Virus record (IMG/VR): IMGVR_UViG_3300035181_002093
Span: 1 to 64,000 of that record
From: a virus
Length of the DNA: 64,000 nt
Direction: 5' to 3' (one strand)
The position numbers and the translations under genes were made by a program. The notes below the pieces were generated by a model that ran no database searches, was not told where the DNA came from, and saw nothing but the letters and a program-made list of their open reading frames with translations. This document shows, one piece after another, positions 1-64,000 of the stretch. Numbering within the stretch: position 1 is the first letter of the stretch; every line of letters starts with the position of its first letter.

Positions 1-89
1 GGGCGCTTTTTCACCTTCTGCATGAGGCGGGCAAGGCGTTCCGCAGGGGCGATGTCTACCCACGCGTAGTTGGGACGCCGTCCACGCAT
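1..89 (-). CDS. Partial hypothetical protein (runs off left edge)
   Basis: An ATG at 89-87 opens a frame that stays open to base 1, so 29 N-terminal codons are visible (starting MRGRRPNYAWVDIAPAERLA). The start codon overlaps the stop of the MazG-like gene by one base (TGATG arrangement), which suggests translational coupling. The fragment is basic, and too little is present to assign a function. Confidence 0.6.
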   Translation of the reverse strand, partial: MRGRRPNYAWVDIAPAERLARLMQKVKKR

Positions 90-493
90 CAGCGTCGCTC
101 GAGTTCAGTTCGCTCCTTGACCAGGTCGCGATTGAGCGCGGCTTCTTCGGTGAAGCCATTCGGGTAGCGTGCACGGAGCTTGGCGATCCCGCGTTCCATT
201 GCTTCTTCCATCGAGAAGCCCGCCGCGTCCAAGCAGAGGGACACGTACCACATGACGTCGAAGCACTCCTCCATCACGTTCGTGAGGTCCAGTGATTTTC
301 CGTACACCAGGTGCTTCTTCACCATGTCCTGAAGCTCACCGGCTTCGGTGCACACCCCAATCATGCCGTGAAGCAGCCGCGCCACTCGGCGGTCATGGTC
401 ACCAGGCGTCTGAGACGTCGCGGCGGGCATGTTCACGAAGGCAGGCGTGACCTCGGTCCGTAGGCAGAGCTTCTGAAATTCGTTTGGCGTCAT
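89..493 (-). CDS. MazG-like nucleotide pyrophosphohydrolase
   Basis: This 134-residue all-alpha protein carries the MazG/dUTPase-like metal-binding pattern: E50 and E53 in EAGEL, then E75/E76 and D79 in EECFDVMWY. Family members hydrolyse (d)NTPs to monophosphates and pyrophosphate, which cleans nucleotide pools or lowers alarmones. The length fits a single-domain phage MazG. It is the first gene after a candidate promoter and is followed directly by the partial gene at the window edge. The substrate cannot be read from the sequence. Confidence 0.8.
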   Translation of the reverse strand: MTPNEFQKLCLRTEVTPAFVNMPAATSQTPGDHDRRVARLLHGMIGVCTEAGELQDMVKKHLVYGKSLDLTNVMEECFDVMWYVSLCLDAAGFSMEEAMERGIAKLRARYPNGFTEEAALNRDLVKERTELERR

Positions 494-499
494 CGTCCG

Positions 500-530
500 T
501 TGATACCATGCCTGTATCCTGCTTCGTCAA
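500..530 (-). promoter_or_regulatory. Candidate sigma70-like promoter for the MazG-like gene
   Basis: On the minus strand TTGACG (complement of 525-530) is followed after 19 bases by TATCAA (complement of 500-505), in the 47-base gap upstream of the MazG-like start at 493. The -35 match is good, but the spacer is two bases longer than ideal and the -10 is weak. The -10 lies only about 6 bases from the start codon, so a transcript from it would have almost no leader. Confidence 0.3.
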
Positions 531-540
531 CGCGATAAAC

Positions 541-825
541 CTAGCCTTTGACTTCGGGAAGCAGGGCGTGAATCTTCGCGGCCCACTCGGCGTTGAATCG
601 TGCTTGCGCGGTGTGTTCGTCGGCCCGCACCTTCTCGAGCTGCGCGAGGAGTTTCTTCCCCGCCTCGATCGGCATGATCTTGATGGGCACGAACCACATG
701 TGCCCGTACTCCTTGGTGCGCACGACCCCGTCGGGACGCATCTCGACGACGGTGCCACCGAGCACGAACGGGAACGAGCGGTACTTCCAGAACGCGAACA
801 GGCCCGTGATCTTCTTGGTCGTCAT
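541..825 (-). CDS. Hypothetical protein, 94 aa
   Basis: The ATG at 825 overlaps the stop of the upstream gene (ATGA, 4-base overlap). The N-terminal half is hydrophobic/beta-like with aromatic residues (FAFWKYRSFPFVLGG) and the C-terminal half is a charged helix (LEKVRADEHTAQARFNAEW). I recognise no family. Its place in a tightly packed leftward run is the main evidence that it is a gene. Confidence 0.6.
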   Translation of the reverse strand: MTTKKITGLFAFWKYRSFPFVLGGTVVEMRPDGVVRTKEYGHMWFVPIKIMPIEAGKKLLAQLEKVRADEHTAQARFNAEWAAKIHALLPEVKG

Positions 826-1280
826 TTCATTCCTCGCAACTGCGCTTCAGCACCAAGAACCTCGAGCCACTCACGCCAGTCGTCCTTGAAGTGCTCTTCG
901 TCGCGGATGAGCTTCTTGATCGAGTTGACCAAGTGCTGATCGTCCATTTCGAACGGGTACAGCTGCCGAGCATCCTTGGTGACCCACTTCCCCAGCTGCA
1001 TCGTCTCCTCGCGGACGTAACCGTCGACGCACGCCGGGCAGCCCTTGCAGAGCATGCACTGCAGGCACGTCGGACCTTTGTAGACGACGAACTGAGGTCC
1101 GAAGCGTGTCTTGCAGCACGTCACGTAGGCGTCGGCGCCGTAGCACCAGCCACACACGTGCACCAAGCCATCGCCGTCGTGGTGCTGCATGAAGCTACGG
1201 TTGACTCGATAGGGCGGGTCGAACGATCCCTTGATGACACTGTCACGCGTTCTGACGCCGCTCGAGAGGGTGTTGGCCAC
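822..1280 (-). CDS. Cys-rich putative zinc-binding protein, 152 aa
   Basis: I chose GTG at 1280 because it lies 2 bases after the upstream stop and has GGAGAAG in front of it. Longer forms would overlap the ParB-like gene in another frame. The middle has two cysteine clusters, HVCGWCYGADAYVTCC and CLQCMLCKGCPAC, which look like zinc or Fe-S ligands. The C-terminal third is charged and helical. I recognise no family. It sits directly downstream of the ParB-like gene and is probably co-transcribed with it. Confidence 0.6.
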   Translation of the reverse strand: MANTLSSGVRTRDSVIKGSFDPPYRVNRSFMQHHDGDGLVHVCGWCYGADAYVTCCKTRFGPQFVVYKGPTCLQCMLCKGCPACVDGYVREETMQLGKWVTKDARQLYPFEMDDQHLVNSIKKLIRDEEHFKDDWREWLEVLGAEAQLRGMK

Positions 1281-1282
1281 GG

Positions 1283-2266
1283 CTACTTCTTCTCCTTGCT
1301 CTTCGCCTCCGCCTTGATCTTGGCGTAGACGCCGATGAGAATCGTACGCAAGCGTTGATCGGCGGCCTCGCCGATCACCAGCTTGAGCGTATCTTCGACC
1401 CCTTCCCACCACGCCAACGTCTTCTCGCTGGCGTTGGGGTGGGAGGTGTCTTGCACCGCTGCCAAGAACGTCTTGAGCGTCTTCTTGTCGGTCACGCCCG
1501 TGACGTTGCCCGCGCCCGCATTGTTCGCAGCGATGCGTGCCGCACGCGTCGAGCCCTTGCTGCCAGCGGGCGCATGTTCGAGCAGCGCCTCGAGCGCCTC
1601 CTTCTGCTTCTCGGGCTCCTTGATCCGCGCCAGCGTCGTTGCCGCGCTCGGCGAGATCTTGCCCTGCTCGACCGCCTTCTTCGTCACGGCCAGCGCGTTG
1701 TCGTCGAACGCGAGCCAGTTCTTGATGGTGGCCAGGGTCACGTTGAAGCGGATGGCCGCGTCCTCGGGCGAGACGCCCTTGTTCATGAAGCGCTTGAGCT
1801 TGCCGATCTTCGTCATCATGTCGTCGTCGCGCCGCGCTTCGTTCTCGGAGATCATTGTGCCCATGAGGCCGACGTCGGTATCGCGCTTCATCTTGCAGTC
1901 GACCTTGATGAGCGGCTCGCCGTTGGCCTTGCGACGCTTGTTCGCCACGCGGGCTGCGCGCACACGCGACCGCCCCACGACGACCGTCGCGAAATCGTCG
2001 AGCTTGGCGATGATGATGGGAGTGTCGACGCCCACGGCGTAGATGTTGTTGATGAACTCGGGCGTCAGCGGCTCGTGGAGTCGGACGTCGTAGAGCGAAT
2101 TCTCCTCATCCTCCTCGGTGTCGTTGGGCCCCTGCTCGTCCTTGGGCAAGCACTTGCCGCCGACGATGCACAAGTCATCAGGGTCGACCGACCACATGGA
2201 GTTGCGTGCAAAGTCGAACGCCTGCTTCTTGGACTTGGACTTGGCCGTCTCGGTCGTCATCGTCAT
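1283..2266 (-). CDS. ParB-like nuclease/HTH domain protein
   Basis: The 327-residue protein has a ParB/sulfiredoxin-type N-terminal domain: a strand-rich segment with LTPEFINNIYAVGVDTPIII, then VVVGRSRVRAARVAN, which corresponds to the ParB box G-x-x-R-x-x-A-A. A helix-turn-helix follows (SPEDAAIRFNVTLATIKNWL). The C-terminus is Lys-rich. Phage ParB-like proteins can be DNA-binding CTPases, nucleases or methylation accessory factors. No ParA partner or centromere-like repeats are visible, so plasmid-type partition is unsupported. The start overlaps the upstream Gp88-like stop by 4 bases. Confidence 0.75.
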   Translation of the reverse strand: MTMTTETAKSKSKKQAFDFARNSMWSVDPDDLCIVGGKCLPKDEQGPNDTEEDEENSLYDVRLHEPLTPEFINNIYAVGVDTPIIIAKLDDFATVVVGRSRVRAARVANKRRKANGEPLIKVDCKMKRDTDVGLMGTMISENEARRDDDMMTKIGKLKRFMNKGVSPEDAAIRFNVTLATIKNWLAFDDNALAVTKKAVEQGKISPSAATTLARIKEPEKQKEALEALLEHAPAGSKGSTRAARIAANNAGAGNVTGVTDKKTLKTFLAAVQDTSHPNASEKTLAWWEGVEDTLKLVIGEAADQRLRTILIGVYAKIKAEAKSKEKK

Positions 2267-3078
2267 TTCCTCTTCCGTAGGACTACGAGTGGGGTGTTGG
2301 TTGCACGCTTCTTGGTGTCGAAGCAGTACATGCAGTTTTGACAGGCGGATTCCAACGGAACCGCGTCAGGGTGGCCTTCATGAATCGTCGCGGGACACGT
2401 CCGAGCATCAGGCGCGCGCTTGGCACGTCCACGTCCGATCGCGTGCTCCTCGAACACGACGTTGACCCACTTCGGAATGACTTCGTCATCCGTGCAGCGA
2501 ACCCACGCTGCGAAGAACTGCGGGCGCCGTTTGGCCAAGAGCTTTAGCCCTGCAGCGCGGTGTCGCGCGAGCGTTGTTGCATCGAAGCTGAGCATCACGT
2601 GTAGGTTGGGGGATTCCACGAGCTTGGCGGCCATGTCGAATTTGCGGGTCGAAACCCAAATCCGAAACTTAGGTTTCACGGCCTTGGCGTACGCTGCAAG
2701 CTGGTTTATGAAATAAACACTGCCGAGCTGCAGATCTCCCACGCCAAACATCCGGAGGAAGTCCTGCTGACGCGACACGACGTGCGCGATGTCCATCGCC
2801 TCGTCAGCGAGCTGACCCCACTCCTGGGTGTCGATCCCGAACAGCGCCGCGTTCTCGGCCTGCCGTCGCAGCGCCGCTGGCATAGCGATACGGCCGCCCA
2901 GGCCGTAGCAGTATACACTACATGCGCGCGTCATCCCGGTGCAAGTAAGCGCGATGCTGGTGTTGATCGAAACGCCTGTCTTGTCGTTCTTCGAAAGGAA
3001 CAGACGATCGGGAACATCCTCGACGAGGATTTCGGGCGTTTTCTCTCTCAGTTTCTTGAGTTTATATTGCGGAGGCAT
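2263..3078 (-). CDS. Gp88-like phage protein
   Basis: The 271-residue protein has the N-terminal pattern of the mycobacteriophage Gene product 88 family: FLSKNDKTGVSINTSIALTC, then several cysteines in CSVYCYGL, followed by a TIM-barrel-like body and a C-terminal CQNCMYC cluster. The biochemical role of the family is unknown. The multiple Cys pairs suggest a metal or Fe-S site. It is translationally coupled to the ParB-like gene downstream. The family assignment rests on motif memory only. Confidence 0.5.
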   Translation of the reverse strand: MPPQYKLKKLREKTPEILVEDVPDRLFLSKNDKTGVSINTSIALTCTGMTRACSVYCYGLGGRIAMPAALRRQAENAALFGIDTQEWGQLADEAMDIAHVVSRQQDFLRMFGVGDLQLGSVYFINQLAAYAKAVKPKFRIWVSTRKFDMAAKLVESPNLHVMLSFDATTLARHRAAGLKLLAKRRPQFFAAWVRCTDDEVIPKWVNVVFEEHAIGRGRAKRAPDARTCPATIHEGHPDAVPLESACQNCMYCFDTKKRATNTPLVVLRKRK

Positions 3079-3108
3079 GCCGTAGCAGTTTCATGTCAAG
3101 GTTCCTCG

Positions 3109-3828
3109 ATGCGGGAAACGAAGAAGTGTTCTACATGTGAACAGTGCCGTCCGCTTTCAGCATTTCACACGACGACACGAGGTCCTGAAACCCGTTGCCG
3201 TGCCTGCGTCGCAGAGTATTTGCGTACGTGGCGAAAATCCCGGAAAACCACCACAACCGGTACACGAACGTGTCGGGTTTGCACTAAACGAAAACCCTTA
3301 CAGGCGTTTCCTGTTGAACTGTCTTCCGTTAAAGGAAGGTCATGGCGCTGCAGCGCGTGCGTCGCGGATTACCAACAGCGCTGGACGCTTGAAAAGCGCA
3401 AAAACAAACCCGTTTTCAAACGGGCGCGATCTCCGGGCGGGCCCTACATCGTTAAACAGTGCGATGTATGTGGAAACGATTACATGCCCGGGTCGCCTTT
3501 ACAACACCGTTGTAAACCTTGTCAAAGGTATTTGCGCACGCGAACAAGCGACCTTGATTTGTCAGACCGTGACCGTCGCATCGTGATTTTAGCGTTACGT
3601 GTAGCTAAAACATGTCAGTATTGCGGTGATGTATTGAATGGTTCGATCATTGAACACATGGACCCGTGTGCAGGTGATTGCCCGAGTAATCTGACGATCT
3701 CGTGTCGCGCGTGTAACATGGGGAAGGGCGCATCTACCGCGTCTGACTACATTGCACGGTGTGTACGTGTCGCTAAACACGCTAAAAGATACGCGGTCAA
3801 AACAATCGAAGAACTCGCCATTCTTTAG
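3109..3828 (+). CDS. Free-standing HNH homing-type endonuclease with duplicated zinc fingers
   Basis: The 239-residue protein starts at ATG 3109. It contains two homologous zinc modules near the N-terminus: CSTCEQCRPLSAF with CRACVAEYLRTW, and CRVCTKRKPLQAF with CSACVADYQQRW. A third Cys pair follows, then an HNH core: CQYCGD, IIEHMDP, NLTISCRACNMGKG. It lies on the plus strand inside an otherwise leftward run and has visibly more A+T-rich codons than its neighbours, both typical of a mobile homing gene. Its 3' end overlaps the convergent gene by 4 bases. Confidence 0.85.
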   Translation: MRETKKCSTCEQCRPLSAFHTTTRGPETRCRACVAEYLRTWRKSRKTTTTGTRTCRVCTKRKPLQAFPVELSSVKGRSWRCSACVADYQQRWTLEKRKNKPVFKRARSPGGPYIVKQCDVCGNDYMPGSPLQHRCKPCQRYLRTRTSDLDLSDRDRRIVILALRVAKTCQYCGDVLNGSIIEHMDPCAGDCPSNLTISCRACNMGKGASTASDYIARCVRVAKHAKRYAVKTIEELAIL

Positions 3829-4319
3829 TCGACATGGAAACCATCCCAGATTGTGGTGCTGCAAGCCCCGCACTCGAGGCGCGCTGCATCGATGACCTGT
3901 TTGGGCACGCGGTTCATCGCGCCGTCCCGCTCTCCAGAGAGGTCCTTGTCGTTGTGCGACAGGTGCGCCTTCCACAGGTGCGCGGTCAAATAGGTCTCGA
4001 CGATCGCGTTCGCACGCCGAAGGTCCTTCTTGCACTTGGGACAACGCGCCGGGACGACCAGCTGTCGCGTTGAAATGCGGACGTGGGCCACGTCTATCGC
4101 GTGGCCCTTTCCACGAATGGGCACGACGTTCTCGACGGAGTCGACGTCGACCGAGTCAACTTTGCCTGGGACGATGCCGGCGATCAGGATGACCGCGTCA
4201 GCTTTGCGCAGCGCCTTGGAACGCGCCTCTTGCCAGGTCTTGGCTTCGAAATGGTCTACGTAGGATTGTTCGTTGTCATCATAGACGGCGAAGACCGTCC
4301 ACCATTGCTTGGTAGCCAT
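3825..4319 (-). CDS. Putative zinc-binding protein, 164 aa
   Basis: I chose ATG 4319 because AGGGAG lies immediately upstream. The longer frame would need a TTG start without a ribosome site. The N-terminus (MATKQWWTVFAVYDDNEQSY) followed by EAKTWQEARSKAL resembles small phage proteins that modify or sense their environment, but I assign no family. A CPKCKKDL pair followed by two histidines (TAHLWKAHLSH) looks like a C2H2 finger, and a further CGAC pair lies near the C-terminus. Confidence 0.65.
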   Translation of the reverse strand: MATKQWWTVFAVYDDNEQSYVDHFEAKTWQEARSKALRKADAVILIAGIVPGKVDSVDVDSVENVVPIRGKGHAIDVAHVRISTRQLVVPARCPKCKKDLRRANAIVETYLTAHLWKAHLSHNDKDLSGERDGAMNRVPKQVIDAARLECGACSTTIWDGFHVD

Positions 4320-4367
4320 TCTCCCTAACTTCACGTATTGCCGTAGCGATACGCAGCGTGACAATTT

Positions 4368-5123
4368 CTAGGCGAGCAAGAATTCGCGCACCAGCTCCCA
4401 GCCGTGCCACGGCAGGGTGATGAGCGCGGAGATTCTTGCGATTGGGACGCACTTGCAGTCCGGGCACGCCGCGCGGTGTTCGACGGGGTTCACCGTCGCA
4501 CCGTCGGGCGCTGCTTCACGAACTGCTTGTAGCTTCGAGAACTGGAACGCGTCCATGTACTTCGGAGGTCCGACTTCGAACGTCACACAGTGAGCACATC
4601 CACAGTCACACGCGTCGCCGCGACGAAGCTGTTCGTAGACCGTGAAGCCCGACAGGTCCAACATCTCGTCGGTCACGGCATCGAGAATCTCGTCCTCGGG
4701 CAGGAAGCCCTCGGCCATCCGAGCCCTCTGTTCGTCGTCGCCATTCTTCTCGATCCAGAGGCGCAGAGCCTTGGAGCGAGCGTTGTCCTTGGCGGTGGCA
4801 TCGCGCGAGGTCACGGCGGCCATCTCGGCCTTGCGCGCGCTCTCGACCTGCTGTGCCTTTTCGAGGTGCTTGCGCTGCAGTGCACGGACTTCGAGAATCG
4901 GACGGATGGCGTCCAGCGTTGCTTCCACGACCGGCGGTTCGGCTGTGCTGGTCCCGATGGCTTCGTTGTTCTCGTAGGCCATCGCCAGCTCGAGGCGTAG
5001 CTCTGGAGAGAGGGTTGCGAGCGCCTCTTCCGTGAGGGTGAAGCTCTGGGACCCCACCGTGACCTTGCCTGCCAAGATGGCGGCGCGCGGTGAGACGAAG
5101 ACGTTGATGGTCAGCACGGGCAT
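4368..5123 (-). CDS. Hypothetical protein with C-terminal Cys clusters, 251 aa
   Basis: The N-terminal 60 residues are beta-like. Residues 80-140 form a long charged helical segment (probably coiled coil), and the C-terminal part has two Cys groups, CDCGCAHC and CPDCKC, consistent with metal binding. I recognise no family. The gene is in the leftward run, 4 bases from the next small gene. Confidence 0.6.
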   Translation of the reverse strand: MPVLTINVFVSPRAAILAGKVTVGSQSFTLTEEALATLSPELRLELAMAYENNEAIGTSTAEPPVVEATLDAIRPILEVRALQRKHLEKAQQVESARKAEMAAVTSRDATAKDNARSKALRLWIEKNGDDEQRARMAEGFLPEDEILDAVTDEMLDLSGFTVYEQLRRGDACDCGCAHCVTFEVGPPKYMDAFQFSKLQAVREAAPDGATVNPVEHRAACPDCKCVPIARISALITLPWHGWELVREFLLA

Positions 5124-5127
5124 GGCG

Positions 5128-5277
5128 TCACATGAACAGAGCCCAAAGCGTCAACGCAAACAAGCCCAGACCGGCGCCGATGAGGGCCAACGACAGGAGG
5201 CCCCGCCACACCGTGGAGCGTGGCGGGTCCCGGGGCGCAGCCTGCAGCGAAGGGAACGGCAACAGGTTATCCTTCAC
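5128..5277 (-). CDS. Small single-pass membrane protein, 49 aa
   Basis: The GTG at 5277 overlaps the upstream stop in a GTGA arrangement. The product has a short proline-rich N-terminus, then one strong transmembrane helix (LLSLALIGAGLGLFALTLWA) at the C-terminus. A longer version would start at another GTG but would overlap the upstream gene by 37 bases. The function is unknown. Its size would suit a small membrane-acting phage factor such as a holin-like or superinfection protein, but nothing specific supports that. Confidence 0.5.
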   Translation of the reverse strand: MKDNLLPFPSLQAAPRDPPRSTVWRGLLSLALIGAGLGLFALTLWALFM

Positions 5278-5525
5278 GATGGGCTCGTTGTCTTTTTGCA
5301 GCTTGGGCACAGAACTTCCTCGTTGAGCGTGGGCTTGTCTTCTTCGAGATTGAACGACTCTCCGCAGACCCCGCACGGAACAACACTCCGTGCTTTCAGA
5401 TAGGCGTCGAGCCCTGTCTGTGTCGGGTTGTTGATCTCTTCGATCGCGCGGTCGACGACGTCTTGCTTGCCGCCTGCCTCGAGGGCGTCGTAGAGCGCGG
5501 CGAGATACAGGTTAAAGTACTTCAT
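5274..5525 (-). CDS. Zinc-ribbon protein, 83 aa
   Basis: A helical N-terminal half (MKYFNLYLAALYDALEAGGK) is followed by a two-knuckle zinc ribbon, CGVCGESFNLEED and LCPSCKK. The start ATG overlaps the stop of the 235-residue gene upstream (ATGA). The family is unknown. It is probably a small nucleic-acid- or protein-binding factor. Confidence 0.65.
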   Translation of the reverse strand: MKYFNLYLAALYDALEAGGKQDVVDRAIEEINNPTQTGLDAYLKARSVVPCGVCGESFNLEEDKPTLNEEVLCPSCKKTTSPS

Positions 5526-6229
5526 GTTGCAGCGGCCTCCACAGAGGCATCATAGATCGCTTGCCGCGCTTCGGCGCGCAACCTCCTGGCCTCCCGTTTC
5601 TCCCAGCGCTTCTTGGCGACATCATCGATGAACCGCTTCTCCCACTGCCCCCGCTCGTTCCAGTCGGCGGTGAACCAGTGCCAGCTCACCCCATCGCTCA
5701 GGATCTCGCGGCGCAACATGTCGAAGTGGTCTTCGAGCACGGGGGCGTACTTCGCCCCGACGAACCAGGTTTCCCCGTCGATCCGGGTGGTCCAGGGAAC
5801 GCGTGCGCAGAAGCGCTTGAACATGTCCTCGGCGTATCCAGCACCCCGGGGCCAGCGATTGTGGTTGCTCGTCCAACGAAACGGGTTGGTCTCGGACGCC
5901 AAGCTAATCATGTCCTGGAACCCCGCATCGCCGAGCGCACGGCGCCAGCCCCTCAGGTTCTTGTCCGTGGTCATGCTGTACCCGGTGTATCCAAAATCCG
6001 TGATCATGTCACGGCTGAAATCAACCGCCATTACACGGGTATCGTGGTGCTTGAAGACCATGCGACCAGTCGCGGTCCAAAGAAGGCCTTCGAACGTAAC
6101 GAAGCGCTCAGCCTTGCCCTCGAAGACGATCTCCGTATTCGTGCCCTTGTGTCGTACGCCTCCGTTGCGAAGGGCTTTATCTAGTTGTTCGTTGTGGCGA
6201 TTCAGTGAATTTCGCCTTGCGAACCCCAT
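5522..6229 (-). CDS. Hypothetical protein, 235 aa
   Basis: This is a mixed alpha/beta protein rich in aromatic and basic residues, with no membrane segment or Cys cluster. The C-terminus is a basic coiled helix (KKRWEKREARRLRAEARQAI). Both ends overlap neighbours (ATG/stop overlaps), indicating one polycistronic leftward unit. I recognise no family. Confidence 0.65.
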   Translation of the reverse strand: MGFARRNSLNRHNEQLDKALRNGGVRHKGTNTEIVFEGKAERFVTFEGLLWTATGRMVFKHHDTRVMAVDFSRDMITDFGYTGYSMTTDKNLRGWRRALGDAGFQDMISLASETNPFRWTSNHNRWPRGAGYAEDMFKRFCARVPWTTRIDGETWFVGAKYAPVLEDHFDMLRREILSDGVSWHWFTADWNERGQWEKRFIDDVAKKRWEKREARRLRAEARQAIYDASVEAAAT

Positions 6230-6654
6230 CAGGCTCCTTTCAGGCGCGAGGTCTCCTTGCGGATCTTCTCCTGCGCGATGAGCAGGCGTTTACGCCATAG
6301 GTCCAGTCGCGTCTTGACTGGGACTGTGGAGTGTACCGTACGCACGTAGCGGTACTTTTCCGCGTTGCCCCGCTCAGCCCACTCGATGATGTCCCCCGTA
6401 CACAGAGGGCATCGCATCGCAGGCGTCTTGTTGTTCTGCTCGAAGTGGTTGTTGCTACAGTCCATGATGTAGAGCAACGCGCCGTCAACGCCCACTTCAA
6501 CTGCCGTTGAACCGCAACAGCCGAACTTCCAACCGTTACCGCCCGCGCTGATCGCGCAAGCCATGCTGACGGGGCAGGTCCCACAGTCGACTGTGCCTTC
6601 CTTGATCTTCTTCTCGGACGTGGTGAGCACGTCGAGGATCTTCAACGCCATCAT
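6229..6654 (-). CDS. Cys-rich hypothetical protein, 141 aa
   Basis: I chose the ATG at 6654 because it overlaps the upstream stop (ATGA). Longer frames run through the neighbouring gene out of phase. Cysteines occur as CGTCPVSMAC, FGCCGS and RCPLCTGDI, so a zinc or Fe-S site is likely. The C-terminal helix is basic. The first Cys group and overall layout resemble the upstream 189-residue gene, so the two may be functionally linked. Confidence 0.6.
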   Translation of the reverse strand: MMALKILDVLTTSEKKIKEGTVDCGTCPVSMACAISAGGNGWKFGCCGSTAVEVGVDGALLYIMDCSNNHFEQNNKTPAMRCPLCTGDIIEWAERGNAEKYRYVRTVHSTVPVKTRLDLWRKRLLIAQEKIRKETSRLKGA

Positions 6655-7220
6655 GCCGATAGATCCTTTGCTGCGATTTTGTACGTACCGCGAGGGTGCG
6701 CACAGGTCACCGTGACGGTGTCTTTCCTGATCTTGACGGGATGCACGAGCGCGGCACCATCGCGCAGACGTATCAAATGCGTTGAGTCGCCGGGCCTCGA
6801 CATGGGGCGCACCCCTACTGGCGGCCCCTGACGAAAGCAGTGATCCGGCGTGCTGTAGTTCTTCGCGATGCAGTCGATGGAGTAGGAACACCCCGAGCAG
6901 ACCTCATAGGGGTCCTTGATGAGTTTGTGCAACGGCGCCAACATCGGCTTGTCGTTGTTGATAGCGTAGCGCACGAGTACCCGTGCCACGCCCTCTTGTA
7001 CAACGGTCCGTAGGGCGTGCTGCAAGTCGGTGCTGAGCGTTGGACACGCATTGACGAGACGATGACTGATGTCGCCCTTGACCTCCTCAACGAGAAAGAG
7101 GACGCGCTCGACTACCTCGCGGGGCTGCTCGAGCATCCGGGCGATCACTTCGATCACGTCTTCTTCCGCGTCTCCCCACTTCGCTTCGAAGAGTGCTTGC
7201 TCCAGATCATCTAATGCCAT
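6651..7220 (-). CDS. Hypothetical protein with CxxC...C motif, 189 aa
   Basis: The ATG at 7220 has a near-perfect GGAGGAG ribosome site 6 bases upstream, which fixes the start. The N-terminal half is helical (leucine/valine-rich with acidic residues). The second half has CSGCSYSIDCIAKNYSTPDHC, a probable metal site, then a beta-rich tail. This is the first gene of the leftward run and starts 50 bases from the divergent thyX. Confidence 0.65.
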   Translation of the reverse strand: MALDDLEQALFEAKWGDAEEDVIEVIARMLEQPREVVERVLFLVEEVKGDISHRLVNACPTLSTDLQHALRTVVQEGVARVLVRYAINNDKPMLAPLHKLIKDPYEVCSGCSYSIDCIAKNYSTPDHCFRQGPPVGVRPMSRPGDSTHLIRLRDGAALVHPVKIRKDTVTVTCAHPRGTYKIAAKDLSA

Positions 7221-7269
7221 AGCGTCTCCTCCATCGGATACTGATACCAAATTTAACCGGAGGTTATGG

Positions 7270-8103
7270 ATGTACTCCACACGCATTCTCAAGGACTCGA
7301 TTGCTCCGTGCGGCAAACGTCTCACCACCTGGGAGTTGACCTACCCACGCTTCGTGCACGCCGAGCTGATGACCCATCGACTGTTCAGTCGCAACGCCGC
7401 GTCGAGCCGGGCCATCCCGATCGAGAAGCTCATCGAGCGCGTCGAACAGGATCCAGCGATGCCGGTCTTCTGGGGCAAGAACCAGAAGGGGATGCAGGCC
7501 GAGGTCGAGATGTCGCCTGCCGAACGGCAGAAAGCCGAAGCCCAGTGGCTTTATGCGCGAGACCTTGCGGTGCAACAGTGCCGGAACCTCGCAGGCCTGG
7601 GCGTCCACAAACAGCTCGCCAACCGCATCATCGAGCCGTGGATGTTCATCACTGTCATTCTCTCGGCAACGGAGTTCGACAACTGGTTCCACCTGCGGAA
7701 CCACCGCATGGCCCAGCCCGAGATCGCGTGGGTAGCCAAGGACATGTGGGAGAAGTTCCACGCACCGTCGAACCTGCCGCAGGAACTTGCCGCAGGTGAA
7801 TGGCATCTGCCCCTCACCGACGGATCCGACGACGTCTCCATGGATGTCTTAAAGAAGATCTCGGTCGGACGTTGTGCACGTGTGTCGTATTTGACACACG
7901 AGGGCAAGCGTGACCCTGTCGAGGACATCAAGCTCCACGACCGGCTCTGTGCGGGCCCCGCAACAGGCGACCCGGGCCACTGGTCCCCGTTCGAGCACGT
8001 CGCCCAGGCGCTTGCGACGCCCGACCGCAGTGGCAACTTCATCGGCTTCCGGCAGTACCGCAAGGAATTCGAGACTGAACACTTTGGGGGGCGTTTACCG
8101 TGA
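7270..8103 (+). CDS. thyX: Flavin-dependent thymidylate synthase ThyX
   Basis: ThyX converts dUMP to dTMP using FAD, NADPH and methylenetetrahydrofolate. The 277-residue product contains THRLFSRNAASSRA, which corresponds to the ThyX signature R-H-R-x(7)-S with R to T at the first position, preceded by LTYPRFVHAELM. C-terminal features are HWSPFEHVAQAL and GNFIGFRQYRKEF. The start at ATG 7270 has GGAGG 6 bases upstream; an ATG at 7266 is out of frame. It pairs functionally with the dNMP kinase and ribonucleotide reductase of this phage. An HNH gene overlaps its stop codon. Confidence 0.93.
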   Translation: MYSTRILKDSIAPCGKRLTTWELTYPRFVHAELMTHRLFSRNAASSRAIPIEKLIERVEQDPAMPVFWGKNQKGMQAEVEMSPAERQKAEAQWLYARDLAVQQCRNLAGLGVHKQLANRIIEPWMFITVILSATEFDNWFHLRNHRMAQPEIAWVAKDMWEKFHAPSNLPQELAAGEWHLPLTDGSDDVSMDVLKKISVGRCARVSYLTHEGKRDPVEDIKLHDRLCAGPATGDPGHWSPFEHVAQALATPDRSGNFIGFRQYRKEFETEHFGGRLP

Positions 8104-8579
8104 GACCGCGCCAAACTACCTCCATCAAGACCCGTTTTTGGGCCAAGGTCAAAAAGACGCGGAGGTGTTGGTTATGGACCGCGTCAACGAACGGTGAAGG
8201 CTACGGACATCTCGGCAAAGGGCGCGCGGGGGAAGGCACGGTCGCCGCCCATCGTTTCTCTTGGCTACTTCACCACGGAAGCCTTCCACCGCGCGGCATC
8301 GGCATTCTTCACAAGTGTGACAATCCTCGATGTGTTCGTCCGAGCCATCTTTTTCGCAGTGACCAAGACGTCAACATGCGGGACGCGGCTACAAAGGGGC
8401 GCGTGCCACGCGGAACCCGCCACTGGAACGCGAAGCTCACGCCCCGCAAAGTCGCTGCGATTCGACGCGCGTTCAAACGCGGGGATGTGTCACAAACACA
8501 GCTCGCTAAACGTTTCAACGTGGCGCAATCGACAATTAGTATCGTTGCGCGTCAACGCGGTTGGCGTTCAGTCCGGTGA
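8100..8579 (+). CDS. HNH endonuclease with C-terminal HTH (homing type)
   Basis: The 159-residue protein begins at GTG 8100, overlapping the thyX stop by 4 bases (GTGA), with a G-rich stretch upstream. Features in order: CWLWTASTNGEGYGHL, AHRFSWLLHHG, then the HNH_3-type core ILHKCDNPRCVRPSHLF, a spacer, and a helix-turn-helix (SQTQLAKRFNVAQSTISIVA) for DNA binding. Such genes cut and copy themselves next to conserved genes. The 3' end overlaps the convergent leftward gene by 28 bases. Confidence 0.88.
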   Translation: MRPRQTTSIKTRFWAKVKKTRRCWLWTASTNGEGYGHLGKGRAGEGTVAAHRFSWLLHHGSLPPRGIGILHKCDNPRCVRPSHLFRSDQDVNMRDAATKGRVPRGTRHWNAKLTPRKVAAIRRAFKRGDVSQTQLAKRFNVAQSTISIVARQRGWRSVR

Positions 8580-8947
8580 TGGGGTGGGGCCAACTTCGGT
8601 CCGTCCTTGCTGTCTTTTCGCTTCTCCCCATCCCACACGGACTCGAGGATCTCTTCTTCCTCGAAGGTCCAAGTCATCAGCTCGTGCGCGCGGACGCCGT
8701 ACTCCTTGAAAGCGTCGAACACGTAGACCTCAGGGTCCCGCAGTCGTGGGCCCTCGAACGTCATGATCGTGTGCAAGTCCCGTAGGCACTTGATGCACGT
8801 GCCGTTGATCTTCTGGAAGCTGTCGTCACAACCGCAGTCAAGACAGCTCGGGCAATAGACCTTGCCGTCGTGCCACTGAACGAGGTCCGTCTCGTTCCCG
8901 CAGCGTGCGCACGACGGTTCAGATGGGCGAGGTTTCCGCCGGGGCAT
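8552..8947 (-). CDS. Zinc-ribbon hypothetical protein, 131 aa
   Basis: The N-terminal 55 residues contain three Cys pairs (CARCGNE, CPSCLDCGC, CIKC), a likely double zinc ribbon, followed by an acidic alpha/beta region and a basic tail. The start lies inside the 3' end of the GHKL gene (29-base overlap). No obvious ribosome site is seen, so the start is uncertain. The family is unknown. Confidence 0.55.
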   Translation of the reverse strand: MPRRKPRPSEPSCARCGNETDLVQWHDGKVYCPSCLDCGCDDSFQKINGTCIKCLRDLHTIMTFEGPRLRDPEVYVFDAFKEYGVRAHELMTWTFEEEEILESVWDGEKRKDSKDGPKLAPPHHRTERQPR

Positions 8948-10349
8948 GACACACTTCGTACAACGAGCACGAGTGATGGTGGTCGCAGTTCATCATCGAA
9001 GGTTCCCCGTCTGGGATAGCCTTCCCGCACTCGTCGCACATCTCGAAAGCGGGGGCCTCGGGTTGCGCCGGAGGCTCCACCTCACGTGCCACATGCTCGA
9101 GGAGGAGGTCCAGCGGCTGAACGTTCCGACGCTTGGCCTCGGCATTCAGCGCCGACGTCAGCAGTTCCTTGAATGGCGCCGCCAGAAGCCGTCGTTCGAC
9201 GCCCACGATCTTGTCCGAGTCGATGAGCCGGCAGGCTGCTTTGGTCCCGCGGAACGCCACCACGGACATCGACGGTAGGAAGGGCGTGACTCGATCGAGG
9301 ACTGCCCACTCTGCCGGCGTCAGATCGGCTGGCGCAAAGCGTTCTTCGATCGTCCCTTCCATCCGGGCAGCCACCGTCGCTGCCGACAGCCCGCCCTTCT
9401 CGAGCAGCTCCTGCAGGGTGTTCGAGACCACCACAGGCTTGGCGCCCACGCTCTCGGCTTCCTTCGCGGCTGACATCGTGGTCACCGGCGAGGCGTCTGG
9501 GCCTTGCTCCTCCTCGAAACGTTCGCGCACGTGCTTCAGGAGCTTGGCGTCGGCGTGGTACTTCAGCTGTCGGACCTCGGCGGCATCGGCCTTCGCCATC
9601 TCGTAGACGCGAGGCGCGGCCAGCTCGGGCTTCTGCGAGCACGCCTCCTGCCACAGGTGGCCGAGCTTGTAGTGGAGAGACCATTCGTCAAGCGCGTTGC
9701 GATCGCGATCCAGCTCGAGAAACTTCATGTCATAGCCGCACGCGAGATCCTCGAACACCTTGACGAAGATGCCACGAGAGAACACCTGGCCCTTGCGGGC
9801 AGGTGCCAACAGCAGTGTGCCCGTCGACATCTCGAGGGTGTCAGCTGCCTTGGGCGGGTCGAGGAACAGGAACAACTTCTTCAGCTCGGTCCAGACCTCC
9901 GTGGGGATGTTGTCGATCTCGATCTTGAAGTCGGACTCTCGGATCGAGACCTTCCGGCTCTTGAACGTCAGCAGCTCCTGACCCTCGAACGGATGCCCGA
10001 CGTCTGGTTGCTCGAACGAGACGGTCCAGGACAGGTCCCCGTTGGTGAACTTGACGTCGTGACCCTTTCGCATGAGCGCGAGCACCCCCAAGACGAAGCC
10101 CTCGCCGTACTGTCCCCGCTTCTGCCCAGGGACCTTGTCGGACTTCCCTAGGATGAGCAGCTTGGCGGGATCGACGTAGATGTTAGCGTTGGAGATCACC
10201 AGCCGCGCCGAGCGCGGGAAGTGCTCGATCGTCATCTTGTAGCCGTCTTCGTCCGCGTCCTTGGTGTTCTGAAGCAGTTCGCGCACGCCCGCGAAAACGC
10301 CCCAGCCGCTGCAGTAGTTCTTGTCGATTCCGAGCGGGATCTTGGCCAT
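8919..10349 (-). CDS. GHKL-fold ATPase (Hsp90/MutL/histidine-kinase superfamily)
   Basis: I chose ATG 10349 (MAKIPLGIDKNY). The upstream extension contains no conserved sequence. Residues 24-32 (E-L-L-Q-N-T-K-D-A) form the Bergerat N-box with E24 and N28. VISNANIYVD stands where the D-x-G-x-G box is expected, in degenerate form. GQYGEGFVLGVL (residues 79-90) is the glycine-rich lid. The rest is a roughly 380-residue region with no recognised domain, a predicted helical middle, and a C-terminal Cys/His cluster (MCDECGK...CDHHHSC). The family binds ATP to drive conformational change. Phage examples include rIIA-like proteins, but I cannot claim orthology. The protein is soluble by composition. 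Confidence 0.75.
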   Translation of the reverse strand: MAKIPLGIDKNYCSGWGVFAGVRELLQNTKDADEDGYKMTIEHFPRSARLVISNANIYVDPAKLLILGKSDKVPGQKRGQYGEGFVLGVLALMRKGHDVKFTNGDLSWTVSFEQPDVGHPFEGQELLTFKSRKVSIRESDFKIEIDNIPTEVWTELKKLFLFLDPPKAADTLEMSTGTLLLAPARKGQVFSRGIFVKVFEDLACGYDMKFLELDRDRNALDEWSLHYKLGHLWQEACSQKPELAAPRVYEMAKADAAEVRQLKYHADAKLLKHVRERFEEEQGPDASPVTTMSAAKEAESVGAKPVVVSNTLQELLEKGGLSAATVAARMEGTIEERFAPADLTPAEWAVLDRVTPFLPSMSVVAFRGTKAACRLIDSDKIVGVERRLLAAPFKELLTSALNAEAKRRNVQPLDLLLEHVAREVEPPAQPEAPAFEMCDECGKAIPDGEPSMMNCDHHHSCSLYEVCHAPAETSPI

Positions 10350-10394
10350 GGTGGTTCTTTCGTTCGTAGGGTGATTGTGTGATAAACGTTGGGC

Positions 10395-10790
10395 GTGTGG
10401 AAACCACAGAGCAAGCTCAACTACGTGACGTTGAACCCCAAGGGTCAAGTCATCGTGGTTGCCTGCCCGATGCTCAGGTCAAACGACGTACTTCGTGAAC
10501 GCTGGTCCGAACGGGCAGCAGTAGCGATCGGCGACTCGAGCAGTTACTTGCGTGACATCGTGCGAGACATCCTCGCCAACCCACAGATTCGCGCCATCGT
10601 GTTCGATGGACCCGCATGTGGGCGTGAGGGTTATGACAAGTTCTGGCGTGGGACAGAAGACCCAGGCTGGCGCATCGACAAGGAACACCTCGACCTGATA
10701 CGCCAGTTCGTAGACCTGTTTGACGACGACTTTGGATGGCGTGTGCCGCCACAGCCGTTCTGGCCTGTGCGGGTCATGTACCTAGAATGA
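10395..10790 (+). CDS. Putative MtrA/DUF4346-like domain protein beside thymidylate genes
   Basis: This 131-residue protein, from GTG 10395, has LNYVTLNPKGQVIVVACP, IGDSSSYLRDIVRDILANP and IRAIVFDGPACGREGYDKFW. The alternation 'small beta strand, S-x-Y-L, nP-x-I-R-x-i-v-x-x-G' resembles the MtrA-like DUF4346 domain that is fused to or adjacent to some thymidylate synthases. I infer this from pattern only. It is divergent from the GHKL gene (45-base gap), and its stop overlaps the start of the GIY-YIG gene (ATGA). Confidence 0.45.
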   Translation: MWKPQSKLNYVTLNPKGQVIVVACPMLRSNDVLRERWSERAAVAIGDSSSYLRDIVRDILANPQIRAIVFDGPACGREGYDKFWRGTEDPGWRIDKEHLDLIRQFVDLFDDDFGWRVPPQPFWPVRVMYLE

Positions 10791-11443
10791 AGTCCTTCAC
10801 CATCTACGGGCTTGCGCATCCGCTTACAAAGCGCATTCGTTATATTGGAAAGACGACATCCGTACCATCACGCCGAAACAATCACTTGTACAAGGCCCGA
10901 TCGGGACGCAACAAGACGCGCGTTGGTGATTGGATACGCGGTCTTCTGGTTAGAGGGCTTCAGCCGGTGGTGATAGTTTTGTGCGTTGGTACCATTGATT
11001 GGCAGAAAATGGAGAGAGCTTGGATCAAACGGCTTCGGCGACGTGGTTGTCGTTTGCTGAATTCGAGCGACGGTGGAAACGGTGCACATACACGGACAAC
11101 CCTCCCTGCGAAATTAGTTCGATTACTCGGCCAAATATCCGACGCGCGCATTGCTGAACAATGCAGTCTGACACGTGAGGCTATTCGGTATCACCGCGTA
11201 CGTCTTGGCATACGTGCATCTTATGACCCGTCACGTAAAGGGCGCCCGTTAGGCGGTGTGCCTTGGAACAAGACGTCCATTTCAGCAAAGGAATTACGTC
11301 GGCTGGGGATACAAAGCGACTATTCGCTCGCGAAGGAATGGGGCCTTACTAAAGTAGCTGTACGTGCCCGGCGCGTACGTCTAAACATCCCGGCGTGTCC
11401 TAATCGCCGGTTACATCGGAACAAGGAGACTGTATGCGTCTGA
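10787..11443 (+). CDS. GIY-YIG homing endonuclease with two HTH repeats
   Basis: The N-terminal 90 residues form a GIY-YIG nuclease (FTIYGLAHP ... IRYIGKT, catalytic R in SVPSRRNNHL, E in KMERAWI), ending in GGNGAHT. The C-terminal half holds two homologous DNA-binding modules, SDARIAEQCSLTREAIRYHR and SDYSLAKEWGLTKVAVRARR, each followed by V-R-L-x-I. The start at ATG 10787 overlaps the upstream stop, and the 3' end overlaps the dNMP kinase start by 10 bases. Codon use is visibly more A+T-rich than in the neighbours. It is probably a mobile insertion. Confidence 0.88.
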   Translation: MKSFTIYGLAHPLTKRIRYIGKTTSVPSRRNNHLYKARSGRNKTRVGDWIRGLLVRGLQPVVIVLCVGTIDWQKMERAWIKRLRRRGCRLLNSSDGGNGAHTRTTLPAKLVRLLGQISDARIAEQCSLTREAIRYHRVRLGIRASYDPSRKGRPLGGVPWNKTSISAKELRRLGIQSDYSLAKEWGLTKVAVRARRVRLNIPACPNRRLHRNKETVCV

Positions 11444-12114
11444 TTGGTTTATGCGGCAAAGCACACTCGGGTAAGGACACCGTCGGACAGATGCTCGTCG
11501 AGCACAACTCGAAGGGAGCGACGTTCGCATTCGCCGACAAGCTCAAGGAGGTCTGCATGGACCTCTTCGGACTCACCCACGACGACTGCTACACCGAGGA
11601 GGGTAAGGCGAAGGTGACCGACCTGCCGCTCTTCAAGTGTCCCGCGTGCGGCTCGATCAACTGCATGCTCGTCGCAACGTCACAGGTCCTCTGCAACGGC
11701 TGCACGGCGGTGGGTGCGCCAGCCGCGTTCGCGTCGTTCTGGACGAACCGCATGATCCTGCAGTTCATCGGCACCGAAGGCGTTCGCCGCGTCGACAAGG
11801 ACGCGTGGGTGAAGCACGCGATCAAGCGTGCGAGCGCGATGCTCGATGGCCAGAAGCTCTTCATCGCCATCACCGACTGCCGATTCAAGTCCGAGATGGT
11901 GGCGATCAAGAAAGCCGGAGGCGAGATCTGGCGCATCCGCCGTCCCTCGACCGACAACAGTACACAAGGCTTCGCAGGACACGCATCCGAGACGGAGATG
12001 GATGCCATCCCGGACAGCGAGTTCAGCTACGTCATCAACAACAACGCGTCGCTCGAGGTGCTGCGTGCCAAGGCCGTCGAGGGCCTCGGCGAGTTCCTCC
12101 GCGCGCGTGCCTAG
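11434..12114 (+). CDS. Deoxynucleoside monophosphate kinase with inserted zinc ribbon
   Basis: The 226-residue protein has a P-loop G-K-A-H-S-G-K-D-T at residues 8-16, as in T4 gp1-type dNMP kinases. These phosphorylate dTMP, dGMP and modified dCMP to diphosphates. FIAITDCRFKSEM and the C-terminal IRRPSTDN are also typical. Unusually, residues about 68-92 carry a zinc ribbon (CPACGSIN, then CNGC) between conserved parts. Ribosome site AAGGAG lies 7 bases before the ATG. It works with ThyX and ribonucleotide reductase in dNTP supply. Confidence 0.88.
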   Translation: MRLIGLCGKAHSGKDTVGQMLVEHNSKGATFAFADKLKEVCMDLFGLTHDDCYTEEGKAKVTDLPLFKCPACGSINCMLVATSQVLCNGCTAVGAPAAFASFWTNRMILQFIGTEGVRRVDKDAWVKHAIKRASAMLDGQKLFIAITDCRFKSEMVAIKKAGGEIWRIRRPSTDNSTQGFAGHASETEMDAIPDSEFSYVINNNASLEVLRAKAVEGLGEFLRARA

Positions 12115-12362
12115 GCTTCGGCAGCAGCGCCGTCGCCGTCGCACAGGCGCAGGATGTTGACCTGATGCTTGTAGCGGTCGGCAGCGGCCTGCATCGCCTT
12201 GCTGCGTGCGAGGCGCCCGTCGCTGTAGCCCTGGTCGTACGCTGCCGCGATCTTCAGGTCGTGGTGGCTGGTGATCAGCCCATCCATCGCACGCATCGCA
12301 GCGCCGGCGCTCCAGCCCTTCTGGTAGGCCAAGTACTGGTTCGCCGCGTCAGCGGTTGGCAT
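12111..12362 (-). CDS. Small hypothetical protein, 83 aa
   Basis: An alanine-rich helical protein with GWSAGAAMRAMDG and AAAYDQGYSDGRLARSKA; the two 'GxxxG/A' blocks look like a short internal repeat (QKGWSAGAAMRA and DQGYSDGRLARS). It overlaps the convergent kinase gene by 4 bases and its upstream neighbour by 14 bases. I recognise no family. Confidence 0.55.
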   Translation of the reverse strand: MPTADAANQYLAYQKGWSAGAAMRAMDGLITSHHDLKIAAAYDQGYSDGRLARSKAMQAAADRYKHQVNILRLCDGDGAAAEA

Positions 12363-12654
12363 CGTAGTACTTCCTCGCCTCGGCAGCGATGCGGTCGAAC
12401 ATGGCCTTGCCGCCGTACTTCTCGGGGAGGCTCTCGCGGTAGTTGATGGTCACGAGCGCGAGTGCGAACACGCACTGTTCGGGCGTGAACCCTCGGTCGC
12501 CCCACAGCTCGCCCAGGTAGCGGATGATCTCTTCCGCGTTGCCCGCTGCCTCGAGCGAATGCTCGTTCATCGCGCCCGCTGCGATCGTCTGCCGGGCCTT
12601 CTCGACGTTCGCAGGCGACTTCGAGACGTTCCGGGCGAATTCTTCTTCACTCAT
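12349..12654 (-). CDS. Small hypothetical protein, 101 aa
   Basis: The start ATG 12654 overlaps the stop of the upstream gene (ATGA). The product (MSEEEFARNVSKSPANVEKA...) is helical and acidic, without cysteine clusters. The middle, FTPEQCVFALALVTINYRESL, is amphipathic. I recognise no family. Confidence 0.6.
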   Translation of the reverse strand: MSEEEFARNVSKSPANVEKARQTIAAGAMNEHSLEAAGNAEEIIRYLGELWGDRGFTPEQCVFALALVTINYRESLPEKYGGKAMFDRIAAEARKYYDANR

Positions 12655-12902
12655 CGCTTCACCTTGGTCGCGGGCTTGGCCCGGAACTGCAAGCAGCCCC
12701 GCACGATCTCTGAACCGACGACGATGGCCGGCTTGGCCAGCTCGCCGGGCTCTGCGCGCGCCACGCCAGGCGGGAAGATCTGACCCTTCTGTTCGGCGGC
12801 CGGATAGACCGACTGCACGGCGCAACGACCGTGACGGCCTTCTTTGGCACCGCGGATGATGGGGTCGTAGTTCTGACAGTCTTTGCAGGGTTTGTCGGCC
12901 AC
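12651..12902 (-). CDS. Small Cys-containing hypothetical protein, 83 aa
   Basis: The N-terminus CKDCQNYDP, then GRCAV and a late GCLQF, gives a CxxC...C...C pattern compatible with a metal site. The C-terminus is basic (RAKPATKVKR). ATG 12902 starts 9 bases after the upstream stop. Similar short CxxCxxY/F proteins are common in phage genomes, with unknown roles. Confidence 0.55.
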   Translation of the reverse strand: MADKPCKDCQNYDPIIRGAKEGRHGRCAVQSVYPAAEQKGQIFPPGVARAEPGELAKPAIVVGSEIVRGCLQFRAKPATKVKR

Positions 12903-12911
12903 AGAAGTCTC

Positions 12912-13415
12912 CTAGCTGGCGGTCATCATGACCGTGATGCCATAGCGGTGCAAGGTTGGTGCTGCGTAGGGAGAGCGGAGGATGCGTGCAAGCACCAACA
13001 CGCCCTGGTCGAGCGGTTTCTGTACGAACCAGAAACAGGATGTCGCGTTCTTGAGCGTCGAGGCCACTTCGTCTTCCGTCGGAACGTTGAACATGCGGTC
13101 CTTGCAACGAACGCCGATTCCTGTCGCAGTCAACATGGTGCTGACATCGCGTACAGAGAACAGGTCCGCAGTACAGTCCGCCAAAGCATCGAGTGCATCA
13201 CTCGCCGTCTGTACACGCGTTGACGTTACGTCGAAGCACACGTGCGTGAACCGCAGTACCTGCTTGTTGGGGATGGCGAGGTCTGCGTCTCGGTCGACCT
13301 CATCTAGGTTGATCCGCTTGCGTGTTGATGACGGGGGTGTCAGGCGTGGTGCGGGCCTTAGGGGTTCGACTGTGCGCCACGGATCTACGATCCCCTTCGG
13401 CTTCTTGTCGCTCAC
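12912..13415 (-). CDS. Hypothetical protein, 167 aa
   Basis: I chose GTG 13415 because it overlaps the upstream stop (GTGA). The longer frame is out-of-phase coding of the neighbour. The N-terminal 40 residues are proline- and lysine-rich and probably disordered. The rest is alpha/beta with several single cysteines. I recognise no family. Confidence 0.55.
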   Translation of the reverse strand: MSDKKPKGIVDPWRTVEPLRPAPRLTPPSSTRKRINLDEVDRDADLAIPNKQVLRFTHVCFDVTSTRVQTASDALDALADCTADLFSVRDVSTMLTATGIGVRCKDRMFNVPTEDEVASTLKNATSCFWFVQKPLDQGVLVLARILRSPYAAPTLHRYGITVMMTAS

Positions 13416-13639
13416 GCCACCACCAGAACACGTCCATCCAAACACGGGTCCACACACGACGCGTGAACGAACTCGAACTCGCCCGACATGTGGATCCCCA
13501 TCTCCTGCGTCTGAGGATCCCGCGCGTTGGGGTTGAAGATGATGTGTGCCGGCAGGACGCGATCGCCAGCTTTGAACTTCTTGCGGCAACGCGCACACGT
13601 CGTGTGGGGAACCCGCTGCTTGAGGATGTCGAAGTCCAT
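13412..13639 (-). CDS. Small putative zinc-binding protein, 75 aa
   Basis: The pattern CARCRKKFKAGDRVLPAHIIF followed by FVHASCVDPC resembles a compact treble-clef or LIM-like zinc knuckle (CxxC...H..C). Its ATG overlaps the RNase HII stop by one base (TGATG). It may be a nucleic-acid-associated accessory factor, but no function is established. Confidence 0.6.
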   Translation of the reverse strand: MDFDILKQRVPHTTCARCRKKFKAGDRVLPAHIIFNPNARDPQTQEMGIHMSGEFEFVHASCVDPCLDGRVLVVA

Positions 13640-14307
13640 CAGTCCTCGATCCCTTCAGAACGAGGCATCACCGCACGCACGGGACGGTAGGATTTGCGAT
13701 GTGCGACGGTCGGGCCGCGCTTGACCAAGAGCGCCTTGTGCTCGCGTGTTGGGTACCCGCGGCTCTTGTCGAAACCCCAGTTGGGGTACTCCTTGTGTAG
13801 CTCGTCGATCCGCTTGTCATGCGTTGCCTTCGCGACGATCGATGCCGCGCCGATGTGCCAGTCGAGCTTGTCGCCGTTGGGGATGCACTTGACCTGACAT
13901 GGGAGGTCAGGGCGTTCGAGGTCCCCGTCGATCAAGACCAGAAAGTCATCTGGCTCGAGCGAAGGGTCGAGCGTCTTCAGGCGCTCGAGACACCGCGAGG
14001 CCGCCAGCTTGATCGCCTCGGGGAAGACGGACCCCAAGAGCCGCGCGTCGATCTCGGCGGACGTCTTCTCGATGATGGTCACGGCGGAACAGGTCGCCTG
14101 CACCGCAATCGAGAGTGCCGCCCGGTGTGCGGGGTTCTTGATGCCCTTCGAGTCTCCTGCCACCAAGGTCTTGTCGTCGTACACACCCTTCCACATCGAT
14201 GTGACACGTTCGGCGTCGACAGGGAATGCCACTGCGACGACGACCAACGGTCCGATCAGAGCGCCGCACCCGGATTCATCCACACCCACCACGTACTTGT
14301 GCGTCAT
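13639..14307 (-). CDS. rnhB: Ribonuclease HII
   Basis: RNase HII cleaves the RNA strand of RNA-DNA hybrids and single ribonucleotides in DNA. The 222-residue protein shows the family blocks: YVVGVDESGCGALIGPLVV (catalytic D10 and E11), GDSKG, LDWHIGAASIVAKATHDKRI, and GFDKSRGYPTREH. The start at ATG 14307 overlaps the small zinc-ribbon gene by 4 bases. With the polymerase lacking a 5' nuclease domain, it could remove Okazaki primers. Confidence 0.92.
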   Translation of the reverse strand: MTHKYVVGVDESGCGALIGPLVVVAVAFPVDAERVTSMWKGVYDDKTLVAGDSKGIKNPAHRAALSIAVQATCSAVTIIEKTSAEIDARLLGSVFPEAIKLAASRCLERLKTLDPSLEPDDFLVLIDGDLERPDLPCQVKCIPNGDKLDWHIGAASIVAKATHDKRIDELHKEYPNWGFDKSRGYPTREHKALLVKRGPTVAHRKSYRPVRAVMPRSEGIED

Positions 14308-14453
14308 GCGACCGCCTTGATGCGAGGCTGTTTCTTGTTGAGAGATACGCGCCGCCCACACGAAGTACAACTCGCCGATTTGCCCTTCCCAGTCACGCGC
14401 CACCCACAAGGGCACACGACGACCTTTGTGCCTTTGGGGCGGCCCGCCTTCAT
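14304..14453 (-). CDS. Tiny zinc-ribbon protein, 49 aa
   Basis: This short frame runs from ATG 14453 to TGA at 14306-14304 and is linked by ATGA overlaps to both the HTH gene upstream and rnhB downstream, which is strong evidence that it is translated. The product begins MKAGRPKGTKVVVCPCGWRV, and CxC...CTSCGRRV forms a single zinc ribbon between basic segments. It is likely a small nucleic-acid-binding protein of unknown role. Confidence 0.7.
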   Translation of the reverse strand: MKAGRPKGTKVVVCPCGWRVTGKGKSASCTSCGRRVSLNKKQPRIKAVA

Positions 14454-14656
14454 GCGCCGATGGTCCAGCTGGTCTTGAGGAACTTGGCCAGCTTGTGCAG
14501 GTGGCGCCAGTTCAGAAGGCTCCGCCCTTGTTCGATGGCGGTGTACTGCGCGCGACTGAGCTGGATACCCGCGGCGACCTCCGCCTGCGTCAAGTTCTTT
14601 GACAGGCGTTTGTCTTTGAGTTCCTTCAGCAGCGATACGTAAGGGTCACGACTCAT
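14450..14656 (-). CDS. Cro/C1-type HTH regulator, 68 aa
   Basis: The protein is almost entirely one Xre-family helix-turn-helix: LKELKDKRLSKNLTQAEVAA, then RAQYTAIEQGRS, followed by a final helix. The size fits Cro-like repressors. It is the first gene of a short unit with the zinc ribbon and rnhB. A TATCAT hexamer (complement of 14666-14671) lies 9 bases before its ATG and could be a -10 element. No operator repeat is evident. Confidence 0.85.
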   Translation of the reverse strand: MSRDPYVSLLKELKDKRLSKNLTQAEVAAGIQLSRAQYTAIEQGRSLLNWRHLHKLAKFLKTSWTIGA

Positions 14657-14696
14657 GGCGACGGAATGATAGGTCTTATGGGTTTATTACGCAAAC

Positions 14697-16820
14697 TCAC
14701 GCGGCGGGCGTGCGCCGGAAGTGCGCGACGAACCGCGGGATGAAGCGCTCGCATACTTTCATGTCCGACGTGATCGCAGCGTTCGACCACGGCAATGCAC
14801 GTCGAACAGCGCCTCCGTAGGTCTTGTCCCAGATGCGGCTGTCGAGAATGGCGACGCATCCGCGGTCGTCTTTGCTACGAATCAGGCGCCCCACGCCTTG
14901 GCGCAAGTCGATCAACATGTCGACCATCTGGACGTCACGGAAGGCGTCCTTGCCTGCCAGACGTTCTCGCGCCTTGATGATGGGGTCGTTGAACTGCGGG
15001 AACGGGAGCTTCGCCATGATGACGAGTCGCAACGCGCCGCCAGGCACATCCACGCCTTCCCAGAAGGACTTCGAACCCACCAGGATCGAATCGGGTGTCG
15101 CCTTGAACAACTTGAGCGCAGCGTTCGGATCGCCGTCCCACGGGTTCTTGCGATGCCCCTGCACGAACGTCCGTCCGGGGAAGCGTTGCTTGAGCGCGAC
15201 AGCGAACGCATCGAGTTCATCGTTCGCGGTGGTCAAGATGAACGCGCCACCGTCGGACAGCTCGACGAGCTTGACTGCCATGTCGACACGGCGCTGCATG
15301 ACGACGGCGTAGTCAGGGTTGTTCCGTCCGATCGCAGGCAGCTCGCGAGGCACGAACACGAAGCCCTGCGCGTCGTAGTTGAACGACGTCGGGAGCACCT
15401 CCGCCTTTGCCGGCGACAAGCCTGTCATGCTGGTCACGTGGTCGAAGGCGTCGTTGACCGCCAGCGTCGCGCTGCAGACCACGATCGTCTTGATGGCGCT
15501 GAAGTACTTGCCCGCAATACCGCCCACGCTCACCGGCGCACAGTTGATGCCGAATCGACCACGGTCATCCTGCGTCGCGTAGATCGCGGTGTTCGCGAGG
15601 ATGCGTTCCCGGCGCATCGCCTGCTCTTCGGGATTGGTGACCTCGAGGTCTGGGTCGACGACACCTTGGGCCGTCTGTAGGCCGCGTAGCAACGAATCGA
15701 CACGCCGCGTGGCTTGCGCGAGGAACGCGAGGTCGCGGGCGTTGCCTTCTTCCTTTCGCACCGCCTCGTGTGCCAGGTCGACTTCGATGCCGCGCATCTC
15801 TTCGTCGAACTCCGACAGCCCATCGTCGATCGGCGCGTACTCGCGCGGTTCTTCGGACTCGTCTTCCTTGGAGAACACCTCGGTGGACTTGGCCAGCTCG
15901 ACCGCCAAGGCGCGCAGCCCGTCGATGGCGGCGAGCGCGAGCACGGGTTGGAAGACCGGGATCTCCTTGGCGTTGGCCTCTTGGTAGTGCCGGTTGGGCA
16001 CCGCCTCGAACATCGCCTTCCAAGGCTCGAGCAGCTTGCCGATCGAAGGGAACGTGCTGCTCGTACGCTTGAGCAAGTCGTTCAGCGCGGTGATCGAATC
16101 TTCGCTCACCCGGTGCGTGAACGCCGAGCGGATCCCTGCCGCGAGCGTGTGCGCCTCGTCGATGATGAGGACGTCGTACGGCCCGCCCACCAGCTTGCCG
16201 TGACCGAAGTACATCTCGGCCCCCAACACGTGGTGGTTGATCACGATGAGCTTGGACTGGGAGACGTCCCGCTTGAGACGGACGTAGCCGCAGTTGTCGA
16301 AGTAGTCGCAGCGCTTGCCAACACAGTCTTCGGCGGACGCAGAGCCCCACCATCGCGGGGGCATTCCAGGGTACTCGGCCCGATCGCCGTAGAGGTTACG
16401 CCGGAGGAAGTCCATGTACGGCGCGCCGTCGTCGGGGTTCTTGGCGAGGATCGTCATCGCGGACAACTCGCAGGCGTAGTTGCCCTTCCCCTTCAAGGGG
16501 ATCGCGGTCGCGGAGGGCTGGTTCAGCACACGCTTCAACGTCGGGAAGTCTTTGCCGACGATCTGGTCCTGAAGCCCTTTTTTGGCCGTTGCCACCACGA
16601 CCCGACGCCCCGCAGCCAGAAGCGCCGGCAGGAGGTACGCATAGGTCTTGCCGGTGGCCACCGGGGCCTCGCAGAAGTAGGCTCCCCCGTCTCGAAGAAC
16701 CTCCTCGATGGAGTTCGCCATGATGATCTGGGGAGGCCGCGCTTCACGCACCAAGCCGTGCGCGGGATCGGTCAAGTAGTCGGTTACCGTGCGCATGCTG
16801 GGTGAGTCTGCCTTGCTCAT
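14697..16820 (-). CDS. DinG/XPD-like superfamily 2 helicase with Fe-S cluster
   Basis: The 707-residue protein (ATG 16820) has Walker A APVATGKT (residues 52-59), four cysteines at about 117, 166, 171 and 177 arranged as in XPD/DinG Fe-S domains, the DEAH box at 221-224 (LIIDEAHTL), motif III-like VVCSATLA, and C-terminal motifs V/VI (SFWEGVDVPGGAL and RQGVGRLIRS). Family members unwind DNA 5' to 3'. A roughly 150-residue acidic insertion precedes the second RecA domain. It is probably a replication or recombination helicase. It is divergent from the tail module (58-base gap). Confidence 0.92.
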   Translation of the reverse strand: MSKADSPSMRTVTDYLTDPAHGLVREARPPQIIMANSIEEVLRDGGAYFCEAPVATGKTYAYLLPALLAAGRRVVVATAKKGLQDQIVGKDFPTLKRVLNQPSATAIPLKGKGNYACELSAMTILAKNPDDGAPYMDFLRRNLYGDRAEYPGMPPRWWGSASAEDCVGKRCDYFDNCGYVRLKRDVSQSKLIVINHHVLGAEMYFGHGKLVGGPYDVLIIDEAHTLAAGIRSAFTHRVSEDSITALNDLLKRTSSTFPSIGKLLEPWKAMFEAVPNRHYQEANAKEIPVFQPVLALAAIDGLRALAVELAKSTEVFSKEDESEEPREYAPIDDGLSEFDEEMRGIEVDLAHEAVRKEEGNARDLAFLAQATRRVDSLLRGLQTAQGVVDPDLEVTNPEEQAMRRERILANTAIYATQDDRGRFGINCAPVSVGGIAGKYFSAIKTIVVCSATLAVNDAFDHVTSMTGLSPAKAEVLPTSFNYDAQGFVFVPRELPAIGRNNPDYAVVMQRRVDMAVKLVELSDGGAFILTTANDELDAFAVALKQRFPGRTFVQGHRKNPWDGDPNAALKLFKATPDSILVGSKSFWEGVDVPGGALRLVIMAKLPFPQFNDPIIKARERLAGKDAFRDVQMVDMLIDLRQGVGRLIRSKDDRGCVAILDSRIWDKTYGGAVRRALPWSNAAITSDMKVCERFIPRFVAHFRRTPAA

Positions 16821-16878
16821 GGGATAAACATCAAGACGATAGGTTGCTTTCCTAGTCCGTTCCTTGTACCAAGATTCC

Positions 16879-17481
16879 ATGCCAACTACGGATGACGCTC
16901 GCATCGGTGACTTCTCGCGCCCCGTGGTCGATCTGCCCAAGGCAGGCACCTCTCCGACCAAGGACGCGCTCGACCACGCCGAGCAAAAGCTCGAGGAGGC
17001 CGTCCAGCAAGACGAGGCGACCCTCAAGCCGATGGTCTCCTACGAAGAGCGTCTCAAGGAGATCGGCGTCACCAAGGTCAAGGCTGCCGAGATCATCGAC
17101 GCCGTCCTTCTCAAGGGCTACTACGCTGAGGACGTCGCGATCACGAAGTCCATCAAGGCCCGCTTTCGCACGCGCAACTCGCGCGACACGAAGCGCGCCC
17201 AAGAGCAGATCGAAGCCCAGCGCCTGACGTACGAGGTGCACTACAGCGAGCTGCTGGCACGCTTGCTGTTGGCGGCGTCGCTCGAGCGCTTCGCCGACGA
17301 CGCGTTCACTCACCTGCCCCGGGGCAGCAAGCACGACGCCATCGAAAAGTCCTTCTTCGACCGCTTGAGCTACGTCGAGAACCTGTCGGATCCGGCGATG
17401 CGGCTGCTCATCACCAAGCTCACCAAGTTCGACCGTATGATCAGCACCGTCCTCGAGGAGGGCGCCATCGAAAATTTCTAG
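16879..17481 (+). CDS. Putative tail assembly chaperone (G-like), frameshift donor
   Basis: The 200-residue acidic helical protein (ATG 16879, MPTTDDARIGDFSRP) sits two genes upstream of the tape-measure-like gene. The body contains a SYEERLKEIGVTKVKAAEII block and an arginine-rich helix. The last three codons before the stop are GAA AAT TTC TAG, which contain an in-phase A AAT TTC slippery heptamer. The -1 frame continues open into the next ORF, exactly the lambda G/GT layout. The function is inferred from this architecture rather than homology. Confidence 0.7.
   Translation: MPTTDDARIGDFSRPVVDLPKAGTSPTKDALDHAEQKLEEAVQQDEATLKPMVSYEERLKEIGVTKVKAAEIIDAVLLKGYYAEDVAITKSIKARFRTRNSRDTKRAQEQIEAQRLTYEVHYSELLARLLLAASLERFADDAFTHLPRGSKHDAIEKSFFDRLSYVENLSDPAMRLLITKLTKFDRMISTVLEEGAIENF
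17472..17478 (+). other. Candidate -1 programmed ribosomal frameshift site AAATTTC
   Basis: The heptamer is in the X XXY YYZ phase (A AAT TTC) and is immediately followed by the zero-frame stop TAG at 17479-17481. Slipping one base back gives CTA GGT CGC ... with no stop until 17867, adding about 129 residues to the 200-residue upstream protein. The downstream 40 bases are very GC-rich and could hold a stimulatory structure. Confidence 0.7.
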
Positions 17482-17507
17482 GTCGCCCGGGAGGCAACGC
17501 ACGCGCG

Positions 17508-17867
17508 GTGTTGTTCTCGCGCGGCATGCATCTGGCGCCCTACGGTTCTATTGAGGATCGCGTGATGCGCGAGATGGTCTTCCGGGAGCGCCAGGAGCGC
17601 GTGTCTCATGTCGATGCGATCGCCAAAATGATCGCGCGCGTGTTCAATGTGGATGCTGGAAAAGCGTTCGGCGGGATCGTTGCGGAGTACGCAGCCGAGG
17701 TCTTCCAAGAGACGTACGACCCCGAAGTCCTCAAGCGAAAGGTCGCGCGGCGCCGTGCTGCCCAAGCAGAGATCGTCGCGAAGCGTGAGCATGACGAGCG
17801 GCTGATCGAGCGGCTGAACCGGATGGGTGAGTTCTACGATCGCCAAAACCCGAAGAATGCCAAGTAA
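17508..17867 (+). CDS. Tail assembly chaperone T-like extension (reached by -1 frameshift)
   Basis: The visible frame from GTG 17508 encodes 119 residues, but the same frame is open back to the slip site at 17478. It is charged and helical, ending KREHDERLIERLNRMGEFYD. A GGGAGG lies 13 bases before the GTG, too far for good initiation, which favours production by frameshift. The fusion product would be about 329 residues. The tape-measure-like gene follows after 28 bases. Confidence 0.65.
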   Translation: MLFSRGMHLAPYGSIEDRVMREMVFRERQERVSHVDAIAKMIARVFNVDAGKAFGGIVAEYAAEVFQETYDPEVLKRKVARRRAAQAEIVAKREHDERLIERLNRMGEFYDRQNPKNAK

Positions 17868-17881
17868 CTGCTGGAATACGC

Positions 17882-17887
17882 TACAAT
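17882..17887 (+). promoter_or_regulatory. Possible -10 element (TACAAT) before the tape-measure-like gene
   Basis: CGCTACAATAACCCC lies in the 28-base gap, with the hexamer ending 8 bases before the ATG at 17896 and no Shine-Dalgarno sequence visible. It differs by one base from the TATAAT core of the three stricter CCCTATAATT sites. No -35 is recognisable. Confidence 0.3.
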
Positions 17888-17895
17888 AACCCCAA

Positions 17896-20800
17896 ATGGC
17901 AGACCAGCAGTCGAACGACACCATCCGCCAGATGATGTCGGGCTTCTCGGCGATGCAATTCAACCTTGGATTGCTGCCGATGCCGCAAGCCCAAGCGATG
18001 GGCGGCGCGGGTCAGCAGTTCCAAGCACCACCCCCACCACCGCCCGTGATGCACCCCGGTGAGGCGGCACTCCAGGCGTTGCAACGCCACGACAACATGG
18101 TGCAGCAGACGCTGCAGGCTGCACAGGTCACGCGCTACCAGCCGCCACCGTCAGCTCCGACGCCGTCGGTGAGCGCGATGGTCGGCATGGGCGCGATGAA
18201 CCCCTTCATGGCACCGCCGGTCGGCGGCGGGTTCAGTGGCGGGAACGGCGGGGGCGGCTATGGAGGCGGTGGATTCGCAGGCGGCGGCGCGTTTGCTGGT
18301 GGCGGCTTCGCAGGCGGCGGCGCTCCGCGGATGCCTTCGATCTTCAACCCGTTCGCACCCACGATGCCGCAGGCACACTTCGCATCGCCTGCAATGCGCA
18401 ACTTGCAAATGATGCAACACGCGCAATCAAGCGCGATGAGTATGGCGGCAGGCGTCACCGAAGGCGTGATGGGTGTTGGCGGCAGTGTGATCGGCGGCGC
18501 ATTGGGGTCGGCACTGGGTCCGCTTGGCACGATGGCAGGGTCGTGGCTCGGCGGCAAGATTGGCGGAGCTGTGTCGGGCGTGATGACGGGCAACGTCACA
18601 CAGGACTTTGCACGTGGACGACAGATTCAGCAGATGACGTCACCGTTCATGGTGTCAGGTTCGAACTTGAACATGATGACGGGTCAAGGGATGGACCCGA
18701 CAGCGGCACGTCAGACTGCGACAGGTCTCCGACACATGCAGCGTGACTATGACTTCGAGCGCACGGGGTTCAACTCCCAGGACGCGATGAAGATCATGCA
18801 GCTATCCGGGCAGCAAGGACTCCTGACGGGCGCGCAGTCACCGGACCAGCTCGTTGCGAAGGTCAAGGAGATCTCCAAGGCGGTCAAGGTGCTGATGAAG
18901 ATCACCGGCGACCCGGATGTGCGTGACGCCATCCATTCGCTCGGCGAGATGCGGACGATGGGCTTCCAAGGCCTCGCGGCGCAAGCAGGCGCTGTTGCGA
19001 ACCGTGCGGCGTTCGCACGCATGGCCGGTGTTTCCCAGGCGGAGATGGGTCAGTACGGTCAGATGGGCGCAGGCATGGCCCAACAGATGGGCCTTGCAGG
19101 TGCGACGGGTGTGATGGCGGGACAGGCAGGCGCAGGTCTAGCAAACATCGCGGGGTCGACGGGAGCGCTCAACGATCTGCAGATGGCGCGCGCTGGCGGT
19201 CACCAAGGCGTCGCACAGATCCTGGCGAAGGCGCAGCTCGGTGCGATGGACGACGGTCGTTACCTCGCGGCGTCACTCACACGGGACAAACACGGCGCAC
19301 TGACCGTCGATCCGAACCTCTATCGGCGCGCACAGGGCCTTTCGATGCAGGAGGTCTCGCAGATGGCGGCGACCAAGCGGCGCGAGATCGGCGTCTCGGG
19401 CAACCTCGAGTTCGCCAACCGCACCCAGGAGTTCACGGACCAGATCGCTCAGAAGCTCAGCCCGCTCGAGATGCAGCTGATGTCGTACCGCCAAGCGCAG
19501 GCGCTCCAGCAGAAGATCGGCCATGGTGCGGACCTCGCGGTAGGCTTCCGTGCGATGGGGATGTCGGAGACCGAATCGCGCACGATGGCGAAGATGGGTG
19601 AGAGCCGTGAGTTCTGGGACGCACAGGTCGATCAGCTCAAGGTCCGTCGTCGCGATGCCGCCGATGAAGATCGTGCGCGTCGCGAGCAGTACCGGACGCC
19701 TGGGCTCGGTACGCGAGCACGCCGTGCGATCGGGCGGTTTGGTGCGGGCGTGAGTGAGGCCATCTCATCACCCTTCCGGTCGATCTCGGAACACTTCGAG
19801 CGGGTTCACGAAGACGAGGCGGCTGCAGGGCGCGGCGAGCTTATCGATCGCTACAGCGAAGGTGAGATGGCGCGTACCGAAGGCGAACGTGGCATGGCAC
19901 GAGCGGGCCTCCGTCGCTTCGGACGACAATACGGCGAAGGCGCTGGCGAGAGCCCCATGGACCGTATCGGCACGACCCAGGGTCTTGGCGGGCACGCGGA
20001 CCGGCAGATGAACCGCATGGTTAGCTGGCTTGGCCTCACGGGCGAGAGTGATGAGAACCGGTTCGTCGAGATCGCAAGCCATTCACGGGGCAGCTTCGGC
20101 GGCTGGCACCCGTTTGCGTCGTTCGGCAACGTCGGCGACGCCGTTACACGCGTGCGTGACGTGAGCGAGGCGGGTCAAGCGGTCACACGCGGTGAGGCGA
20201 TGACGCGCGAGAAGGCGATGGCAGCCTACTCCGAGCTTCAGACCTCGGGGCAAGACACCCAACACAAGGACTTCAACGTACACAAGGGCCTGCAGGCGGC
20301 TGTGACCACGTTGCGTTCGAGCCTCGACGATCTGAAGGCTAGCGGTGTAGACAGTGCGTCGGCGGTAGGCGCTAGCGAACTACGTAAAGCGGGCATCGAG
20401 ATGTACAAGTCGCAGGGCTTTTCCGATAGCGACGCGGCGCAGAAGTACGAGGCCAACAAGCCCACCGTCAACGCCATGCTGACGCGTGAGATCATGCGCG
20501 GCGGTAACAAGGGCCACATCGAAACACTGATGAAGGCAAAGGACGTGCAAGAGGCGATCGGCGGTGTGGACTGGAAGCGCTCTCGAGAAGGTCACGAGAA
20601 GGCTATCAAGGCGCTGTACCGCAAGGCCGGACTCACGGGTACCAAGTACGGGTGGTTCAACAAGACCTCTGAGGAAATCTCCATCGACGAGAAGACGCGG
20701 GCGAGTCTGAAGGCGACGTTCGGTGCGGCAGACGTTGAGCGTGACAAGGACGGCAACCTCGCCAAGCGCGGCAAGGACATGCTTACACTTGCGGCTGCGT

Positions 20801-21522
20801 ACGCCACCGTTGCAGCCAATTCGACCCCGGCAGAGAAAGACAAGGCCAACGCGATCATCACGGCCATGCAAGGGGAATACGGTGACAAGTTCAGCGCACT
20901 CAAAGAAGACGCTGAAGAGAAGATGGGCCATATGGATGAGGACACGCGTAAAGCCCTCATCAAGACCGTGACGACAGGCGCGAGTCCGAAGGAAGCGGGA
21001 GAAGGCGTCGAAGCAATCGAAGGCGCGCTGGAGATGACGCTCGAAGGTGCCACCCAGAAGAAGTTCCTCCAGACATTGTCGGAGAAGGTGGGGGACAAGG
21101 GGCTTGCTGACGCTAAGTTCGCGGTCGACGCCGTCGAAGGGTTGACGGACACGCAGATGAAAAACCTCGAAGACACATCTCCGGCGCTCCACAAGAAGCT
21201 GCTGGCGGCGAGGGCCAAGCCCAAGGGTGCTGATCGAGACGCAGCAATCCAGAAAGTCATCTCGGAAGTTGGTGGCGTCACCAAGACAAAAGAGATCTCC
21301 GGCGGCGGCACCGACCGCTCCGCACAGGCTATCGACGATCAGATCTCCGCAGTCGAGGAGATGCGTGACAAGGTTGCCAAGGGCGACGCCAGCTCGTCGG
21401 ACATCGGACAACTCACGGCGGACAGCACGGTGTTGTTCTCGTCGTCGGTGAAGGACTTCCAAGAGTCGGTCACCACCCTCAAGCAAGTACTCAACAACTC
21501 CAGCCAACAGTCGAGATTTTAG
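17896..21522 (+). CDS. Putative tail tape-measure protein, 1208 aa
   Basis: The gene follows the frameshifted chaperone pair and is the largest early-module ORF. The N-terminal 180 residues are Gln/Met/Pro/Gly-rich, including a glycine repeat tract. Residues about 190-240 are a hydrophobic glycine-rich segment (GVMGVGGSVIGGALGSALGP) able to insert in membrane. The rest is long alanine-rich helix, as in tape-measure proteins that scale tail length and assist DNA ejection. The assignment rests on position, size and composition. A large baseplate or internal virion protein is the alternative. Confidence 0.65.
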   Translation: MADQQSNDTIRQMMSGFSAMQFNLGLLPMPQAQAMGGAGQQFQAPPPPPPVMHPGEAALQALQRHDNMVQQTLQAAQVTRYQPPPSAPTPSVSAMVGMGAMNPFMAPPVGGGFSGGNGGGGYGGGGFAGGGAFAGGGFAGGGAPRMPSIFNPFAPTMPQAHFASPAMRNLQMMQHAQSSAMSMAAGVTEGVMGVGGSVIGGALGSALGPLGTMAGSWLGGKIGGAVSGVMTGNVTQDFARGRQIQQMTSPFMVSGSNLNMMTGQGMDPTAARQTATGLRHMQRDYDFERTGFNSQDAMKIMQLSGQQGLLTGAQSPDQLVAKVKEISKAVKVLMKITGDPDVRDAIHSLGEMRTMGFQGLAAQAGAVANRAAFARMAGVSQAEMGQYGQMGAGMAQQMGLAGATGVMAGQAGAGLANIAGSTGALNDLQMARAGGHQGVAQILAKAQLGAMDDGRYLAASLTRDKHGALTVDPNLYRRAQGLSMQEVSQMAATKRREIGVSGNLEFANRTQEFTDQIAQKLSPLEMQLMSYRQAQALQQKIGHGADLAVGFRAMGMSETESRTMAKMGESREFWDAQVDQLKVRRRDAADEDRARREQYRTPGLGTRARRAIGRFGAGVSEAISSPFRSISEHFERVHEDEAAAGRGELIDRYSEGEMARTEGERGMARAGLRRFGRQYGEGAGESPMDRIGTTQGLGGHADRQMNRMVSWLGLTGESDENRFVEIASHSRGSFGGWHPFASFGNVGDAVTRVRDVSEAGQAVTRGEAMTREKAMAAYSELQTSGQDTQHKDFNVHKGLQAAVTTLRSSLDDLKASGVDSASAVGASELRKAGIEMYKSQGFSDSDAAQKYEANKPTVNAMLTREIMRGGNKGHIETLMKAKDVQEAIGGVDWKRSREGHEKAIKALYRKAGLTGTKYGWFNKTSEEISIDEKTRASLKATFGAADVERDKDGNLAKRGKDMLTLAAAYATVAANSTPAEKDKANAIITAMQGEYGDKFSALKEDAEEKMGHMDEDTRKALIKTVTTGASPKEAGEGVEAIEGALEMTLEGATQKKFLQTLSEKVGDKGLADAKFAVDAVEGLTDTQMKNLEDTSPALHKKLLAARAKPKGADRDAAIQKVISEVGGVTKTKEISGGGTDRSAQAIDDQISAVEEMRDKVAKGDASSSDIGQLTADSTVLFSSSVKDFQESVTTLKQVLNNSSQQSRF
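18231..18330 (+). repeat. Glycine-coding repeat tract with 17-base direct repeat
   Basis: Repeated GGC/GGN codons encode G-G-x-F-A-G-G-G-A units. The sequence TTCGCAGGCGGCGGCGC occurs exactly at 18274-18290 and 18307-18323, 33 bases apart, preserving reading frame. Such repeats can change length by slippage, altering the N-terminal linker of the tape-measure-like protein. Confidence 0.7.
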
Positions 21523-21524
21523 CC

Positions 21525-22646
21525 ATGGCCAACCCACTTGATTTCGGTCTGTTCGAACCTGCGAACAACAAGGGGCAGGACGTCTCGACGCTAGACGGGA
21601 CGCTGTTTGCGGTGCTCTCGCAAGGGCGAGTCAACGCGGTGACGGCAGCAGCGTCCAAGCCGGACATGTACAACCGCGGCCAGCAAGGCGTCTTCGGGGC
21701 GAACCCGTTGATGACGCCGAAGTACGCGCGGAACGACGGCAGGCTGCGTGACGCGGAGTTCCGCGACACGATGGCGCGGCTGTACATCTCGCTTGCCGAC
21801 GCAGGCAACCCGGCCATCGACGCCTACCTTGCGAGCCTGCCCAACCAGGAGACGAAAGCGCTCGCGCAGGTCCTGCTCTCGAGCGGGAAGGGCGGCTCCG
21901 CAGGTACCGGCTTCATCGACTTCTTCTTGACGTCAGCCAACGAGTCGTTCCAAGAAGTGATGCAGGTCGACAAGGTTCTCGCAGACGACTACGTCGCGTT
22001 CTACTACGGACAAAGCCCGCCGATGTTCCAGTACTCGGGCGTCCTGCTCAACTCGATGCAGGACGATCACCGCTCGGGATTCGCCCGCGCGTACCTCGAG
22101 CTGCTCCGAGGCACACAGCTCGCACGTCGCGGTGCTCTTGCCCGCCTGCGCTACGACTCCGTCATCGTGTCCGGCACGATGAACGCGCACCAACAAGTTC
22201 TGGTGGCTGACAACGAGCTGGCTGTTCAGTTCTCGTTCTCCTTCCTCGTGAAGGAGTACGTCATCCTGCCCAACGCCAAGTTCACCAAGATGCGTCCCGA
22301 GCAATACGTGCAGCTCGCCGCGCAGGCGGAGATCGCCAAGCTGGCGCCGACGGGCGTAGCCAACGACCAGCGTGTGCGCACGGTCTCGGTGACACCGCCC
22401 ATCCCTGCAGGTCAGTCAGCCGCAGGCACTCCCGCACCCACGACTGTGATCGACACGAGCCAGAACTCGATGGTGCAAACGGACGGCGCGGCTGCACAGT
22501 ACCGCCCGGGCTTGGACCCAACGGCGAACACCAAGGGCACGATTCAAACGCCGGCCCCAGCACCGCAGCAATCCTTCGCAACGATCAACCCGGCCAACAA
22601 CGTCTTGACGCCCACGCCCAACTCCTCTTTCCGCACGGTGCCGTGA
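21525..22646 (+). CDS. Putative baseplate/tail structural protein, 373 aa
   Basis: The ATG lies 2 bases after the upstream stop. The centre (FQYSGVLLNSMQDDHRSGFA, then ARLRYDSVIVSGTMNAHQQV and QFSFSFLVKEYVI) is beta-rich, like tail-tube or hub adaptor proteins. The last 100 residues are Pro/Thr/Ala/Gln-rich and probably disordered. It is located between the tape-measure-like and hub-like genes. I make no specific family claim. Confidence 0.55.
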   Translation: MANPLDFGLFEPANNKGQDVSTLDGTLFAVLSQGRVNAVTAAASKPDMYNRGQQGVFGANPLMTPKYARNDGRLRDAEFRDTMARLYISLADAGNPAIDAYLASLPNQETKALAQVLLSSGKGGSAGTGFIDFFLTSANESFQEVMQVDKVLADDYVAFYYGQSPPMFQYSGVLLNSMQDDHRSGFARAYLELLRGTQLARRGALARLRYDSVIVSGTMNAHQQVLVADNELAVQFSFSFLVKEYVILPNAKFTKMRPEQYVQLAAQAEIAKLAPTGVANDQRVRTVSVTPPIPAGQSAAGTPAPTTVIDTSQNSMVQTDGAAAQYRPGLDPTANTKGTIQTPAPAPQQSFATINPANNVLTPTPNSSFRTVP

Positions 22647-22649
22647 CCC

Positions 22650-23093
22650 ATGACCACCTGTTGGAACGGAACCGCGTCCCTCTTCGAGAAGCAGCTCCTG
22701 TTGCCGCTTCCGTCCTACCCGCTCGAGCAACTGCGGCAGCGGTTCTTGTATGCCGTCGTGGATCCGAACGACCTGAAGAAAGGCGCACGGATCGTCTTTC
22801 AGATGGCCTTCGAGACCGAACTCAGCGCGGTGCTGAACAAACTGATCACGCTTCCTGCAGACGTTCCTGAGTCGAACGTGTGTGAGCGTCGTCGCTTTCT
22901 TGACATCGATGGAAGCATGCGTTTGCAGCGCTACTTGATCGGGCCCGCAATCGATGCGCTCGGTGAGGTCCCCGCTATTCCACAGTCTTATGTCGAATTG
23001 ATCCGGCTCTACGCAATGGCGCCATATCCTCGATACCGTACGTGCGCGTTGGCCGCGACCGTGTGTCTCGCAACCCAGATGTTGATCGCATGA
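22650..23093 (+). CDS. Putative tail-associated protein, 147 aa
   Basis: The product is mostly helical with cysteine at several single positions. The C-terminus (MAPYPRYRTCALAATVCLAT) is hydrophobic. The start ATG lies 3 bases after the upstream stop, and its own stop overlaps the hub-like gene start (ATGA). Position suggests a small baseplate or tail assembly factor. I recognise no family. Confidence 0.5.
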   Translation: MTTCWNGTASLFEKQLLLPLPSYPLEQLRQRFLYAVVDPNDLKKGARIVFQMAFETELSAVLNKLITLPADVPESNVCERRRFLDIDGSMRLQRYLIGPAIDALGEVPAIPQSYVELIRLYAMAPYPRYRTCALAATVCLATQMLIA

Positions 23094-26000
23094 CCACTGC
23101 TTCCAAGACCACGTTCTCTGCCAGTGCGCCGCGTCAGGCTGCATTCATCGTCTATATCAACGGCATCGAAGTGCCGGCGAAGTCCGTCTCGATGCGTTAT
23201 GGCGTCTGGCAAGTCCCCGAGATGCAGATCGAGATGACCGCAGACCCGACGTTGACGCGTCTCGGGGCTGAAGACCGTGTGCAGGTCGCTGTGTTCTACC
23301 TCGATGACTGTGACGTCGTACCCGGCGTCGCGCCGGCGTTCCGTCTGTTCGGCGAAGGGGAGATCACCGGGTGGGGCTACCGCAACACTGGTGCAGGCCG
23401 GTCGATCATGTTCACAGCCGTGAACCAGATTGCAATCTACACACAGCTGACGGTTCACTTCCTGAACACGTTCGATGATCTCGTTGGAGATGCGACCAAC
23501 CCCGCCCAGGGCGTCACCAACCTGTCGACGCCCTCCTCACACCTGGTCTATCCCCTCGCGCTGTTCACCCAAGGGTTGCTCGAGGTCGGAGACGCGAAGG
23601 TCGACTTCATCAAGCGCCCCTTTGACTTCCTCTACAACACCGTGCGCGGAATGCTCGACGTGCGCGTCCCCGCCGATCACCAAGCCATCCCCGCATCCAA
23701 CTTCTTTGCACGCTGGGCACGGCTGACCAACTTCCTCAACAAGTTCGTCGCGTCGCCGTTCTTCGACGAAGTTTCTGCGTTCAGCGACAACATCTTCCCC
23801 GCGCTCAAGGCGATTCAAAGCGTCTCGGCCGTCAGCACGATCGTCAAGAACCTCATCCCTCCGGTTCAAAACGCAGGCTCGATCTGGGACATGCTCGAGA
23901 CCGTCATTCAGACGCTCTTGACCGAGATCGCGATGATCCCGTCGATGCCGCTGGTCACCGTCGACCTGGCAACGAGCCTCATCCAGCCCACGAACTTCAA
24001 CGAGCACACGCTCGCCCCGGCACCCGGCTGGACGGACCAACTTCTCACGGTCACCGGGAACCAGCTTCGTACGTTCGATGGCACGTTGATCACGGGCCTC
24101 GTGAACGGTCACCAGATCGCGCTCGTCAACGGTGTTGCCATCGACAGCGTCACGAAGGCGCCGATCAAGTACGGAGACACGCTCGAGAGCGCGACGGCCA
24201 AGGCGAACGCGAAGAAGTGGGTCCCGACGCTGAGCCTCGACAGCCGCAAGACCAAGCCCAAGCGCATCCCCAACTACTTCGTCAAGCCACAGAGCTTGTT
24301 CAGCATCCCGCCAGCGTGCAACACCGTCTTCCCGTCACAGCTCCTCAACATGACGTACGAGGAGAACTATGCGACGCAGCCCACGCGCCTCTACTTCAAT
24401 GACGGCACCGTCAACCGGCTCCTGAACACGCAGGGCGCCGCGATGAAGCAGACCATCCTGGATGCGCTGGCCATCGGATACCCCGAGGAGGTCGACCTCT
24501 ACGAGAAGGAGCGTCACGCGTCCCCCGCCTACAACTCGAAGAACTTCCTCCTCTACCCCGAGGAGTTCTTCAAGGGTCCGGTGATGGACCGTCGCGACAT
24601 CCCGCCGTGGATGTTCTTCCTGAGTGCCCAGGAGAACCACATCAACCCAACACCTGTGGGCGGGATTCCTCCAACACCGCCAGCGCCGGCGCAGACCGGG
24701 GCAACGCCCGCACCGCAGCCACACTTCCCGACGCCTGCGATTCGAACGCCTGGCGAGACGGCCAACACCAACCCGACGCTGCCGCTACCGGGACGTTGGG
24801 TGTGGCCCGTCGCGATGTTCGAAGGACGGAAGCCGGTTATCGGGCACGAGTTTGACCCGACACCCGGCAAAGAACGTGGTGTGGTTCACCCCGGGCTCGA
24901 CCTTTTTTTCGAACACAAAGCGACAGACCCGTGGACGAAGAATACGCCCAATCGGTCCAAGGGTGGCGGCTTCGTCATGCCCAACGGCGTGACCGTCGTG
25001 GCAGCACATGATGGTGTTGTATGGTCTGCTGGTCAAACGCCGGTCGGTTACACGATTGTTATCGACCACGGTCCGTTGAAGTGCTGCACGTACTATACAC
25101 ACATGTCTTCCATGTATATGGAGCCCACGCAAAGGGCTGCATCGGGACAGCGTGTCACCGCAGGTACACCACTCGGGATCGTCGGGTACTCCCCACGCGA
25201 CGAAGCCAAGTTGATGCACTTGCACTTCGAACTCTGGTTTCCGGGACCTACCAACTTCGTTAATCCTGCGCCCTACATGAAGGCGGGCCCGTGGGAGTAT
25301 GTGACCGCGGGGCAAGCATTGCCTCCTGCAGCGCCTGCGCCTGCAACACCACAAGCCGCAACATCCAACCAACCGGCACCGGCAGCTCCGACACCCCCGA
25401 CGCCGACGCCTGCAGCCTTCGACGCCACGCAGACGGATACCGACACCGTCTACAAGCTCTACGCGAAGTTCGAGTACTTCCGCGAACGCTACGCCAAGCG
25501 AACGGGTTCCGCTTCCATCTCGTGGAACCCCTACGTCGTCCCCGGCTTTCCAGCGGTGATTCTGGATCAACGCGCGTCTCGCGTGGACCTGTTCGTCTAC
25601 GTCACGACGGTTCAGCAGTCGATGTCACACGACGGTCGGCGCGGCACTACGCTCTCCTTCTCTTACGGACGTCAGATTCAGGAGATGTTTCAACTCTTGA
25701 ACGAAGAGTTCTCGAGGAATGACGCGACAGCGCGCGGCGCAGCGCCTGAAGAACCCATTCGCGACGTCAGCAAGATCCTGCAGTCGTTTCCCAAGGCCGA
25801 GGCCTACTACCAGAACTTGTTCTACGGGGCCCAGCCGCTCTACGGTAAGGACGCATCCTTCGACTTCCGGAAGATCTTGGCATTCGCTGCCAAGGTCCCC
25901 GGCGCATCACCCGAACCTATCTACGTCAACGGGCCGGACGCCGCGACGGATGACGCTGTAGTGCAAGCGACACAGGACTACGCGACACTGCTAGCCAAAC

Positions 26001-26704
26001 GGACCCCGTTGGCCATACAGGTCACGACGCTACAAACGCAGATTGATGTTCATCTAGGAATCATCAAACAGAACACGTCTTCGTTTGGTGCGTCGTCTAC
26101 CACGCTGAACTCGCCGTTGGACGACAATCTCAATCCCAATGCACTGCAGTCTCTGGTCAAGGAAATCTCGACCGCGGAAGCGGAAGCGGCTATCGCAACA
26201 CTCACACCACCGTTGACGATCGCCAAGGCGGCGCTGGCAGACCTTGACGCACAGATTTTGTCTGTGTTGGCCATCAAGAACCAAACGTCGGTCGGCTCTG
26301 TGACACGCGTGGCCCATAACCTGGGCGGAAACAACGCTAACCGAGAGCTAGTTCCAACCGCGTTCTCTAGCGCCTGTTTCGAGAGTCGAGACGCAGCCAT
26401 GCGCTACAACTGGCGGCCTATCTGCACGCTCGATGAATACATCGTGTTCTACAACTCCGCAGGTGAGGGAGAGGTCCCCGCATTCGGGCATGCACATAGC
26501 GTGGGCGCACGGTACTTCTCGCGCATCCGCCGCATCGTGTATCAGGACCTCCCGGACGCAGTGCCGCCCAACATCACGGGGCTCGACTCACCTGCGGTGA
26601 CGGGGCTGACCTCGACCAGCTTCTCCCAATCCCGAAGCGATTGGGACGCGATCCTTCTGGCCTATCGCAACAACGTCTTGGCCATCAAGACACCGAGAAC
26701 CTAG
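23090..26704 (+). CDS. Baseplate hub-like protein with internal M23 peptidase domain
   Basis: I chose ATG 23090 for the ATGA overlap. The 1204-residue protein begins with a beta-rich structural domain (YINGIEVPAKSVSMRYGVWQ). Residues about 580-740 form an M23 zinc endopeptidase domain with the ligand motifs H600-P-G-L-D604 and H710-L-H712-F-E, plus CTYYTHMSS. Pro/Ala/Thr-rich linkers flank it on both sides (about 550-580 and 745-785). The C-terminal third is structural again, with a helical segment. M23 enzymes cut peptidoglycan cross-links, so this is likely a tail-tip lysin that opens the wall during infection. Confidence 0.8.
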   Translation: MTTASKTTFSASAPRQAAFIVYINGIEVPAKSVSMRYGVWQVPEMQIEMTADPTLTRLGAEDRVQVAVFYLDDCDVVPGVAPAFRLFGEGEITGWGYRNTGAGRSIMFTAVNQIAIYTQLTVHFLNTFDDLVGDATNPAQGVTNLSTPSSHLVYPLALFTQGLLEVGDAKVDFIKRPFDFLYNTVRGMLDVRVPADHQAIPASNFFARWARLTNFLNKFVASPFFDEVSAFSDNIFPALKAIQSVSAVSTIVKNLIPPVQNAGSIWDMLETVIQTLLTEIAMIPSMPLVTVDLATSLIQPTNFNEHTLAPAPGWTDQLLTVTGNQLRTFDGTLITGLVNGHQIALVNGVAIDSVTKAPIKYGDTLESATAKANAKKWVPTLSLDSRKTKPKRIPNYFVKPQSLFSIPPACNTVFPSQLLNMTYEENYATQPTRLYFNDGTVNRLLNTQGAAMKQTILDALAIGYPEEVDLYEKERHASPAYNSKNFLLYPEEFFKGPVMDRRDIPPWMFFLSAQENHINPTPVGGIPPTPPAPAQTGATPAPQPHFPTPAIRTPGETANTNPTLPLPGRWVWPVAMFEGRKPVIGHEFDPTPGKERGVVHPGLDLFFEHKATDPWTKNTPNRSKGGGFVMPNGVTVVAAHDGVVWSAGQTPVGYTIVIDHGPLKCCTYYTHMSSMYMEPTQRAASGQRVTAGTPLGIVGYSPRDEAKLMHLHFELWFPGPTNFVNPAPYMKAGPWEYVTAGQALPPAAPAPATPQAATSNQPAPAAPTPPTPTPAAFDATQTDTDTVYKLYAKFEYFRERYAKRTGSASISWNPYVVPGFPAVILDQRASRVDLFVYVTTVQQSMSHDGRRGTTLSFSYGRQIQEMFQLLNEEFSRNDATARGAAPEEPIRDVSKILQSFPKAEAYYQNLFYGAQPLYGKDASFDFRKILAFAAKVPGASPEPIYVNGPDAATDDAVVQATQDYATLLAKRTPLAIQVTTLQTQIDVHLGIIKQNTSSFGASSTTLNSPLDDNLNPNALQSLVKEISTAEAEAAIATLTPPLTIAKAALADLDAQILSVLAIKNQTSVGSVTRVAHNLGGNNANRELVPTAFSSACFESRDAAMRYNWRPICTLDEYIVFYNSAGEGEVPAFGHAHSVGARYFSRIRRIVYQDLPDAVPPNITGLDSPAVTGLTSTSFSQSRSDWDAILLAYRNNVLAIKTPRT

Positions 26705-26708
26705 TACC

Positions 26709-27461
26709 ATGCGACCCATGCCGAACACGCTCGCCCGTTTTGCGAAGTTGGCTGCCACGAGCCGCCAAACGCAGGACATCGACGCGTGGCACGCGTGGAA
26801 GAAGAGCCCGACGGATGCGAACGCCAGCGCGCTCCTCGCGCAGGTCAACCCGCTCATCCACCGTGAAGCCAACAAGTGGGCAGGTACCCTCGCACGGCCG
26901 TTGCTCGAGTCGGAGGGTAAGCGCCTCGCGATGGAGGCGTTCCACAGCTACGACCCGAACAAGGGTGCGGCGCTTGGCACACACGTCGTCAACCAGCTCC
27001 AGCGGCTGTCTCGGCTCAGCTACGCGAACCAGAACGTCGCACGGCTACCCGAGAACAAGATGTTGCTCTACCACAGCTACAACGTCGCCCACTCGGATCT
27101 GGCGGATGCCCTCGGACGCGCACCGACGACGGACGAGCTGGCGGATCAACTCGGGTGGCCGATGCATCGCGTCGAGGAGTACCGCAAGTCGATCGGACGC
27201 AAGGAGCTGCTCGAGTCGGGTGGGCTCTTCGAGACGGGCGACGCAGGGCTCTACGATGCGGACAAGCAAGAGCACGTCGTCGACTTCATCCACCACGACT
27301 TGTCTCCACAGCAGAAGGCAATCTTCGAACACCTGACGGGGTACGGGGGTGCTGAGCAACTCTCGAATCAAGAGATCCAGAAGAAGCTCAACATGACGCA
27401 GGGCCAATACAGCTACGCCAAGGCGAAGCTCATCGAGCACGTGGAGAAGGTCCATGGCTAA
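26709..27461 (+). CDS. Sigma-70-family-like protein inside the tail module
   Basis: The 250-residue protein has a region-2-like segment (VNPLIHREANKW, AMEAFHSYDPNKGAALGTHV), a region-3-like segment (LADALGRAPTTDELADQLGW), and a C-terminal region-4-like helix-turn-helix (LSNQEIQKKLNMTQGQYSYA). It is divergent, so DNA specificity is probably changed. The ATG follows the hub gene stop by 4 bases without a visible ribosome site. It overlaps the next structural gene by 8 bases, so it is expressed with virion genes. It could alternatively be a structural protein derived from a sigma factor. Confidence 0.7.
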   Translation: MRPMPNTLARFAKLAATSRQTQDIDAWHAWKKSPTDANASALLAQVNPLIHREANKWAGTLARPLLESEGKRLAMEAFHSYDPNKGAALGTHVVNQLQRLSRLSYANQNVARLPENKMLLYHSYNVAHSDLADALGRAPTTDELADQLGWPMHRVEEYRKSIGRKELLESGGLFETGDAGLYDADKQEHVVDFIHHDLSPQQKAIFEHLTGYGGAEQLSNQEIQKKLNMTQGQYSYAKAKLIEHVEKVHG

Positions 27462-28518
27462 CCCTCCCAACAACAACGATTCGACTGAGGTGATGGGGAT
27501 CGGGCTGACGCGCGTCGCGTCCGCACAGGACGCCAAGACCCAGTCCGACGTAAACGAGAAGTCTCCCTCGATCGAATACGACCCGAGCACCAAGCAGCGC
27601 TTCTACGATACAGCACCCGTTCCCACGAAGCGCTTGTTTGCGTCCCCTCTGGCAATCAAAGGACCTTACGTTCGTGGAGGCGTGCGCAGCATCGACGATG
27701 GTTGGTCCTCCAGTCACCGCGCACTCGACTACCAGGTCGAACTTGGCGAACCGGTCTACGCGATGGGTGATGGCACCGTGGTGTTCGTTGGATACCAGTC
27801 GAAAGCACTCCATCTGGACCTGGTCAATGTCGAAGGCGCACATGCCGATGCCCACGGAAACATCCTGAGCAGCAACTCCACGGTGGTCTCGACGGTTGAT
27901 CAGATCGGGCTGGGTGGCATCGTCGTGCAGATCCTACACAACGGAGACTTCGAGGGGTATCGCACCGAGTACTACCGTCTCGGCAGCGTCGACGTCAGCG
28001 CGATTGCGCCAGGCAACTCGGTGACCGAAGGACAGAAGATCGGGACGACGGGCGGGACCGGCGGTCCGACGGGCTTCTCGACGACCTCACCGATTCTCTC
28101 CCTGCAGATCTCGTTCGTTTCAGGCACGACATCTTCCTTGGTCCCACCGACATCGATCGTGCCGAACTCTTGGCCGGGTCACCAAGACTCCACGACGGGT
28201 GCAGGGATTTCCAACAGCATCCTCATGGCGCCCGAGGCGCCATTCGGTTCGCAGATGATGTCGAGCTTCGCCGCGGTCTTCCTACAGGGCGCGGATCGCG
28301 GCACGTCCCTACAGAACCAAGACACGTCAGACATCAAACTGGCGCAGGCGCGCCACGCAACGTTCATTCAACAAGCAGCCAACGCGCGGCTGAGCAGCTT
28401 GTACGCCGCAACTTCCGCGTTCAAAACACAGCCGCTCGAAAAGGTCAGCGCACCCATGGTGTTCGACTTCGATAAGGGTGTGTGGATCATCAACGGCGTC
28501 GAACAAGGGCCGGTATAG
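27454..28518 (+). CDS. Degenerate M23-like structural protein, 354 aa
   Basis: Residues about 60-220 follow the M23 fold: SSHRALDYQVELGEPVYAM (H88 and D92 in place), GDGTVVFVG, a Y-x-x-E-Y-Y-R-L segment where H-L-S is usual, and GNSVTEGQKIGTTGGTGGPT. The final H-x-H motif is replaced by LSLQISF, so the zinc site is incomplete and catalysis is unlikely. The C-terminal 130 residues are structural. It is probably a baseplate protein using the fold for binding. Confidence 0.65.
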   Translation: MANPPNNNDSTEVMGIGLTRVASAQDAKTQSDVNEKSPSIEYDPSTKQRFYDTAPVPTKRLFASPLAIKGPYVRGGVRSIDDGWSSSHRALDYQVELGEPVYAMGDGTVVFVGYQSKALHLDLVNVEGAHADAHGNILSSNSTVVSTVDQIGLGGIVVQILHNGDFEGYRTEYYRLGSVDVSAIAPGNSVTEGQKIGTTGGTGGPTGFSTTSPILSLQISFVSGTTSSLVPPTSIVPNSWPGHQDSTTGAGISNSILMAPEAPFGSQMMSSFAAVFLQGADRGTSLQNQDTSDIKLAQARHATFIQQAANARLSSLYAATSAFKTQPLEKVSAPMVFDFDKGVWIINGVEQGPV

Positions 28519-28519
28519 C

Positions 28520-28966
28520 ATGGCGTATGACGTCAACATCCAGATCGTTCCCGCGTCCCAGTATACGGGGATGGGTTTTTACTCGTTCGGGCAGACGCGG
28601 TCACTAGGCGTGCGTGGAATCCAGAAACTGGTCAACATCTTCGCCAAGTACCTGCTGACGCCTGTCGGGACAGACCCGCTGGACCTCACGTATGGAACCA
28701 ACCTGACGTACCTCATCGGCACTAACGTGTCTTTGAATGACGCACGTGAGGTCTTGGACATGGCCGTCGACACGGCGGCTACAGCCATCCGTACATTTCA
28801 ATCCCTTCAGTCGTCCGTGGATGATGACGAACGTCTTGCAACCGCTGTCGTTACCGACTACATCGTCATTCCTGATGGTCCTGGGTTCGCCGCTCAGGTT
28901 CTGATCACCAACGTCGCGAATCAACAGCTGCAAATCGTGCTCCCCACGCTCGAGGTACGCCAATGA
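28520..28966 (+). CDS. gp25/GPW-like baseplate wedge protein
   Basis: The 148-residue product (ATG 28520, 1 base after the upstream stop) contains VRGIQKLVNIFAKYLLTPVG, then DLTYGTNLTYLIG, which fits the W/gp25 pattern 'helix, L-T-x-x-G, D-Y-G-T-x-L'. It is followed directly (4-base overlap) by the J-like gene, the usual order of W then J in contractile-tail baseplates. Start assignment is by spacing. Confidence 0.65.
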   Translation: MAYDVNIQIVPASQYTGMGFYSFGQTRSLGVRGIQKLVNIFAKYLLTPVGTDPLDLTYGTNLTYLIGTNVSLNDAREVLDMAVDTAATAIRTFQSLQSSVDDDERLATAVVTDYIVIPDGPGFAAQVLITNVANQQLQIVLPTLEVRQ

Positions 28967-30996
28967 GTACGACCGTCACGATCAGCCCGTCCGACGTTTC
29001 GACAGCGGCGGATTTCCTCGAGCAATTCCTGACAGACCAAGTACCTGACGGCGATTTCAGCCGAGGGACGGCGCTGCGTGACCTCAGCGTGCAAGCCATC
29101 GCCGCGGTGGTCGCGTTTCTTCGTGCGGATGCCGCTCAGATCCGGCAAATGCAGTCGCTGGTGACGGTGGAGGCCGCCGTCAACTCGGTTGGAGGGGATG
29201 CCCAGGCGTTGACGGATGCCGTCACCGCGATCCTGTCCAACTTCTTCGTCGCACCCAAGAGCGGAACGTTCGCGCGTGGCTTCGCCATCGGCCACGCGTC
29301 GCAACAGGTCGACATCTTCATCGCAGTGACCATCCGCTTCACGTACAGCCGGGGAATCGTGTTCGCGGTCGACTCGGCCGATACGCTCTTCATCCCGAAG
29401 TCCGAGCTGGTGCCGATCGTCCAGGCAGACGGCTCCATCGTCGACTACGAATTCCGGATCCCGCTGGTCGCGGTCGCCCCCGGCGAGACCTACAACATCG
29501 CTCCGGGTCTGTTCGCAGCGTTCGACCGCTTCAATCCGTACGTCACGCGCGTCGAGAACACTGCGACCTTCGCTGGCGGGCGTGGCGCCGAGACCATCTC
29601 GGAAATCCTGGCACGCGCACCTACCGTCGTGGCCGTTCGTAACCTCATCAACGCGCGGTCCATCATCGCGACGCTCGATGACAACTTCGAAGGGATCCAG
29701 AACATCCTGGTCGTGGGGATGGGCGACCCTGAGATGCAGCGCGACATCGTTCCGACGATCGCGCCCAACCTGAAGTTTCACATCGGCGGTGCCGTCGACA
29801 TCTACCTGCGCACGGCCTTGGTGGAGACGTCGTTCACCGGCTCCGTCGGTGGATTGTTCGCCCGTCCTGACGGCATCTCCACGGTCTTCCGTGATGGTGC
29901 CGTGAGTTTCGCGTCCGTGCTGCCAGGCGACATCATCCGCGTCACCGCCGGGTTCCCGACGACTCCGGCGGAGTTCTTGGTGGTGGAGAACGCGGGCACG
30001 TCGCTCATCGTGAGCAACCAGTCGCCGTTTCCGATCGCGACCGATGAAGCAGCACCCCCGACCACGGTCAGCTATGTGATCGGACGGATCGGTCCAACGT
30101 ACAACGACGTCGTCTTCGACCTTGGCGGGCTGCCATACACGACAGGTTCGACGTCGCGCAAGGTCGCGACGTCTGGACGCATCACACTTCCCGGAGGTCC
30201 TGTCATGGACATCCTGGACGTGGCGATCATCAACCCGGCCGCGCCCGAAGCCGCGTTCAAATCGACGCTCGACGGCTTCGTCCACTTCCCCAACCAGGTC
30301 AACCAAGCCCCTCAACAGACCGCGACGCCTACCCAGGGGCTGCAGTTCCAGACGATCGTGCACGCGCCGCTGCAAGCACAGAGCGCGCTCCAGTGGATGG
30401 AGGTCGTCGTCGGCACCGACTCGTTCCGGTCGCGGTTCGACACGTACCTGCTGCGCGTTCGCTACCGCACGCTGCAGACGTTCGCGAGCATCGATGCGTT
30501 CGTGCGCAGCCCTCGAGAACGGGTCAGCGCCGCCTTCCAACTTCCCCGTGGACATCACCCTGTCGCGGTGTCGATGGTGCTCACGTACACTCTCAAGGCG
30601 ACGGCCGCCTCAACGCTCGACAACACCGCCATCGCGCAGACCATCGTGGACTACGTCAACACGTTCGACGCAACCGCCGCGTCTATTGACGTCGCGGCCA
30701 TCATCCAACTGGTCATGAACACCTACCCGGACATCGGGAACATCGTTCCGTCGTATCCGGGGTATCCGATCCTTCGCATCAACTACGCACTACGCGCTCC
30801 CACTGGCGACGTGTTGACGTACAGCACGGCGGACGCAGTCAGCATCGACCTGACCAAACAAACCGCCGGACCCGTACCACCCACGTGGACCTTCAACGGC
30901 GAGCCTGTCACCCTTGACAGTCTTGGCGTTACGAACCGGACACTGCGGTACATCGCAAACACGACCACGATCGTGGCGACCCAGGCAGGTACCTGA
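28963..30996 (+). CDS. Baseplate J-like protein (gp6 family)
   Basis: The 677-residue protein starts at the ATGA overlap. The N-terminal region has FSRGTALRDLSVQAIAAVVA and IRQMQSL, followed by GTFARGFAIGHASQQVDIFI, PGETYNIAPG and the typical helical TISEILARAPTVVAVRNLIN segment. The C-terminal half has FQLPRGHHPVAVSMVLTYTL and a helix set. J-like proteins form the wedge ring of contractile baseplates. This is one of the strongest pieces of evidence for a myovirus-type tail. Confidence 0.82.
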   Translation: MSTTVTISPSDVSTAADFLEQFLTDQVPDGDFSRGTALRDLSVQAIAAVVAFLRADAAQIRQMQSLVTVEAAVNSVGGDAQALTDAVTAILSNFFVAPKSGTFARGFAIGHASQQVDIFIAVTIRFTYSRGIVFAVDSADTLFIPKSELVPIVQADGSIVDYEFRIPLVAVAPGETYNIAPGLFAAFDRFNPYVTRVENTATFAGGRGAETISEILARAPTVVAVRNLINARSIIATLDDNFEGIQNILVVGMGDPEMQRDIVPTIAPNLKFHIGGAVDIYLRTALVETSFTGSVGGLFARPDGISTVFRDGAVSFASVLPGDIIRVTAGFPTTPAEFLVVENAGTSLIVSNQSPFPIATDEAAPPTTVSYVIGRIGPTYNDVVFDLGGLPYTTGSTSRKVATSGRITLPGGPVMDILDVAIINPAAPEAAFKSTLDGFVHFPNQVNQAPQQTATPTQGLQFQTIVHAPLQAQSALQWMEVVVGTDSFRSRFDTYLLRVRYRTLQTFASIDAFVRSPRERVSAAFQLPRGHHPVAVSMVLTYTLKATAASTLDNTAIAQTIVDYVNTFDATAASIDVAAIIQLVMNTYPDIGNIVPSYPGYPILRINYALRAPTGDVLTYSTADAVSIDLTKQTAGPVPPTWTFNGEPVTLDSLGVTNRTLRYIANTTTIVATQAGT

Positions 30997-33380
30997 TGCC
31001 GACCATTGGGTACGAGTACAACTTCATCCGAGGTCTTTCGGACTTCTGGCAGCGGTTCTTCGCGGATGCCGACCAGCTCGAGGCACTCTATCGAGGTTCT
31101 GCCATCCTCATCGGACAGGCGTACCTGGACCTCATGTCCGCGACGCTCGGCGTGGCGCTCAAAGATGCGATCGCGCTCGATCGCGAGTACTACCACATGC
31201 TCGCGATTCGCGAGGATGAGGTCCGTTTCGTCGAGGGTGCCACGGTCGCCGACAATCGTTGGGCCTACGCGCTGCCCGACCCCGTTGTCACGTTCATCTC
31301 GATCGACAACCGCGTCGTCGAACCGACAGCCTCGCTCGAACCGCAACGAGATTTCGACGTGATCGATCGCGTCGTCTTGTTCAAGACTGACCCGACCAAC
31401 CCGGCAGGCGATGGTCTGCCGCTCGCGGGATTCGCGCGTCGATCGATCGACGTCTCTGTGGGTGGAAGCTTCACGGATACGCTCGTGTCTTTGTGGACCA
31501 CCACCACCTTCGTCAAGAAGGGCGACACCCTGAGGATCCTCGATGTGGGGACTGACGGTGCCCAGCGTAAGCGCGAAGACCATGAGATCATCCTCGTCCG
31601 CGACCCTGCGTTGTACGTCTCTGCAGATTCCGCACTGGCGACACCGACATCCAACATCAAATACGTCGTCTTGCGCGTACCGGCAAACACGGCGGTCGTT
31701 GCAGAAGCGTTCACGCTGGTCTTGAATACTGCGACGTTTGTGCACAACCGCATCGATCATGGGTCGGTTCGCGTGTTCGCACGCCGCGTCTCTGACGGCA
31801 TGGACGTCGTCGAAAACGTCGACTACACCATCAACTATGAGGGTGGCATCATCTACCAGTTGACGTCCTGGTTGGGGGTGAGCCCGTACGCCGTCGACTA
31901 CACGTGGCGCGAGGAGGTCTACCCTTCCGCGGGGCCAGAGCCGCGCCTGTCCATCACAGGCAAGATCGTCTCAGCAGCGACATCGACGCGAGTGATTCAG
32001 ATCGCGGCATGGACGCCTGAAACGCTTGTGGACCGTCGCACGTTGGCGAACAACTTCGGCGCGCTGATCGGCCGTCAGGAGAACAGCACCGAAGCCTACC
32101 GTTCGTTCCTCGAAGGCATCTTCCAGCTCTACATCCTGGGCCCTGTCCTCGAGCGTATCGAGAGCGCGTTGAACGTCGTCCTGAACCTGCCGGTGGTGCG
32201 TGAAGATGGCGAGATCTACCAATCCACAGATCTCACAGACCCCGTAGTCGACCGTATCCTGACCACGCGCCCGTCGACAGGGCAGACCGTGACATACGAG
32301 TTCCCCAAGGGAACGCCACTTCGTACCGATCTCGTCGTAGGCCAGTCTCTCCTGTCGTTCGACCCTCTCACGACCGCAGTCGCGGTGACCGACTACGTGG
32401 AGACGCCGTCGTGGTGGTATGGCGAAGCGATTCCCGAAGAACTGTTCTCGCTCGTGAACGGCAGCGTGCCGCCCATCTTCCGGCGCCTTGCCAGCCCGTT
32501 CTATGTCGAGAACATCGTCGGAGCACCCGACGATCCCCAGGTGGGAGACCCGGGGCTTCATGTTGGAACCGATGAGACGGGCATCGTGCTCTCCCCTCTG
32601 CCTGCCCGCATCTATCGGCACCGCATGGCGTTCGTGTTGATGGATCGCTACCTGAAGTTCCACACGTTCTCGGTCCGATTCGACGCGCTTGCGCTATCGG
32701 CTGCGGGCGGTACCGCCTTCGCACAGAGCCTCAAGGACCTCAACAAGCTGGTCCTATCTGCCAAGCCGTCGCATACGTACGTGTTCACGACGCCGACGAC
32801 AGGGTTCAAAGACATCATCGACGTGGAGGAAGGTCCGATCGATTTTGCGCGGCAAGTCGGTTCGCGCGTCTACGGTCCAGACAAGGTGCTGTTCGCCGAT
32901 TCAGAGCCTGTGGTGGGTGCAGGCATCTGGTTGGTGGGCGACTACTTCAAGTACGAGTACTTCACTGCGTTGACAGCCTTTCCAGCGCTCTTCGCGCCTG
33001 TGACGCTAGCGAACACTCCGACACCTCCTCGACATGGACGGTTGGTTCGTGCGTACGTTGCAGGCAATGTCGGCGGCGTGGCCTTGGTCGAGAACGTCGA
33101 CTACACCGTCGACTACGCCAACCGCACCATCACACGTCTGACGGCATGGATTTCAACAACCGTGAACGTGACGTACACCCAGCTCAGTATCGAGAACCTG
33201 GCGGATGCACCCGTCAGCATCGGTGACATGCCGCTCTTGGTTAACGGGGTCGATCCCGCGCTCATCACAGGCGCGTTCAGTGCTTCTGCTGCGGGCTGGG
33301 ACGGTGTTATAGAGGGGCCGACTTCCCCACGCGATATCGGCTTGGTCGAACGAGCCCTCATCGTGTCTGCCCACCCCTGA
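30996..33380 (+). CDS. Baseplate-associated protein with repeated module, 794 aa
   Basis: The ATG overlaps the J-like stop by one base. The N-terminus (IRGLSDFWQRFFADADQLEA) is helical. Two copies of a beta module are visible: V-V-E-N-V-D-Y-T-I-N-Y (from about 31807) and L-V-E-N-V-D-Y-T-V-D-Y (from about 33088), each followed by L-T-S/A-W. Position after J suggests a wedge or fibre-connecting protein (gp7/gpI-like). No catalytic domain is seen. Confidence 0.6.
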   Translation: MPTIGYEYNFIRGLSDFWQRFFADADQLEALYRGSAILIGQAYLDLMSATLGVALKDAIALDREYYHMLAIREDEVRFVEGATVADNRWAYALPDPVVTFISIDNRVVEPTASLEPQRDFDVIDRVVLFKTDPTNPAGDGLPLAGFARRSIDVSVGGSFTDTLVSLWTTTTFVKKGDTLRILDVGTDGAQRKREDHEIILVRDPALYVSADSALATPTSNIKYVVLRVPANTAVVAEAFTLVLNTATFVHNRIDHGSVRVFARRVSDGMDVVENVDYTINYEGGIIYQLTSWLGVSPYAVDYTWREEVYPSAGPEPRLSITGKIVSAATSTRVIQIAAWTPETLVDRRTLANNFGALIGRQENSTEAYRSFLEGIFQLYILGPVLERIESALNVVLNLPVVREDGEIYQSTDLTDPVVDRILTTRPSTGQTVTYEFPKGTPLRTDLVVGQSLLSFDPLTTAVAVTDYVETPSWWYGEAIPEELFSLVNGSVPPIFRRLASPFYVENIVGAPDDPQVGDPGLHVGTDETGIVLSPLPARIYRHRMAFVLMDRYLKFHTFSVRFDALALSAAGGTAFAQSLKDLNKLVLSAKPSHTYVFTTPTTGFKDIIDVEEGPIDFARQVGSRVYGPDKVLFADSEPVVGAGIWLVGDYFKYEYFTALTAFPALFAPVTLANTPTPPRHGRLVRAYVAGNVGGVALVENVDYTVDYANRTITRLTAWISTTVNVTYTQLSIENLADAPVSIGDMPLLVNGVDPALITGAFSASAAGWDGVIEGPTSPRDIGLVERALIVSAHP

Positions 33381-33382
33381 AC

Positions 33383-33392
33383 CCCTATAATT
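33383..33392 (+). promoter_or_regulatory. CCCTATAATT promoter-like motif
   Basis: The 10-mer is identical to sites at 42383 and 47155, all just upstream of plus-strand genes. TATAAT occupies 33386-33391, starting 6 bases after the end of the upstream gene and 11 bases before the ATG at 33403. No TTGACA-like -35 is found 16-18 bases upstream, which suggests recognition by a phage factor. Confidence 0.6.
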
Positions 33393-33402
33393 ACGCGGAA
33401 CC

Positions 33403-33939
33403 ATGCGCAAAACCTTACGTACGAGCGAGGGCCTTCCGATGATGGGGACCATCAGCATGGTCATCCGCGATGCGACAACGCGGAGGGTGAAGAAGCGGAT
33501 CACGATCCGCAACAAGATCACCTACCTCGCGGCCGATGTTCTGGTCGAGCTGATCGCACAACGTGCCACCGACCCCGTTCCTGGAAAAGACCTCATCTAC
33601 TCCATGCGCATGGGGAGTTCGAACACGGCGGCGGCTCGGTCGGACACGAACCTCGGCGCGTTCGTTATCGGCAAGGTGATTGGGGATGTTGGCAAGGTCA
33701 CCGGGGCGCCTGGCGAGATCAAGTTCATCGCAACGCTCGAGGCTGCCGACGCGAACGGGTTCACGTTGCGTGAGGCGGGTCTCTTCACCGCGGGCGCAAC
33801 GCCTGGCACCAGCAACGCGCCTGGAACCGCTCCCGGCGTGACCCGCATGTTCGCTCGTCAGGTCTACCCTGACATCCCGAAGACGATCGCCATCGTGGTC
33901 GACTACACCTGGACGATCGCCTTCACCGCTGTTCCCTGA
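33403..33939 (+). CDS. Tail-collar/fibre-adaptor-like protein, 178 aa
   Basis: The product ends with FTLREAGLFTAG..., RMFARQVYPDIPKTIAIVVD and Y-T-W-T-I-A-F. This is the pattern 'L-x-E-x-G-L-f ... M-x-A-R-x-x-f-x-x-I-x-K ... W-x-I-x-F' of phage tail-collar fibre N-terminal domains. The start is ambiguous: ATG 33403 follows the promoter-like motif by 11 bases, while ATG 33439 (166 aa) has GAGGG 7 bases upstream. It probably links the fibre encoded next to the baseplate. Confidence 0.65.
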   Translation: MRKTLRTSEGLPMMGTISMVIRDATTRRVKKRITIRNKITYLAADVLVELIAQRATDPVPGKDLIYSMRMGSSNTAAARSDTNLGAFVIGKVIGDVGKVTGAPGEIKFIATLEAADANGFTLREAGLFTAGATPGTSNAPGTAPGVTRMFARQVYPDIPKTIAIVVDYTWTIAFTAVP

Positions 33940-33954
33940 GACCAAGAGGTTCCT

Positions 33955-36900
33955 ATGCCCGGCACCGTCAAGCAGTTCCTCGACTTCACGAACAACACGA
34001 ACAACGACACGGGCGAGAACAACGTCGCGTCGGTGCAGCCGATCGCGAACGGTGAGACGGTGGTTCAGGCCGTCCTGAACCGCCCGAGCGAGAGTCTCCG
34101 CCAACGAACCGAGGCTGTTCGCAGCGTCGAGATGGACACGCTCTACCTCCGCGACGCTGACCGGCAGCTCATCTTGTCCGGCCCCGGCAAGATCACGTGG
34201 CCGGGCAGCACGACAGCAGCCGCGAACGGCATTCCCGTCATCAGCGACAACCTCTACATCCTGCCGATGCTCACACCGGGCTTCGCCCAGGCAGCGCCCG
34301 TGCCTCCGGTCGCGTCGGCCTACGGCACGCTCCACCTCAAGCGCGCCAGCGACAACATGAACTCGATCCTGGTGACCAGCCAGCGTCGGAGCTACGCCGC
34401 GGGTGACCAGATCAACATCACCGTGACGCCGGGGCTCGCGTTCACGTGCGTCCTCGACAGCGAGATGACGTACCAGCGCACGATCAAGATCACGGCCGTA
34501 GTCGGCGTCACGACGCTGTCGCAGACCATCACGGCGCTCGTGGCACTGACTCCGTCGGCCCCGGACAACACGCCGCTCGTGCTCGCAGTGCTCGAGGGAG
34601 GCGCGCTCGCAGGAGACTTCCTCCTGACGTCGCAGGCACAGCAGTACGTCTCGGGCAACTACGACGGCGAAGGTCACACCATCACGCCGGCGAACCTCGC
34701 GAGCTTCTTCGTGAGCAACCCGCTGCAGGCCCTCGCCGAGGGCGACACGCTCTGCGTCAACTACGCGATGGTCACAGACACTGCCTCAACGGGCGGCCGT
34801 CGCCAGGCGATTCCCGAGAACTCGAACACGGCGATCCCTGCGGGGGCCTACTTCAACAGCCGCGTTCACCCAGAGAACCTCGTCAACGCGTTGCCGATCT
34901 GCAAGGTCGTCAACGGTTCGCTCGTGTTCGGCACCGGCATCGAGATCTTGGCGGGTGACGCCAACGTCTCGCTCAGCGCGGTCAGCAACGGATCGGCGAT
35001 CATCCGCAACCCCGGCTTCGAGCACGGCATCACGCTGAGCACGGTCCGCTTCGGGATCTCGGACTGGGAGAACCGTGCAGACCTTGCGGTCAACGGCGCC
35101 TTCCGTCTCAACACCACGACGCCGAGCACTGGCGTCAAGCAGCTCGAGTTCAACCAGACCAACGTCGCGGCGGCGACAGGTCGCATCGAACAGCCTCAGG
35201 AGATCCCGGTCAATCCCGGCCAGGATATCCGGGTCCGCATCGCGATTCGCCAGCTGATCGCGCCGACCGCAGGGGCCTACTCGGTGGTGCTCTACTGGGG
35301 TGATGCTGACAGCACTGCATCGGGCAGCACGACCGTCGCATGTCAGGTCCTAGCCTCCACGGACGTCGCCTATCGGACCGTGGCGCAGACCGTCGCGGTT
35401 CCCGCGGCCAAGCGCTTCCTCAAGCTGGTGACCGTCGAGGTCGCGGGCGTGACGCTTGGGGCGCCTGGCGTCTCGGTTCTCTTCGACGACCTCCAGGTCA
35501 CCGTCGAGACGCAGACAGACATGACGCCGGCGGTCGACAACACGCACATGAAGCCGGAGATCGTCGACGCGCTGATCGTCGAAGACCCGACGACGTACGC
35601 GCTCGGCCAGCTCGCGGCACTTCTGCGCATGAACAAGGCGTCGCCTTCCAGCGAAGGAAGCGTGATCCTCGAGCGCAAGGACCAGGACTACTCTGGGGCC
35701 AACATCCCGCCGGCGCTGGCGCACTTCGGGCGGCTCTTCCAGCTCGGCTCGAAGCTGCTCAACACGGAAGCGCACGCGCTTCTGCCGCGCGTGTCGGCGG
35801 ACTACAGCTCCGTCGCAGGCGTCGACTTCACGCTCATGTGGGAGTCGGGACGCAACGGCGAAACGACCGGCGGCTACACGCAGCCGTGCGTGCGCCTCTA
35901 CAGCTCGAACGACGGGCAGTGGGTGCTGACGTCGAACGCAATCTGGGGCGGCACAACCTGGACCAAGGACGTCGCGGGCCAGAACGCGACGAAGCAGGGC
36001 CTCGCCAAGGACGGCATGCGTACGTTCACCCGCACGGCCGACGCCGCGTGGACTGATGGTGCGTGGGCTGACGCGCTGCGAATCACGAACCCGCTCGAGA
36101 CTGCGGCAGACGCGCGGACCCCCCGCATCTCGGCGGGACTCTACAACGGCGCGTTGACGGACTTGACGTTGATCTCGCAGTTCACTTTCACAGGTGTTGC
36201 CATCCGTCTCTACGCAACGAACACGGCGCCAGAGACGGACGTTTACCTGACGTTCAACGCGGCGTGGAACGGGACCAACTGGGTCAAGGACACGAGTGGG
36301 AAAGTCTCCTCACGCATGTTGTTGGTCAACACGCTTGGAACTACTGCGGGGGAGAACAACTTCATCTACCGCTACCAGACCTGCAAGACGACCGATACAT
36401 TCCCCGAGTCTGACTGGACATCGGTCGGAACGTCTTCGACCATCACGTCGACAGGCGGACAACTGCAAACCGGACAGGTCATCGCCGGCGCCGCGAACTC
36501 GACCGTCGCCCCCACCAGCGCGATCCTTCAAGCGATCCCGGACTTCGGTGACGCCATCGCCTCGGGCAACGAGCGGATGGAGTTCCGAGACCTCATCGAG
36601 CCGGGGGTCTACAACGTCGTCGACAGCTTCGGCCTCATCTCACCACGCGGCCCTCGCATCGTCGAAGAGTTCATGGACACGGCGGCACCGAGCGGCTGGA
36701 CCACGGTGACTTCGGGTTCTGGTGCTGTCACGTTCAACTTCGAGAACCTGACCCGCGTCAAGCTGGCGGGTGGTTCTGGTACAGCAGCAGTTCGAACCAA
36801 CGCTTTCGTCGTACCAGGCGCCTACGCATGCTTCAACGCAATCATGCGTTGGACCAACGTGACGGGCACCTCGTTCGTGGGCCTCGTCGATGGCGGCGCC

Positions 36901-37254
36901 GCACATGACTTCGGTTTCGAACAGGACAGCGCAACCTACGGCGACGAGAAGCTTCGCATCGTCGTTCGGACAGGCGGCGGTCTGCAAGTTTTCGACACCG
37001 GCGTCGATGTGTCGACGAAACTCGACGACTGGTTCCTGCTCCGCGCCTGGTGTGCGGGCGGCACAGGACTCATCACCACGTCGCGTGTCTACTGGGCTAT
37101 CACAGGCAAGATCACCGCAACCGGCGTGTTCAACCCAGGCGGCGCTATCGTCAACCCGACGGCGGGACGCGTCTTCCGTGCGGAAGCCCTTAGCAACGGC
37201 ATCGTTGTTCTCGACCGCGTCGCGGTTGGCGGCCACAGCAACTTCGGTCTGTAA
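33955..37254 (+). CDS. Tail fibre / receptor-binding protein, 1099 aa
   Basis: The gene follows the collar-like protein and has AAGAGG before its ATG. The N-terminal 120 residues look like an attachment domain. Residues about 340-530 contain N-P-G-F-E and FDDLQV with YWGDADS, a carbohydrate-binding-module-like jelly roll. Two related modules follow: VRLYSSNDGQWVLTSNAIWG and IRLYATNTAPETDVYLTFNA, each continuing T-x-W-x-K-D. The C-terminus is a beta-rich lectin-like domain ending VAVGGHSNFGL. It is likely to bind cell-surface glycan. I see no enzyme motif. Confidence 0.72.
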   Translation: MPGTVKQFLDFTNNTNNDTGENNVASVQPIANGETVVQAVLNRPSESLRQRTEAVRSVEMDTLYLRDADRQLILSGPGKITWPGSTTAAANGIPVISDNLYILPMLTPGFAQAAPVPPVASAYGTLHLKRASDNMNSILVTSQRRSYAAGDQINITVTPGLAFTCVLDSEMTYQRTIKITAVVGVTTLSQTITALVALTPSAPDNTPLVLAVLEGGALAGDFLLTSQAQQYVSGNYDGEGHTITPANLASFFVSNPLQALAEGDTLCVNYAMVTDTASTGGRRQAIPENSNTAIPAGAYFNSRVHPENLVNALPICKVVNGSLVFGTGIEILAGDANVSLSAVSNGSAIIRNPGFEHGITLSTVRFGISDWENRADLAVNGAFRLNTTTPSTGVKQLEFNQTNVAAATGRIEQPQEIPVNPGQDIRVRIAIRQLIAPTAGAYSVVLYWGDADSTASGSTTVACQVLASTDVAYRTVAQTVAVPAAKRFLKLVTVEVAGVTLGAPGVSVLFDDLQVTVETQTDMTPAVDNTHMKPEIVDALIVEDPTTYALGQLAALLRMNKASPSSEGSVILERKDQDYSGANIPPALAHFGRLFQLGSKLLNTEAHALLPRVSADYSSVAGVDFTLMWESGRNGETTGGYTQPCVRLYSSNDGQWVLTSNAIWGGTTWTKDVAGQNATKQGLAKDGMRTFTRTADAAWTDGAWADALRITNPLETAADARTPRISAGLYNGALTDLTLISQFTFTGVAIRLYATNTAPETDVYLTFNAAWNGTNWVKDTSGKVSSRMLLVNTLGTTAGENNFIYRYQTCKTTDTFPESDWTSVGTSSTITSTGGQLQTGQVIAGAANSTVAPTSAILQAIPDFGDAIASGNERMEFRDLIEPGVYNVVDSFGLISPRGPRIVEEFMDTAAPSGWTTVTSGSGAVTFNFENLTRVKLAGGSGTAAVRTNAFVVPGAYACFNAIMRWTNVTGTSFVGLVDGGAAHDFGFEQDSATYGDEKLRIVVRTGGGLQVFDTGVDVSTKLDDWFLLRAWCAGGTGLITTSRVYWAITGKITATGVFNPGGAIVNPTAGRVFRAEALSNGIVVLDRVAVGGHSNFGL

Positions 37255-37263
37255 GGAGCACAC

Positions 37264-37845
37264 ATGTCCAACACGCTTTCTATCGACCTGCTCCAAAGCA
37301 AAGGTGCTTGCGCACGCGAGTGCATTGCACTTCGCGAGATCTATCCCGACGGAACGATCATCTTCGATATGTCGTTCTACCCACAGGTACGCGACAAGCC
37401 CATCAACGTGATGTGGGCCGTGCTGCTGCTGCCGTCCAACATCCAACTTCAACTGGCCTTGGGTTGGTTCGATCGCGCTCTCGCCGGCCAGGCAGTGCCC
37501 TGGAAGTCTGACTTGCGTACACTGGTCATCGCGCCGCAAGGTACGGCAGCGGCTGCACAGCTCGGCGCACGTCTGGCGGATCGCCGTCTCGTGAGCGCTG
37601 CAGACGAGCTGGCCACGGCGGTGGCAGGTGTCGGCTACGCTGCGGCAGCGCTGGCAGGCAAGTTCGCCGAGACGCCCATCGACCCTCTTCGAACTCAATC
37701 GGCCATGGCGGTCATGGCAGGGTGGTGTTCTCGGTGCGCGGCAGTGGTTGAGACCAAGGCCGACACTGTCGTTCTGGACGACCTCAAGTCCGCGGTGTGG
37801 CAAGCGTTGTCGCAACATGGCGCAACGTTGCCAACGATGCGTTAG
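37264..37845 (+). CDS. Hypothetical protein after the fibre gene, 193 aa
   Basis: The ATG at 37264 has AAGGAG 6 bases upstream. The product is helical and alanine-rich with a moderately hydrophobic middle (IQLQLALGWFDRALAG; LATAVAGVGYAAAALAG). It is the last gene of the rightward module and abuts the convergent leftward gene with no gap. It could be a fibre assembly chaperone by position, but no family is recognised. Confidence 0.55.
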   Translation: MSNTLSIDLLQSKGACARECIALREIYPDGTIIFDMSFYPQVRDKPINVMWAVLLLPSNIQLQLALGWFDRALAGQAVPWKSDLRTLVIAPQGTAAAAQLGARLADRRLVSAADELATAVAGVGYAAAALAGKFAETPIDPLRTQSAMAVMAGWCSRCAAVVETKADTVVLDDLKSAVWQALSQHGATLPTMR

Positions 37846-38133
37846 TCAGGGGACTTCGCGAACGATCGGCTCGCCGCCGCCACCGATGACGCGGCACCCG
37901 AACTCGACCCAGCGCACGCGCTTGCCGTCTTTGTGGAACTCGACCACGAGGCCGCCCTGGCTCGGGATGGCGTCGTCCATCGGCGTCTGCCAGTCGTAGA
38001 GCGAACGCACCACCACGGCGTCGTAGGCAGGGTGGTCGCTTGCGTAGCGGCCCTCCCCACGAAGGAGGTAGTGGAAGGCGCGGCGCTTAAGCATGGGCGT
38101 CAGACCGAGCTTGTGGTCAGTCCTCGAGGTCAC
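37846..38133 (-). CDS. Hypothetical protein, 95 aa
   Basis: The GTG at 38133 overlaps the upstream stop (GTGA). An alternative start is the ATG of MLKRRAFHYLL. The product is basic at the N-terminus and beta-rich after (GGLVVEFHKDGKRVRWVEFG). I recognise no family. Confidence 0.5.
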   Translation of the reverse strand: MTSRTDHKLGLTPMLKRRAFHYLLRGEGRYASDHPAYDAVVVRSLYDWQTPMDDAIPSQGGLVVEFHKDGKRVRWVEFGCRVIGGGGEPIVREVP

Positions 38134-38354
38134 GCCGTCCGCTTGGCGGAGGACATGCCTCCGACCGTCTCGATGACCGAGAACTGCTCGTAGGTGAAGC
38201 TGCCGATGTCACCACGGCGAAGCACCAGCTTGATCAGCCGTGCGTTCGTCATGCAGGCGTCACAGATGGCCGTGACAGGTAGGATCTTGGAGGAAACGAC
38301 GACGCCTTCGTTGGCGCCATTGAACTCGGCCATGCAGTTGCTGCAGGTGTGCAT
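38130..38354 (-). CDS. Zinc-ribbon protein, 74 aa
   Basis: CSNCMAEFNG followed after about 20 residues by CDACMTNAR gives a CxxC...CxxC ribbon at the N-terminus. A short amphipathic tail follows. It is one of at least ten small Cys-rich leftward genes in this window. Its function is unknown. Confidence 0.6.
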   Translation of the reverse strand: MHTCSNCMAEFNGANEGVVVSSKILPVTAICDACMTNARLIKLVLRRGDIGSFTYEQFSVIETVGGMSSAKRTA

Positions 38355-38363
38355 CCCGTATGT

Positions 38364-38654
38364 TTACCGCGCAATCCAGCGTGACTCAATAGCGATGCAC
38401 TGGAGACAGGTCAGGCAATCCTGCAGGTCCGTTTCGCGAATCTCGTCCGAGGCTGCGTGCCCGAACTCGATGTCCGTTTCAGCGCGTTCCCCGGACATGA
38501 AGCGCTCGGCAGCGTTGCACGACATCAGCAACGTGAAAGGCGGGTAGTACTCCGACGCCTTGTCGTCTTCCATGCGATGGACGAGGCCGTGTTCGTCTCG
38601 CCAACGGAACCGTTTGTCGTCTATGCGTGCCACTCGCACGCGCCATTGGCGCAC
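38364..38654 (-). CDS. Hypothetical protein, 96 aa
   Basis: ATG 38654 lies within the 3' end of the ribonucleotide reductase gene (34-base overlap); a GTG further on is an alternative. The product has charged helices and a C-terminal CLTCLQC cluster. I recognise no family. Confidence 0.5.
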   Translation of the reverse strand: MRQWRVRVARIDDKRFRWRDEHGLVHRMEDDKASEYYPPFTLLMSCNAAERFMSGERAETDIEFGHAASDEIRETDLQDCLTCLQCIAIESRWIAR

Positions 38655-41600
38655 GCGGCCTCGCCCGTCAGGTTCGTGCCGTCCTCGGCCTCGAACACCG
38701 AGAGGTAGTCGATCGGCTTGTAGCCGGCGATCAGCTCGTTCCAGCGCCGCTCCTGTGCCTCCGTCTTCACCGCCTCGAATGGCGCGAACGCGTAGACCAT
38801 GTCGCCCGAGTCTGGCAGGAGCGACACGCCGGTGAAGTTGTCACGGTGGTCCCACAGGTAGTCCGCGACGGTGACCCACTCCGTCGGACGAACGGAGATC
38901 GTGTTCGAGACGTTGTGCGAGAGGCCCGGCATGTGGCTCGGCCGTGTCGCGCCCGGCATCACCCAGTGCTGTTGGGTGGACCGCACCATGTTCATGAATT
39001 CCTCGGCGGTCAGGTCTTCCTTGAGCACCGCACCCTCGGGAGCCTCGACGGGGAACTCGATGACCCACTTGCCGTCGGGCTTCTTCACGCACATGTGCGG
39101 GTTCGCGGTCTGGAACGCCTGGAACACGACCTCCAGCTCGTCGGCGGTGACGCGGCGGATGTAGCGACGCGCGTGGTGCGGGTGGATGCCCGAGCCCACG
39201 TTGCCCAGCTCGAGGGACGTCGTGCCCGACGGCTTCACGCACGTGGTGCGCGCGGCCTGGTTGATGCCGATCATCGCGGCGTACTCCGCGTTCCACGCGA
39301 CGACCTTGCCTGCGATGGCGCGTTGGTAGTCGGGGTTGCACGCGATGTGCGGTGCGTCCTGCATCCCCGTCATCCCGATGCCGAGTAGCGCATCACGCCG
39401 AACGATCGCCTCGGTGACCTTGCCCAGGAACGGCATGTCCGTGTACGTCGCCTGCATCGTACCGATGAGCGCGGCGGCCCACGCGGCCTCGGAGAAGTCC
39501 TCGTACGAGGTGAGCTTGGCGGCGTTGATCTCGCAGAGATTGCACATCGCCCAGCCGGTGCTGGTGGTGCCGTCCTCGTTGAGGAGAAGTGGGTCGAGTC
39601 CGATCTCGGCACACGGGTTGGTCACGTGGTTGTAGTCCGAGACGAACAGGACGCCGGGCTCGCCGTAGTTCTTGGTCATCCCGAAGATGCGCTTGAACTG
39701 CTTCTCCTTGACCTCGTCACGCTTGAGCACGACGGAGTTGTTGGCGTTGGCGAGCCACGGCTCCTTCGAGTACCAGTCACGATCCGACTTGGCGTACATC
39801 AGTTCGCTGTCCTCGAGTGAGAACAGACAGATCATCGCGGAGCGCCGGATGCCGCCCGAGAGCACCGCATCGGCGGCATGGCACAGAACGCGATGGCACT
39901 CGATCGGACGGAGCTTGCGTCCCTGTGCGCTGTGGAGCACGCCACGGATGCGCTCGAGCGCAAGCTTGAGCTTGCGGTGCCCGGGGGCGCGGCCGCCGCT
40001 GGTCTTGAGCGCAGCCCCTGCGGCACGGATCTGGTGATAGGCGAACTCGACGTGGTAGCCACGGGTGTAGCCGTTGACGAGCGCGTCGAGTGCGCCTGCC
40101 CAGCCCTCGATCGTGTCCTCGATCACGTGGTGAACGACCAACGTCTCGTCGATGTCCGCGAGTGGCGGGAGCTTGTCGACGTGCTCGAACTGCACGGAAT
40201 AGCCGACGCCACAGCCGGACAGGAGCAGGAACATCGCCTCGGCGAACGCGCGCGGCCGATCGATCAGAGTCGCGGAACAGTTGCCTGTAACAACCCCGTT
40301 ATCGAGCACGAACGAATGGTCGTCCTCGACTTCGAGACACCAGACGACCTCTTCAGCGTCGGGCTCGATCGACTTCACCTTGTAGGTCGCGGGCCCGGCA
40401 ACCCCGAAATTAAACGTCAACCCAAACATCGACGTCGTTGGACGCGTACCATAGTTGGTAGTCTGGCCGGTCAAGTCACGCTCGCGTGTTATATACGCGC
40501 CCACCGTCGGAAACACAGTCCGGATGAAGGAAATCGCGGCTTCGTTGCTGGTCTGGATACCGTCGAATGGAGACAAGTGTGTCTCGTCTTTGTTCGCGTT
40601 CGCGTTCTTGTGACCATCCGCGTCGAGATACCCACGGACAAACGCGGCCACGTTCGCGTGTCCGTCCGTCTCGAGCGTGGGGAGTGTTTTGAGGTACTTT
40701 CCCGTGTAAGCCATTGCGTCACCGTTGCAAGACGGTGGACGGCTGATTTTGAATCCTAGTTCCTCAAAGCGAGCGACAAAACGGCCGTCGTCTCCACAGA
40801 GGCGGACCATCGAGTACGTATACTGCCCTTCGCGGTTCTTGACGCACGTACCGTCGCCATACACGTACCCCATTGCCCAGTACCAGCGCTCTTCGGGGTT
40901 CGCGTCCTCGTAACGCCACGCGCCAACGATAGTTGGAGGGCGGGCCAGAACCTGTCCGACCTGAAGTTCACGGGTCCGTTCTCCGCCGGAGAGCACCCAT
41001 TGGTGATTACGTGTTGCGCGAACGGTCTGTGTCCCGCTGCCGCGCTGCAGCTCTACTTTGTAGAGTTGTTGTTTGCCGTAGCTAAACACCTTCGCCGGCT
41101 TCCAATTGCCGGCGTGCGTGAGCACCGTGACACGGTCACCGTGCTCGAAATCTGAAAACCGACGGACGCCTGTGCTCGTGATGAACGCAGTGTCTTCGCT
41201 AAGACAGTTGTAGATGCGGTTGTGATTCGCCTCGATCGCCTTGCCGCCGAACTGCATCGAGCGCATCGACGGAAGCACCTTTTTCTCGCGCACCAGATCG
41301 TGAGCGCGCTTGATGAGCGGGAGCAGTTCAGGGATGTGCGCGAAGCGGCGCAGGTGCATGCCCTCCACACGGTCGACCGTCTCGTCGTAGACCTCGCGGC
41401 GCTGGATCTCGGGGACGTAGCGCGCGTACTTGCTTGCGTGGATGTAGTCGCTGACAGCCGAGGCGTCGGGCTTCCTGCGAACCGTGCGCGCCTCGGTCCG
41501 CTTCTGACGGTAGATGATGAACGCCTTGGCGACCTTGAACTGCTTGGCACGCATGAGCGCGACTTCGACCGCGTCTTGGATTTGTTCGACGTCCGCGACG

Positions 41601-41803
41601 TCAGCACGCAGCGTCGCGGAGACGAACGTAGCAACGCGATGAAGACCCTCCTCATCGACAGCGCCCTCGGCCTCGATCCATGCCTTGCGTACCGCGCTCT
41701 CGATCTTCCCGACGTCAAACGGCTGTGTGGTCTGCCCATCACGCTTGCGAACAGTTACTGGTTGAACGACAGGAAGGTTGAACGGGGCGTCGGCAGATTG
41801 CAC
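38621..41803 (-). CDS. nrdJ: Class II ribonucleotide reductase with intein
   Basis: The 1060-residue precursor has an N-terminal ATP-cone (residues about 16-105, VRKRDGQTTQPFD). The intein lies at residues 200-508, and the B12-dependent reductase core resumes at C509 (CSATLIDRP, LLLSGCGVGYSVQFEH). Late motifs are NPCAEIGLDPLL, TCVKPSGTTS, HNVSNTISVRP and the C-terminal redox pair CANGAC. No small subunit is visible and none is needed for class II. The mature enzyme, about 751 residues, reduces ribonucleotides using adenosylcobalamin, feeding ThyX and the dNMP kinase. Splicing is required for activity because the intein interrupts the active-site cysteine. Confidence 0.9.
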   Translation of the reverse strand: MQSADAPFNLPVVQPVTVRKRDGQTTQPFDVGKIESAVRKAWIEAEGAVDEEGLHRVATFVSATLRADVADVEQIQDAVEVALMRAKQFKVAKAFIIYRQKRTEARTVRRKPDASAVSDYIHASKYARYVPEIQRREVYDETVDRVEGMHLRRFAHIPELLPLIKRAHDLVREKKVLPSMRSMQFGGKAIEANHNRIYNCLSEDTAFITSTGVRRFSDFEHGDRVTVLTHAGNWKPAKVFSYGKQQLYKVELQRGSGTQTVRATRNHQWVLSGGERTRELQVGQVLARPPTIVGAWRYEDANPEERWYWAMGYVYGDGTCVKNREGQYTYSMVRLCGDDGRFVARFEELGFKISRPPSCNGDAMAYTGKYLKTLPTLETDGHANVAAFVRGYLDADGHKNANANKDETHLSPFDGIQTSNEAAISFIRTVFPTVGAYITRERDLTGQTTNYGTRPTTSMFGLTFNFGVAGPATYKVKSIEPDAEEVVWCLEVEDDHSFVLDNGVVTGNCSATLIDRPRAFAEAMFLLLSGCGVGYSVQFEHVDKLPPLADIDETLVVHHVIEDTIEGWAGALDALVNGYTRGYHVEFAYHQIRAAGAALKTSGGRAPGHRKLKLALERIRGVLHSAQGRKLRPIECHRVLCHAADAVLSGGIRRSAMICLFSLEDSELMYAKSDRDWYSKEPWLANANNSVVLKRDEVKEKQFKRIFGMTKNYGEPGVLFVSDYNHVTNPCAEIGLDPLLLNEDGTTSTGWAMCNLCEINAAKLTSYEDFSEAAWAAALIGTMQATYTDMPFLGKVTEAIVRRDALLGIGMTGMQDAPHIACNPDYQRAIAGKVVAWNAEYAAMIGINQAARTTCVKPSGTTSLELGNVGSGIHPHHARRYIRRVTADELEVVFQAFQTANPHMCVKKPDGKWVIEFPVEAPEGAVLKEDLTAEEFMNMVRSTQQHWVMPGATRPSHMPGLSHNVSNTISVRPTEWVTVADYLWDHRDNFTGVSLLPDSGDMVYAFAPFEAVKTEAQERRWNELIAGYKPIDYLSVFEAEDGTNLTGEAACANGACEWHA
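40280..41206 (-). mobile_element. LAGLIDADG intein in the ribonucleotide reductase
   Basis: The 309-residue intein begins C200-L-S-E-D-T (block A), has T-x-x-H-like block B (RATRNHQWVL), two LAGLIDADG motifs (AMGYVYGDG and VRGYLDADG), block F (EVEDDHSFVLDNG) and ends V-V-T-G-N508 before C509 of the C-extein. The penultimate histidine is replaced by glycine, a variation known in some active inteins. The DNA is less GC-rich than the flanking exteins, which suggests a separate history. Confidence 0.9.
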
Positions 41804-41822
41804 GGTCAGGCTCCTTGGGTTT

Positions 41823-42371
41823 TCAGAGTGCGTTTTTGATCAAGCGGCGTGCGCGTCGCTTGGGCTTCTTGTCTTTCGGAGGACTTCGCAGCGTTCGCAG
41901 CACGTCCATCTCGCATCGATGCTGTGCGGTGTTCTTCGCATAAGCCAGGGCGATATGGGCCAAAAAAAAGGCGTCGGCTTGATCGTCGTTGTTGCCGAAA
42001 TCGTGGCCGCGACGAACCGCCGCAGCGAGCATCGCGTCCTTGTCCGCGTGCGTGGTGCCCGTGGCAAATTTCTTGACGAGCACGGGCGGCACGATGACGT
42101 ACGGGATCTCGTGCTCGACGAGGAGCACCTTGAGGGCGCCACCGATCTCGCCGAGTTCGAACACGTGGCCCACAGAATTGTAGGAGTAGCCCTCCATGGC
42201 CACAAATTCGACGCCGGGAAGCATCGAGGCCACCGCCGTCTTGATGAAGACCAGGCGCTTTCCGTCGCGAAGAAAGTCCGGGGTGACCAGGGCTGACGAC
42301 ACCAGCTTGCCGACGTCCGAAAGGCGGCAGAGCCCAGTTCCCGTCAACGACTGATCGATGCCTAGGAACAC
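41823..42371 (-). CDS. RuvC-like resolvase/nuclease, 182 aa
   Basis: The start GTG 42371 is the last one before the first core strand. The protein shows the RNase H-like RuvC pattern: LGIDQSLTGTGL (catalytic D5), FVAMEGYSY (E60), KKFATGTTHADKDAM, and DDQADAFFLAHI (acidic ends). Such phage enzymes resolve Holliday junctions or branches before packaging. The C-terminus is strongly basic (KKPKRRARRLIK). It lies upstream of the ribonucleotide reductase and is divergent from a rightward unit. Confidence 0.82.
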   Translation of the reverse strand: MFLGIDQSLTGTGLCRLSDVGKLVSSALVTPDFLRDGKRLVFIKTAVASMLPGVEFVAMEGYSYNSVGHVFELGEIGGALKVLLVEHEIPYVIVPPVLVKKFATGTTHADKDAMLAAAVRRGHDFGNNDDQADAFFLAHIALAYAKNTAQHRCEMDVLRTLRSPPKDKKPKRRARRLIKNAL

Positions 42372-42382
42372 GAGGACGAAAA

Positions 42383-42392
42383 CCCTATAATT
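42383..42392 (+). promoter_or_regulatory. CCCTATAATT promoter-like motif
   Basis: TATAAT at 42386-42391 lies in the 69-base gap between the divergent RuvC-like gene and the rightward gene at 42441. It is the same 10-mer as at 33383 and 47155. Here the start codon is 49 bases away and has a GAGGAG ribosome site, so the transcript would carry a normal leader. Confidence 0.65.
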
Positions 42393-42440
42393 TCTACACG
42401 CCGCGTTGCAAGCACCGCGTCCGAAATCCGAGGAGATCTC

Positions 42441-42809
42441 GTGGTCAGCTTCACGCTTCACCAAGTTACGGCCATCGTCGACGGTCCTGCGTACCAGGTG
42501 ACCAACGAAGTCACGGCAGCCACGGACGCAAGCACGGCTACTTACGTCTTCAAAACCTCGACCAAGGTGTTCAACCACTACGCCGGCGCGAGCGACATGG
42601 TGCAGTGGCCTGACAGCTACGAGAAGGCGACCTTGTCGGGGGCCGCGTTCTATCGCTTGCCCAGCGTGGTTCGGACGTGGGACACCGTGGTGTTGATGAA
42701 CGCGGACTTGGCGATGTCTCTTCAGAGGTTGCAGTTCCTGGCCGATGAGCTGAATGCCCAGCAGGACGCCCTGGTCATCGACCGCACCATCGTGGTTCAA
42801 GGAGCCTGA
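42441..42809 (+). CDS. Putative virion protein, 122 aa
   Basis: GTG 42441 has GAGGAG 6 bases upstream. The product is beta-rich (FTLHQVTAIVDGPAYQVTNE) and ends with a helix (LQRLQFLADELNAQQDAL). It is located in a two-gene rightward unit behind a CCCTATAATT motif. It may be a head-tail connector or decoration protein, but nothing identifies it. Confidence 0.55.
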   Translation: MVSFTLHQVTAIVDGPAYQVTNEVTAATDASTATYVFKTSTKVFNHYAGASDMVQWPDSYEKATLSGAAFYRLPSVVRTWDTVVLMNADLAMSLQRLQFLADELNAQQDALVIDRTIVVQGA

Positions 42810-42810
42810 C

Positions 42811-43833
42811 ATGGCGGTCTTCGAACAAGAGCGGCATGTCGAGCTGGTCCCGTACGCTGATGAATCCTTCGTGATCACCAGCCGGATGGTCTCGGCGATC
42901 ATCCCCGACCAGCTCCCGCACCTGAACGTCTTCGTGTTGTCGGTTCCCAACACCCTGGACCCAACCCAAGACGTGCTTGCGCGGGTCGCCAACCTTGCGG
43001 ACCTCTCCTTGATTCCGATCGGGCGAAACCCTGGGATCGCTGCACCAGGTCTCAACGGCATCGAGTACCTTGCGGACTCGTCGACCAATCGCTACGACAC
43101 GCTCGAGACCGCCAACGCCGCAGCGAAAGCGTTCCAAGACCGCGTCAACGCGCTCATCACCGACTGGATCTCGTTCCGCACGAACTTCAACGCGCCCGAT
43201 CCGACGCCGGCGTACTACACGTTCCCGACGGTCGACCCGTCGCAGAAGACCGCGCTCATCAACGCGTACGCGGCTGCCAAACAGGCAGGTTACACGCAGC
43301 TGCAGACGAAGAACGCCGCGGACGCCGCGCTCCTCGCGGCTCAAGCTGACTACACGTACAAGTCGAGCCTGGTCCTGGGCGCCGCGACGCTCGTCACCAA
43401 CACAACGCTCGTCAAGAACGAGTTCACGACGACGGTCACGCAGTACGGCACGCAGCTCACAGCGTTCATGTCGCTGTACACTGCAGGTCAGACGTTCGCA
43501 TCAGCGAACCCGGCAGGTGTCGGCATCGCCGCGTTCAACGCAGCGCTGGCAACGGCCAACGCTGCGATCGGAACGGCCACCGCACAGCAGAGCGCGATGC
43601 CGGGGTACTTGACCGACGCGCAGACGGCGCTCACGAATGCGACGAACTACCAGATCGCACGGCAGAACGACCTCACGACCTCGTCCACGGCGCTGGGAAC
43701 TGCACAGGGCAACCAGATCACTCAAGCGCAGCTCTTGACGGCGGCCAATGCAACGACTGCCGCGGCACTCGCCGCCGTCTACGTGGTGTGTCCGGACTTC
43801 GACCCGACATCGATCCCGTACGTCCCAGGCTGA
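42811..43833 (+). CDS. Putative virion protein with helical Ala/Thr-rich region, 340 aa
   Basis: ATG 42811 has AAGGAG 7 bases upstream. The N-terminal 100 residues are globular. From about residue 110 the sequence is long Ala/Thr/Gln-rich helix (NAAAKAFQDRVNALI; TALTNATNYQIARQNDL), probably coiled coil. It ends PDFDPTSIPYVPG. Composition suggests a fibrous virion component. The family is unknown. Confidence 0.55.
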   Translation: MAVFEQERHVELVPYADESFVITSRMVSAIIPDQLPHLNVFVLSVPNTLDPTQDVLARVANLADLSLIPIGRNPGIAAPGLNGIEYLADSSTNRYDTLETANAAAKAFQDRVNALITDWISFRTNFNAPDPTPAYYTFPTVDPSQKTALINAYAAAKQAGYTQLQTKNAADAALLAAQADYTYKSSLVLGAATLVTNTTLVKNEFTTTVTQYGTQLTAFMSLYTAGQTFASANPAGVGIAAFNAALATANAAIGTATAQQSAMPGYLTDAQTALTNATNYQIARQNDLTTSSTALGTAQGNQITQAQLLTAANATTAAALAAVYVVCPDFDPTSIPYVPG

Positions 43834-43835
43834 TC

Positions 43836-43872
43836 AAAAAAAACGCATCCCCTCTACAGCGCGCTTGAGGGG
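43836..43872 (-). terminator. Rho-independent-like terminator for leftward genes
   Basis: On the minus strand GAGGGG and CCCCTC (complements of 43849-43854 and 43867-43872) pair around a 12-base loop, followed by ATGCG and then eight T residues (complement of 43836-43843). The 5-base gap before the T run is longer than ideal. The position just past the leftward 140-residue gene fits termination of that unit. Confidence 0.5.
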
Positions 43873-43955
43873 GTAGTGTCCGCAAAGGTCGCGCGCGGCA
43901 TCCGAGCCCAGGCCTTCGTCGTCCTTGCGGACTCCAGCTTCGGGCGCGTATCGAA

Positions 43956-44378
43956 CTACGTCGACTTCACCTTCCGCTTCGTCGGGATAGCGAAGGGGCC
44001 GACCTGCACAGAACCGTCGCTACGCTCCTCGCGAATCGCCTGACGCAGGCGAGCCTCGTAGCGATCGCCACGCCACGAGTTTTCACCGAACGCGATACCG
44101 ATCTCCGGGTTCGACAGCTCGGCGATGGCGTAGACCGCCACGTGCCCCGGCGAAGGGAACACGCTCGCCACCATCTTCCGCGCCTCCGTCTTGGGAGGGC
44201 CGTCGTGCTGGTTGTCGCATGTCATGGTGCCATCGCCACGGGTCCAACCCCATGCCGTGCCGCAGATCGCGCAGGACTGGTAGTCGATCGTGAAGATCAC
44301 CGCGTGAAAGCCTTCACCGCTGACGCCGTTGCGGTGATAGGCCACCTGAACGATGGTGACGTTCTCGAGGTCCTTCAT
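43956..44378 (-). CDS. Hypothetical protein, 140 aa
   Basis: ATG 44378 overlaps the DUF932-like stop (ATGA). The product has a CAICGTAWGW knuckle and a later CDNQHD, possibly one zinc site, then a mixed alpha/beta tail with basic end. I recognise no family. It is last in the leftward unit before the terminator-like hairpin. Confidence 0.55.
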   Translation of the reverse strand: MKDLENVTIVQVAYHRNGVSGEGFHAVIFTIDYQSCAICGTAWGWTRGDGTMTCDNQHDGPPKTEARKMVASVFPSPGHVAVYAIAELSNPEIGIAFGENSWRGDRYEARLRQAIREERSDGSVQVGPFAIPTKRKVKST

Positions 44379-45526
44379 GCAGCGGCCTTCACCTTCGCCG
44401 GCGGCAGCAGCAACTGTCCGGCGATCTCCTCCAGCTCGAGGCGGCGCTCGGCCGTCGCCGCGCTCTTGGCGAACCAGCTCACGGCGTTCGACAGCCGTGC
44501 CTGAGTCGTGCCCCGGGGGAGCATCTCGACATCACCGTCGGTGAACAGCTCCTTGACCTTGTCGACCTCACCCTTGAGCAGACCCATCTTGGGCAGCGCG
44601 GTCCACGCCTCCTTCGGATCGATGCGCTTCTCGAGCGCCTCGCCGATGCGCGCGACGAGCGTGTTCACCTTGTCGGGCGCGAGCACCTGGTGAACCATGT
44701 CGTGGATGGCAGAGACCTGGGTCTTGGTGTCGAGCAGGTAGGTCTCCTTGCTGAACTCCATGTCGTCCGACAGGCGCTTGCCGAGGTGGACCTGCCGCAT
44801 GACCTGCTCGAGCGTTGCCGTGTTCGTGCAGACCAGGCGAGTGCAGAACGCGTTGAGCCCGAGCACGCCCTTGCCGAAGTCGGAGTTGGAGAGCTGCAGC
44901 CCGAACGCCAGGACCTCCTCCATGCCACGCTTCGCGGAGGGCTGGAACACCATCGGCAGGATGGCCTTGACCGCCCAGCGCAAGTCTCCGCCGATACCCT
45001 CGACGGGCACCGCGCCGATCTTACTGCACGCCGCCGCGAACGCTTCGATGATGGGACCCGAGTCCATCCGCTTGAAGCTGTTGGACAGGACGCCACGCAC
45101 CTGGTCCCCGACCGACCGGACGAGGAGCTTCTTGTTCTCCTCCTCCTTGAAGATGCGCGCCAGGTTCTCGACGATCAGCTCGCGGCCGTAGGGCCGCTCG
45201 AGCAGCCGGTTGACGTACGTCCCGGGCACGCCCGCGCGCTCGCAGACTTGGTCGAGCGCGTTCTTGTGGAGACCCTCCTCGAAGTAGTTCTTGGCCTTCT
45301 TGTTGCGCAGCCCCATCACGATGGTCTTGGTGTCGTTGCCGTTGACCATGAACTGGAGCGTCGTCGAGTCCGCGATGCGGTCGACAGGCGTCTCGCGCTG
45401 CACCTTCTCGATGACGGTCATCGCGCTCTGCTGCGTGTTGTGGATCATCTCCTCGAGCTTGGCCTTGAAGCCCGCCGTGGCCTCGCCGAGGGCGACGTCG
45501 TAGTCCTTCTCGCTGTGGTGGATCAT
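44375..45526 (-). CDS. DUF932-like protein, 383 aa
   Basis: The central region has LVRSVGDQVRGVLSNSFKRM followed by FGLQLSNSDFGKGVLGLNAF and C-T-R-L-V-C-T-N, matching the DUF932 pattern 'R-a-V-L-S-x-x-Y/F-k ... N-S-e-x-G ... C-T-N'. Family members occur in phages and plasmids, often near anti-restriction or single-strand DNA functions, without an established activity. The ribosome site AGAAGGA precedes ATG 45526. It is downstream of the metallopeptidase/VWA gene in the same unit. Confidence 0.6.
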   Translation of the reverse strand: MIHHSEKDYDVALGEATAGFKAKLEEMIHNTQQSAMTVIEKVQRETPVDRIADSTTLQFMVNGNDTKTIVMGLRNKKAKNYFEEGLHKNALDQVCERAGVPGTYVNRLLERPYGRELIVENLARIFKEEENKKLLVRSVGDQVRGVLSNSFKRMDSGPIIEAFAAACSKIGAVPVEGIGGDLRWAVKAILPMVFQPSAKRGMEEVLAFGLQLSNSDFGKGVLGLNAFCTRLVCTNTATLEQVMRQVHLGKRLSDDMEFSKETYLLDTKTQVSAIHDMVHQVLAPDKVNTLVARIGEALEKRIDPKEAWTALPKMGLLKGEVDKVKELFTDGDVEMLPRGTTQARLSNAVSWFAKSAATAERRLELEEIAGQLLLPPAKVKAAA

Positions 45527-45693
45527 CTTCTTGTCCTTCTAACTCTTGGTGTTTTCTTGTGAATTGATTGGACGCACCATAGGCACGTCACGAAACGGTG
45601 TGTCTTGCGCTTTCTTCCCACACGCGGATGGCCGTCTACACGAGCCATGCCGAGGCCGTAATGAACGATGCCGCTGTCGTCCACCCAGTTCAT
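45523..45693 (-). CDS. Small basic protein, 56 aa
   Basis: ATG 45693 is 2 bases after the VWA gene stop, and the stop overlaps the DUF932-like start by 4 bases. The product begins MNWVDDSGIVHYGLGMARVD, has one CLWC pair near a histidine, and ends with a highly basic tail (KKTPRVRRTRR). It may bind zinc or nucleic acid. I recognise no family. Confidence 0.55.
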   Translation of the reverse strand: MNWVDDSGIVHYGLGMARVDGHPRVGRKRKTHRFVTCLWCVQSIHKKTPRVRRTRR

Positions 45694-45695
45694 GG

Positions 45696-47147
45696 TCAGC
45701 TCTTGTAGCGCTCGTTGTGCGCAGGGTCGCAGACGAGAATCTCGCCATACCCCTGCTGAAAGTGCTCGCTGTGCTGAGGCGTCACGAGCCACAGCACCGG
45801 AATTTCGTGCGGCAGATGATTCGACGGGCTGACCGCAGGTGCATAGCCGTCGGTGTACACCACGACGATGTCGGGTGCTTTGCTGTCGTCCTTGGTGTAC
45901 TGCTTCATGTGGATGAAGTAGGCATCGAAGTCAGTACCTCCGCGTCCTGTTATGGTCTTGGGGATCTCGTCTCCCGAACGCAGCAACACGTCGAGGTGCG
46001 TTGCGGAATCTCCCTGCATGTAACGAATTTCCATGTTGTCATCGACGGCCAACATGTGCTGTAGCTCGCTCTTGACGATCTCCAGGGACTCGGTGGACAT
46101 CGAGCCGGATGTGTCGACATAGAGAAACACGCGCCATGCTTTGTCCCGCACACGCCCCGGCGTGGGGATGATGCAGACATCCTCCTCAGCCAACGCCAAC
46201 AGCATGCGGTTGGGTTGAGCGACGCTGCGTCGGTACTTCGACGTGCGCGACATCTTCGCGCGCGTCGCGAAGATCTCCCACCACGGTACGATGGGCTCGG
46301 CCAAGTAGGCCTCGAGCCACTCCTCCACACCGCCGGGCAGCGTGCCGCGCCCGATGCCACCCATCGAGCGAACGACGGAACGCATCGTTTGCTTGAGCTG
46401 CTCTCGGATGCGGTGAGCCTGAGACAGCAGCTCGTCGGACGTCAGGTCCTTGAACGTCGAACCGCCGAAGCTTCGGTTCTTCACGTCTTCACCGTCACCG
46501 TCGCCACCTCCTTGACCCGGTTGGTCACCCACACCGTCACCGGGGGCTGATTTTTCTTCGTTGTCTTCTTTCTCACCGTCAGTCCACATCGAGTGGTCGG
46601 TGCCGCCCAGTAAACTCGAGAGGTCGATGACCTTGACCTTGCGCATCAACGACCACTGGTAGAACTCGAAGGACCTTTCGAGAGGCAGGTCGAACTTCTC
46701 GGGCAGGCACATGCCGTTCCGTGGGTCGTCCGGAGCGCTCGGATTGGCCGCCTTGATCCGCCCGATCACAAGGTCTTCCGTTTCCTGAAAACCCTCATGC
46801 ATTCGCAGCATTGTGTTGATCGCGCAGTCCATGCTGATGTTGGCGACCGCGCCTGCCTTCTTGCGCTCCAGCTCGTCCCGGCAAAGCGCCAGCAGCTCGA
46901 GGTAGCGTGGAATGTGGTCGAGCACCAGGTGCAGCATCTCGTGCTCGAGCACGAACAGCGCCGACTTCAACGTGAGGAGTCCGAGGAACGCCGGATCGTA
47001 GAACAGCACGGCGCGCCCCTCACGGATGCCCACCGCGATGGTGCCCATGCCCGGCCGTGCCACCCGCTCCAGGCTTGAAGCCAGGCGTCCGTAGAAGCTC
47101 TTCTTCTGGATCAGGTAGATGAAGAACTCGTTGAGCTTCAACTTCAT
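45696..47147 (-). CDS. Metallopeptidase-like/VWA domain protein (DUF2201-like), partner of MoxR ATPase
   Basis: The 483-residue protein has an N-terminal zincin-like motif H69-E-M-L-H73 (VLEHEMLHLVLDH), an acidic Gly/Asp-rich linker (about 190-225), and a C-terminal VWA-like domain with MIDAS D345-T-S-G-S349 and later G-G-T-D-F-D and VVVYTDGY. This matches the DUF2201 architecture that bacteria encode beside MoxR ATPases. A MoxR-like ATPase is encoded at 48815-50101 on the same strand. The pair may act as a chaperone or maturation machine. The target is unknown. Confidence 0.82.
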   Translation of the reverse strand: MKLKLNEFFIYLIQKKSFYGRLASSLERVARPGMGTIAVGIREGRAVLFYDPAFLGLLTLKSALFVLEHEMLHLVLDHIPRYLELLALCRDELERKKAGAVANISMDCAINTMLRMHEGFQETEDLVIGRIKAANPSAPDDPRNGMCLPEKFDLPLERSFEFYQWSLMRKVKVIDLSSLLGGTDHSMWTDGEKEDNEEKSAPGDGVGDQPGQGGGDGDGEDVKNRSFGGSTFKDLTSDELLSQAHRIREQLKQTMRSVVRSMGGIGRGTLPGGVEEWLEAYLAEPIVPWWEIFATRAKMSRTSKYRRSVAQPNRMLLALAEEDVCIIPTPGRVRDKAWRVFLYVDTSGSMSTESLEIVKSELQHMLAVDDNMEIRYMQGDSATHLDVLLRSGDEIPKTITGRGGTDFDAYFIHMKQYTKDDSKAPDIVVVYTDGYAPAVSPSNHLPHEIPVLWLVTPQHSEHFQQGYGEILVCDPAHNERYKS

Positions 47148-47154
47148 GTTTTTC

Positions 47155-47164
47155 CCCTATAATT
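47155..47164 (+). promoter_or_regulatory. CCCTATAATT promoter-like motif
   Basis: This is the third exact copy of the 10-mer. TATAAT at 47158-47163 ends 5 bases before the ATG at 47169, so normal initiation would start the RNA at about the A of the ATG, giving a leaderless message. No Shine-Dalgarno sequence fits in the gap. It lies between the divergent metallopeptidase/VWA gene and a rightward two-gene unit. Confidence 0.65.
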
Positions 47165-47168
47165 CAGC

Positions 47169-48158
47169 ATGGCCGTTGTGGACCAGTTTTCCGACCCCGT
47201 GATGGCGCACCTGGTGCGCCGCGTCTCCGATCGTCCGAAGCTCGCAGCAGCGATCCAGGACTTCGACGTCGACCGCGATGAACAGGACACGCTTCCTGCG
47301 ACCGCGTTCGCGTGGTCCGAGAAGCGTGCCTTTCCTGTGCACACGCGCGAGCACACGATGCTCTCGCGCGTCTACCGTGAGGGCATTCCCAACGTGCCAG
47401 CACACGTCGACCGCGCTCTCAAGGAAGCGTGCGAGGTCTACGGCATCGACGACGGGCTCTACGCACGTCCCAAGGTCGCAGCGGCTCCCGAGTCCGCTGA
47501 CGCCTTCCTCCTGCCCGACATCCGCCGGATGCGTGTCACCGAGGTCGGACACGTCAAGGAGGCCGAGGAGAAGCTGCGCACCGAGGGTCGTAAGCTCTCG
47601 ATCGAGCACCGTGCTCTTGCCAGCCGACGCCTCGTCGAGAAGGCAGCATTCTTCGGCACAGGCGTTCGTGACGAGATCCGCAAGATGGCAGGCCTGACGG
47701 TCACCGACCGTCAACCGCTGGTCGACTGGCTCGAGGCTCGCCGCGAAGCCGCACCCGTCGAACACAAGGACGGCTACCAGAAGCTCGCGAACGCAGCGAA
47801 GCGGATGCCCGCCGAGCTGCGTGACCGTCAACAGCAGATCAAGCTGGCCGAGGCGATCGGCGAGCTGGACGAGATGTCCGGCCTCGATCGTTACTACGAC
47901 CGCAAGCTGCCCGACCCGCTCATGACGGTCTTCAACTCGAGCAAGATTGCAGGGCAGGGTGTCACGCTCGCGGGACGCTTCCTGCCGATCGAGCGCGTCG
48001 CGTCCTACCCCTCGACGTTCTACTCTGACATCCTCGGTCCCGACATCGTCCGTGAAGCCTCGGACATGTCCGGCCAGATGGACCCCCAGCGCCTCGCACA
48101 GGTGCTCGAGACCCTGCCCGTCGACATGCAGCGCATGTTGTCCGCGCAGATGCGCTAG
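47169..48158 (+). CDS. Putative virion or head-associated protein, 329 aa
   Basis: The product is charged and helical with an even distribution, no Cys cluster and no signal peptide. Features include FAWSEKRAFPVHTREHTML and a C-terminal QRLAQVLETLPVDMQRMLSA. The gene is expressed rightward from a CCCTATAATT site, as virion genes here are, and lies near the terminase. No family is recognised. A scaffold or internal head protein is one possibility. Confidence 0.5.
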   Translation: MAVVDQFSDPVMAHLVRRVSDRPKLAAAIQDFDVDRDEQDTLPATAFAWSEKRAFPVHTREHTMLSRVYREGIPNVPAHVDRALKEACEVYGIDDGLYARPKVAAAPESADAFLLPDIRRMRVTEVGHVKEAEEKLRTEGRKLSIEHRALASRRLVEKAAFFGTGVRDEIRKMAGLTVTDRQPLVDWLEARREAAPVEHKDGYQKLANAAKRMPAELRDRQQQIKLAEAIGELDEMSGLDRYYDRKLPDPLMTVFNSSKIAGQGVTLAGRFLPIERVASYPSTFYSDILGPDIVREASDMSGQMDPQRLAQVLETLPVDMQRMLSAQMR

Positions 48159-48167
48159 AGATCTTGC

Positions 48168-48812
48168 ATGAGCAAAGACCTCCTCCAGAATCCGGACACC
48201 GCTGCCGTTGTCCTGATGCAGGCTGCGCACGCACGGCTGGGCGACTTTCTCGCGTGGGAACCCGAGTCGATCTGGCTCGAGCTGCAGCATCGAGGCATCG
48301 ATCTGCCGGAGAGCAACCGCGCCAAGCTCATGGCGGCTCTGACGCTGCGCCTCATCCCTTCGTTCTACTGGGATGCGATCACGTTCGAAAAGACGGCCAT
48401 CGCCTTCGACGGCGCCATGCCCAATCCCGACACCCTCGAAGAGGCGTCGCCCGGACGCCTCGCGTGGGCCGTGGTCGAAGCTGCGTGGATCCTCCGTCTC
48501 GCGAAGGACGCGACGTGGGAATTCAACAGCGAGCCCCGCGCCTACGCCGGCGTGATCCTGGCGCGTGCGGGCTTTGTGCTCGCGCCCGAACAGCTCGCCT
48601 TCGCGCAGCCTACGTTGAATCGCGAGCGCTTTCACACGCACCTCTTCGAAGAGGTCAAGGAGCGTTGGGCACGTGTCGACAAGGATCACTTGGCAGCGTT
48701 GAGCCTGCAAGAGACGCCTGTCGACGTTCAGATCGCGCGTCTTGCCGCGGTTGAACTCCACGTGCGCGAACGCCACGCACGCGCTGAGCGGGACCTGGCC
48801 CGCGTTGCATGA
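48168..48812 (+). CDS. Hypothetical protein, 214 aa
   Basis: It starts 9 bases after the upstream stop and is probably co-transcribed. The product is helical with many Trp/Leu/Glu residues and a C-terminal charged helix (LHVRERHARAERDLARVA). I recognise no family. It is convergent with the MoxR-like gene (2-base gap). Confidence 0.5.
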   Translation: MSKDLLQNPDTAAVVLMQAAHARLGDFLAWEPESIWLELQHRGIDLPESNRAKLMAALTLRLIPSFYWDAITFEKTAIAFDGAMPNPDTLEEASPGRLAWAVVEAAWILRLAKDATWEFNSEPRAYAGVILARAGFVLAPEQLAFAQPTLNRERFHTHLFEEVKERWARVDKDHLAALSLQETPVDVQIARLAAVELHVRERHARAERDLARVA

Positions 48813-48814
48813 CG

Positions 48815-50101
48815 TCACGACGGGCTCGCAGCCTGCGCTTCCTTCTGTGCTGCGATCTTGGCCTGGTGCAGACGCTTGAGGCCGTCCATGAAGACGGGCT
48901 CCTGTCCCAGCTTCTGATTCAGGACCAGCAGGAAGTTCTTGGCCTCGGTGCCCATGCGGTTGGCTTCATCGGTGAGCTTCTGGATGAACGACACCAGGAT
49001 CTCCTCGGGCAGGTCTCCGATGAAGACGGACAACTGCTTCACGATCGACTCGGGCTTCTTGGAGAGATCCGCGAAGATGCGCGTCGCCAGGCCCATCGAC
49101 AGCTCGGTGACCTTGTCCAGGCGGCCCTCACCCTCCTTGGGGATGTACTTCTTGAAACGCTTGCGCGTCTCCGTGTCGGGGCCGTAGCTGTTCAGCACGT
49201 CGTCCGGCGTGACGACCATCGTGTTGTCACGCACGAAGTCGAGAAACGCAGTGGCCGATGCCGAGCCGATCGCGCCTGCGATGGCCGCTCGTCCGATGGA
49301 GCTGTTCAGCGGGACCTTGGCCTCCTCGAACTGCACGCAGATGCGCGAGACGGTCTCCCAGGTGGCCGGGCAAGCGAACGCCTTGCCGGCGAGCGCGGCC
49401 ATCTCGTCGTACCCGTGGCTGGGCTGCGCGCCGAGATGTCCGATGACGTGCTCATGGAAGCTCGCGTCCATCGCGTACTTCATGAAGTCGCCGTAGTTGT
49501 AGGCGACGCCGACGGACTGCAGGCGTCGACGCATCGCCGGGTCCCGCTCGAACTCGTTGACGTTCATGCCGCCGCCCGACGGGTTCATCGTCACCACGAT
49601 CTGGATGCAGTCGTGGAGCTTGATGTCGCCGATCATGCGATCGCCGATCAGCACGAAGGCCGCACGTGTCACCGACTTGTCGACGGCACGATTCAGCTCC
49701 TCGATCGAGAGGATCGGGCACATGTCCTTGGGGACCTTGCCCTTGAACTTCTTGCCCATCTGCTCAGCCCACTCGATGATGGGCTGGAACAGACGCGGCA
49801 CGCGCTGGTCGAAGTACTGCTTCGTGTCGCTCGCCGTGGTCGGGATGAAGAAGCCCTCCTGGGTCGCGGTCGGCATGTGCAACGCGACGTAGGGCACGCC
49901 CTTGCCGCCGTTCCGGCGCTTGGCAACCTGCGTCGGGATGGCCGTCTTACCGATGCCCGACGGACCGATCGCACACACCACCGTGCGTGTGCCGGCGTTC
50001 AGATTGATCAACTCCTCGAACACGCGAGGTGTGACCATCTCGACGCCGAGCTTGGAGGCGAAGGTTTCTTCCATCGAAGCCTTGGTGTCAGCAGTACTCA
50101 T
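48815..50101 (-). CDS. MoxR-like AAA+ ATPase
   Basis: The 428-residue protein has Walker A G-P-S-G-I-G-K-T (residues 46-53), Walker B ILSIEELNRA, sensor-1-like IQIVVTMNPSGG and an arginine-rich FERDPAMRRRL. This order is that of MoxR/DUF-type AAA+ proteins that work with VWA partners. The C-terminal 200 residues are helical. Ribosome site TAGGAG lies 6 bases before the ATG. The VWA partner is 1.7 kb downstream, separated by a rightward two-gene unit. Confidence 0.82.
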   Translation of the reverse strand: MSTADTKASMEETFASKLGVEMVTPRVFEELINLNAGTRTVVCAIGPSGIGKTAIPTQVAKRRNGGKGVPYVALHMPTATQEGFFIPTTASDTKQYFDQRVPRLFQPIIEWAEQMGKKFKGKVPKDMCPILSIEELNRAVDKSVTRAAFVLIGDRMIGDIKLHDCIQIVVTMNPSGGGMNVNEFERDPAMRRRLQSVGVAYNYGDFMKYAMDASFHEHVIGHLGAQPSHGYDEMAALAGKAFACPATWETVSRICVQFEEAKVPLNSSIGRAAIAGAIGSASATAFLDFVRDNTMVVTPDDVLNSYGPDTETRKRFKKYIPKEGEGRLDKVTELSMGLATRIFADLSKKPESIVKQLSVFIGDLPEEILVSFIQKLTDEANRMGTEAKNFLLVLNQKLGQEPVFMDGLKRLHQAKIAAQKEAQAASPS

Positions 50102-50126
50102 TTCATTCTCCTAGGTTCCCGTTGAT

Positions 50127-51740
50127 ATGTCGGAAGAGGTTTATCGTTCAACCATCGCGCAGGGGATGTTCTACGTCGACGGCAAGCCTTTGTCGCTCGA
50201 GGACTACCCGATGTTTGGCGCGGTGTACGACGGCAAGTACCCGCGCCTGCTCTTGAAGACGGGACGACAGGTCACCAAGTCGACCACGCTCGCCGCCTTC
50301 ATGATCGCGGAGGCCGTCGCGACCCCGAACTTCAAGTCCTACTACGTCTCGCCGACGCAGGAACAGACTCGTAAGTTCTCGCACACCCGCGTCGCCAAGA
50401 TTCTCGCCTACAGCCCAGACCTTCGGAAGGGTTTCGTCAACGCGAACTCCATTGACAACGTGCTCCTGCGAATGTTCAGGAACGGGTCCGAGATGGCGTT
50501 CACGTATGCGCTCGATGACCCTGATCGCGCACGCGGGTACTCCGCTGATCGTTGCAATTTCGACGAGGTGCAAGACATTCTCTACGAGTCGGTCATTCCC
50601 GTCATCGAGGAATGTATGGCCAACTCGAGCTATCAGTATTCGGCCTACGCTGGAACGCCCAAGACGATGGAGAACACCATCGAATTCTTGTGGTCCCAGT
50701 CATCACAGACCGAATGGTGCATGCGCTGCAAAGCATGCAACAAGTGGACGTTCATCGATAGCGTGAAGGGGTTGGGCAAGCTGGGCCCTGTCTGTATTGG
50801 CTGTGGTACGTACCTCGATCCGCGTAAGGGTCAGTGGGTCGACATGTCCAAGGACAAGGCGGCCGGCATCAAAGGTTTTCACATCTCGCAGGCCATCATG
50901 CCTGTCAACGTACCTGCGTCCTGGCAGCCCGGAACGTCAGGGTACGAAGCCGCAATCGAACGCTGGAACAAGCTGCTCTACAAGATGGACTCGCCCCTCT
51001 ACGGCGAGTCGCGCTTCCTGAACGAGTGCATCGGCGTCAGCACGTCGACAGGCGTGCGTCTCTTGACCAAGGAGATCCTCGAGGCGCTCTGTGATGAGAA
51101 GCACGAGATGACACGTCTGCCGCTGCCGTTGTCGAAGGAAGGCATCGTGCGCACGGTTGCCGGCGTCGACTGGTCTGGCGGTGGCGCTGAGATCAAGGGC
51201 AGCGAGGGCATGTTCAAGTCGCGCACGGTGCTCCACATCTGGGGCCAGCAAGCCGATGGACGGCTCAAGACGCTCTTCTACAAGATCTTCCCCAACGGCC
51301 ACGCGATCGGGTGGGTCGAGGAGATCGTCGAGCTGTGCAACGCCTGGGCAGTCCAGATGGTGGTGGGCGACGCCGGCGAAGGCGCCATCGGCAACTCGTT
51401 CTTGCGCGCGAAGCTCGGCGACCACCGCGTCACCTCCATTCGATACATGGCGCTGTCCAAGCCCTACGAGTGGAACCCGAACGGCATGGTCTACAACGCC
51501 GACCGCACCACGATGATCGACAACTTCGCACGGCAGCTCCTGCACAAGCAGCTGATCTACCCGATGCTGAAACAGGCCCAGCCTGCCATCAACGACATCC
51601 TCAACGTCTACGAGGAAGTCACGATGCAAGGACGCAAGGTGTGGCGCCACTCTCCGACGATGCCCGATGACTGCCTGCATGCACAGCTGTTCGGCTGGTT
51701 CGCGTGGATCATCCTGACGCAGAACTACAAGTTCTTGTGA
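50127..51740 (+). CDS. terL: Terminase large subunit (GpA-like)
   Basis: The terminase packages DNA into the prohead. The 537-residue protein has an ATPase domain with Walker A G46-R-Q-V-T-K51-S-T and Walker B CNFDEVQDI (D146, E147). A zinc knuckle lies between domains (CMRCKACNKW and CIGCG), and an RNase H-like nuclease follows with VAGVDWSGGG, VVGDAGEG and a final PDDCLHAQ. No Shine-Dalgarno sequence is visible before ATG 50127, only 25 bases from the divergent ATPase gene. No small subunit is recognised nearby. Confidence 0.88.
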   Translation: MSEEVYRSTIAQGMFYVDGKPLSLEDYPMFGAVYDGKYPRLLLKTGRQVTKSTTLAAFMIAEAVATPNFKSYYVSPTQEQTRKFSHTRVAKILAYSPDLRKGFVNANSIDNVLLRMFRNGSEMAFTYALDDPDRARGYSADRCNFDEVQDILYESVIPVIEECMANSSYQYSAYAGTPKTMENTIEFLWSQSSQTEWCMRCKACNKWTFIDSVKGLGKLGPVCIGCGTYLDPRKGQWVDMSKDKAAGIKGFHISQAIMPVNVPASWQPGTSGYEAAIERWNKLLYKMDSPLYGESRFLNECIGVSTSTGVRLLTKEILEALCDEKHEMTRLPLPLSKEGIVRTVAGVDWSGGGAEIKGSEGMFKSRTVLHIWGQQADGRLKTLFYKIFPNGHAIGWVEEIVELCNAWAVQMVVGDAGEGAIGNSFLRAKLGDHRVTSIRYMALSKPYEWNPNGMVYNADRTTMIDNFARQLLHKQLIYPMLKQAQPAINDILNVYEEVTMQGRKVWRHSPTMPDDCLHAQLFGWFAWIILTQNYKFL

Positions 51741-51743
51741 GGG

Positions 51744-51816
51744 TGGACTCGAGGGGGATCGAACCCCTGACATCTAGCTTGCAAAGCTAGCGCTCTCCCA
51801 GCTGAGCTACGAGCCC
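51744..51816 (-). tRNA. tRNA-Ala (UGC anticodon)
   Basis: The minus strand folds as a full cloverleaf: acceptor GGGCTCG/CGAGTCC (one G-U), D arm GCTC...GAGC, anticodon stem CTAGC with loop TTTGCAA (anticodon TGC), and T arm CAGGGGTTCGATCCCCCTC. The CCA end is not encoded. It reads GCA (and by wobble other GCN) codons. Confidence 0.95.
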
Positions 51817-51818
51817 GG

Positions 51819-51889
51819 TTCGCGGAGAAGGACTCGAACCTTCATAAACGGCGTCAAAGGCCGTTGTCCTGCCATTGAACGATCCGCGA
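51819..51889 (-). tRNA. tRNA-Gln (UUG anticodon)
   Basis: The acceptor TCGCGGA/TCCGCGA, D stem GTTC/GGAC, anticodon stem ACGGC/GCCGT with loop CTTTGAC (anticodon TTG), and T arm GAAGGTTCGAGTCCTTC are all present. CCA is not encoded. It lies 2 bases upstream of tRNA-Ala in transcription order, so they are probably one precursor. It reads CAA, a codon likely to be rare in a GC-rich host. Confidence 0.93.
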
Positions 51890-51896
51890 GAAGCCG

Positions 51897-52463
51897 TCAG
51901 TGTACGGTCGGAAACACGGAGACGTACATCTCCATCAGCTTCAGGTAGACCTCGCGACACGCGCGAGCGTCTCCCATCGCGCGGTGCGCTTCGTGCTCGA
52001 TGCCGAAGTGCGCTGACAGCGTCACGAGCTTGAGGTTCGGAACGTGACCTGCCTTGAGCAGTGGCGTCGCGAGCGCGACCGTGTCGATCTTGTGGTAGTC
52101 GCCGTTCCAGCGTTGGCTGCGTTGCGCCATCGCCATCTCGAAGAAGGACCAGTCGAACGGCGTGTTGTGCGCGACGAACACCGAGTCGCGCCCCAAGCCC
52201 AACATCTTCACCATGGCGATGTCGAGGTCGATGGCCTCCGATGCCCACTTCTCGGTGGTGTAGCCGTTGATGCGTGCCGCCCCAGGGTCGACGGGCTTCT
52301 TCGGGATGACCTTGGCGGAGTACTCGTTCAGGACATGTTGTCCTGACGGGTCCGTCACGATACAGGCCACCTCGACCATGTCAGCGACGGCGGGGTTGAG
52401 CCCTCCGGTCTCACAGTCGAAGAAGAAGAGGTTGCAGTCCTTCATGGCGGGGCGTGGCGGCAT
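51897..52463 (-). CDS. DEDDh 3'-5' exonuclease (DnaQ-like)
   Basis: The 188-residue protein has Exo I FFFDCETGG (D-x-E), Exo II FVAHNTPFDWSFF and Exo III H-R-A-M-G-D-A-R-A. This is the DEDDh signature of DnaQ/oligoribonuclease-type exonucleases. ATG 52463 has AGAGGA 7 bases upstream. It probably degrades or proofreads DNA or RNA ends. The adjacent polymerase has its own exonuclease, so this is a separate activity. Confidence 0.88.
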   Translation of the reverse strand: MPPRPAMKDCNLFFFDCETGGLNPAVADMVEVACIVTDPSGQHVLNEYSAKVIPKKPVDPGAARINGYTTEKWASEAIDLDIAMVKMLGLGRDSVFVAHNTPFDWSFFEMAMAQRSQRWNGDYHKIDTVALATPLLKAGHVPNLKLVTLSAHFGIEHEAHRAMGDARACREVYLKLMEMYVSVFPTVH

Positions 52464-52502
52464 TGATGGTCCTCTGCGAAATCTTATACCAGAAAGGTAG
52501 GT

Positions 52503-52667
52503 TTATTTAGCAAGCACGACGGCGCGCGGAAGACGGTCCTGGAGATCTTTTTCGTGACCACACGTCCAGCCGTCTCCGCCGCACGTGACCTCCAGGTCGA
52601 TCGATACCTGACACACCCCAGGCGGGATCCGGAGGAGCACCACCACCAGGAATGCGATGAGCCACAT
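52503..52667 (-). CDS. Small membrane-anchored or exported protein, 54 aa
   Basis: This short frame starts at ATG 52667, overlapping the polymerase stop by one base (TGATG), and ends at TAA 52505-52503. The N-terminus MWLIAFLVVVLLRIP is a strong membrane or signal segment, followed by a small polar domain with CQVSIDLEVTCG and a third Cys in WTCGHE, possibly disulfide-linked outside the membrane. The function is unknown. The overlap with the polymerase and the membrane segment support reality. Confidence 0.55.
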   Translation of the reverse strand: MWLIAFLVVVLLRIPPGVCQVSIDLEVTCGGDGWTCGHEKDLQDRLPRAVVLAK

Positions 52668-55624
52668 CACGACGCGACCTCTGCAATCTCGGCGATCGCC
52701 TCGCGCTCCTTGCGCTCCTCGTCGTCTTCACGCAGATCGTTGAGGGATTCCTCGTCCAGTTCGACCAGGAACTCCTCGTCGGGCGTCATCACCTTCTGAG
52801 GGTTCCGGGTGATGTAGTCGGACAGGGCGATCGTTTCGCCGTAGCTCGGACCGACGCTCACGTCGTGTGCGAACGCGACGGGCAGCCAGGGGAACTTCTG
52901 ACTGACACGCTCCACGCAGTAGTAGTCGAAGAATGCCTGCGCCTGGGGGAGGTACTTCTTCTTGATGGTGCCGACGATCGAGTCGTGCACCGTGATGCAG
53001 CAACGGCCGCCCAGCTGGCCGATGTTCTCGAAGATCTCGATCAGCTGCGCCACGACGATATCCGACGACGTCGACTGGATCTTCATGTTCTTGCCACGAC
53101 GTTCGGCCTGCCCCCGGAAGAAGCCGTTGACCGTCTGAAGCGGGAACCGACGGCGGCGTCCGAACAACGTCTCGACGAAGCCCTTCGAGTGGATCTGCGA
53201 CACCACTTCGTCCATGTAGTCGCGCAAGGACGGGAAGCGGTTGAACAGCTTGTCGATGACGTTCTGCGCAGCCTCTTCCGAGATGCCGGCTGTTTCGGCG
53301 ATCTTCTTCGCCATCGCACCATAGAGAATGCCGAACACGACACGCTTCACGGTCGTGCGTGTCTTGCCCATCTCGTCGCTAATGTCCTTCTGTGCCTCGA
53401 CCTCCTCGTACGGGATGCCGAAGATCTCCTGCGTGAACCAGCTGTGGACATCGAGCCCGTCGTTCAGCGCCTTGATCAACTGCGGGTCAGGCGCGTACGC
53501 CGTGAACACGCGAATCTCCGCACCTTTCCAGTCCACGTTGAAGATCAGCTCTTCCTCGGGGTCATCCGGGATGAAGATTTTCTTGATGTTGACGCCGGCC
53601 AGCTTCTTCGGCTGGTTCTGCATGTTGACGTTCGAGGAGGACAGTCGCCCCGTCGATGTGCCGTGCAGGTGGAAGCTGGTGTGCAGATAGCCGTCGTACT
53701 CCGACAACATCTTGATGTCGTGGACGAACCCGGTCAGCGCTTTGTGTGCCGACCGATACTCGAGCAGCGTCTTGGAGAACGGACATTTCATGCGCTCGAC
53801 GAGCGCCTTGAGCATCTTCTTGTCGGTCTTGTACTTGTTCGACTTCTTGTTTCGCTCGAGCCAGTCGTTGTCGTAGGCGACACGTGTGCCGTCTGGCTGA
53901 GGCACCCCCTTGTTGTAGAGGATGTATGCGATGTCTGCCGTCGAGTTGGGATTGAACTCGGTCCCCTTTTCGGGATCCCACATCTCGGCGAGGATCTTCT
54001 TCTTCTCATCGACGATCTTGCTCAGGTCGATCTCGAGCTTCTCGATGTACGGCCGGTCGACACGGAAGCCCGTGAACTCCATGCTCCCAAGCACACGCGA
54101 CGCTGGAACACAGTGCGAGGCCATGAGCGCACGCGCGTGCTGCTGGAAGCCTTCTTGTTGCATACGCACGAACTGATGACGCAGAAGACGGCGCGTCAGG
54201 TCCGTGTCGACAGCGGCGTAGATGAGCAGCGTATCGAGGGCCACGCGCTCGTAGCCTTCATCGAAGACCTGCTTCTTGCGGTCCTTCTTGGTCCCGAACA
54301 AGTAGGCCTCGAGTTCCTTCTTGCTCATCTCCATCGTCAGGCCGTCTTCGATGCCCGCGATGCCCTTCTTCGGCTTGCCCTTGCGCGCCTTGACGAGAAC
54401 CGTGCGCACCCCCTCCTCTTCCGGGGTGAGCTGTTCGGCCAACTCCTGCACCTTGTCAGCGTAGTTGCTGAACATCGGGAAGTAGCTGCGCCCCAACGTC
54501 TTGAGGCCATACGAGCCTGTCATGTCCTCGCGGAGCAAGTGCTCCCCAAGCATCGAGTCCCAGGCGACGTTGTTGACGCGCCAGCCGTGTCGCAGCTCGA
54601 GGAACTTGAGGTCGAACTTGGCGTTGTGGAAGACCTTGGGCTTGGGACACTCGAGCACGCGCTTGACATGTCCGATGACCTCTTCAAGCTCTTCGGGACT
54701 CCACGGAGATTCCCGATGGAACAATGGGATTGCAGTCGCGCACCCAGTGTCCCATGCGAACGAGACACACAGAACCTTCGCATCCTTGCGATGCGGGTTG
54801 ACGGTGTTGGTCTCAGTATCCACCGCGATGGCACACTGCGCGGCGGTCTTGGCACCTGTGACTACATGGTCAATAATCGTGTCACAGACCTCTTTGACCT
54901 CCGCAACCGTTTGCGGAATCCGATAGTCCTTGGTGATCTCCTCGATCGTAGCGTTGGTCCCCGCTTCATCAACACCACCCGCGATGCGGATGGCGCGTAC
55001 AACGTCCGCGTAGAACAGGTTGTAAAGGCCCGTCTTGGAGACCAGGTGCTTAGTCGAAAAGGTTGGAAGGACCTTGTACGCAACGCCGTCGATTTCGATG
55101 TTGAGAAGCCGCCCGCGCGATTCCATGAACGCGTTGTCGCGATACCCGAGAGCCTTGAGAGCGGTCGCTCCGAACGCCACGACGATCTTCGGCTTGTGGT
55201 CCTTCAACTCACGGCGGAGATAGTCCGAGCAGCGTTTGATGGTCGCGGCACTCGCAGTCGCGCTCTGGTCACGCCCGTCTTCGACCTGACACTTGACGGC
55301 GTACGTGTCCCATTTGGTCAGGAACTCCATGCGCAGGTTTCCGCCCGTGCGCTTGTCCAGCTCCTTCAACTCCTTCCAGAGAGTACGGATGATGCGTCCA
55401 CCGCGCCCGTAGAACACCTGCTGGTTGTTGGTGGACCAGGACGACGGGGACTCGGACACGAACATGATGTCCACGCTGCCACGCCAACCCTGACCCTTCA
55501 CACACGCCTTGTCGAACAGGTCGCAGCCCCGGCAGGGGAACGGTTTCTGTTTCGATTCACCCTCCAGGCTCAGGGACGGATCGTCCACGGAGATCGCCGG
55601 AGGCTTGTCTTTCTTGGCAGCCAC
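52667..55624 (-). CDS. DNA polymerase I (family A) with N-terminal UDG-like domain
   Basis: The 985-residue protein starts with a family-4 uracil-DNA-glycosylase-like domain (residues about 28-215) with Cys at 31, 34, 41 and 112, FVSESPSSW, VVAFGATALKALG and a STKH motif. A 3'-5' exonuclease follows (Exo I D269-T-E271; NAKFDLKFL; YAAVDTDLT). The polymerase has motif A VDWKGAEIRVF, motif B KRVVFGILYGA and motif C ITVHDSI. Motif C has H-D-S rather than the common H-D-E. A UDG-like N-terminus is, from memory, also present in SPO1-type phage polymerases. It lies upstream of the exonuclease gene, with the primase-helicase next. Confidence 0.92.
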   Translation of the reverse strand: MAAKKDKPPAISVDDPSLSLEGESKQKPFPCRGCDLFDKACVKGQGWRGSVDIMFVSESPSSWSTNNQQVFYGRGGRIIRTLWKELKELDKRTGGNLRMEFLTKWDTYAVKCQVEDGRDQSATASAATIKRCSDYLRRELKDHKPKIVVAFGATALKALGYRDNAFMESRGRLLNIEIDGVAYKVLPTFSTKHLVSKTGLYNLFYADVVRAIRIAGGVDEAGTNATIEEITKDYRIPQTVAEVKEVCDTIIDHVVTGAKTAAQCAIAVDTETNTVNPHRKDAKVLCVSFAWDTGCATAIPLFHRESPWSPEELEEVIGHVKRVLECPKPKVFHNAKFDLKFLELRHGWRVNNVAWDSMLGEHLLREDMTGSYGLKTLGRSYFPMFSNYADKVQELAEQLTPEEEGVRTVLVKARKGKPKKGIAGIEDGLTMEMSKKELEAYLFGTKKDRKKQVFDEGYERVALDTLLIYAAVDTDLTRRLLRHQFVRMQQEGFQQHARALMASHCVPASRVLGSMEFTGFRVDRPYIEKLEIDLSKIVDEKKKILAEMWDPEKGTEFNPNSTADIAYILYNKGVPQPDGTRVAYDNDWLERNKKSNKYKTDKKMLKALVERMKCPFSKTLLEYRSAHKALTGFVHDIKMLSEYDGYLHTSFHLHGTSTGRLSSSNVNMQNQPKKLAGVNIKKIFIPDDPEEELIFNVDWKGAEIRVFTAYAPDPQLIKALNDGLDVHSWFTQEIFGIPYEEVEAQKDISDEMGKTRTTVKRVVFGILYGAMAKKIAETAGISEEAAQNVIDKLFNRFPSLRDYMDEVVSQIHSKGFVETLFGRRRRFPLQTVNGFFRGQAERRGKNMKIQSTSSDIVVAQLIEIFENIGQLGGRCCITVHDSIVGTIKKKYLPQAQAFFDYYCVERVSQKFPWLPVAFAHDVSVGPSYGETIALSDYITRNPQKVMTPDEEFLVELDEESLNDLREDDEERKEREAIAEIAEVAS

Positions 55625-55659
55625 TACAAGTCCTCCGATGTTGGCGACATAAACATATC

Positions 55660-58600
55660 CTACACGATGATGTCGTCGTCGTCCGTTCCGCTCCCGATGA
55701 TCTGCGGCTTGTCTTCGTCCACCTTGATCTCGGGATCGCCAGGGGCTGGTGCCTTAGCGTTTCCTTCGGCATAACGGGCCCGTGTCGCGTCCAGCAAGTG
55801 CTTGATCGAGAACACGGAGATCAGGTCGATGGGTTGACAGGGGCCCATCACGTCGACGAGGCGCTCGAGCACCCGCGCACGCTTCACTTCATCGTTGCCG
55901 ATGTGATGCGGCGAACGCTCCGACACCTGCTTGAGGAACGTCGGCGTCTCGGTGCGGTACCGCGTCTGCGCCAAAAGCCCCTGCGAGGCCTCGACCCAGT
56001 TCACGACCAACCACTCCTGCTTGACGTCGAGGTAGACGCCCTTCTTCGTCTTGTTGATGTCGTCCAGCTTGTTCAAGTCGCCAAGCATGACGCGGATGGT
56101 CGTCATGCCGGACATCTGGTCCTGCGTTCCGACGGTTGCCGTTTGGATCGCCGAGCCCAGGATGGTCTCGAAGATCTGCTCGTTCTCCGACGTCGTCTTG
56201 AGCCGCGCGAGTTGTTCCCGCCGGGACTCCGCGAAGTCGTACGCGAACGTCTGGTAGTTCGGGATGGGGTTGGAACCGCCGCGCTCCTTGGCCAGTTCAT
56301 CGAGCAGCTTGAGCATGGCCATCTCAGGGAACATGGCTTCACGGAAGCGCGAAGACGCATGGGCGGGCAGCTTGTTGCCTGTCACGTACTCTTGCTCGAT
56401 CGCTGCCTGGTGTTGGCGCAGCCGCAGCATGTACGGAAGCAAGCCCACCACCATGTCGTGACGGGTCTTGCTGATCAGGTGGTCGCCGAACTTGCCTGCG
56501 AGCGCCAGGACGGGGTCCTTGTGGCTTGCGTCCTTGACCAGCTCGAACTGCACGAAGCGCGACAGCGACGCGGCGTCACGCAGCGGTCGAATCGCACAGG
56601 CCACCAACGGGAAGCGTAGGTGGTAGGTCCGGCTCTCGCCGGTCGTGGTCCCGATGGACCAGTTGACGGCGGTCTCCGAGATCAAGTCACGACACAACTC
56701 GAGCACCTTGCGCACCGCGATGGACTTCGCGTCGTTGCCGCCGTAGTCCTCGAACTCCTCGAGACACAGGGTGAGGCTCGAGTTGTTGCGTTGCTGGCGG
56801 ATAGACGCGGCCGTGTAGCCCTGCATCGTGATCGCGTGCGCCACGATGTTGATGCGTGACGAGCTTCCGCCGCCTACGAAGCCCGCGGTGAACTTGCTCT
56901 TGCCGGACTCGTGTTCGGCGTTGAGGATGACCGCGGTCTGACGTGTGAAGACGTTCATCATGGCCAAGCACATCACGTAGGCCGCCAGGAACGTGCAGTC
57001 GAGTTGCTGATAGCGGAAGGCCCACCCCGTCTCGATCATGTCCTTGACCCGCACGAACAGGTCGACCAGGTCAACCGGCGTGGTCAGGTCCTTCGCGTCT
57101 ACGACGGTCTCGATCCAGGCGGCTCCCGAGTTGTCGAAGATCACGCCTTCGTGACGCGGTCCGTCGAGGGGTGTCGCGGTGAAGTTCGCACCGTCGTGCG
57201 TGAGGCAGTACACGTCACGTCCGTTCACGAGGTACGAGCGCATGCGCGTCTCCGTAGACTCGATCATGTGAATGCCCTGGCTCTTGATCGGTGCGTGGTC
57301 CATCGAAGGTAACCCCTTTGCCATCATGAGAAACGCGAAGTTCAAGTACTCACGGTACTTCTTGGACTTCATCGAGATGTTGAACTGGGACGCCTCGGGG
57401 TCGTCGCCCACGATGAACGGCGGATCTCCCACAGTGTCCTTGATGAAGTCGTAGATCGGGCCGTACTGACGCGAGACAAGCGTCTCCGCGCTGCGCTCGT
57501 CGTTCAAGACGACGGTGTCGGTTGTCCGGCTCGCCTTGTTCCAGAGTGACAAGATACGCTTACGTCCTTCGCCGTTCTGGATGCCTACCGGATGGTAGCG
57601 GTCCAGCAATGCTGTATGCAGGCGTTTGATGAACTCTTCCTCGTTGTCGTTCTTGACCAGGATGTCGTGTCGAAGAATGACCGCGTCTAGGTTGTGGTCT
57701 TTTGCTACCGCAACACAGAACGCATTGCAGACATGTTCGTCTTTGAGATAGAGGCCCCAGCGCTTGGCCGCTTGGCTGATGGTTGAAACGTCAGTCGTTC
57801 CGCTCTTGGCAATCTCCGCAGAGAATTGGTCGTAGCACCACACATCGGTGGACTCGTACATCTTCTCGTTGGTGATGTACCGAACCCACCGCGGATACCC
57901 GATTTCTCGGATGGCGTCGTCGGGGTCTTTGATCCAGACGTCAGGACGCGTCGGGTCACGCCAATCGACGTACTCCTCGGGCCAGGTGAAAACGCGGAAG
58001 GCGAGGGCCTTCGTCTTCGTCTGATCCAGGAGACGTGCGACCAGCTTGTCGCCGCCGCCGTCACGGTCAGGGACGATCCACGCACGGCTGATGCCCATCA
58101 TCAGAAGGCGATCGACGCCTTGGGCACCGCTGCCGCTGAGACCGAGTGCGATGAAGTCATCCGACTGACGCCGGATCTGTTGTGCGATCGAACAGAGCGC
58201 GTCGAACTCTCCCTCGGAGAGGTGCCCGACGAAGCCTTTGTCGGGACCGTCCATGCCGTGGTCTTCGGAGCTGAGGTACGTGCGGTAGTAGCGCAGGCCG
58301 TAGAACCCGTGGAACCCGTCCATCTCGGCTTCGTAGGAGTCCTCGACCCAGGCTTGACTGACACAAGGCTTGGCAGGCTCGCGTAGCTTGAACCGACAGA
58401 TTGACGTCGGGGTGTCATCGTACGGGAAGACAAGGTGCCCGATATACGTCTGACCCTCGGTGTACTTGCCGAAGTAGCTGCGGAAGAACTTGTACTCCTC
58501 CGACGTCACGCCGAAGTGGTTCTCGACGTCCACGATGCGCGGGAAGATACCGATCAGTTCGCGTGAGCAAAGCGTCACCCAGACGCCGAACTGATCGAAC

Positions 58601-59172
58601 GTTCCATCCGACTGGTCCTTCTCTGCAACCAGTTCGTTGGGCGCGCTCTCGCCCAGACGCCGTGCGAGTAGGTAGTCGAGCGTGGGCTTGGTCCAGTTCA
58701 GGTGATCGGTCTCGAGCGTGCCTGCGGCATACGAGCCGAGCGCCTTGAACAACAAGGTGCTGAAGAACGTCATCAGCGCGGTCTTGTTCTTCTGGTAGAC
58801 CTCGTGGCTCTGAACCTTCTCGAACAGCTCCTTGGGAATCGACGCGGAGAGGCCCCAACGCTTCTTGGCGAAGACGAGTGCGTCGGAGACGGACGTGTTG
58901 TTGACCGCAGCGATGAGGTGGATCGGGTTGACGAAGTGCTTGTGGCAGCCGAAACACCGCGCGAGCCCTTTGAAGGGTGTAACGATGAACGATGCCGTCC
59001 CATCAGAATGGAACGGGCAACGGCCTTTGATGTGTGGCCCCGACGAATGAAAAGCCGCTTCGGGCTGTGCCTCCGCAAGCCAACTGAGCCAGTCGCTGTT
59101 CTGGACGTCGGTCCAGACCCGGTTGAGCCGCGTGAACGCGACCTTCGAATCACCCTTCGCTTTACGCGCCAC
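55660..59172 (-). CDS. Primase-helicase, 1170 aa
   Basis: The N-terminus has a DnaG-type CHC2 zinc finger (C52-P-F-H55 ... C73-F-G-C76). A TOPRIM domain follows (GHLSEGEFDALC, then WIVPDRDGGGD). The C-terminal half is a P-loop ATPase: AVILNAEHESGKSK with an unusual Walker A, then CLEEFEDYGG as Walker B. The tail is acidic (GTDDDDIIV). It likely primes and unwinds DNA for the adjacent polymerase. The ATPase subfamily (SF3/phage D5-like versus DnaB-like) is not certain. Confidence 0.82.
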   Translation of the reverse strand: MARKAKGDSKVAFTRLNRVWTDVQNSDWLSWLAEAQPEAAFHSSGPHIKGRCPFHSDGTASFIVTPFKGLARCFGCHKHFVNPIHLIAAVNNTSVSDALVFAKKRWGLSASIPKELFEKVQSHEVYQKNKTALMTFFSTLLFKALGSYAAGTLETDHLNWTKPTLDYLLARRLGESAPNELVAEKDQSDGTFDQFGVWVTLCSRELIGIFPRIVDVENHFGVTSEEYKFFRSYFGKYTEGQTYIGHLVFPYDDTPTSICRFKLREPAKPCVSQAWVEDSYEAEMDGFHGFYGLRYYRTYLSSEDHGMDGPDKGFVGHLSEGEFDALCSIAQQIRRQSDDFIALGLSGSGAQGVDRLLMMGISRAWIVPDRDGGGDKLVARLLDQTKTKALAFRVFTWPEEYVDWRDPTRPDVWIKDPDDAIREIGYPRWVRYITNEKMYESTDVWCYDQFSAEIAKSGTTDVSTISQAAKRWGLYLKDEHVCNAFCVAVAKDHNLDAVILRHDILVKNDNEEEFIKRLHTALLDRYHPVGIQNGEGRKRILSLWNKASRTTDTVVLNDERSAETLVSRQYGPIYDFIKDTVGDPPFIVGDDPEASQFNISMKSKKYREYLNFAFLMMAKGLPSMDHAPIKSQGIHMIESTETRMRSYLVNGRDVYCLTHDGANFTATPLDGPRHEGVIFDNSGAAWIETVVDAKDLTTPVDLVDLFVRVKDMIETGWAFRYQQLDCTFLAAYVMCLAMMNVFTRQTAVILNAEHESGKSKFTAGFVGGGSSSRINIVAHAITMQGYTAASIRQQRNNSSLTLCLEEFEDYGGNDAKSIAVRKVLELCRDLISETAVNWSIGTTTGESRTYHLRFPLVACAIRPLRDAASLSRFVQFELVKDASHKDPVLALAGKFGDHLISKTRHDMVVGLLPYMLRLRQHQAAIEQEYVTGNKLPAHASSRFREAMFPEMAMLKLLDELAKERGGSNPIPNYQTFAYDFAESRREQLARLKTTSENEQIFETILGSAIQTATVGTQDQMSGMTTIRVMLGDLNKLDDINKTKKGVYLDVKQEWLVVNWVEASQGLLAQTRYRTETPTFLKQVSERSPHHIGNDEVKRARVLERLVDVMGPCQPIDLISVFSIKHLLDATRARYAEGNAKAPAPGDPEIKVDEDKPQIIGSGTDDDDIIV

Positions 59173-60007
59173 CGAACTTCTCCTTGTAGGCAGGACACAC
59201 GTCCGAGTACTGACACCAACCGCACGGCCAGCCGACCTTCTTGTCGCGACGACGCCCTCCTGCGGGACGCGCCTCGAACGGCTCGGTCAGGTTGTCCGCC
59301 GCAGCGTTGATGCGACCGTACAACCAGGGCGCGTACTGCAACCGCAAACGGTCTGCAGGGATGAACGGCGTCCACTGGAGCCGGAGATCTGCCGGACCTT
59401 GTAGGAAGTTGATGCCCCCACGCACGCCGGCGATATCCGGCATGTTGGGGAGCGCGAGCACGCCATAGGCCTGAAGCTGTTGTCGCTTCTTCTGGTCACG
59501 TTCGAGGGGCTTGGCGACGCCAGACTTGTGATCGATCAAGTAGAGGTCGTTGTCGCGGGTGAGCGCCCCTAGGTCGAGCTTGCCGCGGAAGAACACATTC
59601 TCGGCAAAGAAGCCTGCGGGCTCGTACGTGTCCGTGATGCCCCAGTCGGCCTCGACGAACACCTTCGTCACGCCCTGCGTTTTGCAGAAACGATCGAAGC
59701 GCGCGAGGAACTCATCCATGCACTCGTTGAGCATGTGCAGTGACTCAACTTCGGACGAGGTCAGCGGCGTCTTGTCGACGGCGACCTTCCGTGCTTCCTC
59801 TGCCGGTTTGCCCAGGACGCGGTGCTCGAGCACAGCGTGAGCGACGATCCCGACCTTGGTGTCGGAGGGCGCGGCACTCGCGGCGGTCTTGGCAATGTGC
59901 TTGTGTCCGAACTGCGCGGGGCAGGACTCGGACGTCTCCATCTTGGAGAAGGACCAGGGGGCGTACTTGCGCGCGAGTGCAGAGATCTCGTAAGCGGCCA
60001 CATCCAC
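59162..60007 (-). CDS. Cas4/RecB-like PD-(D/E)XK nuclease with Fe-S cysteines
   Basis: The 281-residue protein (GTG 60007, AGGGG upstream) has WSFSKMETSESCPAQF, GKLDLGAL and LIDHKSG (the D-x(n)-D-x-K core), QLQAYGVLAL, and cysteines C29, C262, C265 and C271 in the AddB/Cas4 Fe-S layout (WPCGWCQYSDVC). Such enzymes resect or trim DNA ends. It overlaps the primase-helicase start by 11 bases, which suggests coupled expression and a replication or recombination role. No CRISPR array is present. Confidence 0.85.
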   Translation of the reverse strand: MDVAAYEISALARKYAPWSFSKMETSESCPAQFGHKHIAKTAASAAPSDTKVGIVAHAVLEHRVLGKPAEEARKVAVDKTPLTSSEVESLHMLNECMDEFLARFDRFCKTQGVTKVFVEADWGITDTYEPAGFFAENVFFRGKLDLGALTRDNDLYLIDHKSGVAKPLERDQKKRQQLQAYGVLALPNMPDIAGVRGGINFLQGPADLRLQWTPFIPADRLRLQYAPWLYGRINAAADNLTEPFEARPAGGRRRDKKVGWPCGWCQYSDVCPAYKEKFGGA

Positions 60008-60020
60008 CCCTGTTCAGTTG

Positions 60021-60046
60021 AAAAAAAGAAGTGCCGTCTTTCCGGC
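60021..60046 (-). terminator. Weak terminator-like hairpin upstream of the nuclease gene
   Basis: On the minus strand GCCG-GAAAGA-CGGC is followed by ACTTC and seven T residues. The stem has only 4 pairs, so termination would be partial. The location, between the 346-residue gene and the RecB-like gene, would suit attenuation between the two units. Confidence 0.3.
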
Positions 60047-60164
60047 TGTCAGTTGTCTCTCCAACCGTCACGAATGTTCCTGGCGGCGACCAATTGCCTT
60101 GTTCCGTACGGGTGCGACCCGCATCAACTATCCAGAGGCTCTTCGTTTCCTTGGTCTCGCTGCC

Positions 60165-61205
60165 CTACATGGGCTTGTTCGACGAACGCGCCGACGATCC
60201 CTTCGTCGGCTTGGCCGTCTCGACCACCGGGCTCAGATCCGGCTCGACGCCGGCGTTGTCAGCCAGGCCTGCCTCGAGCGCACCCGCGGCGAACTGGCCC
60301 TCGGCCTCGACCGCAGCCTGCGGCGCCCGCTGCGGACGCGCGTACCAGTCCGCGAGGAACAGCTTGCGACCCGCGACGTACATCCCGTAGAGCGCCTCGG
60401 CGAGACGCATGACGTGCTCCGGGTTGTCCTTGCCGGTGGGCTCGACCTTGTAGACGTAGTAGAGGCCGAGATCGCCGGTCTTCTTCTCGGTGTTGAGCAT
60501 GTAGCTCTGCCGCCAGACAGCCGTCTGCTGGCCCGCGAGCGAGATCAGCGCCGAGCCCGCCTTGCGCGACGTCTTGCCGAACTGCGCCATGTAGACCGCG
60601 GGGTTCGCGAGATCGGCCGACATCACGATGGCCACGATGTTGTTCTGGCAGTCCGTCCGCTGCTGATCACCGCGACCGCTGTTCTGCTTGCCGAACGGCA
60701 GGTGCGGGCACTTCAGGCACTCGCCGAACGGGGAGCCGAGCTTCGCATCGGGCGCCTGGCACGCGGGGTTCTTCCCGTTCTGCGGGAAGTTGATGTTCTC
60801 CTCGAAGAAGTAGAGCGGGATGACCGGGCACGGGCGCTCGAGCAGCTGGCCCGCCGAGGTGTAGAGGTCGCCGTTCTTGGCGGCTTCCGGCTTGGCCTCC
60901 GACTGCGAGGTCGGCTGCACGATGCTGATGCGCGGCACCTTCCAGGCCGAGATCATCTCTTCCATGCCCGGCTTGTTCGGCGACGCGAGCGCGGCCAGGA
61001 TGCGGACCGCTTGACGCGCCACGTCGGGCAGCGTCGTGTCATCAGCCAGCGCGCTCAGTGCATCGCGGCGCTTGATGACCATCGCTTCCAGCTCGGCGGG
61101 ATCCTGCGCAGCGGCGAGTGCCCCCATCGAGGGCTTGGTGACCAAGGCCTTGGCCGGGATGATCTGGGTGGAGTTATCAGAGGTTCCGTTGGTGGGTTCG
61201 GTCAT
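60165..61205 (-). CDS. Conserved-looking phage protein with Cys cluster, 346 aa
   Basis: Residues about 85-300 are globular, with WKVPRISIVQPTSQ near the start, then CQAP...CLKCPHLPFG...DCQNN, a four-cysteine putative zinc site, and a beta-rich body (YVYKVEPTGKDNPEHVMRLA). Both termini are low-complexity. Position at the head of the replication run would fit a single-strand DNA-binding or recombination protein, but that is a guess. ATTCCAAAAGGA precedes the start, as before the gene at 62661. Confidence 0.6.
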   Translation of the reverse strand: MTEPTNGTSDNSTQIIPAKALVTKPSMGALAAAQDPAELEAMVIKRRDALSALADDTTLPDVARQAVRILAALASPNKPGMEEMISAWKVPRISIVQPTSQSEAKPEAAKNGDLYTSAGQLLERPCPVIPLYFFEENINFPQNGKNPACQAPDAKLGSPFGECLKCPHLPFGKQNSGRGDQQRTDCQNNIVAIVMSADLANPAVYMAQFGKTSRKAGSALISLAGQQTAVWRQSYMLNTEKKTGDLGLYYVYKVEPTGKDNPEHVMRLAEALYGMYVAGRKLFLADWYARPQRAPQAAVEAEGQFAAGALEAGLADNAGVEPDLSPVVETAKPTKGSSARSSNKPM

Positions 61206-61344
61206 GTCATGTCCTTTTGGAATGCGAGAAAGGGGAAGTCACTCTAGTGATTTCGATGTTTGTTTGGCAAGCATCGCGAACCGAAATTCGTCGCGCTAGG
61301 GCTGGGGTGTATAGGCGAACCCCACCCAAGCGTTTCTGGTGTAC

Positions 61345-61360
61345 GTGTCGGGATCGACAC
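61345..61360. promoter_or_regulatory. Perfect inverted repeat GTGTCG-GGAT-CGACAC
   Basis: Two 6-base arms with a 4-base centre lie in the 224-base divergent gap between the 346-residue gene and the sigma factor. It could be an operator for a dimeric repressor such as the HTH protein at 14450-14656, or an RNA hairpin. The rest of this gap holds no gene that I can support. Confidence 0.4.
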
Positions 61361-61390
61361 CCAACGGGTAGCGTCCGATCGTGGAACTAT

Positions 61391-61419
61391 TTGATCACAC
61401 GTGGCGCGCTTGGTAGGTT
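61391..61419 (+). promoter_or_regulatory. Candidate promoter for the sigma gene
   Basis: TTGATC (61391-61396) and TAGGTT (61414-61419) are separated by 17 bases, each matching the sigma70 consensus only partly. The -10 ends 10 bases before the ATG at 61430, and no ribosome site lies between them. If real, it would be read by host polymerase before phage sigma is made. Confidence 0.3.
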
Positions 61420-61429
61420 GTTCTTCAAT

Positions 61430-62221
61430 ATGGTGATTCCTCAGGCTCGGACCGCTTCGACGTACTACGCGGAAGTTGCGCGGATGCCGTTGGTGGACGA
61501 TCCCGCGGAAGAGCGCCGCCTGTTGCAACGCTGGCAACAGCGCAAGGACGTCAAGGCGCGCAACGCCATCGTGCAGACGCATCTCCGGTTCGTCGTCAAG
61601 CTGGCTCACAAACGCAGCAAGGATCCCGAGGCGGTCAAGGACTTCATCGCCGCCGGGAACCTCGGGCTTCTCAAGGCCACCGACAAGTTCGACTGGGCTC
61701 GCAAGCCGTACATCCGCTTCCTGACGTACGCCGGTTGGTGGGTCTACGAAGAGATGTCGAACCAGGACTACACAACGGCGACGCTCGTGCACGTCCCCGC
61801 CCACCGCCAGAAGGCGCAGCGCCGGAACGCACGCGAGTATCGCGCGGCAGTGCAAGAGCACGGACCGGACAACGCGGACGTGCAGGCGATGAACCCGGGA
61901 TTGTCCGAGAGCATCGTCATGCCGATCGAAGCGGCGCGCTACACGCCGGACATCTCCGACACGGAGCCGACCTCCACCTATGGGTCGGACCGCTTGCGTG
62001 CGCTCGTGCGTGAGGGCATCAGCCGCCTGCCCTCACGAGAGCAGACAGTGCTCAACCTCTTCTATGGTGTCAAAGACGACCCGCGGAACCTGGTCCAGAT
62101 CGCTTCCATCATGGGCATGTGCCCCGAGCGCGTCCGTCAGATCAAGCTCAGCGGGATGCAGCTCCTGCACAACGAGCTGAAGCAGCGTGTCGGCCTGTCG
62201 ACTGAAGACGCGTACCTCTAG
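61430..62221 (+). CDS. RNA polymerase sigma-70/RpoH-like sigma factor
   Basis: The 263-residue protein has region 1.2/2.1 (ERRLLQRWQQRKDVKARNAI), region 2.2 (THLRFVVKLAHKR), 2.3-2.4 (DFIAAGNLGLLKATDKFDWA, then FLTYAGWWVYEEM), a region-3 linker and region 4 (LPSREQTVLNLFYG, then CPERVRQIKLSGM). The core-binding helix is well preserved, so it should bind host RNA polymerase. I chose ATG 61430 because homology starts soon after it. It is overlapped at the 3' end by the convergent gene (4 bases). It is likely to direct phage promoters. Confidence 0.92.
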   Translation: MVIPQARTASTYYAEVARMPLVDDPAEERRLLQRWQQRKDVKARNAIVQTHLRFVVKLAHKRSKDPEAVKDFIAAGNLGLLKATDKFDWARKPYIRFLTYAGWWVYEEMSNQDYTTATLVHVPAHRQKAQRRNAREYRAAVQEHGPDNADVQAMNPGLSESIVMPIEAARYTPDISDTEPTSTYGSDRLRALVREGISRLPSREQTVLNLFYGVKDDPRNLVQIASIMGMCPERVRQIKLSGMQLLHNELKQRVGLSTEDAYL

Positions 62222-62661
62222 AAGCCCAGGTACTTCAGCTCGTCGTAGCCGATGGTGAACTTCTTGATGTACGCCGTGCCGTCCGGTGCGTACGCCGTGA
62301 TGTCCTTCAGGTTGCGGTTGATGGCGTCGAGCTTCTCGACCTCCGCCTTCTCTGCATCGATGTAGTCCTGCTCGGTCAGCAGAAAGTTGATGACGCCGGC
62401 ACCAACGGTCACCTCTTCCTGCGAACCGCCACCGCTCGAGCGAGCGTTCGACGTGTAGGACTGGGACTCGACGCCACGCTTCTGCTGCGCCCGCATCTGG
62501 TTCTGGATGTCGAGCAGGACGGCATCCGTGACCTTGTGCTCGTCACGCATCTTCTTGATACGCAGGCCGCGCTCTTCGATCTTGTTGCGGGTCTCCATCG
62601 CCTTCTTGGTGGAGGCGGTGACGATCTCGGCAGTGGTCTTCTCGAACGTGAAGTTGAACAT
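62218..62661 (-). CDS. Hypothetical coiled protein, 147 aa
   Basis: I prefer ATG 62661 (MFNFTFEKTTAEIVTASTKK) with AAAAAGGA upstream. GTG 62685 with TAGGAG is a credible alternative adding 8 residues. The protein is mostly charged helix (TRNKIEERGLRIKKMRDEHK), probably coiled coil, ending in a small beta part. I recognise no family. Confidence 0.55.
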   Translation of the reverse strand: MFNFTFEKTTAEIVTASTKKAMETRNKIEERGLRIKKMRDEHKVTDAVLLDIQNQMRAQQKRGVESQSYTSNARSSGGGSQEEVTVGAGVINFLLTEQDYIDAEKAEVEKLDAINRNLKDITAYAPDGTAYIKKFTIGYDELKYLGF

Positions 62662-62693
62662 GTGGTCGATCCTTTTTGGAATCACGGGAACTC

Positions 62694-63182
62694 CTATGGT
62701 TTGGTCTCACGTACTGCGGCAGCGACAGTCTCGTCGCACAGTGCTTGGATGTTGTTGAGGGTGTCAGGTCCTGGCTTGACCTCGAGCGTTTTGAAGATCG
62801 TCAGCCGACCCGCCTGGTTCAATGCGAGCCCAGAAATCGACGCGCCCATGAGGTCGACATGGAGGGCGGCTGAAACCGTCTTCTTAGAGGTACGTGCAAG
62901 CACGCGCATCATCGAGAAATCGATTGGAGAGAATCTCCAACTGTCAGGAGCCATCTGCATGAGCGTGGCCATCAGGTTGATGGGGTCGATGGGGGCTTGA
63001 CCCACCAGTGACATGATTGCTTCGGGCGTACAGATGCCGAGCTTCTTCAGCTTAGCGAGGTTCTTGAAGACCGACGGCGTCGGACGCTCGCTGAGCCGCA
63101 TCTCGAGGTCGATGGGCAGTGGCAGGTCGAACACCTCGTCGGTGTCGAACGCCGCCAACCCTTCGAGCGTCAGCTTGCTCAC
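62694..63182 (-). CDS. Hypothetical protein, 162 aa
   Basis: ATG 63182 overlaps the upstream stop (ATGA). It is an alpha/beta protein with no Cys cluster or membrane helix. Features: LPLPIDLEMRLSERPTPSVF, KLGICTPEAIMSLVGQ and a C-terminal helical tail. I recognise no family. Confidence 0.55.
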   Translation of the reverse strand: MSKLTLEGLAAFDTDEVFDLPLPIDLEMRLSERPTPSVFKNLAKLKKLGICTPEAIMSLVGQAPIDPINLMATLMQMAPDSWRFSPIDFSMMRVLARTSKKTVSAALHVDLMGASISGLALNQAGRLTIFKTLEVKPGPDTLNNIQALCDETVAAAVRETKP

Positions 63183-63331
63183 AAGGCACGGGCCTTCTTG
63201 ATCAGCCCCAAGACGGACGCTCGCAGTGCGGGGTCTTTCCCGAATCGGTCAACGACCAACAAGGCCACCGCGGCCACTTCGAGCAATAGGAATCCGACGG
63301 CACGCATGCGTGCCGACGTTACAATGCGCAT
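63179..63331 (-). CDS. Small membrane protein, 50 aa
   Basis: ATG 63331 has GAGGAGT 6 bases upstream, and its stop overlaps the next start by 4 bases. One transmembrane helix (AVGFLLLEVAAVALLVV) is flanked by basic residues, with a short basic C-terminus. The function is unknown. Confidence 0.55.
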   Translation of the reverse strand: MRIVTSARMRAVGFLLLEVAAVALLVVDRFGKDPALRASVLGLIKKARAL

Positions 63332-63335
63332 GGAG

Positions 63336-63578
63336 TTACTCCTCAGCGTGCGCGATGACGCGCGCGCGATCGATGTTGCGCAGCGATAGCGAGCGGAGGG
63401 TCCGCCCCTCCAAGATCTCGCCCACGGCGTAGTAGAACTCCGCGGCGACGTCCGCCACGGTCTTGTTGGGGTCGTTCTGCACAGCGAACCAGACGGCGCG
63501 GATGTCGCGCAGGCGTCCAGCCACGTCGTTGGCGACGCGGACGCTAACTCCGCTCCGACCTCCACGACGACGACTCAC
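63336..63578 (-). CDS. Small basic protein, 80 aa
   Basis: GTG 63578 overlaps the HNH stop (GTGA) and has AAGGA upstream. An Arg/Gly-rich N-terminus (VSRRRGGRSGVSVRVANDVA) leads into helices ending RVIAHAEE. It may bind nucleic acid. I recognise no family. Confidence 0.55.
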   Translation of the reverse strand: MSRRRGGRSGVSVRVANDVAGRLRDIRAVWFAVQNDPNKTVADVAAEFYYAVGEILEGRTLRSLSLRNIDRARVIAHAEE

Positions 63579-64000
63579 GTTTTTTCCTTGTGAGTTCGTT
63601 TGTTTCTGTGAGGACAGCACCCATAGCGGAATGTTGCGTAGTTACAGTTGAAACACAACACTTGAAATCCCGGAGGAAACCCCTGGTCACGAAGCCAACG
63701 ATACATTTTGTCTCCAGTACCAACTTCCTTTCGGTGAGCACTCCCTCCGCCGCCGATGTGATCGAGTGTTAAAAACTCAAGTTGAGTTTCTAAACAGCAC
63801 ACACAAACAGGACCTCCATACACGTTAAGAACTTCTGCACGTAAACGTTCACGATACGCCTTCCCGTTCCTACGGGTACGTTCCAAACACTCTTGGCAAA
63901 CCACAGACGTGCTTAGATGTTCTCGGCGTCCGCACTGGGCACATAGCCCTGCCGCACGGTATCGTGCCTGTGCCGTTGCATTTCTCAAACGTGAATCACG
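63575..64000 (-). CDS. HNH endonuclease, probably incomplete at the 5' end
   Basis: The frame is open to base 64000 and no good start is seen (first candidate TTG at 63988), so the N-terminus probably lies outside the window. A zinc finger (CAQCGRR ... CQEC) precedes CVCCLETQLEFLTLDHIGGG, HRKE, WLRDQGFPPGFQVLCFNCNY and a final GCCPH, which is the HNH pattern common in phages. The DNA is noticeably A+T-rich compared with its surroundings, as for the other homing-type genes here. Confidence 0.82.
   Translation of the reverse strand, partial: RDSRLRNATAQARYRAAGLCAQCGRREHLSTSVVCQECLERTRRNGKAYRERLRAEVLNVYGGPVCVCCLETQLEFLTLDHIGGGGSAHRKEVGTGDKMYRWLRDQGFPPGFQVLCFNCNYATFRYGCCPHRNKRTHKEKT

Follow-up and report, generated by a model that had tools for sequence, protein, structure and literature searches.

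A putative −1 frameshift site set directly against a stop codon in a candidate tail assembly chaperone gene pair of phages

Two reading frames that lie directly before a tape-measure-like gene in a viral genome are very probably joined by −1 ribosomal frameshifting at the heptanucleotide A AAT TTC, which would fuse ORF1 and ORF2 into a 329 aa product. By analogy, the pair is most likely an undescribed member of the lambda G/GT class of tail assembly chaperones; this function, and the detail of a tandem slip, are less sure than the fusion. The window, i.e. the whole stretch of DNA analysed, is 64 kb long and is part of a virus record of 137,503 bases (G+C 61%). The frameshift reading is based on the site sequence and how well it is conserved, on coding constraint in the −1 frame, and on synteny. 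From these we infer the occurrence and rate of the slip, the tandem movement of the tRNAs and the chaperone function. The features concerned are the following, in window positions.

16879–17481, + strand: ORF1, 200 aa, with ATG at 16879 and stop TAG at 17479–17481; candidate G-like tail assembly chaperone
17456–17461, + strand: AGGAGG, an internal Shine–Dalgarno-like element with a 10-nt spacer to the heptamer; presumably stimulates the frameshift
17472–17478, + strand: slip site A AAT TTC (X XXY YYZ), in phase with ORF1
17479–17481, + strand: ORF1 stop TAG, directly 3′ of the slip site
17478–17867, + strand: ORF2, −1 frame, 129 aa; proposed T-like part reached by frameshifting
17896–21522, + strand: tape-measure-like gene, 1208 aa, the next gene downstream; named from position, composition and weak similarity

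ORF1 ends with the codons GAA (17470–17472), AAT (17473–17475), TTC (17476–17478) and TAG, and the −1 frame is open from 17478 (CTA GGT CGC CCG …) up to a stop that ends at 17867. An earlier note on this DNA had placed the heptamer in this position against the stop and had the −1 frame open from the same base, and the sequence confirms these coordinates. The 119 aa that it gave for the second frame holds when the count is made from the first GTG (17508); the frame in full is that of the 129 aa ORF2. The internal Shine–Dalgarno sequence is an addition to what it described. The predicted fusion has the junction …EGAIENF-LGRPGGNARA…, and the predicted tryptic peptide across the junction is MISTVLEEGAIENFLGR in the window and ANFLSQPWAK in the related Salmonella phage Arash.

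According to the proposed mechanism, most ribosomes would read ORF1 to the TAG and yield the 200 aa G-like protein. In a minority, probably held back where AGGAGG pairs with 16S rRNA, the slip would occur with tRNA-Asn on AAU and tRNA-Phe on UUC, both of which would move back one base onto AAA and UUU. These ribosomes would then read CUA GGU CGC … and produce the 329 aa GT-like fusion. By the lambda analogy, the tape-measure protein would be coated by the G part, tail-tube subunits would be recruited by the T part, and both parts would depart before the tail is completed.

The gene order is ORF1, ORF2, the 1208 aa gene, and then M23 and baseplate genes. The 1208 aa protein is rich in glycine in its N-terminal part. 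It is followed by a 1220 aa protein that carries an M23 peptidase domain, then by a sigma-factor-like protein, another M23 protein, and baseplate-wedge-like and baseplate-J-like proteins; this downstream gene set is a module of the contractile-tail type. Upstream of ORF1, on the opposite strand, is a helicase gene. The names gp25-like, tape-measure and DinG, as used for window genes, are labels of our own choice. The stretches before the starts of ORF1 (16850–16878) and of the 1208 aa gene (17868–17895) have no Shine–Dalgarno sequence. Five of six sequences of the window family share a TCCTTGTACCAA motif ahead of ORF1 and a motif resembling CTACAATA behind ORF2; both are absent from the sixth (L012). 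Elsewhere in the window, a 1060 aa ribonucleotide reductase (38621–41803, minus strand) has family matches at residues 16–110 and 508–1057 with a long stretch between them, which may be an insertion, for instance an intein.

Relatives of the pair were collected in several ways. A protein search with ORF1 found four loci. A DNA pattern search returned 12 stretches, seven of which encode relatives, four on contigs already found by the ORF1 protein search and three new (L007, L010 and L012); L006, L008, L013, L014 and L016 encode no relative and were dropped. Profile searches found eight loci with ORF2 and seven with ORF1. One locus, L024, was found by the ORF2 profile search only and also carries the heptamer; a GTC codon ahead of GAA had kept it from matching the DNA pattern. 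The window family thus collected has six members distinct by sequence: the window itself (= L002), L003 (L004), L005, L007 (L010), L012 and L024; the loci in brackets duplicate the sequence they stand with and were not counted. ORF1 relatives show 47–82% identity. L007 and L012 were first found via the heptamer; both were already part of the profiles by which they were later recovered. Accordingly, L003, L005 and L024 are the members found independently of the site, and all carry the heptamer. Among prokaryote genomes, 99 stretches matched the DNA pattern and none is a relative. A tblastn search of named phages with ORF1, ORF2 and the 1208 aa protein gave no relative, and a single Gordonia match (E 0.7) was discarded.

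More distant relatives are found through the neighbouring genes. The terminase and baseplate proteins of the window match those of Salmonella phage Arash and Vibrio phages D69, D148 and D181. The genes that follow the terminase are gp2, gp3 and gp4 in Arash and 0002, 0003 and 0004 in D69, and the first two of each are annotated as separate hypothetical proteins. In a small-set blastp, ORF1 matches Arash gp2 with E 1.6e-6, and the 1208 aa protein weakly resembles D69 0004 (E 2e-9) as well as Arash gp4 (E 0.011). The same comparison gives Arash partners in the same order for the 373 aa protein (gp6), an M23 protein (gp8), the sigma-like protein (gp10), the wedge-like protein (gp12), baseplate J (gp13) and a 794 aa protein (gp14); the 147 aa gene and the 354 aa M23 gene have no significant Arash partner in it. 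Profile comparison links ORF1 with gp2/0002 at 97.2% (E 3e-11) and ORF2 with gp3/0003 at 81% (E 1.2e-5), the latter beginning at the second residue after the slip. The window terminase gene (50127–51740) lies 33 kb from the pair; in Arash and D69 it directly precedes the pair. Directly after the window terminase gene are two adjacent tRNA genes, Ala (tgc) and Gln (ttg), at 51742–51889 on the minus strand. Further relatives are three Arash-type contigs (L035–L037) and one Vibrio-type contig (L043), none found via the slip site. D148 and D181 do not differ from D69 across the two genes and are not counted as distinct.

An X XXY YYZ heptamer is present in all 12 distinct homologous sequences, which belong to three sub-families; 11 have AAATTTC and one (L043) has AAATTTT. 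A stop follows the heptamer immediately in every case, TAG in six and TAA in six, and a −1 frame is open in all 12, with Leu as the first residue after the slip. Arash gp2 ends A AAT TTC TAA with gp3 in its −1 frame, and D69 shows the same. The L043 junction is A AAT TTT TAA, where the change from TTC to TTT keeps the heptamer slippery. Thus, the lambda G/GT-type −1 frameshift put forward in the earlier note gains support, and the homologues, among which a broken heptamer or a changed frame had been looked for, all keep both.

Whether the site could be due to chance was judged from codon usage. The 33 selected window ORFs (15,679 codons) have 17 in-phase X XXY YYZ heptamers, one of which is AAATTTC, and this is the sole heptamer that abuts a stop. 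In the same ORFs, AAT accounts for 49 of 541 Asn codons, and third-position A makes up 9.7% in the window. As a control on codon identity, 16 of the 55 degenerate columns of ORF1 that are invariant in amino acid across the six lineages keep one codon, including the last three (GAA AAT TTC). What stands out is therefore the rare AAT among the fixed codons and not codon identity itself. The slip-site arrangement, as judged from these sequences, is not a chance one.

The codon before AAT is GAA, GCA, TCA or TTA among the 12 distinct sequences. It specifies four different amino acids, and its final A, the first base of the heptamer, is constant. A tandem slip that involves all seven bases is thereby favoured over one of the P-site tRNA only, and in the A site the shift from UUC to UUU would be a cognate re-pairing for tRNA-Phe. 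The earlier note had described a stop codon in the decoding centre; the conserved first A speaks instead for slippage before the stop enters the A site. The reading in which UAG does occupy the A site and P-site tRNA-Phe alone slips from UUC to UUU appears improbable. Its product would be identical to that of tandem slippage, and the invariable position of the stop after the heptamer, which by our own reading extends to Bacillus phage G, agrees with it; the level of release factor would then set the fusion ratio. For such a slip, however, conservation of the UUU part would suffice; AAA does not vary either, whichever of the four codons precedes AAT, and the stop alternates between UAG and UAA. 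A wider proposal is that A AAU UUY with an immediate UAR is the fixed, stop-coupled slip signal of a deep large-myovirus lineage, with phages named after Salmonella and Vibrio among its members. Slippage would then be in competition with termination at one codon, and so release-factor supply would contribute to the chaperone-to-fusion ratio and, through it, to tail assembly. This is offered tentatively and is doubtful.

Slippage during transcription on the short A/T run, which would give mixed mRNAs, has scarcely any probability. An AAAATTT run is present, but the longest run of a single base at the site is four, and transcriptional realignment is described for A runs above 7 and T runs above 8 in the portion of PMC3711429 that treats it.

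Motifs of the form H_HH.U_UU.Y are given in a section of PMC4066793 as among the most efficient in E. coli, and A_AAU_UUC falls within this class, so the heptamer is not odd in itself. It is outside the 21 motifs of the gene search described there. The zero distance between slip site and stop is unusual compared with the SEA-PHAGES training set, for which an extract of the PRFect paper gives a mean of 26 nt (PMC10274946). That the slip site touches the stop, as pointed out previously, is correct for the window; the arrangement is not new, given that Bacillus phage G gp181 ends A AAA AAC TAG by our own reading of the record. No report of AAAUUUC/AAATTTC as a frameshift motif was found in the open-licence literature. 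In the main text of the Arash paper, the words 'frameshift', 'tape measure' and 'chaperone' each occur zero times (PMC10585845).

Evidence for translation of ORF2 from the slip site comes from its first codons. In the six lineages of the window family, nine codons after CTA lie upstream of every in-frame start codon. Over these nine codons, the −1 frame has one variable site at codon position 1, one at position 2 and eight at position 3 (binomial p 0.003); its crude dN/dS is 0.16, versus 2.0 and 2.6 for the other two frames. The first ATG, GTG or TTG of ORF2 is at codon 10, 11, 10, 29, 41 and 16 in the six lineages, with no start place common to them. Constraint at the protein level upstream of all starts signifies that, in the window family, the first residues of ORF2 are translated, and not from a start of its own.

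These data bear directly on whether ORF2 is a separate gene, expressed by re-initiation or from its own start after ORF1, with AAATTTC merely encoding Asn-Phe. A GTG at 17508, present at the same place in two of the six nearest lineages, sits 13 nt after GGGAGG; Arash gp3 and D69 0003 are annotated with their own ATG starts in public records; and a Shine–Dalgarno sequence just before a gene end can serve re-initiation, as stated in part of PMC5009743. Against this are the conservation of, and strong protein-level constraint on, residues that no start codon precedes in the window family, the scatter of the first start codons, and the rare AAT and preceding A, which are fixed despite alternative codons for the same residues. 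A separate gene is hence very unlikely. The first start codon is at index 7 in D69 and 4 in L043. In all four Arash-type sequences it is at index 9, which favours the separate-gene reading, and an additional, separate initiation is possible there; in Arash this start codon has AAAGG upstream.

Predicted pairing of AGGAGG (17456–17461) with the 16S tail has a duplex energy of −12.3 kcal/mol, compared with −8.5 for the best of 26 gene-upstream regions, although a shorter stretch was tested in the latter and one of the 26 is not at a true start codon. A spacing of 9–14 nt is given for Shine–Dalgarno stimulators of −1 shifts in an excerpt of PMC5009743, and the 10-nt spacer of the window is inside this range. 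AGGAGG with the 10-nt spacer is the same in five of the six window-family lineages and weak in L012. The hexamer occurs 24 times in 47,136 coding bases, including a second copy within ORF1, and 18 of 5,160 coding windows reach −12.3; the element is therefore uncommon and not unique. It may simply follow from the peptide EEG, which is encoded GAGGAGGG in four of seven cases in window ORFs. No well-spaced internal Shine–Dalgarno sequence was found in Arash, L035–L037, D69 or L043.

Secondary structures 3′ of the site also vary. In the window family, a 3′ structure has no covariation support among the six lineages, and folding z-scores range from −2.3 (L012) to +1.1, with L003, L005, L007 and L024 no better than shuffled sequences. 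A 3′ pseudoknot or hairpin has no support in this family, and Rfam gave zero matches over 16800–18000. Outside it, folding is better than that of shuffled sequences in D69 (z −4.0), L043 (z −4.2) and Arash (z −2.2), as it is in L012. The main stems of D69 and L043 are ∼20 nt from the slip site, and D69 also has a small hairpin that begins at the third base; the Arash stem begins at the fourth. As a separate observation, the strong folds (z about −4) 3′ of the stop in two Vibrio-type relatives are at L034:2049–2132 and L043:1339–1422. From the sequences, stimulators seem to vary between sub-families while slip site and stop stay constant.

Assignment of the pair as chaperones is less direct. 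Neither ORF1 nor ORF2 matches a named family in PHROGs or Pfam, or any chaperone family at E up to 1, and a search of PDB sequences gave nothing useful; weak matches to DUF5771, DUF1868 and three unnamed PHROGs were discarded. The 1208 aa gene likewise has no family match. Known tail assembly chaperones are reportedly highly diverged, and for this reason the missing family match was not treated as defining. AlphaFold models were made from six-sequence alignments, with pLDDT of 70.7 for ORF1, the N-terminal part of which is of low confidence, and 74.8 for ORF2; the structure search was performed with the ORF1 model only. Among 865 aligned solved chains, VIA-align places first YqbN 3KLU (Z 6.6, rmsd 5.7, 98 aligned) and second the HK97 chaperone 2OB9 (Z 5.7, rmsd 5.0, 97 aligned), with the third row at Z 4.5. 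Both are called tail assembly chaperones in a portion of the text of PMC9603447, whose table lists YqbN as uncharacterized. At Z values such as these two, likeness of fold can be a coincidence, and the VIA-align order gives modest support only. Foldseek was not decisive alone as a fold assignment: against the PDB, helical chains with no relation to chaperones rank ahead of 2OB9, which comes fourth by E (0.74), and in a viral library the best match is an uncharacterized phage protein (E 1.8e-3), with the phage N15 GT protein and two annotated chaperones at E ∼1. The earlier remark that the two proteins have no obvious relation to known chaperones thus stands for sequence searches, which name nothing; at the level of the ORF1 model, the two top matches are chaperones, with Z values that are not decisive.

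This raises the question of whether the fusion is real and the pair nevertheless another morphogenesis factor beside the tail module. The probability of this is small. The lack of a sequence family match and the modest structural scores would fit such a factor, and the tape-measure identity of the next gene is itself our interpretation. In the Arash virion proteome, according to Table 2 of PMC10585845, Gp4 has the second-highest spectrum count, which is more than expected of a low-copy tape measure. On the other side are the place of the pair, immediately upstream of the long gene in a module that also has baseplate genes, the two chaperones that head the structural matches, and the absence of Gp2 and Gp3 from that table, in which one row between Gp134 and Gp140 has no legible name. 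The Arash virion preparation is rich in enzymes, and the absence of Gp2 and Gp3 is consequently only supportive of chaperones that leave the particle. By position, composition and weak similarity, the 1208 aa gene is a likely tape measure.

A sigma-factor-like gene (26709–27461) is found inside the tail/baseplate module. Arash gp10 (L033:11892–12596) shows 34% identity with it and D69 0011 shows 26%. The Arash gp10 product and RNA polymerase beta and beta′ are reported in virions in PMC10585845, which suggests that Arash virions package a polymerase along with its sigma factor.

The new elements are the family itself, its invariant A AAU UUY-stop signature and a proposed re-annotation of the pair in four named phages. 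A function is proposed for proteins that are 'hypothetical' in Arash and in Vibrio phages D69, D148 and D181, with the neighbour as a likely tape measure. The slip heptamer and stop are kept while the proteins diverge to the edge of BLAST detection, and the signal may thus help to find chaperones in unclassified phages. In addition, the arrangement provides a natural case for the effect of a stop directly after a slip site on −1 frameshifting.

Several known systems can be compared with the window pair. Colwellia phage 9A has a terminase that clusters with that of Arash, according to a section of PMC10585845; its gene table over the first 50 kb shows no obvious chaperone pair before the tape measure. 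HK97 gp13 (2OB9) and YqbN (3KLU) are the best two solved-structure matches of the ORF1 model, but they have 107 and 119 aa compared with the 200 aa of ORF1, and identities are 16% and 9%. The E. coli dnaX gene resembles the window in having a heptamer with an internal Shine–Dalgarno sequence upstream (PMC5009743 and PMC3711429, both in part); it differs in its slip pattern AAA_AAA_G and 3′ hairpin (same part of PMC3711429). Arash gp2/gp3 and 0002/0003 of Vibrio phages D69, D148 and D181 form a homologous pair with the same heptamer, stop adjacency, frame and downstream neighbours. They differ from the window in the stop TAA, in the lack of a well-spaced internal Shine–Dalgarno sequence and in having the terminase gene as their immediate upstream neighbour. 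Bacillus phage G gp181/gp182 (NC_023719.1) is an annotated chaperone pair before a gene noted as a tape measure, and gp181 has the same zero distance from slip site to stop, whereas the heptamer is another one and the T part is longer. With lambda gpG/gpGT no sequence relation was found, and the window pair has A AAU UUC, in contact with the stop, as its slip site. The likeness is one of design: lambda has two ORFs before the tape measure with a −1 slip near the end of the first, and neither product is in the mature virion (from excerpts of PMC5009743), with which the absence of Gp2 and Gp3 from the Arash list of virion proteins would agree.
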